43,351 bases of DNA from Mariprofundus sp. (GTDB lineage Bacteria > Pseudomonadota > Zetaproteobacteria > Mariprofundales > Mariprofundaceae): NCBI GenBank assembly GCA_021772775.1, contig JAJFLH010000024.1, positions 1 to 43,351 of the forward strand. The letters run 5' to 3'. Position numbers and translations under genes: made by a program. Shown here one piece after another: positions 1 to 43,351 of the stretch. How positions within the stretch are numbered: position 1 is the stretch's first letter; each line of letters begins with the position of its first letter. The notes under the pieces are model-generated. The model saw nothing but the letters and a program-made list of their open reading frames with translations. It was not told the DNA's origin and searched no databases.

Positions 1-1
1 T

Positions 2-775
2 GAAGATGAACTCTCTATTGTAGATGAAGTTGTTGCAGATGAAGTTGTTTCTGAGGAAGTAATAGCTTCAGAAGGTGGCGCAGAAGAGCTGGGTAACCTG
101 TTATCAGAGTTTTCAGCGCAAGAGAGTGCTGAAGATAACCTGTCGGTTGGATACGAAGCAGTTGCTGAGCTAGCAGAAGTTTCTAAAACTGATTCGGAAG
201 AGGCAGTTGCCGAAAGTGCGGTGGATAGTACTGAAGAATCAGAAGATTTTTCTGAATTTTTACTGACTGAAAAAATTGAATTGGCTGATGTCGCGCAAGA
301 GGTTGCTGTAGAAAGTGCTTCGGATACTGTTGAAGAAGTGGATGACTTCGCTGACTTCCTGTCTGAATATAGTGAATCCCATGATGCTGAAAGCGGTATG
401 GCTCCAGAAGGTGTTGAGGCATTAGAAAACCTGGAAAACAACGTTGCAGAGCATTTGGACACCTTGTTGGGTGAGTTTTCCGATGGCGATGATGATGACT
501 TAAACTTTACCAGTGTAGAAGGTGATTTCGATCTACCTGTAGTAGAGAAACAGGACAACACAGTTATTGATATGGACTCATTTGGTCTTGATCTCGACAT
601 AGGAGCAACTGAAGAACTTGATAGTCTGCTATCTGAGTTTATAGACGAAGATGATGCTGAGGAACTTCCATTTGCCGATTTGGCTGAGTCTGCAAGCCTT
701 GAGAAACAGGATTCGAATGAAATGGATCTGGCTGATGTGATGAATTTAGATGAAGAGGATGATAAGAAAAGCTGA
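2..775 (+). CDS. Acidic protein of unknown function (5' end outside window)
   Basis: The frame is open from the first bases of the window to a stop at 773-775, so this is the C-terminal 257 residues of a longer protein; the GTG at 221 is probably internal. About 35% of the last 184 residues are Asp or Glu, with almost no basic residues until the terminal DDKKS. A short hydrophobic-acidic motif recurs: LGNLLSEF, FADFLSEY, LDTLLGEF, LDSLLSEF, each followed by a run of acidic residues. No enzyme motif, membrane segment or cysteine cluster is visible. Acidic proteins upstream of truA in some proteobacteria are FimV-like, but I see no TPR or LysM here, so that is only a positional guess. Confidence 0.75.
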   Translation, partial: EDELSIVDEVVADEVVSEEVIASEGGAEELGNLLSEFSAQESAEDNLSVGYEAVAELAEVSKTDSEEAVAESAVDSTEESEDFSEFLLTEKIELADVAQEVAVESASDTVEEVDDFADFLSEYSESHDAESGMAPEGVEALENLENNVAEHLDTLLGEFSDGDDDDLNFTSVEGDFDLPVVEKQDNTVIDMDSFGLDLDIGATEELDSLLSEFIDEDDAEELPFADLAESASLEKQDSNEMDLADVMNLDEEDDKKS

Positions 776-826
776 TTCATCCTGTGATCAATAGAGTTCT
801 AAATAGTTTTATTCAGTGATTCCTAT

Positions 827-1549
827 ATGAATAAGCTTGATATCTATTTTAGCTATCCAGCATCCAGGTTGCTACTTGGTTCAGGCCTTTTGTTCTTGAT
901 GCTTATGAGCAATTCAATGCTCTTGAGCTTGTTGCTGCTATGTTTATACGTTGCTTGTATTCGAATATTAGACGGAGATGGATTGACAATTATTCGATTG
1001 CTGCGTCTGTTGCGGTGGTTTGTTGCTCCAATTATTTTGCTTCATGCCCTGTTGTCTCCTGGTCAACTTTTATGGCCCGGTTTTTTCATCGCAATCAGTC
1101 GAGAGGGGTTAATGCAGGGGCTGAACTTGAGCATTCATCTGACTGGACTCTTCTTTGCTGCGATGCTGATGTTTCGCCTATTGAAGCGTGCTGAGTGGCT
1201 GCATTATATCCTTGCATTACCATGGGTGGGTAAACAGCTGGCTGTTTACGTCTGGATGATGGGCTACATGAAAGCAAATATCAGTGGGTTGCTTGGAGAT
1301 TTGCGTTTGCAGTTCCAAATACGAAAAGATATAAAAAAATCACCTCTGTTGTTGATTTCTGCTTTTAAGCACGCCTTGGCTGATGCTTCTGAATATGCCT
1401 GTTTGCTGTGGTTGCGTTGGCCTAGTCAGATGCCTTTATTGCAGTCTATTCAGCATCCTGGAACTGATCAGACTCAATTCCAATTCAATAGTATTTCTGT
1501 GATTTCAATATCTCTTGGTTGCACGGCTTTTCTACTGGCGTGGCTGTGA
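827..1549 (+). CDS. EcfT/CbiQ-like integral membrane protein
   Basis: 240 residues, strongly hydrophobic in its N-terminal half. Membrane segments are likely near residues 14-45, 60-80, 100-117 and 130-147, with a last one at 222-240. A cytosolic-looking stretch rich in Arg/Lys (residues 155-180) follows the central helices. This layout and the helix reading GLNLSIHLTGLFFAAML resemble the transmembrane T subunit of energy-coupling-factor transporters (EcfT/CbiQ). No ABC ATPase or substrate-binding S component lies in the window, so the transport role is inference. The gene ends just upstream of truA, and the two are probably cotranscribed. It could equally be an uncharacterised inner-membrane protein. 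Confidence 0.6.
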   Translation: MNKLDIYFSYPASRLLLGSGLLFLMLMSNSMLLSLLLLCLYVACIRILDGDGLTIIRLLRLLRWFVAPIILLHALLSPGQLLWPGFFIAISREGLMQGLNLSIHLTGLFFAAMLMFRLLKRAEWLHYILALPWVGKQLAVYVWMMGYMKANISGLLGDLRLQFQIRKDIKKSPLLLISAFKHALADASEYACLLWLRWPSQMPLLQSIQHPGTDQTQFQFNSISVISISLGCTAFLLAWL

Positions 1550-1590
1550 ACGAGTTGGATATGAATCAAAGGCTTGTGGATGGAGTGAAT

Positions 1591-2370
1591 ATGCAGCGTA
1601 TTGCGATGGTTGTGGAATTTGATGGTCAGCCATTTCATGGTTGGCAGCAACAGAATAATGCCACTTCAGTGCAGGCCGCACTGCAGGATGCTCTACAGCA
1701 TATAGAAGGCAAAACTGTGCAAGTAGCGGGAGCAGGGCGAACGGATGCTGGAGTTCATGCTGAAGCAATGCTGGCGCATGCCGATGTGGATGCAACGCGC
1801 TGGCAGCGATCTCATCTGGCTTATATACATGGCTGTAATAGTTTTTTGCCTGATCAGATCCGGATTGTCGGTGTGCGGGCAGTGCAATCGGATTTCCATG
1901 CGCGTTTTGATTGCCGGGGACGTTCATACCGTTATCAAATTTGGAATCGTAATACGGCATCGGCGCTACATCGTTGGCAACACTGGTGGATACCCAGAGT
2001 ATTGGATGTGGCTTCCATACAGCAAGCAGCAGAGCATTGTATGGGCAGACAAGACTTTAGTGCATTGCGCGCAGCTGGATGTCAGGCCGCCAGCGCTACC
2101 CGATGTATCAGTGCATTGTCGATTGAGAAGACCGGGCATTGCATCACTATATCCGTGTCAGCAGATGCATTCCTCTATCATATGGTGCGTAATCTGGTGG
2201 GTAATCTGGTGGACGTGGGGCGTGGTCGATCAACACCGGATGCATTCGCTAGCTTACTAGCAAACAAAAATAGAAGTCTTGGAGCTGCGACTGCACCAGC
2301 ACATGGTTTATATTTTGTTGATGCTAAATATGATGATTTTTGTAGTCAGGAATTAATCGGTTCAGTTTAG
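1591..2370 (+). CDS. truA: tRNA pseudouridine(38-40) synthase TruA
   Basis: Converts uridines 38-40 of the tRNA anticodon stem-loop to pseudouridine. The hallmark AGRTDAGVHA is present with the catalytic Asp, preceded by the family N-terminus (VEFDGQPFHGWQQQ) and followed by RSYRYQIWNR and FLYHMVRNLVG. I chose ATG 1591 because GGAG lies 5 bases upstream and the protein then starts as in the family, at 259 residues (about 270 is usual). In-frame starts at 1519 and 1561 would add a tail overlapping or abutting the upstream gene. The stop overlaps the convergent sensor kinase by 4 bases. Confidence 0.96.
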   Translation: MQRIAMVVEFDGQPFHGWQQQNNATSVQAALQDALQHIEGKTVQVAGAGRTDAGVHAEAMLAHADVDATRWQRSHLAYIHGCNSFLPDQIRIVGVRAVQSDFHARFDCRGRSYRYQIWNRNTASALHRWQHWWIPRVLDVASIQQAAEHCMGRQDFSALRAAGCQAASATRCISALSIEKTGHCITISVSADAFLYHMVRNLVGNLVDVGRGRSTPDAFASLLANKNRSLGAATAPAHGLYFVDAKYDDFCSQELIGSV

Positions 2371-4448
2371 CTTGCCAAGGCTATTGCGATGGCCTCTTTT
2401 AACTTCTCCATATTGATGGGTTTATCCAATAGTGTGACATGATTATTAATCACTTGTAGTAACTGCTCATCTTCACCAAAGGCTGAGATCATGATAATAG
2501 GCATTTTAGCATCGAGCAGTCGAATATTTTCAACCAGTTTTAAACCATCCATGATCGGCATTTTGTAGTCGGTGATGATCAGATCAAAATGACTCTTTTC
2601 CTGTTGAAAGATTTCAAGGGCATGTTGCCCATTATTGGCCGTTTCAGACGAGATATGCATATGCGTAAGCATGGCTTGGTGAATTTTTAAAATATCAGGT
2701 ACATCATCGACTACGAGCACGTGATAATTGCGATCCTGAGTGAGCTGTGGTGCGGGAGCTTTATACTTGGGCGCGTTGTTATGCTGTGCGTAACTGTCTG
2801 TCTGTTCAGGATCTGAAATATAAGGTGGTAAATGAATCGTGAATAGAGTGTTTTGATGCGGGCTGGATTCAACCTCAATACAACCATGGTGGCGTTTGAT
2901 AATGCGCTCCACCATGGTTAAGCCAAGGCCTGAACCACCTTGTTTACTTCTTGATGTCCAGAATGGTTTGAAGATGGTATCAAGGTTGTCTGCTTCAATG
3001 CCCACGCCATTGTCTCTGACTCGAATGCATAGGCAGGGGTGGCCCGGCTTAGAGAGCTTATGATCGGAATCATTGCGAATTTGTATTTCGATAAAACCAG
3101 CATCGGATATAGCTTGAGTAGAGTTGTTGATGAGATTTAATAATATTTGTTCGATTTCAGTGATGCTGATGCACACGTCAATCAAAGGATCGTCAATATG
3201 GCACTGCAACTGGGTGTGCCGAGGCAGTTGTAAACGGGCAAGGCCAATGATGTGTTCAAGCGGTTGAGCCAGTGTACCTCCTTTTGTATAGCTGGCGATT
3301 GTTCTGTTCTCACTATTTTGTCCAAGCTTCAACAGATGAGTGATCAGTTCTGATCCACGGTCACCAGCTGCGATGATGGCTTCAAGCTGTTGTTGTTCAG
3401 CTAGATTGTTGCTATTCATCTGTATCACTTCGGCATAGCCAATCATATTGGTTAGTACATTGCGAAAATCATGTACAATACCAGCCACCAATGTGGACAT
3501 ATAAGCATGCCGATGCACCGATTCGAGCTCTTCCTGCATGGTTTCACGTTGTGTAATATCATACACAAAACAGACACCGATCCATTTACTGCGCCAACGC
3601 ATAGAGATTGCACTGCACATTAATTTAAGAATATTACCGGCTCTATCCTGGCCTCGAATATACTTGCTTTGCGCGATCTGTTTCTGGTTGCTTTTATTGA
3701 TCTCAAATACAGATTTGCAGAAGTTCACCAGCTCCTGACTATCTTCATCCACAGTAATGATATCTACATGTGGTTTGTTCAGGTGGTCACACTTATATTG
3801 AAACAGTTCCCGCATGGCTGCATTGGAGTAAATAATGCGCGGTTTTTGTTTCTGATCCAATTCAAATGTGAAAATGGGCAGTGGGCCTTTGTCCATCAGA
3901 TGGAATGAGTTTTCTTCTGCTTCTGCCTGCATTTTCAGTGCATTTTCAGCTTTTCTTCCAATCAAATAGATGTAGAGAGGAATAACGATCAGGGCTCCAA
4001 TCTGCCAGCCAAGTAGCGTATAATCTGTTGTTATGTTGGCGTAGTTGTCGGCATACATCGCCATCAATATCAGACCAATGAAACTGGTTAGCTGGGAATA
4101 AAGCAGCATGGCATTGCCGAAGCGAAAGCTGTTGCCAAAGATAATGACCAGAAGAATAAAGTAGAGACCACTCGACAGCCCACCATCAATAAGCATCGCA
4201 AAGGTGACGACAAAGGTGTCGAATAGTGGAAAGAATAGCATGCGATAGGCGGATAAAGGTGTACGGCGAATAGCAGGTATTGAGAGTAAAGTGCTTAGGA
4301 AGTATGTAACCGTGACGTATAGAAAGATATTTTGGTAGTGGGCAAAGCTCTCGGCATGCAGATAGAGATAAATAAGACCGGCACAGGCAAAAGCGAGGCG
4401 AGCATAAGCTTGTTCAACTTGTGATTGAGATAAAGATTTATCATCCAT
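2367..4448 (-). CDS. Hybrid sensor histidine kinase/response regulator with RpfC-like membrane input
   Basis: 693 residues from ATG 4448. About six membrane helices fill residues 15-165. The stretch with DGGLSSGLYF and IFGNSFRFG resembles the input domain of RpfC, the DSF quorum-signal sensor. A PAS-like region (about 180-300) precedes the H-box VHDFRNVLTN (His326) and a HATPase_c domain with N-box LLNLINNS, DNGVGI and GGSGLGL. A C-terminal receiver domain has the acidic pair VVDD, phospho-acceptor Asp627 (TDYKMP) and Lys676 (DKP). HDFRN in the H-box is typical of kinases with hybrid architecture. A TTG at 4532 would add 28 residues; neither start has a strong ribosome site. No rpfF, rpfG or cognate regulator is adjacent, so the signal is unknown. 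Confidence 0.88.
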   Translation of the reverse strand: MDDKSLSQSQVEQAYARLAFACAGLIYLYLHAESFAHYQNIFLYVTVTYFLSTLLSIPAIRRTPLSAYRMLFFPLFDTFVVTFAMLIDGGLSSGLYFILLVIIFGNSFRFGNAMLLYSQLTSFIGLILMAMYADNYANITTDYTLLGWQIGALIVIPLYIYLIGRKAENALKMQAEAEENSFHLMDKGPLPIFTFELDQKQKPRIIYSNAAMRELFQYKCDHLNKPHVDIITVDEDSQELVNFCKSVFEINKSNQKQIAQSKYIRGQDRAGNILKLMCSAISMRWRSKWIGVCFVYDITQRETMQEELESVHRHAYMSTLVAGIVHDFRNVLTNMIGYAEVIQMNSNNLAEQQQLEAIIAAGDRGSELITHLLKLGQNSENRTIASYTKGGTLAQPLEHIIGLARLQLPRHTQLQCHIDDPLIDVCISITEIEQILLNLINNSTQAISDAGFIEIQIRNDSDHKLSKPGHPCLCIRVRDNGVGIEADNLDTIFKPFWTSRSKQGGSGLGLTMVERIIKRHHGCIEVESSPHQNTLFTIHLPPYISDPEQTDSYAQHNNAPKYKAPAPQLTQDRNYHVLVVDDVPDILKIHQAMLTHMHISSETANNGQHALEIFQQEKSHFDLIITDYKMPIMDGLKLVENIRLLDAKMPIIMISAFGEDEQLLQVINNHVTLLDKPINMEKLKEAIAIALAS

Positions 4449-4896
4449 CTGACCGCGTTTGATCAACCAGTTTTCGATGATAAATTGATTCAGCAACTTG
4501 TAACCATCACAAGATACAAAATGAAGTGCCAAATCTGAAGCGTTATTTTCTTTCCGTTCATAGTCTATGAGTCTAAGAGAATTTCTACCTACTGCAAGGT
4601 GATTATTGCTAAAAATATGTCATCTGTTTATGCCTGATTATTCATGAATCGGCGTGATGATCGCACTGGGGTTTTGTTTGCAAGGCGTTTTTGTGCGCAA
4701 CTGCTTAGCCGCTGCTTACGGACGCGTGAGCAAGGATTCGTTGCGTGCAAAGGAACAAACGAGGGTGCGGCTCTATTCATGGAATAATCCTGTTTAAATT
4801 GAAGGTGCTTTTACAGTGACTGATGTGCTACTGTTCGGGCACAATTTTAGCGTGTATTTTCAATGAAAATCACGAATTTTCTTTCAGGAGTCATCC
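4449..4896. other. Gene-free stretch with an imperfect inverted-repeat unit
   Basis: No convincing coding frame. The region separates the divergent sensor kinase and suhB and must hold both promoters. At 4636-4789 a unit of about 154 bases is bounded by GATTATTCATGAAT and the inverse of ATTCATGGAATAATC, one base different in length; sub-terminal sequences (GTTTTGTTTGC on the left, AACAAAC on the right) also pair loosely. The unit is GC-richer than its flanks. It looks like a small interspersed repeat or a large stem-loop. TCAGGAG at about 4885 is the suhB ribosome site. Confidence 0.5.
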
Positions 4897-5667
4897 ATGT
4901 TGTATGTTGCCGTTCGGGCTGCCAGGCGAGCCGGAGATATGATTGCTCGGGCTTATGATGATCGTGATGGCCTGAAAATCAGCCAGAAAAGTGATCGGGA
5001 CTATGTCACAGAAGTGGATCAGCGCGCTGAAGATCTGATTGTGAGAGAAATCTCACATCATTATCCGGAGCACGGAATTGTGTCCGAAGAGATGAAAACG
5101 CATTTGCGTCCGGATGCTGATATTCAATGGTATATTGATCCGTTGGATGGAACATCGAATTTTATTCATGGTTATCCCCATTTTGCGGTATCTATTGCAG
5201 CATGGAAAAATGGTAAACCTCTGCTTTCGGTGATTCATGATCCTATCCGTGATGAAACCTTTGAGGCACGTAATGGTGGTGGTGCATTCTTGAATCGCCG
5301 CAGGCTGCGTGTGAGTTCAGAAAAGAAACTCGATCATGCGATGTTTGCATCGGGTATGCCATCTTACCAACGTGACTCCATTGATCTGTTTCAGAAGCGT
5401 ATGGATCTCTGTATGCGCAATATGGACGCCTATCGACGTGGTGGTTCAGCGGCACTTGATCTGGCTTATGTTGCAGCAGGTCGTTTGGATGTCTATTGGG
5501 AAGCGGGTTTACGTTCATGGGATATTGCAGCCGGTTACCTGCTGGTACAGGAAGCAGGTGGTCTGGCAACAGATTTGAACGGATCGACTGTGGATCTTGA
5601 AAAGGGTGATATATTGGCTTCAAATCCACACTTACACTCTAGCGTGTCACGTTTGTTGAAGGTTTAA
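4897..5667 (+). CDS. suhB: Inositol monophosphatase family protein (SuhB-like)
   Basis: 256 residues, usual length for the family. Both signature motifs of Mg2+-dependent phosphomonoesterases are present: DPLDGTSNFIHG (metal-binding Asp residues, with the upstream Glu of VSEEM) and WDIAAGYLLVQEAGG near the C-terminus. The start is well supported by AGGAG about 8 bases upstream of ATG 4897. In enterobacteria SuhB also acts in ribosomal RNA antitermination; whether that holds here cannot be read from sequence. It stands alone, convergent with the lptG-type gene downstream. Confidence 0.95.
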   Translation: MLYVAVRAARRAGDMIARAYDDRDGLKISQKSDRDYVTEVDQRAEDLIVREISHHYPEHGIVSEEMKTHLRPDADIQWYIDPLDGTSNFIHGYPHFAVSIAAWKNGKPLLSVIHDPIRDETFEARNGGGAFLNRRRLRVSSEKKLDHAMFASGMPSYQRDSIDLFQKRMDLCMRNMDAYRRGGSAALDLAYVAAGRLDVYWEAGLRSWDIAAGYLLVQEAGGLATDLNGSTVDLEKGDILASNPHLHSSVSRLLKV

Positions 5668-5696
5668 CACTTCATTGAAACTGGTTGACATAAAAT

Positions 5697-5714
5697 AACA
5701 GCTTATGCTGTTTT
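5697..5714. terminator. Weak bidirectional hairpin after suhB
   Basis: AACAGC, loop TTAT, GCTGTT, followed by TTTT on the plus strand and, read from the other strand, by TATTTTA. It lies between the convergent suhB and lptG-type genes. The stem is only 6 bp, so termination is plausible but not strong. Confidence 0.45.
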
Positions 5715-5853
5715 CGGTCGCATTGAATAAACAGCAGTTGATCTATACTCGTCATACCCCAGGCTAGCGTCCCTGCTAAAGCAGTATTCACCTTTTAGTG
5801 GGACACTGCTGGGTTTAAGTTCTTTGCTCCGGGGTTTTTATACTTGGAGCGAA

Positions 5854-6912
5854 TCAGTGTCCTTCTTTCTTGAGTAATAAAAATAGAGCAAAGCCACCGA
5901 AGACCAGGCTGGGTAACCAGGCTGCGAATGAGGCGGGCAGATGTTCGCTATTGGCCAGGAGATAACTGGCATTACCCAAAATATAATAACAGAGGCCAAG
6001 TGCGATGGTGAGGATGAGTCCCCATGATGCGTTAGTGTTACGGCTTCCGGAGTGCAGGCAGAGAGCGGCTGCCAGTATCACCATCAGAAGACAGGATAAC
6101 GGGCCGGAAAACTTCTTATGCAGAGCGTAGTTATAAGCGCTATTGCTTAAGCCTGCATGTTCAAGGCTTTGGATATAATGATACAGTTGAGAGACACCCA
6201 TATGACGTGGTTTAGGCAATTCCGTTGCTTCTGGCCCGGCTGTTGATGTGATGGTGTAGGTGTCGTGTTGTTGCATCTGCATGCCTTGATGGCTTGATGG
6301 TGTACTGATGTGAACATTATGCAGTTGCCAAGCTCCTTCTGCATAATGGGCTTTGCTGCCGTCGATACGTTTGACCCAGCTCCCCTGGTTATCCGTTTCA
6401 AGCATGGAGAGGGCAAAGTTTTCCCCTGTCAGAGGTGTTAAACGAAAGAAACGATGGCCATCTTTTAACCACTGAATACCATGTTTCTGAGCTTCTTTAT
6501 GCTGAATATGGACACGTTCAATAGTGTCCAGGCGTTCGTTGGTTGTAGGCGTTATCCATTCGCCGATAGCGAAGCTGAGCATTGCTGCGAGCATAGCGAC
6601 AGTTAACAGCGGCGTGAGAAGTTTGTTGATCCCCAAGCCGGCTGCGCGTACAGCCACCATTTCATGATGGCGAGAGAGTTCGATGAGGTAAACGCTGCTA
6701 CCGACCAGCGCAATGATGGGCATAAACTCGGAAACCATAAATGGAACTTTGAGCAGCATATATTCAATCATCAGGTTGCTGGTCAACCCGCTACCAAGGT
6801 GGCGGGCTTTGTCGAAGGATTCGATAATGAGATATATGGACAGAAGCACTGCCATGGTAAATAGCGATCGGCTCATACAACCGGAAAATATCCATCTGAA
6901 AATAACAGGCAT
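5854..6912 (-). CDS. lptG: LPS export permease, LptF/LptG (YjgP/YjgQ) family, probably LptG
   Basis: 352 residues with the family architecture: three N-terminal membrane helices (about residues 10-30, 50-80, 96-120), a periplasmic beta-jellyroll domain (about 125-255) and three C-terminal helices (about 270-290, 297-320, 325-347). LptF and LptG pair in the inner membrane with the LptB ATPase to extract lipopolysaccharide and pass it to LptC-LptA. The stretch VGSSVYLIELSRHHEMVAVRAAG is the coupling-helix region that contacts LptB. I call LptG rather than LptF from general resemblance only. No lptF or lptB lies alongside, which is unusual because lptF and lptG are normally adjacent. Confidence 0.85.
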   Translation of the reverse strand: MPVIFRWIFSGCMSRSLFTMAVLLSIYLIIESFDKARHLGSGLTSNLMIEYMLLKVPFMVSEFMPIIALVGSSVYLIELSRHHEMVAVRAAGLGINKLLTPLLTVAMLAAMLSFAIGEWITPTTNERLDTIERVHIQHKEAQKHGIQWLKDGHRFFRLTPLTGENFALSMLETDNQGSWVKRIDGSKAHYAEGAWQLHNVHISTPSSHQGMQMQQHDTYTITSTAGPEATELPKPRHMGVSQLYHYIQSLEHAGLSNSAYNYALHKKFSGPLSCLLMVILAAALCLHSGSRNTNASWGLILTIALGLCYYILGNASYLLANSEHLPASFAAWLPSLVFGGFALFLLLKKEGH

Positions 6913-7340
6913 GGCCTAAGCCTAAGTATCCAACTCAGGAAAGGAAGCTGTTGATGTAATTTGTTGTTTTTCTATTCGAATATAGGTCGTAAATAGCGTG
7001 ATTTCCTGCCTGTTACAGAGGCAGAAAGTCGACGATATATGCCCGACTCCAAATTTAATTTCATTTTTCTCAAAATAATTGAAAAAAGTGCGTTTTATCA
7101 TCAATATTGATGATGCGGATGGCTCTGTTGATGCGCTAGGGTGCGTTTTTCGATGTGGTTTGAATGCAGAGCCAGATCTCCTGGGGATAAATAGATGAAA
7201 TTCACAATCAACGGGGGCAGACTCGATTGATTTTAATAAATAAAACTATTCCTTTAAATTCAAGTCTTTAATGAGGCTTTAAAGTGCTGCGCCCATTGAT
7301 TTCTTGATTTTGTTAGCTGATTTGAAGCAGTCGATGTGAT
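6913..7340. other. Gene-free stretch containing an empty mobile-unit copy
   Basis: No real gene seen. Positions 7066-7264 match both ends of a unit found again at 42459-42906. The left part has TTTCTCAAAA and the perfect 18-base palindrome ATCATCAATATTGATGAT (7097-7114). The right part has CAGACTCGATTGATTTTA (7218-7235) and ends near TTCAAG (7259-7264). GGCTCTG (7121) and CAGAGCC (near 7170) are inverted inside it. The other copy holds a transposase fragment between the same ends, so this one is probably a solo or internally deleted derivative. Confidence 0.6.
7097..7114. repeat. Perfect 18-base palindrome, copy 1
   Basis: ATCATCAATATTGATGAT is self-complementary along its whole length and is preceded by TGCGTTTT. 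An identical palindrome with the same TGCGTTTT prefix occurs at 42481-42498. It forms the left part of the shared mobile unit. Confidence 0.9.
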
Positions 7341-9377
7341 TTATGAGTTTGTGGATTTAGAGAAATTGTCCTGACAGTTTGGGCACATGCCATGTGTGAT
7401 TTGGGCATCAGTATGGCCTTCAAAGTATTGTTCCAAACGAACCCACTCACCGCTGTCATCTTTGATCTTATTGCCGCACCATGCACAGATTGGGACAAGG
7501 CCACTGATGGTTTTGATGGTTGCAATGGCCTCCTGTAAATCACTGTTTTTAAGCTGTAATGCATTGTTTGAGTCGTTCAGATCTCTAGCTGCCTGTTGCC
7601 GCTCAGTGATGTCACGCCCGATAGCAATAATATACTTTTGTTGGCTTTTTTCATCAGTGATGGCGGAAGCGATATATTCTGTAGGAACCTGATGTCCGTC
7701 TTTGCAAATCAGATTCATTTCGATGGTTTTGTGCTCACCATCGATGATCTGTTGAATGAGCCCTTCGGTGATCTGAAGATCTTTCTGACCATAATATGAG
7801 TTGGGAGCAGGAAGCATGGCAATCTCTTCATTAGAGTAACCAGATATATCTCTAAATGCTTTGTTCCAGCGAATAGCTTTACCTGTCGCGGGGTTAAATA
7901 GGAAAAATGTATCCAGCTGAGCATCCAATGTGACATCAATAAAGCTGAGGGCTTGCTCCAGCTTTTCATTAGAAGTGTGTAATCTGCTTTCGGCAACTTT
8001 GAGTTCATTGATATCCTGAATCGACCCTCCCATCCGAATGGCTGTTCCGGAATTATCACGAATTGCGATACCACGGTCTCTGAACCACCTGTATTCGCCA
8101 GACTTGCTTTGTAGCCGCTGCTCACAATCGTATGGACTGTTTTCTTTTAAATGTTTATCAAGCATTGAGAGGGCACGACCTTTATCATCGGGATGGATTC
8201 TGGATTCCCATGTACTGTACTTCTCGGGGATAATTTCACTTTCAGAGTAGCCAAGTAGCCTCTTCCATTGGGGCGCATGCCATTCATAATTGGTTTTTAT
8301 GTCCCATAACCATAACCCATCACTTGTGCCATTGGTGGCAATCTCGAGTCGTTCGCTTTTATCTTTGATCTCATCACGCAGCTCTATCTGTTGAGTGATA
8401 TCTTCAACTGCAGAGATAAAATAATCAGCTTCTCCTTCGTCATTGCGAACGAGTGTAACTGTTAGCAGTGCATGGATCGTTTTTCCATCTTTCCGGATAT
8501 AACGTTTCTCCATGCTGTAGCCATCGATTTCTCCTGCAATGGTTTGCTGCAGGCGATCCATATCTTTTTCAAGGTCTTCCGGGTGGGTGATCTCCTGAAA
8601 GGTTATTTTTAGTAGATCTTTAGCTGAATAGTGGAGAATTTTACATAAAGCACTGTTCACCCGAAGCCAACCTCCATCCGTGGCAACGTGAGCCAGGCCG
8701 ATGCCGGCATGGTCGAAGGTGGATCTGAAGAGTTGTTCACTTTTTTCTATCTGCTGGGATATGCGTGTGGTAATACGTTGAAACCCCCATGATCCGATGA
8801 AGATCAAAACAGTTGCAATAAAAGCGGCAACCCAGGCTGCTAGAATAAATGGTGCTTGTATCTCTTTTAAATCAATTTTTGCGACGACTCCGAGATTGAG
8901 GTTCGCTACAGGTTCATAGGCAGCAAGCACTCTTTGTCCGCGATAGTCATTGCCAACCAGAGTTCCTGATTCCCCCTGCAGAGCGAGGCTCATTGCTTCT
9001 GCCTCATTACTTTTGAATGCTACTGGGTGGGGGTTCGTCAGGTCATGATGTCGGTGGTTTAATAAAAAAATGATTTGATTGTTTTCAAGTTTGGCCAGAG
9101 TGAATTCACCGGTTTCTCCGAAACCTTTAAAATTTTGATGTGCCTCTCTGATTTGCGCCAGAGTATTGTCAAATGCATGTTCACCGGAATGCTTTTGATC
9201 AAAACGGGCAACGGATTCCATCAGTCGAGCCTGACTTTGGACTGTTTCAATGAGGCGTTGCTCCTCCTCATGAAAGGCAACTTGGTAGAGCATGGTAATA
9301 GATATAGCCATCACTATCACCGTAATGGTGATCATAATAGAGATCAGGTACAGACCTTTTTTGCGTATAGCAGTCAT
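7341..9377 (-). CDS. Membrane sensor with three PAS domains and a C-terminal Cys4 module
   Basis: 678 residues. Membrane helices at about 10-31 and 177-198 enclose a periplasmic sensor domain. Three PAS/PAC units follow (about 211-335, 340-465, 480-600), each ending in a PAC-type strand such as AVEDITQQ, SIQDINEL and IGRDITER. A short coiled segment leads to the end domain GLVPICAWCGNKI...HGMCPNC, with Cys631, Cys634, Cys665 and Cys668 placed as a zinc ribbon. There is no histidine kinase, GGDEF, EAL or methyl-accepting domain, so the output is not obvious. The same end motif occurs in other bacterial PAS proteins. ATG 9377 starts directly with the basic MTAIRKK before helix 1. No partner gene is adjacent. 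Confidence 0.88.
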   Translation of the reverse strand: MTAIRKKGLYLISIMITITVIVMAISITMLYQVAFHEEEQRLIETVQSQARLMESVARFDQKHSGEHAFDNTLAQIREAHQNFKGFGETGEFTLAKLENNQIIFLLNHRHHDLTNPHPVAFKSNEAEAMSLALQGESGTLVGNDYRGQRVLAAYEPVANLNLGVVAKIDLKEIQAPFILAAWVAAFIATVLIFIGSWGFQRITTRISQQIEKSEQLFRSTFDHAGIGLAHVATDGGWLRVNSALCKILHYSAKDLLKITFQEITHPEDLEKDMDRLQQTIAGEIDGYSMEKRYIRKDGKTIHALLTVTLVRNDEGEADYFISAVEDITQQIELRDEIKDKSERLEIATNGTSDGLWLWDIKTNYEWHAPQWKRLLGYSESEIIPEKYSTWESRIHPDDKGRALSMLDKHLKENSPYDCEQRLQSKSGEYRWFRDRGIAIRDNSGTAIRMGGSIQDINELKVAESRLHTSNEKLEQALSFIDVTLDAQLDTFFLFNPATGKAIRWNKAFRDISGYSNEEIAMLPAPNSYYGQKDLQITEGLIQQIIDGEHKTIEMNLICKDGHQVPTEYIASAITDEKSQQKYIIAIGRDITERQQAARDLNDSNNALQLKNSDLQEAIATIKTISGLVPICAWCGNKIKDDSGEWVRLEQYFEGHTDAQITHGMCPNCQDNFSKSTNS

Positions 9378-9459
9378 CTTATCAGATTAGATGAGCATAA
9401 ATGATGCCATGAATGACGCTAGACCATTTGGATGGCAGTCAGCTAGTTGTGCACCAAGC

Positions 9460-10317
9460 TTAAAATGGGCGTAGGTTTGGGCTCGCGAGAGTTCCAGAGA
9501 TATTAAACTGCTTTGCTTGATTGCCAAGAAGGGCTGCAAGTGATGCAGCTTCAGGTTTTTTACCTACTTCGATTCGAATCTGTCCGTTCAAAGGCCATCT
9601 TTCAGGTTGCATTGTGCTTGTAGCAATGCTGCCTTTAGAGCTCAGTAGCAATGTGCTTCCACCATCAATATTCCATTGCCAGGGTGTACCAGTTTCACTA
9701 TTTTGTAAACTCAGTTTGTAATCACCCAGTGGTGTCTTCATAGATGCCATCTCAACAGCAGCAGAGCTCCATGTAATATCGATCTGCCCGTTTAATGGAT
9801 GTGCATTGATGGCATTCAATAAAAGCGTACCTGTCGCCTGAATTTGACCGCTGGTTTTAACAGGAATAGGGATGTTCTTCGCGAGAAGAGGCTGAAGGGC
9901 GGCAGTTTCCAACAAGGCATTGAATGACTGTACATCAATGACATCACCCTGTTTACTCACTACAGCAGTGGCTTGCTGTCCTTGCCAGCTTGTATCAAGC
10001 TGAATAGCGATAGTACCGGTGAGCAGTGATGACCAGGCAGGGCTCAGACTCAGGCTATCTAGTACGATAGGAGCGGGGAGTTGGCTTGTTTGAACTTTGA
10101 ACTGATCAAAATGAACAGTGAAACCTTCGATCTGTAAGGCGTGATATTGGAGAGTGATGCCATGTTGTCTGGACTGTTGGCTTATTTGTGCTTGCAGCCA
10201 TGGTTCAGGTTGCAAGCGCATAAGGCTAAATAACAACAGTGCTACAATGAAGACGAGGAGCAGTTGCCGCCATGAGGCATGAGGCTGTTGTTCGCTTGGA
10301 AGGGCAGTTGTAGTCAT
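9460..10317 (-). CDS. gspN: Type II secretion system protein N
   Basis: 285 residues. One N-terminal membrane anchor (about 18-36) follows a short cytoplasmic tail; the rest is periplasmic and beta-rich with Gly/Ser/Thr/Gln-rich strands (PLGDYKLSLQ, GTPWQWNIDGG, LNGQIRIEV), as in GspN of type II secretion. GspN is an accessory inner-membrane component, missing from many systems. It starts 8 bases after the gspC stop, so the two are cotranscribed in the usual C-then-N pairing. No other gsp gene is in the window, so the rest of the apparatus must lie elsewhere. Confidence 0.85.
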   Translation of the reverse strand: MTTTALPSEQQPHASWRQLLLVFIVALLLFSLMRLQPEPWLQAQISQQSRQHGITLQYHALQIEGFTVHFDQFKVQTSQLPAPIVLDSLSLSPAWSSLLTGTIAIQLDTSWQGQQATAVVSKQGDVIDVQSFNALLETAALQPLLAKNIPIPVKTSGQIQATGTLLLNAINAHPLNGQIDITWSSAAVEMASMKTPLGDYKLSLQNSETGTPWQWNIDGGSTLLLSSKGSIATSTMQPERWPLNGQIRIEVGKKPEAASLAALLGNQAKQFNISGTLASPNLRPF

Positions 10318-10325
10318 GGCAATAG

Positions 10326-11183
10326 TTAGCGAATATCGTAGTGAATATTTTGAATGCCGCCGGCGCGGATTAGCTCGAGATCAAGTGAAGGAGCGTTTTT
10401 TAACTTGGTATAAATATTCATGGCTTGTTGTGCTCCAGTAATTTTTTCACCATTGATACTGGTGATAATGTCGCCATTTTTTAGGCCGGCCTGTTGATAA
10501 AGTGAGCCGGGAACAATATTAGAGACGCTGAATCCTCCTACTTGGCCGTTTACAAAATGAGGTATGGCACGAGCTTGTGATAGCAGCGCGGGGAAGTTTT
10601 GCAGCTGCTTTTGTAAATGGGCACGCCCAATAATTTTACTCATCGGTGGTTTAGTGTGTGGGGTTCTTGATGGTAAAGTCTCGGTTGTTGCGCTTGGTGT
10701 TGAATTTAATTTGCCATTTTGTTCGAGAGAAATGCGTTCCAAATTGCCACTTCGATCTACTAATATGGATTCGGCTTCTACCGTTTTCAGAACTACACCG
10801 GCTTGAATGGTATCACCGAGAAAAAAAGCGCGTTGCTCGGAGCCTCGTGAGATAGCAATAATGGCAGCAGAGCTTTTACCTGCCACAACTGTTCCGAGTA
10901 GCTTTATGGTTAGTGGGCGCAGCACAACGGGCTTGGGTCTCGCTATAGTCGGTGCAATCGGTTGAGCTTTTATCTGGGGGGGCTGGCCAAACAGTTTCAC
11001 TGCAAGCATAGCGTTCAGGTCTGGCAATACGACGACAGTTTTTTCAATATTTTCGACCATGTTTGAAAGCGAGCTCTCTTCTTTAGGTAATAACCAGCCA
11101 GCCACCATCCAGGCCAATAGAATGATCAGAGCCAGCTCACTCAACAAAGGCAATTTTTTCAACGATGATAATACATATGTCAT
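10326..11183 (-). CDS. gspC: Type II secretion system protein C (PDZ form)
   Basis: 285 residues. An N-terminal anchor (about 13-31) is followed by a Pro-rich linker and the homology-region domain (about 85-160, with LLGTVVAGKSSAAIIAI and RAFFLGDTIQAG). A C-terminal PDZ domain (about 200-285) contains VPGSLYQQAGLKNGDIITSING. In GspC the homology region binds the outer-membrane secretin GspD and the PDZ domain is linked to substrate choice. It leads the two-gene minus-strand unit with gspN and is divergent from lepA; the 150-base gap must hold both promoters. Confidence 0.9.
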   Translation of the reverse strand: MTYVLSSLKKLPLLSELALIILLAWMVAGWLLPKEESSLSNMVENIEKTVVVLPDLNAMLAVKLFGQPPQIKAQPIAPTIARPKPVVLRPLTIKLLGTVVAGKSSAAIIAISRGSEQRAFFLGDTIQAGVVLKTVEAESILVDRSGNLERISLEQNGKLNSTPSATTETLPSRTPHTKPPMSKIIGRAHLQKQLQNFPALLSQARAIPHFVNGQVGGFSVSNIVPGSLYQQAGLKNGDIITSINGEKITGAQQAMNIYTKLKNAPSLDLELIRAGGIQNIHYDIR

Positions 11184-11334
11184 CAGGCTTCCTTGTCACT
11201 TAGAGATGTCATGGAAGGCAACATTATCAAGACAGCATAGATAAAGCGAACATGCAGCTTTTGCCAAGGTCAAAAGAGTATCAAAGTATTGCCGTATGGC
11301 GCAGTTCATGGCGTATCGCTACACTGCCGACCCA

Positions 11335-13155
11335 ATGAATAAGATAAAACAAACCCACATACGTAATTTTTCTATTATTGCCCATATTGATCATGGTAAA
11401 TCCACACTGGCTGACCGCTTGATTGAGGTGACTGGTGCGCTCTCTGAGCGTGAGATGAAAACCAAACAGGTGCTCGATTCAATGGATCTTGAGCAGGAGC
11501 GCGGTATTACTATTAAGTCGCAGACTGCGAGCTTAATGTATACGGCAAAAAATGGTGAGACCTATCAATTGAACCTCATCGATACTCCAGGCCATGTTGA
11601 TTTCACCTATGAAGTCTCCCGTTCTTTACAGGCTTGTGAGGGCGCTCTGCTGATTGTTGATGCCGCGCAAGGTGTGGAAGCGCAGACCTTAGCGAATGTC
11701 TACCTGGCTATGGATAATGATCTCGAAATTATTCCGATCATCAATAAAATAGATCTACCGAGCGCTGATATCGAAGAAGCCAAACGGCAGATTGAAGATG
11801 TGATTGGCCTTGATGCTTCGTTTGCAATTCCTGTCTCTGCCAAAACAGGGGTAGGCATTAACGAAGTGCTTGAAGCGATTGTTGAATTTGTGCCAGCACC
11901 GGAAAACCGTGATGATAAACCACTGCGAGCGCTGGTGGTGGATTCCTGGTTTGATGCCTATGTTGGTGCAATGGCATTGATTCGCGTGGTTGAAGGCGTG
12001 TTGAAAAAAGGAGATCGTTTCCGTTTGATGTCGATGCCGACAGCGGCCAGTTATGAAGTGATGGATGTTGGCTGTTTTGTGCCTACACCATTTTCTACGC
12101 CGCAGCTGGCTTCGGGTTCGGTGGGTTATTTGACCGGTGGTATCAAGAACCTGGCCGATTTGAAGGTTGGTGATACGGTAACAACGTTAAAAGGTGGTTC
12201 GACCGAGCCGCTGCCTGGTTATCGTGAACCCAAAGCGATGGTGTTTTCCGGTCTCTATCCGGTCGACTCTGCCGATTATAACGATCTGCGTGATTCATTG
12301 GAAAAGCTGAATATGAATGATCCTGCTTTTAGCTATGAAGCGGAAAATTCATCGGCTTTAGGTTTGGGCTTTCGTTGTGGTTTCCTTGGTCTGCTGCATA
12401 TGGAAATTGTGCAGGAGCGTTTGGAGCGTGAATATGGTCAGGATCTGATTACCACTGCGCCATCGGTGATTTACAGGGTATATACAAACGATGGCGAGAT
12501 GATTGAAATCTCTAATCCGAGCGAATTTCCTGAGGCGAAAGATATTGATCGCATTGAAGAGCCGACGGTGTTGGCCAATGTATTTATGCCGGAAGAGTTT
12601 GTTGGTGCGCTGATTAAGCTGTGCCAGGAACGGCGTGGTATTCAGCAGGATATGAAATTTATCGGACAGGGCAGGGTGATGTTGACCTATCGTCTGCCGC
12701 TGGCTGAGATGGTGATCGATTTTTATGATCGTCTGAAATCGGTATCGCGTGGTTATGCCTCAATGGATTATGAGCTATCTGATTTTTGCGAAGATGATGT
12801 GGTGAAACTCGATGTGTTGGTGCATGCGGAAACGGTGGATGCACTCTCTTTGATTGTGCATCGATCTATTGCAGAGTCGCGTGGTCGTGCGCTGGTTAAA
12901 AAGTTACGTGAATTGATTCCACGCCAGCAGTTTGATGTGCCTTTGCAGGCAGCTATTGGCGGTCGTATTTTGGCTAGGGAAACGATCAAAGCAGTACGTA
13001 AGAACGTGATTGCCAAATGTTATGGTGGTGATATTAGCCGTAAGCGTAAACTGCTTGAAAAGCAGAAAAAGGGTAAGAAGCGCATGAAAAACATTGGTAG
13101 TGTGGAAGTGCCGCAAGAAGCCTTTTTGGCAGTGCTAAAACTTAACGAATCATAG
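11335..13155 (+). CDS. lepA: Elongation factor 4 (LepA)
   Basis: 606 residues, close to the family's 600. This translational GTPase associates with ribosomes and is linked to back-translocation and 30S assembly. Visible motifs: G1 AHIDHGKST, switch region with ERGITI, G3 DTPGHVDF, G4 NKID, and the LepA-specific C-terminal domain ([20 protein letters not shown]). I chose ATG 11335 because the protein then starts [15 protein letters not shown], as in relatives. In-frame ATGs at 11296 and 11308 would add 13 or 9 residues with no better ribosome site. It heads the lepA-lepB-DUF4845-rnc-era block. Confidence 0.97.
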
Positions 13156-13205
13156 ATGTTTGAATGATATGCAGAATAAAAGCGTGATAAGAGAAGGGAA
13201 TGAAG

Positions 13206-13877
13206 ATGAGCGAGAATAAAAAACCAGTCTGGCAAGAGTGGATTGAGAGCCTGATTATTATTGCATTGCTAGCTATTGTGATTCGTAGTTTTATTGTTGC
13301 ACCGTTTAAAATCCCATCATCGAGCATGATTCCTACCCTGGAAATCGGTGATTATCTGTTTGTATTGCGTTATCCCTATGGTTTTAAAATACCCTTGACC
13401 GATATTCAATTAATGTCGAAAGAGGTGGCGCGCGGTGACGTGGCGGTATTTGTTTACCCGGAAGATAAGAGCAAAGATTATATCAAACGTATTGTGGGTA
13501 TCCCTGGCGATACAATTGTCTATCGTGATAATAAATTGAGTGTGAACGGTAAAATGATGCCTTTGCGATCAAAGGGCACTCGAACCTATTTTATGCAGGG
13601 TGGTAATTCAGATGTTTCCGGTCTGTTTGAGGAAGATTTTGAAGGCATCAAACATGATGTGCTGCGCCAAAACTTTTCAATTCGTGATGGTGAATGGAAA
13701 GTGCCAGAGGGTATGTATTTTTCTATGGGTGATAATCGCAATAATTCACGTGATTCGCGTTTCTGGGGGTTTGTGCCGCAGTCTTACATGGTTGGACGTG
13801 CAGCTATTGTCTGGTGGTCTTGGGATAGTAGTACGAGTTCCGTACGTTGGGACCGCATTGGACATGTGATTGAATAA
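13206..13877 (+). CDS. lepB: Signal peptidase I
   Basis: Cleaves signal peptides from exported preproteins at the periplasmic face of the inner membrane. With ATG 13206 it has 223 residues: one membrane helix (about 14-32), the catalytic serine Ser40 in IPSSSM, the general-base Lys94 in DYIKRIVGIPGD, and the conserved GDNRNNSRDSRFWGFVP box. ATG 13206 is preferred over 13200 because AAGGG at 13194-13198 is then 7 bases away rather than 1. There is a single anchor, unlike the two-helix enterobacterial enzyme. The lepA-lepB order is classical. Confidence 0.96.
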   Translation: MSENKKPVWQEWIESLIIIALLAIVIRSFIVAPFKIPSSSMIPTLEIGDYLFVLRYPYGFKIPLTDIQLMSKEVARGDVAVFVYPEDKSKDYIKRIVGIPGDTIVYRDNKLSVNGKMMPLRSKGTRTYFMQGGNSDVSGLFEEDFEGIKHDVLRQNFSIRDGEWKVPEGMYFSMGDNRNNSRDSRFWGFVPQSYMVGRAAIVWWSWDSSTSSVRWDRIGHVIE

Positions 13878-13881
13878 ACTT

Positions 13882-14358
13882 ATGCCGGATTACGCTCCGA
13901 TAGCCTTTCAGTCGGAGGCTGGCTTCTCTGTATTTAAATTATTGTTCTGGCTTGCATTATGGGGTTTTGTGATACTCAATAGTGCTGTGATTGCACAGGC
14001 ATATTACAATAATAGTAAAGTGCAGGACTGTTTTGAAAGTTTAACGCGTATGATGCCTGCAGCAGAGGAATCAGAAGTACGGACTAAAATGGATGCGCTG
14101 TTTCGTTTGCAATATATTGATCCGGATGATTTTCCCGCGACCTTTTATGAAAAGCTGCAGATGAATGCAACAGGCCATGGTCTTGAGATTTCATCTTTGT
14201 ATGATGTCACCGTTTGGCCATTGGGAAAAGTTGAAGCAGTCGATGAAACGGGTGAATATGATCCTGAACATTTAAGCGGCATGGATATATTAAAACATAA
14301 GATACGCATTGATCTCTCTTTTAGTCCCTATGCTATTTCTGCTGTCGGAGGCCAATAA
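13882..14358 (+). CDS. DUF4845 family membrane-anchored protein
   Basis: 158 residues from ATG 13882 (a TTG at 13870 would add four and overlap the lepB stop). One membrane helix at about residues 18-40 (LLFWLALWGFVILNSAVIAQ) precedes a soluble domain. Position between lepB and rnc, the single anchor and the length match DUF4845 proteins, which sit there in many beta- and gammaproteobacteria. Function is unknown; the context suggests only coexpression with signal peptidase and RNase III. Its stop overlaps the rnc start codon by one base. Confidence 0.8.
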   Translation: MPDYAPIAFQSEAGFSVFKLLFWLALWGFVILNSAVIAQAYYNNSKVQDCFESLTRMMPAAEESEVRTKMDALFRLQYIDPDDFPATFYEKLQMNATGHGLEISSLYDVTVWPLGKVEAVDETGEYDPEHLSGMDILKHKIRIDLSFSPYAISAVGGQ

Positions 14359-15041
14359 TGGCTGACGCTTTGCATCAGTTGGAAACACACATTGATTATC
14401 AGTTTTCAGATAAGCAGTTGTTGCAACGGGCATTGCGACATCGCTCTGCCAATCAGGCCGCCAATGGTAATCACATGGAGCGCCTGGAGTTTCTTGGTGA
14501 TGCGGTACTGGGTTTGGTGATATCGAAGTATTTGCATCATCGTTTTCCTGATAAGCAGGAAGGCGACCTTTCGCGCATGCGTGCAGCATTGGTGCGAAAA
14601 GAGAGCCTGTTTGAGGTTGCTCAAGCCTGGGGTTTGATGGCATATCTGAATGTTGGAGATAGTGAGCGCAGTGATAAGCTTCGTGGCATTAAATCTCCAT
14701 CAATTGCAGCCAACGCGGTTGAAGCTGTGATTGGAGCAGTATTTGAAGATGGTGGCTGGGATGCGGCGCACCAATTGGTGAAGCGAACATGGCAAGGGAT
14801 GCTCAAGGGTATTGGCGACGTAGACACTCGCGATGCAAAAAGTCGTTTGCAGGAGTTTACCCAGTCGAAAGAGTGGGGCTTACCTAAGTATGAACTGTTT
14901 GATTTGGGAGTGGGCTGTTCGCCACGTTTCCGAGCCAAGTGCAGGGTAAATGGTGAATTGCTCGGTGAAGGGTGTGGTGAGCGAAAGAAAATAGCTGAGA
15001 TTGAGGCGGCGGAGCAAGCATGGCAACAACTGAAGAATTGA
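14358..15041 (+). CDS. rnc: Ribonuclease III
   Basis: Double-strand-specific endoribonuclease that processes rRNA precursors and structured mRNAs. The RNase III signature ERLEFLGDAVLGL is at about residues 38-50, the second acidic site (AVEAVIGAVFEDGG) at about 115-128, and a C-terminal dsRNA-binding domain begins DAKSRLQEFTQS and ends with KKIAEIEAAEQAW. 227 residues is the usual length. CGGAGG upstream of ATG 14358 is a good ribosome site. Start and stop overlap both neighbours, so expression is probably translationally coupled. Confidence 0.97.
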   Translation: MADALHQLETHIDYQFSDKQLLQRALRHRSANQAANGNHMERLEFLGDAVLGLVISKYLHHRFPDKQEGDLSRMRAALVRKESLFEVAQAWGLMAYLNVGDSERSDKLRGIKSPSIAANAVEAVIGAVFEDGGWDAAHQLVKRTWQGMLKGIGDVDTRDAKSRLQEFTQSKEWGLPKYELFDLGVGCSPRFRAKCRVNGELLGEGCGERKKIAEIEAAEQAWQQLKN

Positions 15042-15946
15042 ACGAAACATCATTTCGCTGTGGGACGGTGGCACTGCTGGGCGTGCCAAACGTAGGAAAA
15101 TCCACTCTGATGAATTATGTGATCGGGGCAAAAGTAGCGATTGTGACACCCAAACCACAGACTACACGTCATCGTATTTTAGGTATCTACACTGCAGATG
15201 ATCGCCAGATCATCTTTGTTGATACACCTGGTATTCATAAAGGGGGGCAGCAGCTTAACCGTAATATGGTGCGGGTGGCCTATGCTGCTGCTGAAGAGGC
15301 TGTTGTGTTGGCAATTATGCAAGATGCCAGTAAACCTTTGGATCAACCTACAAGAATGTTGATTGAGCGATTTGCTGACGGGCGCTTGAATCAGCCTCGA
15401 ATTCATGTGCTCAATAAAGTGGATCGTGCGGATAAAGCCAGGCTACTGCCGCGTTTGCAGCAGATGCAGCAGCTTGATCCGGGTGCAAAAGCTTATATCC
15501 CTGTTTCAGCCCGAAAAGGCACACAGCTGGATAGTTTGCTCAATGAATTGACAAAATATTTGCCGCTACAGCCTGCAATACATGATCCTGATTGGTTTAC
15601 TGATCAGAGTCAGCGCCAATTGGCGGCTGAATATGTGCGCGAGCAGGTATTTCTCTCCATGCATCAGGAGATTCCATTCCAGACAGCGGTGGATATCGAA
15701 CGTTTCGAAGATCATGGTGATATGATTGAAATTGAAGCGGTGATTCTCGTTGGCAGTGAACGTCATAAACCGATGCTTATTGGCAAAGGCGGTGGTGGCA
15801 TGAAGGCTGTTGGCACCAAAGCCAGGATGGGACTGCAAGAGATCCTTGGCTGTAGGGTAAACCTCAATATATGGGTTAAAGTCGATGAAGACTGGTTTGA
15901 TCATCAGGGTAAATTGATTGATCTCGGTTTGGGCGCAGAGCATTAA
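15020..15946 (+). CDS. era: GTPase Era
   Basis: Essential GTPase that binds the 3' end of 16S rRNA and helps 30S maturation. The N-terminal G domain has G1 GVPNVGKSTL, TTRHRILGIYT (switch I), DTPGIHKG and NKVD; a type-2 KH RNA-binding domain at the C-terminus carries LIGKGGGGMKAVG. 308 residues is typical. ATG 15020 lies inside the rnc end, a 22-base overlap, with GGAG 5-8 bases upstream. The rnc-era pair is conserved in many bacteria and both act on ribosomal RNA. Confidence 0.97.
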   Translation: MATTEELNETSFRCGTVALLGVPNVGKSTLMNYVIGAKVAIVTPKPQTTRHRILGIYTADDRQIIFVDTPGIHKGGQQLNRNMVRVAYAAAEEAVVLAIMQDASKPLDQPTRMLIERFADGRLNQPRIHVLNKVDRADKARLLPRLQQMQQLDPGAKAYIPVSARKGTQLDSLLNELTKYLPLQPAIHDPDWFTDQSQRQLAAEYVREQVFLSMHQEIPFQTAVDIERFEDHGDMIEIEAVILVGSERHKPMLIGKGGGGMKAVGTKARMGLQEILGCRVNLNIWVKVDEDWFDHQGKLIDLGLGAEH

Positions 15947-15991
15947 ATGATCTGGCTTCAAAGCGAGACTTTAATATTGGAGAGATGAACG

Positions 15992-16672
15992 ATGAATGCG
16001 CCATTGCTTAAAGTTTCGAATCTGCATAAATATTTTTCTGCTGCAGCGGGCAAACTTCATATTCTTCAGGGTATTGATTTTGAAGTGAATGAAGGTGAAT
16101 TTCTGGCTGTGGTGGGTGAGTCAGGCTCTGGCAAATCCACCATGCTGCAGATACTGGGTACACTTGAACAACCGGATGTGGGGGAAGTTCGCCTGGATGG
16201 GGGATTGATACATGGCCTTGGCTCAAATCGACAGGCACAACTGCGCAATGAGAAAATCGGTTTTGTTTATCAAGCCCATCACCTGATTCCTGAGTTGACT
16301 GCACTGGAAAATGTAACCTTACCGCTGTTGGTGCAGGGGATGAATGCAGCAGCAGCGGAGCGGCGTGGTTATGAGTTGTTGGCCAGGCTGAATATGAGTG
16401 CTCGCGCTCAACATGTGCCGGGAAAACTCTCCGGTGGTGAAGCGCAGCGGGTGGCTGTGGCAAGATCATTGTCAGCCAGACCGAGGCTTTTACTGGCGGA
16501 TGAACCGACCGGTAATCTCGATGAAAGAACGGCGCAAGAGGTGTTTGAACTGTTGCGCCTGCTGTGCAGGGAAGAGCGTGCCGCCGTGGTGATGGTGACG
16601 CATAGCAAAATGCTGGCGAAGGCCTGTGATCGGGTTTTGCGTTTGCATGACGGACAAGTGGTTACGACCTAA
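15992..16672 (+). CDS. lolD: ABC transporter ATP-binding protein, LolD-like
   Basis: 226 residues with Walker A GESGSGKST, Q-loop VYQAHHLIPELTALENV, signature LSGGEAQRVAVARS, Walker B LLLADEPTGNLD and H-loop VTHS. The HHLIPELTALENVTLPLL stretch and length are characteristic of LolD, which powers LolCE release of lipoproteins to LolA. The wider MacB/FtsE/LolD group is hard to separate by sequence alone. No lolC or lolE membrane gene is adjacent, which is unusual; the partner must be elsewhere. GGAGAG is 9-14 bases upstream of ATG 15992. Confidence 0.82.
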   Translation: MNAPLLKVSNLHKYFSAAAGKLHILQGIDFEVNEGEFLAVVGESGSGKSTMLQILGTLEQPDVGEVRLDGGLIHGLGSNRQAQLRNEKIGFVYQAHHLIPELTALENVTLPLLVQGMNAAAAERRGYELLARLNMSARAQHVPGKLSGGEAQRVAVARSLSARPRLLLADEPTGNLDERTAQEVFELLRLLCREERAAVVMVTHSKMLAKACDRVLRLHDGQVVTT

Positions 16673-16763
16673 TAGTTGCTGTAGCTCTTAATGCTTGTCT
16701 GTTTTCAGCCTTTTTGAGGGCTGATAAATCCATATGAGTTCTCTGTCTCAGTCATGAAAATCT

Positions 16764-16827
16764 TTGACAGATTAGTAGCTTCTGATAATCTCCACATGTT
16801 GATTCTAGCAAGGTCAGTAAGTGACCT
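16764..16827 (+). promoter_or_regulatory. Candidate ihfA promoter with leader palindrome
   Basis: TTGACA at 16764-16769 and TAATCT at 16786-16791 are separated by 16 bases, a plausible sigma-70 promoter. About 20 bases downstream, AGGTCA-N5-TGACCT (16811-16827) is a perfect inverted repeat placed just after the expected start of transcription, as an operator or short leader hairpin would be. No regulator is identified. Confidence 0.45.
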
Positions 16828-16856
16828 GATTTAATTGTTATTATAGGTGAGGGAAC

Positions 16857-17141
16857 GTGACCAAAGCTGAGATTGCCAAAATTGTTCATGAACGCGTCGG
16901 TTTGACTAAAAAAGAGTCAGCTCAAATCGTTGAGTCTGTATTGGCTGAAGTACGGAAATCCCTTGAAAATGGCGATAATGTTAAACTTTCGGGTTTCGGT
17001 CATTTTATTGTGCGCCAAAAGCATGCGAGACGGGGGCGTAACCCAAAAACAGGTGCGGATATCACCATCGCGCCACGTTCAGTTGTGACGTTTCGCGCTA
17101 GCCCGTTACTTAAACAGAAGTTGATTGGAGCAGATGAATGA
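16857..17141 (+). CDS. ihfA: Integration host factor subunit alpha
   Basis: 94-residue DNA-bending protein of the HU/IHF family. It has the family signature GFGHFIVRQKHARRGRNP with the intercalating RNPKTG turn, and the N-terminus TKAEIAKIVHERVGLTKKES typical of the alpha rather than the beta subunit. The start is GTG 16857 with GAGGGA close upstream. The MerR-like gene overlaps its stop by 4 bases. The ihfA-merR pair is a conserved proteobacterial arrangement, usually after pheT, which is absent here. Confidence 0.94.
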   Translation: MTKAEIAKIVHERVGLTKKESAQIVESVLAEVRKSLENGDNVKLSGFGHFIVRQKHARRGRNPKTGADITIAPRSVVTFRASPLLKQKLIGADE

Positions 17142-17509
17142 ACTCTAAACAAGCATTGGCTAAAGCGGGCGTTGAAGTCCCTGAACTTTCGGATAAGTTA
17201 TTCTTCTCTATTCGTGAAGTTAGTGATGTTTGTGCCGTTGAGCCGCATGTTCTGCGTTATTGGGAAACAGAGTTTAAACACATCAATCCTGTCAAAAAAA
17301 GCGGTAATCGTCGTTTTTATCGTCATCGCGATGTCTATGCCGTACTGCAAATCAAACACCTTCTATATGATCTGAATTTCACTATTCGCGGTGCTAAAAA
17401 GCGCCTGCTCAGTGGTGATATCGAAGATATCGTTGAACAGAAAGATAGTCAGACTGTTCTTAAACAGTTGAAGCAAGAGCTGAAAGAGATTCATTCTCTA
17501 CTAGCTTAA
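17138..17509 (+). CDS. MerR family transcriptional regulator
   Basis: 123 residues. The N-terminal winged helix-turn-helix begins LFFSIREVSDVCAV and continues with HVLRYWETEF, NPVKKSGNRRFYRHRDV, the typical MerR DNA-recognition elements. A coiled-coil dimerisation helix (EQKDSQTVLKQLKQELKEI) ends the protein. There is no metal-binding cysteine pair or ligand domain, so it is the short MerR type found directly after ihfA in many proteobacteria; its target is not known. It overlaps ihfA by ATGA and must be cotranscribed. Confidence 0.9.
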   Translation: MNSKQALAKAGVEVPELSDKLFFSIREVSDVCAVEPHVLRYWETEFKHINPVKKSGNRRFYRHRDVYAVLQIKHLLYDLNFTIRGAKKRLLSGDIEDIVEQKDSQTVLKQLKQELKEIHSLLA

Positions 17510-17559
17510 ATTCCTAGGTTCTATTTCTTAGTACAATTTATCTTAAGTTTTAAATCAAT

Positions 17560-17636
17560 CGGGGCGTAGCGCAGCCTGGTAGCGCACTACACTGGGGGTG
17601 TAGTGGTCGGAGGTTCAAATCCTCTCGTCCCGACCA
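17560..17636 (+). tRNA. tRNA-Pro (anticodon GGG)
   Basis: A complete 77-base cloverleaf. Acceptor arm CGGGGCG pairs with CGTCCCG (one G-U pair); the D arm is GCGC-AGCCTGGTA-GCGC; the anticodon stem CTACA/TGTAG encloses loop CTGGGGG, giving anticodon GGG after U33; the T arm GAGG-TTCAAAT-CCTC is standard. The 3' CCA is encoded. A T-rich stretch follows and may serve as terminator. Confidence 0.97.
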
Positions 17637-18367
17637 TTTTTCTTTTTCAATATTTTGTGATGTTATCTTCTATTTATGTTCTGTTTCTTGTTTTAATTAT
17701 TAGCGTGTTGAATCCGTGAAAAGAAGAGATCTGATGTTGCCTGCTGAGTACCACTACAGTTATTTAGACCAACTTATATTTCATCACAGCCATGCCGCGA
17801 CGGTTTGTGATTTATCTTAAGTGTTTGTGGTATAGGCAAACTTCGTTCATTTCTTTTCAAAAAAACGAACCAAAGAAATTGCCCGACAATCTGCTTCTTC
17901 CTGCGTATTTACCGCTGAATGGGGCGAAAACCATTTCCGCCTTTTTCCATTCATCAATAAATACTACGGCGCACCTCGAAGCGGGTTATAAAGACGGGGG
18001 CCCTTTTTTTGGTTCGTTTGTTTGGGTTATGAGGATTAGATAAAGACTTTCTTTCTATTACAAAGTCATTTCAGGTTAAAGGAACCTATGAACAAAACGG
18101 ACTAGATTTTATTAATTACATGAAAATTGATTTAAATCATGATGAGTTTTCTTATGCAATTGGGCGCTTATAAAGATGGGGCCTTTTATTATGTATATAA
18201 AGTAAGATAGTCCAATGCCTGTTCCCAAGCCAAAGCGATCATTCAGTAACGCGCTAAGATTTCGAAAAATGACGTTGAATTGGTGAGCACGTCTTCACAA
18301 CAATAAGATGCAATCTAAACAGTTAGTCGTCTAAAAAAGGGTGACTGAAACCAATCTTAGAATCTAC
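17637..18367. other. Gene-free stretch with repeats after tRNA-Pro
   Basis: About 730 bases with no believable gene; an 83-codon open frame at 17792-18043 is low-complexity and lies over a repeat. An inverted-repeat unit spans 17859-18019 with the 12-base end AAACGAACCAAA repeated inverted. The phrase TTATAAAGA(C/T)GGGG occurs at about 17987 and again at about 18166, each followed by a T-rich run. Location beside a tRNA gene fits a site of past insertion, but no integrase gene or direct repeat of the tRNA end is seen. Confidence 0.6.
17859..18019. repeat. Inverted-repeat unit (MITE-like)
   Basis: A 161-base unit whose left end contains AAACGAACCAAAG and right end CTTTTTTTGGTTCGTTT, giving 12 perfectly inverted bases. 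The interior is GC-richer than the flanks and has no transposase. This matches the look of a miniature inverted-repeat element; target-site duplications are not evident. Confidence 0.5.
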
Positions 18368-18745
18368 TCAGGGCCAGTAGGTGACCATGGCGGTGCAGGT
18401 TTCTGATATTTCGATGCGGGATACTCTTAAACGATCATTATCGAGTCTGCCCCTCATCTCTTTGTACAGTTCGCGTGCAACATTTTCACTGGATGGGTTG
18501 ATGACATCAAAGGGGGCGACATCGTTTAGGTTATAGTGATCCCAAGGCTCTAAAGCGGCTTTAAGCTCGGTTTTCATGATTTTGTAGTCTATGCCTAGGC
18601 CGAGTTGATCAAGCTCTTCACATTCGACATAGAGTTTTACATGCCAGTTGTGCCCATGCAGGCGTGCGCAGTCACCAGGGTAGTCGCGCAGGCTATGGGC
18701 GGCTGAGAAGTGGGTCTCGATGGATAGTTCGAATCTTGGGCTCAT
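18368..18745 (-). CDS. queD: 6-carboxy-5,6,7,8-tetrahydropterin synthase (QueD)
   Basis: Second step of queuosine and 7-deazaguanine synthesis, converting dihydroneopterin triphosphate to carboxytetrahydropterin. 125 residues. Zinc ligands His17, His30 and His32 (FSAAH, LHGH) and the catalytic Cys26 (GDCARLHGH) mark the QueD/PTPS fold; the C-terminal SETCTAMVTYW carries the pterin-binding Glu. It overlaps the upstream Mth938-like gene by 4 bases and shares this minus-strand block with tgt, the enzyme inserting the queuosine precursor into tRNA. Other que genes are not in the window. Confidence 0.94.
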   Translation of the reverse strand: MSPRFELSIETHFSAAHSLRDYPGDCARLHGHNWHVKLYVECEELDQLGLGIDYKIMKTELKAALEPWDHYNLNDVAPFDVINPSSENVARELYKEMRGRLDNDRLRVSRIEISETCTAMVTYWP

Positions 18746-19131
18746 TTCTTGGCTCCAGGTAATAACATGGCTGCTGATACAGTGCGGCCTTCACCGACGA
18801 GAATATTATAGGTGCGAGCAGCAGCGCGCGAATCCATGCATTCAAAGCCAATATGATACTCTGCCATGTAGTCCAATATATCAGCGTTTGGGAATGCGGT
18901 TGTGCGGCCTGTCCCCAAGATTAGAACTTCAGGCGGCGACTCGATGAGAGGCCTGAGCTGTTCTATGGTGAGCTGACTTAAACGTTCCGGGCCCCAGGGT
19001 GTTGTGATCGTATTCTTATGAATATAGAGGCCGGTGTCATGCCTGTGCTGATTGAGCTGAAGGTATGCATCACCATAAGCAGTGAACAACAATGTTCCGG
19101 CCGGCAGGTTGGCGCTGATATCTCCTTTCAT
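18742..19131 (-). CDS. Mth938-like (DUF498/NDUFAF3 family) protein
   Basis: 129 residues of the Mth938 fold. The family core is visible as PEVLILGTGRTTAFP followed by GFECMDSRAAARTYNILVGEGR with a final hydrophobic strand AAMLLPG. Human NDUFAF3 of this family assists respiratory complex I assembly; the bacterial role is not established. Bacterial members often lie next to secD-secF, as here, where the gene starts 45 bases after the secF stop. Its stop overlaps the queD start by 4 bases. Confidence 0.85.
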   Translation of the reverse strand: MKGDISANLPAGTLLFTAYGDAYLQLNQHRHDTGLYIHKNTITTPWGPERLSQLTIEQLRPLIESPPEVLILGTGRTTAFPNADILDYMAEYHIGFECMDSRAAARTYNILVGEGRTVSAAMLLPGAKK

Positions 19132-19176
19132 GAATGAGAGGAGTGTTTATTAGTCAACAGGGTTTTCAGCAAAGAA

Positions 19177-20121
19177 TTAGGGCCGTGCTTCCATCTCTTT
19201 GATCTCATCTTCATCCTGCTTAAAGCGGCCTTCCAGCGCTAACATGACCGGGCTGGCAACATAGATGGATGAATAGGTACCGACCAGAATACCGGCAATC
19301 AGAGCAAAGGCGAAATCATGAATGACTTCTCCACCAAGGATGAATAGCGCCATCACCACCAGAAGGGTGGTCAACGATGTCATCAGGGTGCGCGATAGGG
19401 TCTGGTTGATTGAACCATTAACAACATTAGTTTCGCTTTCAGGTCTTTTGCGTTTCCTGTTGATTTCAAAGTTTTCACGGATTCGGTCAAATACCACGAT
19501 GGTATCATTCAATGAATAACCTATTACCGTTAACAGTGCAGCAATCACAGGTAGGGAAAACTCTTTTCCTGTTAAGGCGAAGAGTCCAACCACAATGGTG
19601 ATATCATGCAGTAGAGCTGCATCGGCACCAAGCGCAAAACGGAACTCAAAACGGAAGGTGACATAGATAAGGATAGCCAGCATAGCGACCAATACAGCCA
19701 TGATGCCTGCTCGGGTTAGCTCTTCACCAACCTGTGGGCCAACAAACTCAACACGACGCATTTCAATCGCATCAGCACCAAATTTTTCACCTAAACCATC
19801 CAGAATAGCATTGCTGATGGTGGATGAGTCTTCGGTGTTTTTGTTTTGAACACGGATCAGGATCTCTTCAGGCGCACCAAATTCCTGAATGACGGCATTG
19901 CCATAACCTTTTGGGGATATGGCATCGCGCACATCAGCAATGGCAGGTGCCTGATCGAATTTAACTTCAACCAGTGTACCGCCTGTGAAATCGATGCCGA
20001 AGTTTAAGCCTTTAACAGCCAGTGCGCCGAGTGATGTTAGCAGCATAACTGCTGAGATGATGAAGGCGATTTTGCGTTTGCCAATAAAATCATAGTGAAG
20101 ATCGGGACTTATCAGTTGCAT
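19177..20121 (-). CDS. secF: Protein translocase subunit SecF
   Basis: 314 residues, six membrane helices: one at about 17-36, a periplasmic domain with GIDFTGGTLVEVKF, and five more from about 135 to 290. The fourth-helix motif SLNDTIVVFDRIREN is the SecF signature. SecD and SecF use the proton-motive force to aid late stages of preprotein translocation through SecYEG. It starts 19 bases after secD and is cotranscribed with it. The C-terminal tail is charged and cytoplasmic. Confidence 0.97.
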   Translation of the reverse strand: MQLISPDLHYDFIGKRKIAFIISAVMLLTSLGALAVKGLNFGIDFTGGTLVEVKFDQAPAIADVRDAISPKGYGNAVIQEFGAPEEILIRVQNKNTEDSSTISNAILDGLGEKFGADAIEMRRVEFVGPQVGEELTRAGIMAVLVAMLAILIYVTFRFEFRFALGADAALLHDITIVVGLFALTGKEFSLPVIAALLTVIGYSLNDTIVVFDRIRENFEINRKRKRPESETNVVNGSINQTLSRTLMTSLTTLLVVMALFILGGEVIHDFAFALIAGILVGTYSSIYVASPVMLALEGRFKQDEDEIKEMEARP

Positions 20122-20140
20122 GTTTGGTTACCTATAAACC

Positions 20141-21724
20141 TTAAATACTCAGTTTTTCAACCCGGCCATTTTTTGCAGTAGATGCTGCAACGATAGCGCG
20201 GGTGACAGTGATAGCGGTGAACATGGAAGCCAAAATACCGACAGATAGCGTGATCGCGAAACCTTTAACTGGCCCGGAACCAAACTGAAACAGTACGATT
20301 GCAGCGATCAGAGTAGTGATATTGGCATCGACAATCGTTGAGAAAGCCTTGGCATAGCCGCCATCAATAGCAGCTAAAGGCGTTTTGCCTAAGCGTAGCT
20401 CTTCACGGATACGTTCAAAGATAAGTACATTGGCGTCAACTGCCATACCAATCGTCAACACGATACCAGCAATGCCCGGCAGTGTTAGGGTGCCACCGAT
20501 GATGCTCATTGCAGCCAGAATCAACAGCATATTGAAGATCAGAGCGACATTGGCAACGAGGCCGAACATACGGTAATAAATAGCCATAAAGATCAGCACC
20601 ATAATGCAACCGACAATGATGGAGTTCATGCCCTGCTCAATGGAATCTTGTCCAAGGCTTGGGCCAATAGAGCGCTCTTCAACCACTTTAACAGGAGCGG
20701 GAAGGGCACCTGCACGCAGGATAATAGCTAGGTCATGTGCTTCAGCAGGTGAGAAGCTACCGGTGATTTGAGCTGAGCCACCAGCAATGCGTTCACGAAT
20801 GACTGGCGCGGAATTCACCACACCTTCGAGAATAATGGCAAAACGTTCACCAACATGAGCTGTGGTCAGTTTATCAAATTTACGAGAGCCTTTGGTGTTG
20901 AACTTCAGTGTAACAGCATATTCATTGTAACGGGAATCAATGGAAACGCGTGCATCGGAAATTTCATTACCAGATAACTCGGTACGTTTTTTCAGCAGAT
21001 AGGGTTGGCGGAAGTTGGTACCATCATTGCGAGTCTCTTCAGGGCCATACATGATGATGTCACCAGGTGGAATGCTGCCAGTCATGGCTTTATCGAGATC
21101 ACCTTTTTCATCAACCAGTTTGAATTCCAGTTGAGCAGTACGGCCAATCAGCTGTTTAGCGTGAGCTGAATCTTCATAACCGGGAATCTGTACAAGAATA
21201 CGGTGAGACCCCTGTTTGATGATCACGGGTTCAGTAGTACCAAGTGCATCAATACGACCACGAATGACTTCAATAGCCTGATCAACTGCAAATTTCCGGG
21301 TTTCATCAGCTACAGACTCTTTCAGAGTCAGGCTAAATGTTCTTTCGACAGGATCTGCCATGGTGTAGCCATCAAACGTTTCAGCCAATAACTGTTCTGC
21401 GTTGGCAAGATCAGCATCGTTTTTGATTGTGATGTTTAATGTCAGGCCTTCAGCGCTTAATTTTCTATAGCGGATTTTATCTTTACGCAGTACTTGCCGG
21501 GCTGTATCAATATCTTCCTCAACGCTGTGTGAAACAGCTTTATCAACATCAACATCGAGAACCAGGTGAATGCCGCCTTTAAGGTCCAAACCAAGACTCA
21601 TTGGCTTGCTCAATGAGGCAGGCCACCAGGAAGGTACGGATGTGATATTGGGTAGAGCTCCCATTAGGGATACCACCAATACGGCTAAAATAAGCCAGAT
21701 TTTCCAGCGCGGAAAGCTATGCAT
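20141..21724 (-). CDS. secD: Protein translocase subunit SecD
   Basis: 527 residues. After one N-terminal helix (about 9-27) comes GLDLKGGIHLVLDVD, the long periplasmic P1 domain (ending near PAPVKVVEERSIGPSLG), then five membrane helices with the RND-type motif VDANVLIFERIREEL. The length is somewhat below that of the E. coli protein, as in many other proteobacteria. The order yajC-secD-secF on one strand with short gaps indicates a single operon. Confidence 0.97.
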   Translation of the reverse strand: MHSFPRWKIWLILAVLVVSLMGALPNITSVPSWWPASLSKPMSLGLDLKGGIHLVLDVDVDKAVSHSVEEDIDTARQVLRKDKIRYRKLSAEGLTLNITIKNDADLANAEQLLAETFDGYTMADPVERTFSLTLKESVADETRKFAVDQAIEVIRGRIDALGTTEPVIIKQGSHRILVQIPGYEDSAHAKQLIGRTAQLEFKLVDEKGDLDKAMTGSIPPGDIIMYGPEETRNDGTNFRQPYLLKKRTELSGNEISDARVSIDSRYNEYAVTLKFNTKGSRKFDKLTTAHVGERFAIILEGVVNSAPVIRERIAGGSAQITGSFSPAEAHDLAIILRAGALPAPVKVVEERSIGPSLGQDSIEQGMNSIIVGCIMVLIFMAIYYRMFGLVANVALIFNMLLILAAMSIIGGTLTLPGIAGIVLTIGMAVDANVLIFERIREELRLGKTPLAAIDGGYAKAFSTIVDANITTLIAAIVLFQFGSGPVKGFAITLSVGILASMFTAITVTRAIVAASTAKNGRVEKLSI

Positions 21725-21735
21725 GGGTCGAATCC

Positions 21736-22233
21736 TTATGCTTTGTCTTGGGAATTTGTTGTTTCAGAAGTTGTGCTTTCGGTGCTTTCAACTTCAGAAG
21801 CTTTTTCTTCGGAGGCTTTGTTTTTGTTTGCTTTGCCTTTTTTGGCAGGCTTGCCGCCACTTGATTTTTCTTTTGTTGGGGCGATGTCAGCTAAACCGGC
21901 AACCGTGTCGCGTTTTACGTTAACTCGAACGCCTTCGGCGATTTCGACTTTAAGTACATCATCTTTAACGTCGATAACTTTACCGTATAAACCGCCAGAT
22001 GTGAGGACTTTGTCACCTTTTTTCAGTTCATCAACCAGATTGCGGTGCTCTTTGAGCTTTTTCTGTTGCGGACGAATCAGTAGGAAATAGAAGATAACCA
22101 TGATCAGAATCAATGGAATCAACGAGGCAAAACCTCCACTGCCATCCGCTGATTCAGCATAAGCGGGGTTAATGATAGCCATCGCTGCGACAACAGAGGC
22201 TATAGAAGATGAAAGAATGGATGGGGATGTCAT
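21736..22233 (-). CDS. yajC: Preprotein translocase subunit YajC with C-terminal extension
   Basis: 165 residues from ATG 22233, chosen because AGGAG lies about 10 bases upstream; an upstream start at 22275 would run into tgt. After an N-terminal segment ending NPAYAES, a second helix (about 35-55) is followed by the family motif LIRPQQKKLKEHRNLVDELKKGD and a small beta-domain with VRVNVKRDTVAGL. The last 50 residues are a low-complexity Lys/Ser/Glu/Thr tail not found in E. coli YajC (110 residues). YajC joins SecDF in the inner membrane. Confidence 0.92.
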   Translation of the reverse strand: MTSPSILSSSIASVVAAMAIINPAYAESADGSGGFASLIPLILIMVIFYFLLIRPQQKKLKEHRNLVDELKKGDKVLTSGGLYGKVIDVKDDVLKVEIAEGVRVNVKRDTVAGLADIAPTKEKSSGGKPAKKGKANKNKASEEKASEVESTESTTSETTNSQDKA

Positions 22234-22267
22234 GTGAATGGAGCTCCTAATTTTTGAGAGGCGGCGA

Positions 22268-23392
22268 TTATGCATTGCTATGGTAGCGTTGTAAAAACTG
22301 TTTTTTGAATTCGGGCCAATTATTTTTCTCTAATGCTGTTCTGGCGCGCTTCATAAGATCACAATAGTAGTGGAGATTGTGCAATGTGTTCAATCGTGAG
22401 CTTAAAATCTCTTTTGCCATAAATAGATGGCGCAGATAAGAACGAGAAAAGTTTTTGCAGGTATAACAGCTACAGCTATCCATAATAGGGCGTTCATCAT
22501 CAAAATGTTTGAGGTTTTTGATATTGATCTTGCCATCATCGGTAAAAAGCGTGCCGTTCCGGGCATTGCGGCTTGGCATGACACAGTCAAACATATCAAT
22601 ACCGCGATCAATGCCTTCAATCAAGTCAGCTGGGGTGCCGACACCCATGACATAATGCGGTTTCTCTTCAGGTAGATGAGGAGCTAAAGCATCAAGCATA
22701 GCCATCATCTCTTCTTTGGGTTCACCGACCGACAATCCTCCGATGGCAATGCCTTCAAAATCGATAGCTGAGACAGCTTCCAGACTTTCCAGTCGTAAAT
22801 CTGGATACATACCGCCCTGCACAATGCCAAATAGGGCCTGAGTATCGTTGATCGGCAACGCCTCACGGCACTCACCAGCCCACCGCATCGACATCAGCAT
22901 GGAGTCATTGGCTTCTTCATAGGTGGCGGGGTAGGGCGTGCACTCATCAAAGGCCATGACAATATCACTGCCCAGCTGGCGTTGAATCTCCATGCTCTCT
23001 TTGGGGCCGAGGAATACCTCTTTGCCATCAATATGGGAGCGGAAACGTACACCATGCTCTTCGATTTTACGTAATTCACCCAGTGACCAGACTTGAAAAC
23101 CACCGGAGTCGGTGAGGATTGGGCGATCCCAGGCCATGAACTTGTGTAAGCCGCCCATTTTTTCAACCAGATCAGCACCCGGGCGTAACATCAGGTGATA
23201 GGTGTTACCAAGGATAATGCTGGCTTCGATATCATCGATCAGATCAGCCGGTGTAAGGCTCTTGACCGTGGCCTGTGTACCGACAGGCATAAATACGGGG
23301 GTTTCAACCACGCCATGCGGAAGTGTTACACGACCACGACGGGCGAAACCTGTTTCATCTTTTGCGAGTATTTCAAATGAGAGTGCTGACAT
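22268..23392 (-). CDS. tgt: Queuine tRNA-ribosyltransferase (Tgt)
   Basis: Exchanges guanine-34 of GUN-anticodon tRNAs for the queuosine precursor preQ1. 374 residues, standard for the bacterial enzyme. Substrate-binding [13 protein letters not shown], the [10 protein letters not shown] segment, the catalytic-loop sequence [17 protein letters not shown], and the zinc site with CSCYTC followed by the His of YLRHL are all present. It heads the minus-strand run tgt-yajC-secD-secF, an arrangement widespread in proteobacteria; queD at the other end ties the block to queuosine. Confidence 0.97.
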
Positions 23393-23466
23393 GGGCCGCA
23401 GACTGACGAGGTGCTAAGAGCACATCAAGTTTCGCAGCGTATGACGATTGTGGTTAGCATGCTGCT

Positions 23467-24563
23467 GTGTCTATTTTGATTGCACCAGACTCTTTCAAAG
23501 GTTCGCTGATATCGCGCCAGGCTGCTGCTGCAATAGCGGCTGGGATTAGGTCTGTGAAGCCGGATGAGGAAATCATCTGCATGCCGTTGGCGGATGGTGG
23601 TGAAGGTACCTTGCATGTGTTGCAGGATATCTATGGTGGAGATCTGCGTGATGATGTTCTCTATTTTGATCATGATGCTTGTTCATGTGCCTTGATTGAA
23701 TCAGCACGCTTTATCGGTCTTACATTACCATCCATGCAGGACGATGTGTTTGGTCGAGGTAGCACTGCCTTGGGGAATGCAGTGTGCAGAGCAATGGATA
23801 CAGGCGTAGATAATATTCGCATTGCATTGGGCGGTAGTGCTACAGTGGATGGTGGTTTAGGGCTGCTCATGGCCCTGGGTTGTCGGGTGATGGATGGAGG
23901 TGGTGTACTGTTTCTGCTGATTTGAATGGTTTGATGCGGGCTAGACGGATTGATATTGATGGTATGGATGAGCGTATCAAACATGTACGTCTGACTCTGC
24001 TTTCAGATGTTCAGAACCCCTTATGCGGAAATAATGGGGCGGTTAATGTGTATGGGCCGCAGAAGGGTATTGAATCACATCGTTTGGCTGATGTGGAGAG
24101 TGCTATGCGGCATTGGGCCGATCTGTGTGAACAAATATTTGGGGTATCTGTGCAAGGAGGTCCCGCTTCGGGTGCGGCTGGAGGCATTGGTTTTGCATTG
24201 CAACTATTGGGCAGTGGGTTTGTTGTGAAAGTCGTTTCCGGTGCGGAGTTTGTTATGGAGGCCAGTGGCTTTGATCAAGCTCTGCATAAAGTGGATTGGG
24301 TCGTGAGCGGAGAAGGACGAAGCGATGAGCAGACTCTGCAGGGTAAATTGCCTTATAAAGTTGCGCAGGCAGCTAGGGGCGAAGGTGTATCCGTTGCGCT
24401 GATTTCGGGTGAAGTTTCAGACAGTCAGGTTTTGAAACCTTTCTTTGATCATACTGTTTCAGCGAAGCCTGAAGGAGTGCCTATTATTGAAGCTATGCAG
24501 CTGGCTGAATATCATTTGACTCAAGCTGCGGCGCAATGGGCAAGGGATATATCGGGAGGGTGA
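23467..24563 (+). pseudogene. Glycerate kinase, frameshifted
   Basis: Two overlapping frames together make a GlxK/GarK-type glycerate kinase. The first (23467-23925, GTG start) gives the N-terminal part with APDSFKGSL, ADGGEGTL and GGSATVDGGLGLLMALG. The second (from about 23900 to 24563, one base back) continues with SADLNGLMR, SDVQNPLCGNNGAVNVYGPQKG, SVQGGPASGAAGG and SGEGRSDEQT. The break is close to 23900-23915, where family members have a Gly/Pro-rich linker that is also shortened here. A single-base deletion or a larger deletion not divisible by three explains it. No clear slippery heptamer is seen, so decay or a sequencing error is likelier than programmed frameshifting. All later motifs are intact. 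Confidence 0.8.
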
Positions 24564-24564
24564 C

Positions 24565-25191
24565 GTGAATATAATTGAATTTCCTGATCCATCACTGGCT
24601 AATGAAGAGGGATTACTAGCAGCTGGTGGGGATTTACAGCCGCAGACGTTGTTGGCTGCCTATAGTAAGGGGATATTTCCGTGGTATGCCGAAGATCAAC
24701 CGATACTCTGGTGGGCACCAGATCCTCGCATGGTGCTATTTCCTACCGAGTTTCATTGTTCCAAACGTTTGGCGCGGCGCATGCGGCAGAATATTTATAC
24801 GGTTTCGTTTGATGAGGGTTTTGAACAGGTTATCACAGCATGCGCAGAGATTCCGCGGCGAGGCGAGAATGGCACATGGATTTTTCCAGAGATGATTGAA
24901 GCCTATTGTCGAATGCATGCACTTGGTCATGCTCATTCGGTGGAAGTGTGGCAAGACGACGATTTAGTGGGTGGGCTCTATGGTCTGTTGTATCATCAAA
25001 CCTTTTTTGCCGAATCAATGTTCAGTAAAAGTATTGATGCATCAAAAGTGGCATTGGCCATGTTGTGCGAACGCGCCTTGCAAGAGCAGTGGAAACTGAT
25101 TGATTGTCAGTTTCACACCGATCATCTGCAAAGCCTCGGTGCGCGAGAAATTTCACGCCAGGAGTTCATAAGTCGAATCAGCAGCGCATAA
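24565..25191 (+). CDS. aat: Leucyl/phenylalanyl-tRNA-protein transferase
   Basis: Adds Leu or Phe from aminoacyl-tRNA to N-terminal Lys/Arg of proteins, marking them for ClpS-ClpAP degradation (N-end rule). 208 residues with the family hallmarks GLLAAGGDL, YSKGIFPWY, ILWWAPDPRMVL, GENGTWIFPEMIEAY and FFAESMFSK. GTG 24565 has GGGAGGGTGAC just upstream and starts the protein at the usual MNIIEFPDPSLA. It follows the broken glycerate kinase with only one base between. clpS and clpA are not in the window. Confidence 0.95.
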   Translation: MNIIEFPDPSLANEEGLLAAGGDLQPQTLLAAYSKGIFPWYAEDQPILWWAPDPRMVLFPTEFHCSKRLARRMRQNIYTVSFDEGFEQVITACAEIPRRGENGTWIFPEMIEAYCRMHALGHAHSVEVWQDDDLVGGLYGLLYHQTFFAESMFSKSIDASKVALAMLCERALQEQWKLIDCQFHTDHLQSLGAREISRQEFISRISSA

Positions 25192-25340
25192 TGTTTTTAT
25201 TACCTAGCTTGCCTCAGTCGCGCGTTGAATCTGCGTCGGCTGGATTTATTCCAAGGCACTGGCACCGTCGTTTAAGATAACGGTCAGTGGGCAGAGTTGG
25301 TTCTCTGATGAGTTGACTGGTTGTCGGTTTAATGATTTCA

Positions 25341-25904
25341 TCATTTCTTTCTGCAAATGACATAAATTGAGTCATCAACGTCCATTTCCTTATACTTTTC
25401 TATTTCCAAAATTTCCCAATCTTTTTTAAATATTCTCTTAATGATCAATTCATTATAATTCACAGATAATAATTCACCATACTGTTCTTCGTTATCACCA
25501 TACCAAAATGAGTGCAATACTATTCCATTTGGATTCAATATAGCATGTTGCCTATCAATTGACTCTCCACATTCTTGTCTCGATAGATGAATGAGTACTT
25601 TATTACTGTAAACCGCATCAAATTTGTTATCAGTATTGAGTGAAACGGCATCTAATTGTAATACATCAAAAGGAGGCTTTTTTGACTTGAGCCTTTCAAC
25701 GAATACCGGTGAATTATCTGAGGCCGTTATTATATACTTTTTATTCAGTATTTCTGAATCCTTGCCCTCACCCATTCCCAGCTCTAAAACTTTTGATTCG
25801 GGCGATAAATAAGCACTCATCTTTTCAATTAAGTTTTGTCCAGTGAATCCTTCTGAAGATTTAATATATTCTTCTACATTTTTGTCTTTTTTATAGTAGT
25901 CCAT
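25341..25904 (-). CDS. Class I SAM-dependent methyltransferase
   Basis: 187 residues. Motif I is VLELGMGEGKDSEIL, followed by the acidic ITASDNSPVFVERL and FDAVYSNKVLIHLSR, a standard class I Rossmann methyltransferase order. The substrate is not evident. The gene is clearly AT-richer than its neighbours (Lys and Ile codons mostly AAA and ATA/ATT) and sits alone, opposite in strand to the genes on both sides, with non-coding DNA on each flank. These signs suggest horizontal acquisition. The length is complete, with a credible ATG preceded by AGGTCA. Confidence 0.8.
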   Translation of the reverse strand: MDYYKKDKNVEEYIKSSEGFTGQNLIEKMSAYLSPESKVLELGMGEGKDSEILNKKYIITASDNSPVFVERLKSKKPPFDVLQLDAVSLNTDNKFDAVYSNKVLIHLSRQECGESIDRQHAILNPNGIVLHSFWYGDNEEQYGELLSVNYNELIIKRIFKKDWEILEIEKYKEMDVDDSIYVICRKK

Positions 25905-26174
25905 ATCTTGACCTCGTTAATTATTCAATTCTCGATAACGTTTAAGTATTTTCCGGTCGTCTGGAGCACCGTGTGATGTTTGGCAATTGCCATGTTCTCT
26001 ACAAGCCTGGCGCATCCACTGAGAGTGAGCTCTGCCACAAAATCGGGGCAGTGTATGCGTTTATCATCCTAGCGAACGAGTAGTGATGCATGCAAGCATT
26101 CATTGCAACAAGGGATAGATTGAGCTACCAATGGGATAATTAGGTTATATTCTCTGAATCGAAAGGAAGACAAT

Positions 26175-27056
26175 ATGAGTTTGAAAAATAATCGTAAACA
26201 ATTGGTCAAAACTGCGGTGCAGGGGAGTGTGGCACCTGCGCACCAATGGGCTCCATTTGAAGTGGGGTCGGCTGGAGAGGTTTTTTCGTGGCCTTCAACG
26301 GGTGGCATTACCTATAATGTGAAAATCGGTGATTCAGTGTTTGATTGGGCCGGTGAACATATTGAGCCGGGTGTGTCGACCACGATGAACCATAAAAACC
26401 GTAAATGTGAGTCGGGTTATCAGTTTCTCTCCTGTTGCGGTAATGAGGCTCTGGTGATCTCTGGCATGGCCAAGGGTGAAAAGGGGACTGTGTTGGGGCA
26501 CCACGGTGGTGTTGAGCATTTGATGCTCGATTTTTCTGATGAGACTCTGGATAAGCTGACCTGTGACGATAAATTTTTGATTCGCGGTTATGGGCAAGGT
26601 TTGAAATTTGTCGATCATCCTGATGTGTTTATTTATAATCTTGATCCGGATGTGTTGGAGGCTTGGGGGCTTGTTGAGCGTGAAGATGGCAACATAGAGG
26701 TGCCGGTGAACGTGATTGTACCCGGCCATGCGATGGGTTCAGGCATTGGTGCGCTATCAGTTGCGACCGGGGACTATGATATTCTCTGCCATGATGAAGA
26801 GACGGTAGAGAAGTACGATATGAAGAAGTTACGTTTTGGCGATTTTGTGGCGGTGCTGGATCATGATAATCGCTATGGTCGTACCTATCGTAAAGCTGCG
26901 ATCACTATCGGTGTGGTGATCCATTCCGATTCACCTTTGGCTGGTCATGGGCCGGGCATGATGACTTTGATGAGCGCATGTGATGCTAAGTTGGTGCCGG
27001 TGTTGAGTGAGGATGCGAATCTCGGTGTGATCAAGGAGATTGGTCGTTTTGCTTAA
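26175..27056 (+). CDS. DUF4438 family protein
   Basis: 293 residues. The C-terminal region GVVIHSDSPLAGHGPGMMTL and the middle segment VPGHAMGSGIGA match DUF4438, a widespread family with a solved Thermotoga structure but no assigned activity. GHHGGVEHLML and GDFVAVLDHDNRYGRTYRKA also look conserved; the many Asp and His residues would suit a metal or substrate site, which is inference. There is no signal peptide. AGGAAG lies 6-11 bases upstream of ATG 26175. The nitrilase-family gene begins 12 bases after its stop, so the two are probably one transcript. Confidence 0.8.
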   Translation: MSLKNNRKQLVKTAVQGSVAPAHQWAPFEVGSAGEVFSWPSTGGITYNVKIGDSVFDWAGEHIEPGVSTTMNHKNRKCESGYQFLSCCGNEALVISGMAKGEKGTVLGHHGGVEHLMLDFSDETLDKLTCDDKFLIRGYGQGLKFVDHPDVFIYNLDPDVLEAWGLVEREDGNIEVPVNVIVPGHAMGSGIGALSVATGDYDILCHDEETVEKYDMKKLRFGDFVAVLDHDNRYGRTYRKAAITIGVVIHSDSPLAGHGPGMMTLMSACDAKLVPVLSEDANLGVIKEIGRFA

Positions 27057-27068
27057 TCTACTTTTAGT

Positions 27069-27866
27069 ATGAAAGTCGCCTCTATTCAGATCTGCTCCGG
27101 GCTTGATAGGGATGCCAACCTTGCAACCGTTGAGCGTTTGTTTAAACAGGCTGCGGAGCAGGGTGCTGAATTGGCTTTGTTGCCGGAGACGTTTGTCTTT
27201 ATGGGTGGCAGTGAAATAGAAAAGCGTCAGATGGCAGAGTCTCAAGAAGACTCTGCGACGCTTCGTTTTCTATCCGGGCAGGCGGCCAAACATCAGATGT
27301 CTATTGTCGGTGGTACGTTGTTGCTGAGAGGTGAGACAGACCGCTTGCGTAATGTTTGCCCTGCTTTTGACTCGGCCGGAGCGCTATTGGCTCTGTACGA
27401 TAAAATTCATCTGTTTGATATGAATTATCAGGGTGAGTCGTACCATGAGTCAGCTCTGATTGATGCGGGCAGTGAGCCGGTAATGATTTCAGTTGGTGAT
27501 TTCAAAGCTGGCCTGAGTATCTGTTACGACCTTCGTTTTCCCGAACTTTTTCGTAGATATGTAGATGATGGCTGCGAGCTATTATGTAATGTGGCGGCTT
27601 TCACTGCTGTGACTGGACGCGTGCATTGGCAGACATTGCTGCAGGCCAGAGCAATCGAAAATCAATGTTATGTACTGGCGTCGGCGCAGTCCGGTGAGCA
27701 CCCTGATGGACGACAAACCTGGGGTCATAGTATGATTATTGATCCTTGGGGTGAGGTGTTATGCGAGCTTGCTGGAGGGGAGGGTGTGATCGTTGCAGAT
27801 GTGTCAAAAAGCCGGCTTAAACAAGTGCGCCTGTCTCTGCCTGCTTTACAACATCGACGGCTTTGA
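27069..27866 (+). CDS. Carbon-nitrogen hydrolase (Nit1/deaminated-glutathione amidase-like)
   Basis: 265 residues of the nitrilase superfamily with the catalytic triad Glu40 (LLPETF), Lys112 (YDKIHLFD) and Cys152 (SICYDLRFPELFR). The motifs QARAIENQCYVLA and GHSMIIDPWGEV are typical of the Nit1/NitFhit branch, whose characterised members hydrolyse deaminated glutathione, a metabolite-repair reaction. Assignment to that substrate is by resemblance. It follows the DUF4438 gene closely. Confidence 0.88.
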   Translation: MKVASIQICSGLDRDANLATVERLFKQAAEQGAELALLPETFVFMGGSEIEKRQMAESQEDSATLRFLSGQAAKHQMSIVGGTLLLRGETDRLRNVCPAFDSAGALLALYDKIHLFDMNYQGESYHESALIDAGSEPVMISVGDFKAGLSICYDLRFPELFRRYVDDGCELLCNVAAFTAVTGRVHWQTLLQARAIENQCYVLASAQSGEHPDGRQTWGHSMIIDPWGEVLCELAGGEGVIVADVSKSRLKQVRLSLPALQHRRL

Positions 27867-28168
27867 AATGGTCGGATGCATTGTGAATGGTTTTAGTCAT
27901 CTTGTAGCTTGACTTGGCTCAAACCCTTGTAGTTAAAGGCTTTCCCAAGTTACCCACAGAGGTTGTGGATAACTCAGTGGATAAGGTCTCCTAGTTTCAT
28001 GTTTTACTTGCTTAAATGAAAGATATGGTTGTTTTGCTTAAAATATAGGCATTCATATTACGCCTTAATTAACAATAGCTTATCTATTTTATCTAAGCAT
28101 GTAATGACGTTTGATTGCCTGTTCTTAAATAAATCTTAATTTTTCATGCAAGCAGTGGATAAAACTAG
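27867..28168. other. Gene-free gap with DnaA-box-like sites (possible replication origin)
   Basis: About 300 bases between convergent genes. Three 9-mers close to the DnaA box TTATCCACA lie together: TTACCCACA (27950-27958), TGTGGATAA (27964-27972, a perfect box on the minus strand) and AGTGGATAA (27976-27984); a fourth AGTGGATAA is at 28154-28162. Between them, 27995-28150 is strongly AT-rich (TTAATTAACAATAG, CTATTTTATC). Clustered boxes beside an AT-rich unwinding stretch are the layout of a bacterial oriC. Neither dnaA nor dnaN is adjacent, and a DnaA-titrating or regulatory locus is also possible. Confidence 0.45.
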
Positions 28169-28636
28169 TTATTCCAATGCATTCAGTTGTCTTAAGGCTT
28201 CAAATGTAACAATCGAGCAGGCTGACGAAAGATTGAGTGAACGCACCGGTGCATCGCTGCGCATCGGGATAGTTAATGCATGTAGGTCGGCTAGGATTTC
28301 GGCGCTGAGCCCGCGTGTTTCAGGCCCAAATACCAATACGTCACCAGCGCAAAACTTTGCATCCCAATAGCTCTCTTTGACCTTAGAACTCAGCCCATAC
28401 CAGTTGCGGTTTTCGCCAATGGCCTGACGTGCTTCCTGCCAGTTCTGATGCTGTTGAACATCCATGTGTTGCCAGTAGTCAAGGCCGGCACGTCGCAGTT
28501 GTTTGTCACTAATTTCAAAACCCAGTGGATGGATGAGATGCAGTTTGCATCCGGTACAGGCGCAGAGCCGAGCGATGTTGCCCGTATTGGGCGGTATCTC
28601 AGGCTCAAAGAGTACGATATGTAAAGGTGTTTTCAT
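28169..28636 (-). CDS. trmL: tRNA (cytidine(34)-2'-O)-methyltransferase TrmL
   Basis: SPOUT-class enzyme methylating the ribose of nucleotide 34 in tRNA-Leu isoacceptors. 155 residues from ATG 28636, as in E. coli (157). Characteristic pieces: HIVLFEPEIPPNTGNIAR, the SAM-knot sequence VLVFGPETRGLS and the C-terminal VRSLNLSSACSIVTFEAL. An in-frame start at 28732 would add 32 residues of hydrophobic sequence foreign to the family, so I rejected it. It ends next to the DnaA-box gap. Confidence 0.94.
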   Translation of the reverse strand: MKTPLHIVLFEPEIPPNTGNIARLCACTGCKLHLIHPLGFEISDKQLRRAGLDYWQHMDVQQHQNWQEARQAIGENRNWYGLSSKVKESYWDAKFCAGDVLVFGPETRGLSAEILADLHALTIPMRSDAPVRSLNLSSACSIVTFEALRQLNALE

Positions 28637-28970
28637 GATGCGGTAAGACTTAGTCAGGAGCAACTTAAGTGCAACAGCGATCATGAGTGTCAGTAGGGCG
28701 ATGGCCTTAAAACATCCAGTTTTCTTCTTCACTTGTTCACAGTGATAGGTATTATCACTGTCCGATATCTTTATAAATGGATCTCTTTTTTGTCATATTT
28801 GGGGCGGCAGGCTAGTCGCTAGGATGACGCTATCGTTTTAATGCGATTGCCTGGTGGGTATACGCCGTTAATAAGCATAGATAAAAGTACGTGTAATAAG
28901 CCTGCAACTGGCATGGAAGTTGCTCAAAAGATAATCGTTGGAAGTTCCTTAATCGTAACGAGGTATATGC
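28637..28970. promoter_or_regulatory. Divergent intergenic region with palindromic operator-like site
   Basis: 334 bases between trmL and the chemoreceptor gene. At 28740-28760 CAGTGATA-N5-TATCACTG is a perfect 8-bp inverted repeat, shaped like a dimeric repressor operator. No T run follows, so it is not a standard terminator. Otherwise I see no gene or known riboswitch in it. Confidence 0.45.
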
Positions 28971-31481
28971 ATGCGTAACAATCAACCTGTCACCCAGTAT
29001 GAACATAAAATGAAACCGGATGATATTCTGGTTTCGCGCACCGACTTGAAAGGCTGTATCGTCTATGCCAATAAAGCATTCTGTGATATTGCTGGTTACG
29101 CTGAGGAGGAGTTGAAGGGTAAAGCACATAATATTGTGCGTCATCCGGATATGCCACCAGCAGCATTTCAGGACTTGTGGAATACTTTACAAGCCGGAAA
29201 ACCATGGAGTGGATTGGTCAAGAATCGTTGTGAAAATGGTGATTTTTACTGGGTAATGGCCAACGCTTCCCCAGAATATGATGCTTCCGGTCATGTTTGT
29301 GGTTATATATCGGTTCGAACTTGTCCGACTCAGGAGCAGATCAATGCTGCAGATAAGCTCTATCGTGATGTTAATGCCGGTAAAGCAACTTTACCCTCTA
29401 CCTTGGAGGCCAGTTGGCTTAAAAAGATCAAGCTCAAAACTATTGTGCTGTCGGCTGCAGCGGTTTCCTTGATTACTCTATTTGTGCTCGGGGCTCTGTT
29501 TATCAGTAGCTTGACTGATGAAAGAACTAAGACGCAATGGCGTGTCGCGGCGGTGCCGGTGATCACATCGATACGGCAAGTGTTGGAGTTTATACCGCAA
29601 CATCGCGGTATGGGTAATGCTTATTTGAATGGCAAAACAGAACTTGCGGCAAAATTGTCGGCCAATGAACATAAAGTTGACGCTTTGATGCAAGCTATGG
29701 CGGTGGCAGCTCAAGATTCACCATTCTCTGAGCAAGCGGCAGATGTGAAATCAATTCAGCGGCAGTGGTTGGCGGTAAAGAACCAGTGGAAAAATGGATC
29801 ATCCAAAGATAGTTTTAAACAGCATACTGCGGTGATCAATGCCTTGCAGGATTTAGCCTCTACGTTGCTGCATCAAGGTGAATTAACCACAGATTCATCA
29901 CCTGATATTGCTCATATCAGTGAGTTTATGGCGGAAAGAGTATTGGCTCTTAATGAACATATGGGACGTTTACGCGGCCTGGGCAGTGGTATCGCTGCGA
30001 AAGGAGAAATTACAGATGGGCAGCGAGACCTGTTGCTTGAGCTGTATGTCTTGGGTAAGTTGGAAAGAGATGCTCTTTTGGCTGAAGTTGACCACGTTAT
30101 CCGAGAATATAATGCCGCGTTGAGGGCGCCGCTTTCGGCAGATATGGAGGCCTTAGGTGCTGCTGCCAATAAATATTTACAATTTGTTAAACATGATCTG
30201 TTGGATGCGGAGAAAATCACACTGGATAGTGCTGCGTATTTTTCGGCAGGAACAGAGGCTATTACAGCATCATTGAGTCTGTATGATGCCATGGATGCAA
30301 GCCTCACTGCTTTATTAAAGGTTGAATATGAGGCTATATCACAGCTCTATTATCTGACCATTGTGCTGGTTGCTTTTGGTGTGTTTGCTTCGTTGCTGTT
30401 ATCGCTGTTGATGATGCAGAAGATATTCAAACCATTGGAAGAGATTGTAAATGGAATGCAGCGCATTGTTGAAGGAGATTACAGTACTAAACCAACCAAA
30501 TATGCTTTTGATGAATTGGGTGATATTGTAGATGACATGTCGACGATGCAGGCAGTGTTGCAGTATGAGATATCTGAGGGTGTGAATATGGCGGCTCAGC
30601 GTGAACAGGAGCAGAAGAGAGCCGCTGAGGATAGAGAGCGCAATGCATTGGAGTTGGCCGATGCATTTGAAAGTAATGTTGGTTCGCTGGTTGCAAGCTT
30701 GGCAACAGAAGCAGAGCAAGTGAATAGTACTGCGATGGCTATGGATGCGGTTTCAGATGCGCTGGCTGCGCAGGGTGAAAATGCGATGCATGGTGTCGAT
30801 CTGGGGAGTTCGCATGTAAATAGTACAGCTGCTGCTATTGAAGAGATGAGTGTGACGATTACCGATGTGTCCAGGCAGGTGTCGGATACGGAGAATGTAT
30901 CTGCACAGGCGGTGATTGAGGCAGAGGCTGCTACGCAGATGATGGAAGAGTTGACCCGTGTGGCTGATGAGGTGGGTTCGATTGTTGGCACAATCTCAGA
31001 TATCGCAGAGCAGACCAATCTGCTTGCGCTTAATGCCAGTATTGAAGCTGCTAGGGCAGGTGATGCGGGACGTGGCTTCTCGGTTGTGGCGGGTGAAGTA
31101 AAAGAGCTGGCCAATCAGACCTCTCAGGCTACCGGTAAGATTCGTGAGCAGGTGGAAGGTATTCAGAGCGAAAGTCAGCAGGCTACATTGGCAATCAATA
31201 AAATTAGCACCACGATTGGCGAGATTAACAGCTTTACTTCGAGAGTGTCCGAAGCGATGGAGCAGCAGGCTTTGGCTGGGCGTGAAATCTCTGATGCAGC
31301 TCAACAGGCGGATATGAGTATGAGCGATGCACGCACAGCGGTTGGTGAGCTGAGTGGTTCAGCTGTGGCGGTGGATACTTCCTCGGATGAGATGATTGCA
31401 GTGGCGAGCTCCATGGCGCTGCGTACGGTAGAGGTGCAGGATGGCATTAGCCGATTTGTTGAAACACTACGTAAAGGTTGA
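28971..31481 (+). CDS. Methyl-accepting chemotaxis protein with N-terminal PAS domain
   Basis: 836 residues. A cytoplasmic PAS domain (about 15-120) of the Aer type ([33 protein letters not shown]) comes first. Membrane helices at about 157-180 and 459-482 enclose a periplasmic helical domain with [15 protein letters not shown], resembling the NIT sensor domain of nitrate/nitrite-responsive proteins. HAMP (484-535) and a methyl-accepting signalling domain follow, with the tip [20 protein letters not shown] and [15 protein letters not shown]. One receptor thus joins a cytosolic (redox or ligand) sensor and a periplasmic one. There is no CheR-binding pentapeptide at the C-terminus and no che genes nearby. 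ATG 28971 has AACGAGG upstream. Confidence 0.9.
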
Positions 31482-31538
31482 GCTGATATTTAGCTTGTGC
31501 TGGTGCGTTTATAGATGCTGAATTAGACTGGAGTTGAA

Positions 31539-32174
31539 TCAGCCCTGTTCGTGTTGCCAGTTATTAATAGCCTTGATGGTGTCATCATCCTCTTTTAATT
31601 TTTCTAAGTCAGGGATAAATATATTCATATTTGAAGATTTCAGGTGGTCTAACCATCCGGCCAGGAACTGGCGATAATTCTCATGCATCATCTGTTCATT
31701 GGCGATGGCTTTGGGGCCAATGTAATCTTCGCTGGAGGCGATCTCTCCACGTACAGCAATATCCAAATTGCCGATGATAGAGCTTTGACGGGTGTTCAGT
31801 GCTTTAAATTGGCCGGCAATATTGAGATAAACTAACCAGGGCGTGCCTGCTTCAAGTTGCTGATAACATGTCAGCATCTGTGTTTTATCAGGCAATGTTG
31901 CGGACGAGAGGCGGTGCAGTACGGCGTGAGCATAAATGCCGCGCATCAGAAAATCGAAACGTCCGGCTTTTTTTTGAGGGCTTAGTATAAGCTCTTTATC
32001 TTTAGTCAATTTGATGTTGATCCAGCTTTCAGCACTCTTTTTGTCTGTGATGCGGGCATCTCCATCTTGCAGTGGTTCAGCATAGATACATTCGCGCCAG
32101 CGTTGATCGTCGAGCAGTCGCCAGGCTTTGGCACCTGATGGCGATAGTGCATCAATAGAAAAGCATACTTTCAT
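31539..32174 (-). CDS. Uncharacterised protein coupled to rnd
   Basis: 211 residues, not recognised. There is no signal peptide, membrane helix or cysteine cluster. The N-terminus MKVCFSIDALSPSGAKAWRLLDD reads as a soluble alpha/beta start, and the C-terminal third is helical and charged, ending NNWQHEQG. The start overlaps the rnd stop by 4 bases, so translation is probably coupled. The tie to RNase D suggests, but does not prove, a role in RNA metabolism. Confidence 0.75.
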   Translation of the reverse strand: MKVCFSIDALSPSGAKAWRLLDDQRWRECIYAEPLQDGDARITDKKSAESWINIKLTKDKELILSPQKKAGRFDFLMRGIYAHAVLHRLSSATLPDKTQMLTCYQQLEAGTPWLVYLNIAGQFKALNTRQSSIIGNLDIAVRGEIASSEDYIGPKAIANEQMMHENYRQFLAGWLDHLKSSNMNIFIPDLEKLKEDDDTIKAINNWQHEQG

Positions 32175-33373
32175 GAAAGTGTATCAGCATTGAAAGGGGT
32201 GATGTGAGGCAAGCCAGTCTTTGGATTCAGATGCAGGCAGATTTCGCCACGTAGTAGCTTCAACAGATCATGGCCGACCAGCTCATAGCGCCAGCCGTTC
32301 AGACAGGCCAGTTCTGGAGCTTCACCTTTACAGCGATAACCCCATGAAGCGAGTTCCGAAAGGTCAGATTTGCTGGAGAGGATGCAGGATGCAATTTCAC
32401 CTTCTTCTGCTTTCAGACGCACAAGTGTATCAAGCATTTCAAGCCTGAGCTCTGTGCCAGCATGGTTATGGCGGCGGGCTTTTAGTTTGGGCCAGTCTGC
32501 TTCATCTGAGTCCATGCCATGTTGCCATACCTGTATGATCTCTTCGCCAAAGCGTTTGATGAAACCAGTATTGATGCCGCGCATGCGCGCCATGGCGTTG
32601 TGATCTAAAGTATCGCGTCGGGCGATCTCGACAAGTGATTCATCAGCAATCATGCGACGGCGTGGAATATCCCGTTTTCTAGCCTGGCGTTCGCGCCATG
32701 CTGCCAGTTCTCTCAGCGTGGCCAGATTGCGGCCTTTTAGTTTGTTCACGCCTTTAACGCGCCAGAAGACACTGGATTCATCATTTTCATATGTCGCTGG
32801 GTTGGTCAACACAGCTTGCTCTTCGTCTAACCATGCGGTGCGATTTGTAGCTTCGAGTCGTTGCTGAAGATGTTGGTAGACGGGCATGAGCCAGATAACA
32901 TCATCAGCAGCGTATTCAAGCTGCCTTTCAGTTAGAGGCCGGGCTTTCCAGTCGGTGAATGATTCACCTTTAGCTAATGTTTTTTTGGTGATGCGCTGTA
33001 CCAAATTTCCAAAGCCAACCTGTTGGCCATAACCAAGTAGAGCCGCAGCAATCTGGGTGTCGAATAGTGGGGTGGGTAGGCGCCCTGACTCTTTGACAAA
33101 GATTTCAATGTCCTGCCGACCAGCATGAAATACTTTTAGAATATCAGGGTCGCATAAAATATCCCAAAGCGGAGATAGATCATCAATAGCAATCGGGTCT
33201 ATGATCCAACACTGACCATTGCCATAAATTTGCATCAGCGCAAATTCGGCGTAATAGGTTGATTCACGATGAAATTCAGTGTCGATGCAGAGTACCTGGC
33301 ACGAGGCCATATCGCTGCAAGCGGGTGTAAGTAGTGTAAGGGTATCAATAAAGTGAGTAGGAGAGTTGGACAT
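32171..33373 (-). CDS. rnd: Ribonuclease D
   Basis: 3'-to-5' exoribonuclease that trims tRNA precursors. 400 residues. The DEDD exonuclease motifs are present: Exo I CIDTEFHRESTYY, Exo II VFHAGRQDIEIF and Exo III YAADDVIWLMPVY. A HRDC domain follows (about 210-290: LAAWRERQARKRDIPRRRM) and a shorter second helical domain ends the protein. Length and order match the family. It is cotranscribed with the unknown gene downstream. Confidence 0.95.
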   Translation of the reverse strand: MSNSPTHFIDTLTLLTPACSDMASCQVLCIDTEFHRESTYYAEFALMQIYGNGQCWIIDPIAIDDLSPLWDILCDPDILKVFHAGRQDIEIFVKESGRLPTPLFDTQIAAALLGYGQQVGFGNLVQRITKKTLAKGESFTDWKARPLTERQLEYAADDVIWLMPVYQHLQQRLEATNRTAWLDEEQAVLTNPATYENDESSVFWRVKGVNKLKGRNLATLRELAAWRERQARKRDIPRRRMIADESLVEIARRDTLDHNAMARMRGINTGFIKRFGEEIIQVWQHGMDSDEADWPKLKARRHNHAGTELRLEMLDTLVRLKAEEGEIASCILSSKSDLSELASWGYRCKGEAPELACLNGWRYELVGHDLLKLLRGEICLHLNPKTGLPHITPFNADTLS

Positions 33374-33466
33374 GGCGATATACTAACAATGCGTATGGTG
33401 AATAACAGCCTTGGGTGGTTTTGTGCTGTTCAAGTAGAAAGGGAAGACTAGCTTAATAGAATTATT

Positions 33467-33516
33467 AGTGATTTAGATCACAACTATCGCAATTGCAATG
33501 CTATAGCGTGCAGGCA
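33467..33516 (+). promoter_or_regulatory. CRP/FNR-type site and promoter for the TolB-like pair
   Basis: AGTGA-N6-TCACA at 33467-33482 is one base from the CRP consensus TGTGA-N6-TCACA and, as GTGAT-N4-ATCAC, also close to the FNR consensus. TATAGC at 33502-33507 suits a -10 element. Transcription would start near 33514-33516, placing the site centre (33474.5) at about -41, the class II activator position. Confidence 0.55.
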
Positions 33517-33551
33517 TTTTTAATGAAGTGAACTGTTTGAGGAGATGAATC

Positions 33552-34646
33552 ATGAAAATGAAATTATTATGGGTGGCTTTGTCAGCAGCCCTATTGTCAG
33601 CCCAGCCGGGTATTGCTTCAGGTTTGAAAGGAAAAGTAGTTCAGGAGCCGCTGTATACTGTTTCACCGCTGCTTGTTAAAAAGGGTGTGGACAGTACTTA
33701 CCCATCCGTGGCGGGTGATTTCATGGTGTTTAGTACCACTGCCGGTGATAGATATCGTGTTGAAAGGGTTTCTAAGCATTCACCGGCATCAGCATCCCGC
33801 ATGCTAAAGACCATGAAAATACATGAAGCGATTCGTTTTGGTACGGCTGTGAGTGATGGTTCAGTTGGTTATGTCAGTAATCGTACCGGCACTATTTCTG
33901 CCTGGATGTGGTTGGGCAATGGTGAAAGTCATGCTGCAATCGGTCATATGGGGGGCTTCTCTGGCAATCTTGCATCACACCATTTGAATGGATCGCTTGA
34001 TGGTAAGGTTTGGTGTTATGACACCAGTCTGCAAAAAAAGCGTTTGAATACGATGTTGAATGAATTTGCATCAAATGCAAAGGACGAGTTAATCGGTCAG
34101 TTATGGCGCACTTATGATTCTGATAGTTATCGCTATAAACAGGGTTACCGGGCCACTGAATCGGGTAAAAAGAATGATTTTTCTGCACCAGTGTTGTATG
34201 TGTTTAACCGAGAAACCTCGCAGTTGAATATGATACCAAATGCTTATGATGGCACAGTTTCTGCAGATGGCCGTAAGGTGGTTTTTGTGCGCGAAACTAA
34301 TGGTAATTATGATTTATGGATGCAGACTGTTGATGGTAGGGAACTGACTCAGTTAACCGATTCTAAATACGGTGATTTTGAGCCGCAGTTTAGCCCTGAT
34401 GGCAATAAATTATTGTTTGTTTCCAATCGTGATTATGAAGGATCTGTAACGAAAAGCTCAATCTATATGATGGATCTTAAAAGCTATCAGATCACACGTT
34501 TGACTAATGCGAAAGGTGCTGTTGATGGTGGGCCTGCCTGGTTGGATGAAAGTACGGTAGTGTTCCACTCTAATCGTGACCTTAAAAAACCTCAGTCTAA
34601 AGTAGATTCTGACTGGAATATCTGGCAGTTGAAACTTAATAAATAG
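33552..34646 (+). CDS. Exported TolB-like beta-propeller protein (first of pair)
   Basis: 364 residues with a signal peptide (MKMKLLWVALSAALLSAQ, cleavage near GIASG). Several WD40-like/TolB repeats are visible in the C-terminal half: TVSADGRKVVFVRETNGNYD, EPQFSPDGNKLLFVSNRD, GGPAWLDESTVVFHSNRD. These are the DxDG-P-like blades of the PD40 family. The N-terminal half is less regular. No tolA, tolQ, tolR or pal lies nearby, so it is not the Tol-Pal TolB itself. AGGAGATGAATC sits just before ATG 33552. A CRP/FNR-type site lies upstream. Confidence 0.85.
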   Translation: MKMKLLWVALSAALLSAQPGIASGLKGKVVQEPLYTVSPLLVKKGVDSTYPSVAGDFMVFSTTAGDRYRVERVSKHSPASASRMLKTMKIHEAIRFGTAVSDGSVGYVSNRTGTISAWMWLGNGESHAAIGHMGGFSGNLASHHLNGSLDGKVWCYDTSLQKKRLNTMLNEFASNAKDELIGQLWRTYDSDSYRYKQGYRATESGKKNDFSAPVLYVFNRETSQLNMIPNAYDGTVSADGRKVVFVRETNGNYDLWMQTVDGRELTQLTDSKYGDFEPQFSPDGNKLLFVSNRDYEGSVTKSSIYMMDLKSYQITRLTNAKGAVDGGPAWLDESTVVFHSNRDLKKPQSKVDSDWNIWQLKLNK

Positions 34647-34655
34647 GAGCACAAT

Positions 34656-35723
34656 ATGCATCGAATAATTGCTCTTACGGTAATGTTGGTGGCTTTTGCG
34701 CCATCATTACAGGCAGAAGACTTTCTCAATTGGTTAGATGCCGTAGGCTCACAACATAGTGATAAGAGTGTGATTGAAGGGGATCGAGCCGAGTTGATCA
34801 CACTTGAGAAAAGGGAAACTGAGATGTATCCCAAAGTGTCTCCCGATGGGAAATACTTTTTAACGGTGTCGAGTAAGAGTCGTCAATATATGATTACACG
34901 ACGACTTTTAGAAAATGGAGATCCTATCAATGTTGTCAGTGAATCTGATCCGCAGGCACTGGATTCAATTGCATGGTATGGCAATGAGGCTGTGACATTT
35001 CTGTCATTTCGAGCAGATAGCCCAGGGCTTTGGAAAAAGCCGGTAACTGGTGGTGTGACCCGGCGCTTGAATGGGCGACTGGATGGTGAGTTAAGAAGTC
35101 CAATCGTACTCGAAGATGAGAGCATTATTGCCGTACGTTTGCACTCCTCTTCACGTCTTGTGGCACCGAAGAGTGTGAAGAAAAAGAGCCATAAGCTGGC
35201 TTTTGACAACTGGCAGTCGAAGGGTAAACAGCCGCATCTGATTAAAATCAGTAAAGAGGGGGTGGAGAGTGAGCTTGCTTCAGGTGTGAATCCATCACTA
35301 TCTCCGGATGGTAAGCGTTTGGTCTTTTCAATGCAGGCAGGACGCAGTTGGCATCTGTTTATGATGAATGTGGATGGCTCAGGATTAATGCAGCTGTCTG
35401 AAGGGCGCAGCATTGATGTGCAGCCGACCTGGAGTCCTGATGGTAAGTGGGTGGCTTTTACATCCAATCGTGGTGACGCGGATATGCGTCAGAGCCAGAA
35501 AGGTAATTGGGATATTTGGATGATTGCTCACGATGGACGTCATTTAACCCGATTGACGATGGATGATGCAAAGGATGGTGCTCCGAGCTTTGCTAAAAAT
35601 GGCAGGATCTATTTTCATTCGGATCGAAAAGTGAGTAAACAGGATCTTGCAGATCATCAGTTGCATGGTTCCGTTCGGGGTTTTCATGTCTGGAGTGTAA
35701 TGTTGCCAGCAATGGCAAATTAA
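34656..35723 (+). CDS. Exported TolB-like beta-propeller protein (second of pair)
   Basis: 355 residues with a signal peptide (MHRIIALTVMLVAFAPSLQA, then EDF). PD40 repeats: YPKVSPDGKYFLTVSSKS, NPSLSPDGKRLVFSMQAG, QPTWSPDGKWVAFTSNRG and APSFAKNGRIYFHSDRK, spread through the whole chain more regularly than in its neighbour. It begins 9 bases after the first propeller's stop with AGGAGC 6-11 bases upstream, so the two are one transcript and probably arose by an old duplication; identity between them is low. The function is unknown; periplasmic protein-protein binding is the usual role of such propellers. Confidence 0.85.
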   Translation: MHRIIALTVMLVAFAPSLQAEDFLNWLDAVGSQHSDKSVIEGDRAELITLEKRETEMYPKVSPDGKYFLTVSSKSRQYMITRRLLENGDPINVVSESDPQALDSIAWYGNEAVTFLSFRADSPGLWKKPVTGGVTRRLNGRLDGELRSPIVLEDESIIAVRLHSSSRLVAPKSVKKKSHKLAFDNWQSKGKQPHLIKISKEGVESELASGVNPSLSPDGKRLVFSMQAGRSWHLFMMNVDGSGLMQLSEGRSIDVQPTWSPDGKWVAFTSNRGDADMRQSQKGNWDIWMIAHDGRHLTRLTMDDAKDGAPSFAKNGRIYFHSDRKVSKQDLADHQLHGSVRGFHVWSVMLPAMAN

Positions 35724-35788
35724 TTTCAAAGAGTCTAATTGCCCCGCTGCTTGCGGTGGGGGGTAGCCTATTCGCGCTGTGTTGATCT

Positions 35789-36037
35789 CTACTCTGTACT
35801 CTTATCGAGTCTCTCATGTAATCGTTGTCGCTGTTCATCTGATAGGCGGATTTCTCCATAGTTAGTGGTGTCAATCATTTCAGTGATTTTTCGGATAAAT
35901 TTCATGTTATGGCTGTAGTTCCGGCAATGTTTACACATGGCCAGGTGTATGTTGAATTTTAAGCGCTCGAAAAGCGAAAGGGGACGATCAAGGCTATCTG
36001 ATGCCAGCTGACTGATCTCCCTGCAGGCATGTTTCAT
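35789..36037 (-). CDS. Zinc-finger anti-sigma factor (zf-HC2-like)
   Basis: 82 residues from ATG 36037, with AGGAG just upstream and a 4-base overlap with the sigma gene. The sequence KHACREISQLASDSLDRPLS...HLAMCKHCRNY carries the HXXXCXXC zinc motif of ZAS-type anti-sigma factors. There is no membrane helix, so it is a soluble, cytoplasmic regulator. A longer start at 36076 lies inside the sigma gene and lacks support. Pairing with the sigma factor indicates that it holds the latter inactive until a signal, often redox or metal, disturbs the zinc site. Confidence 0.85.
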   Translation of the reverse strand: MKHACREISQLASDSLDRPLSLFERLKFNIHLAMCKHCRNYSHNMKFIRKITEMIDTTNYGEIRLSDEQRQRLHERLDKSTE

Positions 36038-36603
36038 GATGAGGCTCCTCGTCCAAACCAGTTTGTATTTAAACATATACGCAGTGCATGTCGTGCTCTG
36101 TGTAACAGGACGTGTAGGTGGGTCGATGTGATATCGCAGGTCTTACATACTGTTTCGGACTCTTCACCACTGATCTCACGCATGCGGAAAACAAGCTGCT
36201 GTTTTTCTGGTAGTTTGTTTATGCAGGACTTCAGAGTTGCGTTAAATTGTGCGTTACTGAACAGCTCTTCAGGGTTTTCTTTCCATGCTCTGGGTGCTTC
36301 GCTCCAGCTGCCATTAGCGTTGAAGTAAGCCGATGTTGGGTCGTTTTCGACTGCTTCAGTGAGATTGCGTCCGCGTATTTCACGGCGGATATGATCAATG
36401 ATCTTGTGCTTTAATATGCCTACCAGCCAGGTGCGGAGAGAGGATTGTCCGGCAAACTTATCGTAGCCCTTCCATCCAGCTAATAGTGTCTCCTGCAACA
36501 TATCGGCAGCCAGCTCCTCATTATGCAGGCGAGACATGGCGAAACGGTAGAGGTAATCACCGTGTTCAGTTAACCATGTGTGTGGATCATCAGCTTTGTG
36601 CAT
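36034..36603 (-). CDS. ECF RNA polymerase sigma factor
   Basis: 189 residues. Region 2 (about 8-75) is seen in YLYRFAMSRLHNEELAADMLQETLLAGWKG and FAGQSSLRTWLVGILKHKIIDHIRR; region 4 (about 125-180) in INKLPEKQQLVFRMREISGEESETVC and HVLLHRARHALRI. An unusually long linker of about 45 residues joins the two. The anti-sigma gene overlaps its stop. It is divergent from murI and convergent with the TolB-like pair; control of that pair is possible but no matching promoter was identified. Confidence 0.92.
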   Translation of the reverse strand: MHKADDPHTWLTEHGDYLYRFAMSRLHNEELAADMLQETLLAGWKGYDKFAGQSSLRTWLVGILKHKIIDHIRREIRGRNLTEAVENDPTSAYFNANGSWSEAPRAWKENPEELFSNAQFNATLKSCINKLPEKQQLVFRMREISGEESETVCKTCDITSTHLHVLLHRARHALRICLNTNWFGRGASS

Positions 36604-36717
36604 GGAAAGCTACTCTGCCTGAAGCATGTATGCCTTCAAGTAATGATTATCCCTATTCGTTCTTTTTTACTGTTTTGTTAGTGTGCGCAAATACAGTTCG
36701 TGTCTATTGGGGCTTAA

Positions 36718-37527
36718 ATGCAATCAGAAGAGGCCATTGGTGTGTTTGATTCAGGTGTGGGGGGGCTTTCGGTCCTTGCACATATTCGTGATTGTTTGCC
36801 TCATGAACGGCTATTTTATGTCGCAGATTCAGCATTTATGCCCTACGGCTGCAAATCGAATCAGCTGGTGGAAGAGAGGTGTTTGAGTGTTGCAGCATTT
36901 TTCGCGGAGAAAAAATGCAAAGCCATGGTGGTGGCATGCAATACGGCTACGGCAGCAGCAGTGCATCACCTCAGAGCGATGTACGATATTCCAGTCATCG
37001 GTATGGAGCCGGCACTCAAGCCAGCAGTAGGTTTTAGCCGAGCAGGAGTGGTCGGTATACTTGCAACCAGTGGTACGGTTGGCAGTGAAAAGTTCAGACG
37101 TCTAAAAGATCGTTATGCCTTGGATGCGACGTTGATTGTGCAGCCTTGCCCAGGCCTGGTGGAGCAGATTGAAAAAGGGGATCTGGACAGTGAGATGACC
37201 CGAAGCATGCTGGGCTCATTTTTGCAGCCGTTAATGCTGCAGGGTGTTGATACGCTGGTGTTGGGTTGTACCCATTATCCATTTGTTGCGCCATTGATCA
37301 GAGAAATCGTTGGCGAGACTATAGCTATTGTTGATACAGGTGATGCCATTGCTCGTGAAGTGGAGCGGCAATTGCAGCTGAATAACTTGCTTCGATCACC
37401 ACTGCGACTGACAGATGACAGATCAGCTTTGGTGAAGTTTGGCACTACAGGTGATATCGATCAAGTTGAGCCTTTGATGTCCCAGTTGTGGGGGAAAGAC
37501 ACATCACCAAAGCAACTTCTGTTTTGA
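36718..37527 (+). CDS. murI: Glutamate racemase
   Basis: Makes D-glutamate for peptidoglycan. 269 residues with both catalytic cysteines in their motifs: Cys74 in VACNTAT and Cys184 in LGCTHYPF. The N-terminal IGVFDSGVGGLSV and VADSAFMPYG are also diagnostic. ATG 36718 has GGGG upstream and no alternative. It is divergent from the ECF sigma gene and precedes the small SAP-domain gene after about 80 bases of AT-rich DNA. Confidence 0.95.
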   Translation: MQSEEAIGVFDSGVGGLSVLAHIRDCLPHERLFYVADSAFMPYGCKSNQLVEERCLSVAAFFAEKKCKAMVVACNTATAAAVHHLRAMYDIPVIGMEPALKPAVGFSRAGVVGILATSGTVGSEKFRRLKDRYALDATLIVQPCPGLVEQIEKGDLDSEMTRSMLGSFLQPLMLQGVDTLVLGCTHYPFVAPLIREIVGETIAIVDTGDAIAREVERQLQLNNLLRSPLRLTDDRSALVKFGTTGDIDQVEPLMSQLWGKDTSPKQLLF

Positions 37528-37609
37528 TTTCTTGCACTTAGGTGGTTTGACGCTACTATGCGCGGCAATTAATATAATTAATAATAATATACTAGGATGT
37601 CAAGTTACT

Positions 37610-37804
37610 ATGAGCACAAAAAAAATCACCAAAAAAGCGTTAAACGATAAGGCTGCAAACCTTGGTTTGAAAGGTGCTGCAAAACTGCGTAAAACTGACC
37701 TGATTCATGCTATTCAAATTGCAGAAGGCAACAATGATTGTTTCGCACGCATCGAAAACTGTGATGTTACACCATGTTTGTATCGCGCTGAGTGTCAGGC
37801 ATAA
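37610..37804 (+). CDS. Small SAP/Rho-N-like protein with Cys-rich tail
   Basis: 64 residues from ATG 37610 (AGGATG about 10 bases upstream; the open frame upstream has no good start). Residues 5-45 form a SAP/Rho N-terminal-like helix-extended-helix (KALNDKAANLGLKGAAKLRKTDLIHAIQ), a fold that binds nucleic acid. The tail CFARIENCDVTPCLYRAEC has four cysteines and recurs in small bacterial proteins of this type, where it may bind metal. A strong terminator follows, suggesting independent, possibly high expression. Function unknown. Confidence 0.85.
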   Translation: MSTKKITKKALNDKAANLGLKGAAKLRKTDLIHAIQIAEGNNDCFARIENCDVTPCLYRAECQA

Positions 37805-37834
37805 CTTAATACACTCTCTTTTGAGTAACTGTTT

Positions 37835-37866
37835 AACGTGGGCCCTTTGTGGCCCACGTTTTTTTT
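37835..37866 (+). terminator. Strong intrinsic terminator
   Basis: A perfect 10-bp stem AACGTGGGCC / GGCCCACGTT with a 6-base loop CTTTGT, followed directly by a run of eight T in all. It closes the small SAP-domain gene transcript. Confidence 0.95.
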
Positions 37867-38159
37867 GTGCATTGGAACAGCGTGATCAAATAAGCGGCGA
37901 AGTTGACCCTTCAGTTTGCCTCTATAGAGTGCCCTCGCACTTCACGAGAGTGTAGTTGCACTGGATCGTTTTGGTTCCCCTGTTCAGTGAGTGCAGGTGT
38001 TGCTGCAGCTCATACTGTTCGGGCCAATTGTTTTCCCAAGGTCTGATACAGATTACTTACCACTGAGGACGCAGAGTAAAGTCAAAGAGTTCAGCACGTT
38101 TATGTTTTACTCGGCGTATTTGATGGTAAAAAAGATTTTGAATTTTGAAGGGGTTGAAG
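37867..38159. other. Leader region of serA
   Basis: About 290 bases without a gene. At 38059-38075 CACTGAGGACGCAGAG resembles the phrase CACGGAGGCACAGAG at 40721-40735 between hisZ and purA; such phrases are a common degenerate intergenic repeat in many genomes. GAAGGGG at the end is the serA ribosome site. No known riboswitch was recognised. Confidence 0.4.
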
Positions 38160-39749
38160 ATGTCTAAAGTTTGGATTGCAGATAAAATGTCTTCCCGTGC
38201 GATTGAAGTATTTAAAGCGCGTGGCATTGATGTGGATTACAAGCCGGGTCTCTCCGATGCTGAAAAGCTGGCGATTGTCGGTGATTATGACGCGATTGCA
38301 GTGCGTTCCTCTACAACCCTGAAAGGTGAGCTGCTGGAAGCTGCGCAACGTGTTAAAGTCATAGGCCGTGCTGGTATCGGCGTTGATAACGTTGATGTGG
38401 AAGGTTGCTCGCGTCGCGGTATCGTGGTGATGAATACCCCTTTTGGTAATACCATCACGACTGCCGAGTTGGCCATAGCACATATTGTGGCTGCTGCGCG
38501 TATGATTCCACTGGCATCAGAGTCCACCCGCAATGGTAAATGGGAAAAGTCCCGTTTTATGGGGATGGAGTTGACCGGCAAAAAAGCCGGTGTGATTGGT
38601 GCCGGCAATATCGGTGCAATTGTTTGTGATCGTTTGAAAGGGCTGCACATGTCAGTCTATGTCTATGATCCGTTTATCTCTGATGAACGTGCTGATGCGA
38701 TGGGTGTGACAAAAGTAGAAACAGTGGCTGAGTTGGCTGAAACCGTTGATGTGTTGACGATTCATGTGCCGCTACTTGAAGTTACCCGTAATTTAGTCAA
38801 CGCCGATATTATTGGCCGCATGAAAAAAGGTTCGATTATCGTTAACTGTGCCCGTGGTGGTATTGTTGATGAAGATGCGCTTTATGAAGCATGCGCGTCA
38901 GGTCATTTGAGAGCAGCTGCATTGGATGTGTTTGCTTCAGAGCCTGCTCGTGAAAACCGTCTGTTTGAACTCGATAATATTAGTTTTACACCGCATATCG
39001 GTGCATCGACTGATGAAGCGCAGGAGAATGTTGCTGTGCAGGTAGCTGAGCAGATGTCAGATTATCTGCTTGCCGGTACAGTCTCGAATGCAGTCAATGT
39101 GCCCTCCCTATCTGAAGAAGAGCAGCGCTTGTTAGCACCATATCTGTTGTTGGCTGAGCGCATGGGCCGTTTCATCGGTCAGACCATGAAACCGGGTTAC
39201 TCGCGTGTGAAAGTCAGTTTTGAGGGTGCCGCTTCTCATATCAATCGGAAGCCGTTGATCAATACCATGTTGCAGGGCTTGTTGTCGCATAGCATGGAAG
39301 ATGTCAACGCAGTCAATGCGGGCATGTTGGCCAAAGACCGTGGTATTGAGCTGGCTGAGTTTGCTTGTGAAACACCAGATCATTTTTCAACTCTGATTAC
39401 CCTGGAAGTTGAGGGTGATGAGGGTGTTCGTTCTGTCTCGGGTACACTATTTGATGATACACGTCCGCGTTTTGTCAGCTTTGATACCTGTGAAGTGGAG
39501 ATGACTCCAGAAGGTAATCTGATTGTGATTCAGAATGAAGACAAGCCGGGTATGATTGCGGCTATGGGTGCTGTTTTGGCTGATGCAGGCATCAACATCG
39601 GTGATTTCAGGTTAGGGCGTCGTGAAGATACAGCCAATGCAGTTGCGATGATTCAGGTGGATTCATCACCGTCACAGGATGTGCTGGAGCAGTTGGCTGC
39701 TTTGCCTGATATGCTGATGGTGCGTTATGCTGAACTGGGAGATATGTAG
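38160..39749 (+). CDS. serA: D-3-phosphoglycerate dehydrogenase
   Basis: First step of serine synthesis, oxidising 3-phosphoglycerate with NAD+. 529 residues, the long form with an intervening (ASB) domain and a C-terminal ACT domain. The NAD fold GVIGAGNIGAIVCDRL, the arginine stretch NCARGGIVDEDAL and the catalytic His of PHIGAST are present; the ACT domain contains NEDKPGMIAAMGAVLADAGI, the likely serine-feedback site. ATG 38160 is preferred over an upstream TTG at 38145 because of GAAGGGG. The next gene, hisZ, begins at the last base of its stop codon. Confidence 0.97.
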   Translation: MSKVWIADKMSSRAIEVFKARGIDVDYKPGLSDAEKLAIVGDYDAIAVRSSTTLKGELLEAAQRVKVIGRAGIGVDNVDVEGCSRRGIVVMNTPFGNTITTAELAIAHIVAAARMIPLASESTRNGKWEKSRFMGMELTGKKAGVIGAGNIGAIVCDRLKGLHMSVYVYDPFISDERADAMGVTKVETVAELAETVDVLTIHVPLLEVTRNLVNADIIGRMKKGSIIVNCARGGIVDEDALYEACASGHLRAAALDVFASEPARENRLFELDNISFTPHIGASTDEAQENVAVQVAEQMSDYLLAGTVSNAVNVPSLSEEEQRLLAPYLLLAERMGRFIGQTMKPGYSRVKVSFEGAASHINRKPLINTMLQGLLSHSMEDVNAVNAGMLAKDRGIELAEFACETPDHFSTLITLEVEGDEGVRSVSGTLFDDTRPRFVSFDTCEVEMTPEGNLIVIQNEDKPGMIAAMGAVLADAGINIGDFRLGRREDTANAVAMIQVDSSPSQDVLEQLAALPDMLMVRYAELGDM

Positions 39750-40708
39750 TGCCTACACATAAACCGATAATCGGCCTGAATGATGCATTTGGTTCACAGG
39801 CTAAAGCTTTGCGTCGTTTGCAGGGAAATATTCTGGAGCTGTTTGAAACAGCCGGTTATGAAGAGGTAATTCCGCCGATACTTGAGCGTCCTGATTCGAT
39901 GAACTCCGGTGCAGGTCGTTTTCTGGCTGATCAGACGGTGGTGTTTTCTGACCCGGCTGGTGCTGGCACGCTGGCAATTCGTTCGGATATGACACCTCAA
40001 ATTGCCCGTATTGCTGCGACTCGTCTGCAGCATGAAGAGATGCTCAAGCTCTGTTATTCAGGTACCGTGATGTTGGCTCGTCCAGACGTGCGTGGCGGTT
40101 CTCGTCAGCAGTGGCAGACGGGTGTTGAGTGTCTGGGTGTAGCAGGTAGCGCTGGTGATATTGAAGTGATGCATCTGGCGGCACGTACGATGCTGGCGGC
40201 TGGTTTTGATAAACCTGTCTTGCAGGTTGGTCATATTGGTCTGCTAAAAGCCTTGGTGGCTGGCAGTAAACATCCTTTGGATGTCTGGACAACACGTATT
40301 TCGCGTCGCTCTCCAGATGATCTGGCTGAACTTCTGGCAACTGAAGAGCTGCCTGATGCGGCTGAAGAGGCGTTGTTGGGTATGGTTTCCGGCGTGGCGG
40401 ATCAGCAGTGGTTGGTGGCACATATCGGATGTATTAACGATGCGTTTGACAGAGCTGCTAATGAGTTGCTTGCACTGGTTAATGAAGTCGGTGGCAAGAT
40501 GGAAGGGCATGTGTCTGTTTATGCGGATGCGGCAGTGATGCCACGCTTTTTGTATCATAGCGGTATCCTCTTCGCTGGATTTGCGGATGGTGTGGCGCAT
40601 GCGTTGCTTCATGGTGGGCGTTATGATGCTATGATGTCGGCACATGGTCGTGATATGCCTGCGACTGGTTTTTCATGTGATTTGTGGGCGTTGATTAACG
40701 CTGGGTAA
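39749..40708 (+). CDS. hisZ: ATP phosphoribosyltransferase regulatory subunit HisZ
   Basis: 319 residues. A paralogue of histidyl-tRNA synthetase without tRNA charging activity; needed as partner of the short form of HisG in the first step of histidine synthesis. Motif 2-like RSDMTPQIARIA and the C-terminal GGRYDAMMSAHGRDMPATGFSCD fit. It is shorter than many HisZ proteins (about 390). The start is GTG 39749, overlapping the serA stop by one base. hisG is not in the window. The hisZ-purA order is a known proteobacterial arrangement. Confidence 0.92.
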   Translation: MPTHKPIIGLNDAFGSQAKALRRLQGNILELFETAGYEEVIPPILERPDSMNSGAGRFLADQTVVFSDPAGAGTLAIRSDMTPQIARIAATRLQHEEMLKLCYSGTVMLARPDVRGGSRQQWQTGVECLGVAGSAGDIEVMHLAARTMLAAGFDKPVLQVGHIGLLKALVAGSKHPLDVWTTRISRRSPDDLAELLATEELPDAAEEALLGMVSGVADQQWLVAHIGCINDAFDRAANELLALVNEVGGKMEGHVSVYADAAVMPRFLYHSGILFAGFADGVAHALLHGGRYDAMMSAHGRDMPATGFSCDLWALINAG

Positions 40709-40792
40709 ACTAAACCGCAACGACACGGAGGCACAGAGAGGTGTAGTATCTCGTTGTGACTGGGTGGCTTGGTGGTTCATTATGGGGTTGAA

Positions 40793-42088
40793 ATGACAAA
40801 TACTGTAGCGATTGGAATCCAATGGGGCGATGAAGGTAAGGGTAAGATCGTTGATCTTCTCGCGCCTGATATTGATGTGGTGGCTCGTTTTCAGGGTGGT
40901 CCAAATGCCGGGCATACGCTGGTTATAGGTGATCAGAAAACGGTTTTGAACCATATCCCTTCCGGCGTGTTACATGATGAGACGCTATGTTTGATTGGTA
41001 ATGGTACCGTTGTTGATCCGTTCCGTCTGGTTGAAGAGATGGATATGTTATTGGCGGCAGGCATCCCTGTGGCGGATCGTTTGAAAATTTCCGAACGCTG
41101 TCAGTTGATTCTACCTTATCATCGCACACTCGATGCTGCGCGTGAAGTTGCCAAAGGTGCTGGTAAAATTGGTACAACAGGTAAGGGTATTGGCCCATGT
41201 TATGAAGACAAAACAGCCCGCCGTGGCATTCGTCTGATTGATCTGGCTGCCGATGATCTGGATGCACGTATCGATGCAAACCTCGAGTACGTTAATTTTA
41301 TGCTGACACAATATTTGAAAGCAGAGCCGGTTAACCGTGCTGATGTGGATGAAGCCATTGATCTGGCGAAAGCGCGTCTGTTGCCGCTTGCTGCTGATGT
41401 GCCGTTGATTCTACAGCGCTGTATCAAAGCAGGGGATAGGGTGCTCTATGAAGGCGCACAGGGTTCTATGCTGGATGTTGATCACGGTACTTACCCTTTT
41501 GTAACATCATCGAATACTGTTGCCGGTGCAGCGCTTGCAGGATTGGGCGTAGGGCCTGGTCAGGTTGATGCTGTGTTGGGAATCTGCAAGGCCTACACCA
41601 CCCGTGTAGGTGCCGGTCCATTTCCAACTGAGCAGTATAACGCTGACGGTATGTGTGATGCGAAGAATGCAGGAAAACACATGGCTGAAAGAGGTCATGA
41701 GTTTGGTTCAACGACTGGTCGTCCGCGCCGTACCGGTTGGTTTGATGCACCGGTTGTTCAGCATGCCGCGCGTATCAATGGCGTGACAGGATTAGCGATT
41801 ACCAAGCTGGACGTGCTCGATGGTTTAGAAGAGGTGAAGCTGTGTGTTGGTTATGAGTTGAATGGAGAGCTTTTAGAGTCCATGCCTGCATGTTGCAACA
41901 AACTGGAAGCAGTCACTCCTGTATACGAGACATTACCAGGCTGGAGCGAAAATACTTTTGGTGCGACATCTTTGGATCAGCTGCCTGCCAATGCAAAAGC
42001 ATTGCTAGATCGCATTGAAGAGGTGTGTGAGTGCCCGATCACTATGTTATCTACAGGCCCGGATCGCGGTCATATTATTCACCTTTAA
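40793..42088 (+). CDS. purA: Adenylosuccinate synthetase
   Basis: Joins IMP and aspartate with GTP in AMP synthesis. 431 residues. The GTP-binding P-loop variant QWGDEGKGKIVD, the IMP-site segments GPNAGHT and GTTGKGIGPCYEDK, and the C-terminal GATSLDQLPANAKALL are all in place. ATG 40793 gives the family start MTNTVAIGIQWG with GGGG just upstream; an earlier in-frame ATG at 40769 adds eight unrelated residues. An intrinsic terminator follows. Confidence 0.97.
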   Translation: MTNTVAIGIQWGDEGKGKIVDLLAPDIDVVARFQGGPNAGHTLVIGDQKTVLNHIPSGVLHDETLCLIGNGTVVDPFRLVEEMDMLLAAGIPVADRLKISERCQLILPYHRTLDAAREVAKGAGKIGTTGKGIGPCYEDKTARRGIRLIDLAADDLDARIDANLEYVNFMLTQYLKAEPVNRADVDEAIDLAKARLLPLAADVPLILQRCIKAGDRVLYEGAQGSMLDVDHGTYPFVTSSNTVAGAALAGLGVGPGQVDAVLGICKAYTTRVGAGPFPTEQYNADGMCDAKNAGKHMAERGHEFGSTTGRPRRTGWFDAPVVQHAARINGVTGLAITKLDVLDGLEEVKLCVGYELNGELLESMPACCNKLEAVTPVYETLPGWSENTFGATSLDQLPANAKALLDRIEEVCECPITMLSTGPDRGHIIHL

Positions 42089-42124
42089 TCAGTTAGCCCG
42101 ATAGGGGACGACAATAGATAAAAG

Positions 42125-42155
42125 AAAAGGGGAGGCGGTTGCTTCCCTTTTTTTA
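42125..42155 (+). terminator. Intrinsic terminator after purA
   Basis: GGGAGGC, loop GGTT, GCTTCCC (one G-U pair), extended by flanking A and T bases, followed by a run of seven T. It lies 40 bases after the purA stop. Confidence 0.92.
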
Positions 42156-42537
42156 TTTAATCTCATATATCGCTGCTAAAAAGCAAGGTTTTTAGCATCT
42201 GCAAATTAGCCGTCATTTCGGCATGCTTGTAGCCGGAACCCATCGTGCGATAAACGTTGTACTTCTCCATGGGAGGCTATGTGCCCCTTAGCTTTACATT
42301 GCCCGATAAAATCATTCAGGAAGAAGGTGAAGGCTGAGAAGCTACCCTAGGGTATGATAAATGTGCCGACTTTTCATCTCTCTTGCTTAATTAGGAAACA
42401 GTTTTCAATCATTCTCCATCAACCTATGGTGATTAAACTGTAGTGGTTAAGTTTCAACTTTCTCAAAAAAACTGCGTTTTATCATCAATATTGATGATGT
42501 GGGGCCTCTTTTTTGATGTCAGGGCATTGCTGTCCGG
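42156..42537. other. Gene-poor stretch leading into mobile-element debris
   Basis: I see no firm gene. A 35-codon open frame on the minus strand (42163-42270, MEKYNVYRTMGSGYKHAEM...) has a normal ATG but no clear ribosome site; it may be a gene remnant. From 42459 the sequence matches the unit at 7066 onward, including the palindrome at 42481-42498. Confidence 0.5.
42481..42498. repeat. Perfect 18-base palindrome, copy 2
   Basis: Identical to 7097-7114, again preceded by TGCGTTTT and by TTTCTCAAAA a few bases further out. Confidence 0.9.
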
Positions 42538-42885
42538 TTAAATGTTGAGTAGCTGCATTTGGTGTGGATTAAGTTTTGATTTACATTTTATTGGTGGGGC
42601 AGAATCACCAAATAGGTCGGCAATACTTTTTCGTTGAACGATGTTGACCGCTACCAGTCGAGCGAGCTGCTGTAACGACCTCTTCGTTGGCATAATCATT
42701 CTCGTTATCTTCAATATTAAATAAGCAATCATGGCAATAATGATCTGGACCTTTACCGCATTCTCAGCCGTTCCCATAAACCGTTTGATCTTCAAGTTCT
42801 GCTTAATCCATTTGAAAAACAGCTCAATCTGCCAGCGTTGCTTACGATCAATGGGGTCAGACTCGATTGATTTTAGTTTGTTCAC
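42538..42885 (-). pseudogene. IS4 family transposase, C-terminal fragment
   Basis: 115 codons. RKQRWQIELFFKWIKQNLKI followed by FMGTAENAVKVQIIIAMIAYLIL is the C-terminal part of an IS4-family DDE transposase, including the YREK-like region with its catalytic Glu (QIELFFKW). The catalytic Asp residues and some 250-300 N-terminal residues are missing. The first residues (MNKLKSIESDP) are read from the flanking repeat, so the present start is an artefact of truncation. It cannot be active by itself. Confidence 0.82.
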
Positions 42886-42904
42886 GGTATTTCTTTGATT
42901 TCAA

Positions 42905-43351
42905 GTTAACGGGGGCTGAATTCAACCATGAAGTGCACCAGTTTTGAGTTGTTTGAAAACTTGCTCTGGGGTTTTGAAGCCCAAGCATTTTCTGGGACGA
43001 TTGTTTAACTTTTTTTCTATTTTTTCAACCTGTTTAATGGTCAATAAAGCGATGTCTGAGCCTTTAGGAACATACTCTCGAATTAAGCCATTGATGTTCT
43101 CTACGGCTCCTTTTTCCCAGCTATGATAAGGAGCGCAGAAGAATGATTGAGTGCCAAGGGCCAGGTTGACGCGTTGGTGCTGCATGTTTTCTACCCCGTT
43201 ATCATAAGTGAAGGACCTTAGCATGTGTGAGGGAAAGCGTTTCAATCGCGATACAATTGCTTGGAATGATTCTTTAGAGCTTCTGTTGGGAACCAGGGAG
43301 ATACAGACTTTTCGGCTAATGCGCTCAATCGTGACATTCAGTGCCGCTTTG
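42905..43351 (-). mobile_element. IS30 family insertion sequence (partial, runs off window)
   Basis: Contains the IS30 transposase and its downstream flank. The terminal inverted repeat probably lies within 42905-42935, but the opposite end is outside the window, so the exact boundary cannot be fixed. It sits directly against the truncated IS4 unit. Confidence 0.65.
42922..43351 (-). CDS. IS30 family transposase (5' end outside window)
   Basis: The frame is open to the window edge, giving the C-terminal 142 residues; a TTG at 43245 is internal. The integrase-core end is clear: SFTYDNGVENMQHQRV, FCAPYHSWEKGAVENINGLIREYVPKG, then VEKIEKKLNNRPRKCLGFKTPEQVF, exactly the IS30 pattern with the second Asp (YDNG) and the catalytic Glu (KGAVENING). 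Visible sequence has no frame break. The element's end lies near GTTAACGGGGGCTGAATTC at 42905-42923. Confidence 0.9.
   Translation of the reverse strand, partial: KAALNVTIERISRKVCISLVPNRSSKESFQAIVSRLKRFPSHMLRSFTYDNGVENMQHQRVNLALGTQSFFCAPYHSWEKGAVENINGLIREYVPKGSDIALLTIKQVEKIEKKLNNRPRKCLGFKTPEQVFKQLKTGALHG

Follow-up and report, generated by a model that had tools for sequence, protein, structure and literature searches.

The window analyzed here, 43,351 nucleotides of Mariprofundus sp. DNA, makes up all of contig C17 in a genome of 3.12 Mb and 40 contigs. Between convergent genes for a nitrilase-superfamily amidohydrolase and TrmL, it contains four DnaA boxes (Table 1). The initial annotation had described this gap, and its box sequences and positions, the convergent flanks, and the AT-rich stretch are all confirmed. 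The stretch of 169 bp separating boxes III and IV is 71% AT, against 54% for the window, a composition reached by 0.46% of 169-bp windows. The orientation of the boxes had been left unstated: box I is inverted with respect to boxes II, III, and IV, and the core boxes start at relative positions 0 (+), 14 (-), and 26 (-). None of 1000 windows simulated with a first-order Markov model contained a triple as tight as the one within 35 bp, likewise reported there. Isolated boxes with one mismatch show no enrichment in the window, 18 being present where 12.6 would be expected. Elsewhere in the window, positions 33552 to 35723 hold a tandem pair of adjacent TolB-like beta-propeller proteins.

Table 1. 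Coordinates of the element, its flanking genes, and ihfA in the window
Feature	Position	Strand	Description
ihfA, integration host factor alpha	16857..17141	+	Candidate trans factor, unlinked to the element
Nitrilase-superfamily amidohydrolase	27069..27866	+	Deaminated glutathione amidase-like; upstream flank of the element
Upstream dyad	27921..27943	+	AAACCCTTGTAGTTAAAGGCTTT in the window; consensus AA....TTG......AAGGG.TT
DnaA box I	27950..27958	+	TTACCCACA; most orthologs have CTATCCACA; 5-bp spacer to box II, to which it is head-to-head
DnaA box II	27964..27972	-	Perfect TTATCCACA; invariant columns in the alignment
DnaA box III	27976..27984	-	TTATCCACT; 3-bp spacer from box II
17-bp palindrome	28035..28051	.	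TGCTTAAAATATAGGCA in the window; consensus TGCCTAAAATTTAGGCA; about +85
Predicted IHF-like site	28070..28082	+	TAACAATAGCTTA, one mismatch to WATCAANNNNTTR
DnaA box IV	28154..28162	-	TTATCCACT; 178 bp from box III
trmL	28169..28732	-	Downstream convergent flank; synteny anchor for orthologs

Modular structure of the element

The three-box core is one module of an element of approximately 245 bp, which also includes an upstream dyad, a palindrome, an IHF-like site, and box IV. These modules keep fixed places in alignments of 82 elements and, separately, of 64 nonredundant elements; the box pattern is kept in relatives, which is the outcome that the initial annotation had asked of an origin or titration locus. 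DARS are defined by three DnaA boxes with the same spacing at DARS1 and DARS2, box I being opposite to boxes II and III (PMC5742627), and the head-to-head arrangement of boxes I and II is characteristic and essential (PMC10380432). Judged from its sequence, the element conforms to the structural definition of a DARS core in box order, orientation, and spacing, and its box I occupies the position of box I of the Escherichia coli DARS.

The upstream dyad occupies conserved columns -30 to -8 in both alignments. A covarying hairpin is not claimed for it, as its inverted-repeat score (4.96) is only in slight excess of that of shuffled sequences (4.18). Eight of the ten palindrome matches in the genome lie inside elements; the other two (C8 and C24) are without DnaA boxes. 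By eye, the palindrome matches the Fis consensus, but its assignment as a Fis site was rejected because a stand-alone Fis was not found.

An IHF-like match with at most one mismatch is found between +110 and +130 in 44 of the 82 elements, compared to 1.65 expected from shuffled sequences. The alignments show one conserved IHF-like site, at +119 to +121; the DARS2 subtype has two IHF sites (IBS1-2) at fixed spacing from the core. In 68 of the 82 elements, box IV, a GTGGATAA box, lies at +201 to +205.

Copies in Mariprofundaceae and their genomic contexts

The spaced box pattern is found in most members of Mariprofundus, at nine places in the source genome and in 2, 4, and 5 places in three other genomes of the genus, while a reversed-pattern control yielded 0 matches in every genome searched. 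In Mariprofundus ferrooxydans PV-1, a fifth core, on contig C3, is weaker (box III, GTGCAT) and lies approximately 3.3 kb from the trmL-linked copy.

The nine copies lie beside unrelated genes, among them those for SelO, a DinB-type polymerase, LpxK, an ABC1 kinase, COQ7, and PFK. DnaA also acts as a transcription factor, and the element is intergenic and adjoins gene ends, as would a DnaA-regulated promoter, a terminator, or a noncoding RNA of the flanking genes. This diversity of neighbors argues against such a role, and the lack of a divergent promoter gap at any of the nine copies argues against a promoter in particular. An Rfam search of the element gave no match, and promoter- and terminator-like hits in it are at the level of shuffled sequences. 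We consider this explanation highly improbable.

The chromosomal origin

The cluster of DnaA boxes adjoining an AT-rich stretch had initially been interpreted as the chromosomal origin, oriC, or as a DnaA-titration locus, and a skew switch elsewhere together with a denser box cluster had been named as the pattern that would speak against an origin. This is the pattern found. GC skew, sampled from stretches of the source genome, is positive throughout the window, with no sign change. The sign changes on contig C10, at dnaN-dnaA, where a gap of approximately 1.1 kb carries many DnaA boxes and represents a denser box region than the cluster in the window. This gap (approximately 74.1 to 75.3 kb of C10), the probable oriC, contains an imperfect duplication with a distance of approximately 486 bp, whose duplicated parts are GTCATCATCATAGGGCCTGTG and box blocks. 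In two closed genomes of the same genus, dnaA is located at approximately 0.4 kb, and a second skew flip near the midpoint marks the terminus. An origin is expected at a single locus; the element is present in nine copies, with the main box array at dnaA-dnaN, and the copies in the closed relatives are terminus proximal. There is accordingly next to no chance that the element is oriC. The broader part of the initial proposal, a DnaA-binding control locus other than the origin, stands in kind, and the box arrangement is closer to that of a DARS than to a plain titration site. The location away from oriC, as assigned by skew, is the one expected of a DARS.

Chromosomal position and polarity

In the two closed genomes, all of the copies, seven in number, fall between 0.71 and 0.95 along the ori-ter arm, with the trmL-linked site 71 to 74% of the way toward the terminus, and all seven are co-oriented with the replication fork. 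A wider set of 101 element loci from fetched sequence was grouped by flanking genes into locus classes. In 13 of 13 classes, the core lies on the G-rich strand, which is the leading one (two-sided p = 0.0002). The grouping by single linkage combines certain loci, and skew stands in for fork direction in this count, but the closed genomes are in agreement. Judging from the positions of oriC and ter, E. coli DARS1 is co-oriented with the fork and DARS2 is not; fork polarity is therefore not a known property of DARS. When moved to the terminus, E. coli DARS2 is weaker, and datA, which is normally near oriC, is less effective there (PMC5010248).

These data also bear on whether the element could be a dispersed repeat or the remnant of a mobile element that carries DnaA boxes by chance. 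Six copies in the source genome are paralogous over about 220 to 430 bp, with 69 to 94% identity, and one copy lies near an IS-type integrase gene, as might be expected of such a remnant. However, the other three copies (C17, C11b, and C22) resemble the rest mainly at the core, and 25 alignment columns are invariant across species amid drifting spacers, which points to selection. The recurrence of the trmL-linked copy across genera of Mariprofundaceae and the orientation with replication in every locus class likewise argue against a mobile origin, which we consider very unlikely.

Candidate trans-acting factors

In addition to ihfA in the window (Table 1), the genome encodes IhfB on contig C26, where the neighboring gene specifies an rpsA-type protein with S1 repeats. 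A stand-alone Fis was not found in the genome, where the best match to the Fis family is a 467-aa NtrC-type protein that scores below the cutoff. Contig C20 encodes a divergent Hda-like protein of 222 aa, which is below the family cutoff but spans the model. Near its N terminus, it contains the sequence QLRLQMDI, whose QLRL resembles the clamp-binding motif of Hda. Since this protein is present, a pool of ADP-DnaA in need of recharging is plausible.

Proposed function

The observations to be explained are the arrangement of the element, its conservation, its multiple copies, the IHF genes, and the chromosomal position and polarity. Taken together, they indicate that the element is probably of the DARS type. 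The best reading is a Fis-independent, IHF-assisted DARS, a proposed function under which the element would most likely work as DARS do; as the search for a Fis protein gave none, the element is not assigned to the DARS2 subtype. The absence of a divergent promoter gap among the copies in the source genome counts for this assignment, as transcription through DARS is harmful in E. coli (PMC5010248).

By extrapolation from E. coli biochemistry, on which the nucleotide exchange, the action of IHF, and the parts played by box IV and the palindrome are all modeled, two ADP-DnaA molecules would bind head to head to boxes I and II and a third one to box III. Contacts between the AAA+ domains of the bound DnaA might then loosen ADP, and the released apo-DnaA would reload ATP, giving more initiation-competent DnaA. 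IHF bound at +120 would bend the AT-rich arm, and this bend might carry box IV and the palindrome, with a dedicated factor, toward the core, thereby switching the reaction.

Several features count against a DARS. A stand-alone Fis was not found, although E. coli DARS2 needs this protein; box IV is reversed compared to box V of DARS2; and the palindrome has no DARS counterpart. The copies are nearer to the terminus than the E. coli DARS, up to nine copies are unusual, and the order box-IHF-box on the other strand resembles datA.

This last similarity underlies the main rival, a datA-like or titration locus, at which IHF and the boxes would assemble ATP-DnaA, with ATP hydrolyzed (DDAH) or DnaA sequestered. 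Read from box IV, the element has the order box(+), IHF(-), box(+), box(+), box(-), and E. coli datA has box(+) at 1245, IHF(-) at 1310, box(+) at 1407, and box(-) at 1419. Several high-affinity boxes per copy, in up to nine copies, would also bind much DnaA. However, the 14/12 spacing of boxes I, II, and III is that of DARS and not of datA, and datA is a single copy near oriC, whereas the Mariprofundus copies in closed relatives are terminus proximal. We regard a datA-like or titration role as rather unlikely, if the most serious alternative to a DARS.

A more specific version of the DARS assignment combines polarity, terminus proximity, and multiple copies into a class of Zetaproteobacterial DARS that might sense the progress of replication. 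A fork nearing completion would pass several identically oriented elements, duplicating or remodeling them; IHF and a dedicated palindrome-binding factor would replace Fis, and DnaA would be recharged such that a new round starts only once the preceding one is all but complete. This joint proposal is speculative, and we give it a low probability.

Distribution in other bacteria

Many proteobacteria carry DARS-like sequences (PMC10380432), and beta- and gammaproteobacterial species that have IHF and Fis conserve the arrangement of DARS2 (PMC5742627). Among named genomes, exact matches to the core plus box IV come mostly from Mariprofundaceae and Competibacteraceae, with a few others. With up to one mismatch, the core is found in 56 of the 398 Pseudomonadota genomes drawn. 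Cores in Kurthia and in a Clostridiales metagenome-assembled genome (MAG) adjoin dnaA and were rejected as DARS, being probably parts of origin regions. In many Competibacteraceae MAGs, the core sequence is nearly the same and is accompanied by a distal box at a distance of about 213 bp, and in Contendobacter odensis the core element lies beside proS. A genome from another family of Pseudomonadota has two DARS-type cores in the same orientation 465 bp apart, each with TGTGCATAA approximately 200 bp downstream. On a single small contig of a Burkholderiales MAG, two elements made up of a core and a distal box stand in tandem at a distance of 1.5 kb (positions 268 to 469 and 1825 to 2027).

Literature searches on DnaA in Mariprofundus and on replication origins in Zetaproteobacteria turned up no paper about such an element. 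The papers found treat DARS of E. coli and of its beta- and gammaproteobacterial relatives, with a DARS2 that depends on Fis. The Mariprofundus element shows the same core in Zetaproteobacteria, in a genome in which a stand-alone Fis was not found, together with a new conserved palindrome, up to nine copies, and a fixed orientation with respect to replication. The occurrence of such elements in an iron-oxidizing zetaproteobacterium suggests that the DnaA control system reaches, in a rebuilt form, beyond the class of E. coli. If the element is a DARS, recharging of DnaA by chromosomal DNA would occur more widely, and in a more modular form, than has been described. The protein that binds the palindrome would be a concrete missing factor to find, and a comparison of species with 2 to 9 copies would allow the position, dosage, and polarity of DnaA-control sites to be put to the test.

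Comparison with known systems

The same core, with a distal box about 200 to 215 bp away, is found in gammaproteobacterial MAGs of Competibacteraceae and Methylococcales. These DARS-like cores differ in genomic context (e.g., proS in Contendobacter) and, by eye, are without the Mariprofundus palindrome. With E. coli datA, the element shares the order box-IHF-box when read on the other strand, and its core spacing is different.

E. coli DARS1, located between bioD and uvrB, shares the order, orientation, and 0/14/26 spacing of the core boxes. It works in vitro without Fis (PMC5742627). DARS1 is only 101 bp long, lacks a match to the IHF consensus within one mismatch, and has no box at +204, the nearest one-mismatch box being at +223.

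E. coli DARS2, located between rppH and mutH, is likewise intergenic. Its core boxes (I+, II-, and III-) are at 0/14/26, its IHF-like site is on the same strand at +109, compared to about +120 in the Mariprofundus element, and its distal DnaA box is at +211, compared to about +204. With respect to DARS2, the orientation of box IV is reversed, no stand-alone Fis was found in the genome, and the palindrome at +85 and the upstream dyad are new. The Mariprofundus element also differs from DARS2 in its number of up to nine copies, their terminus-proximal location, and their consistent polarity.
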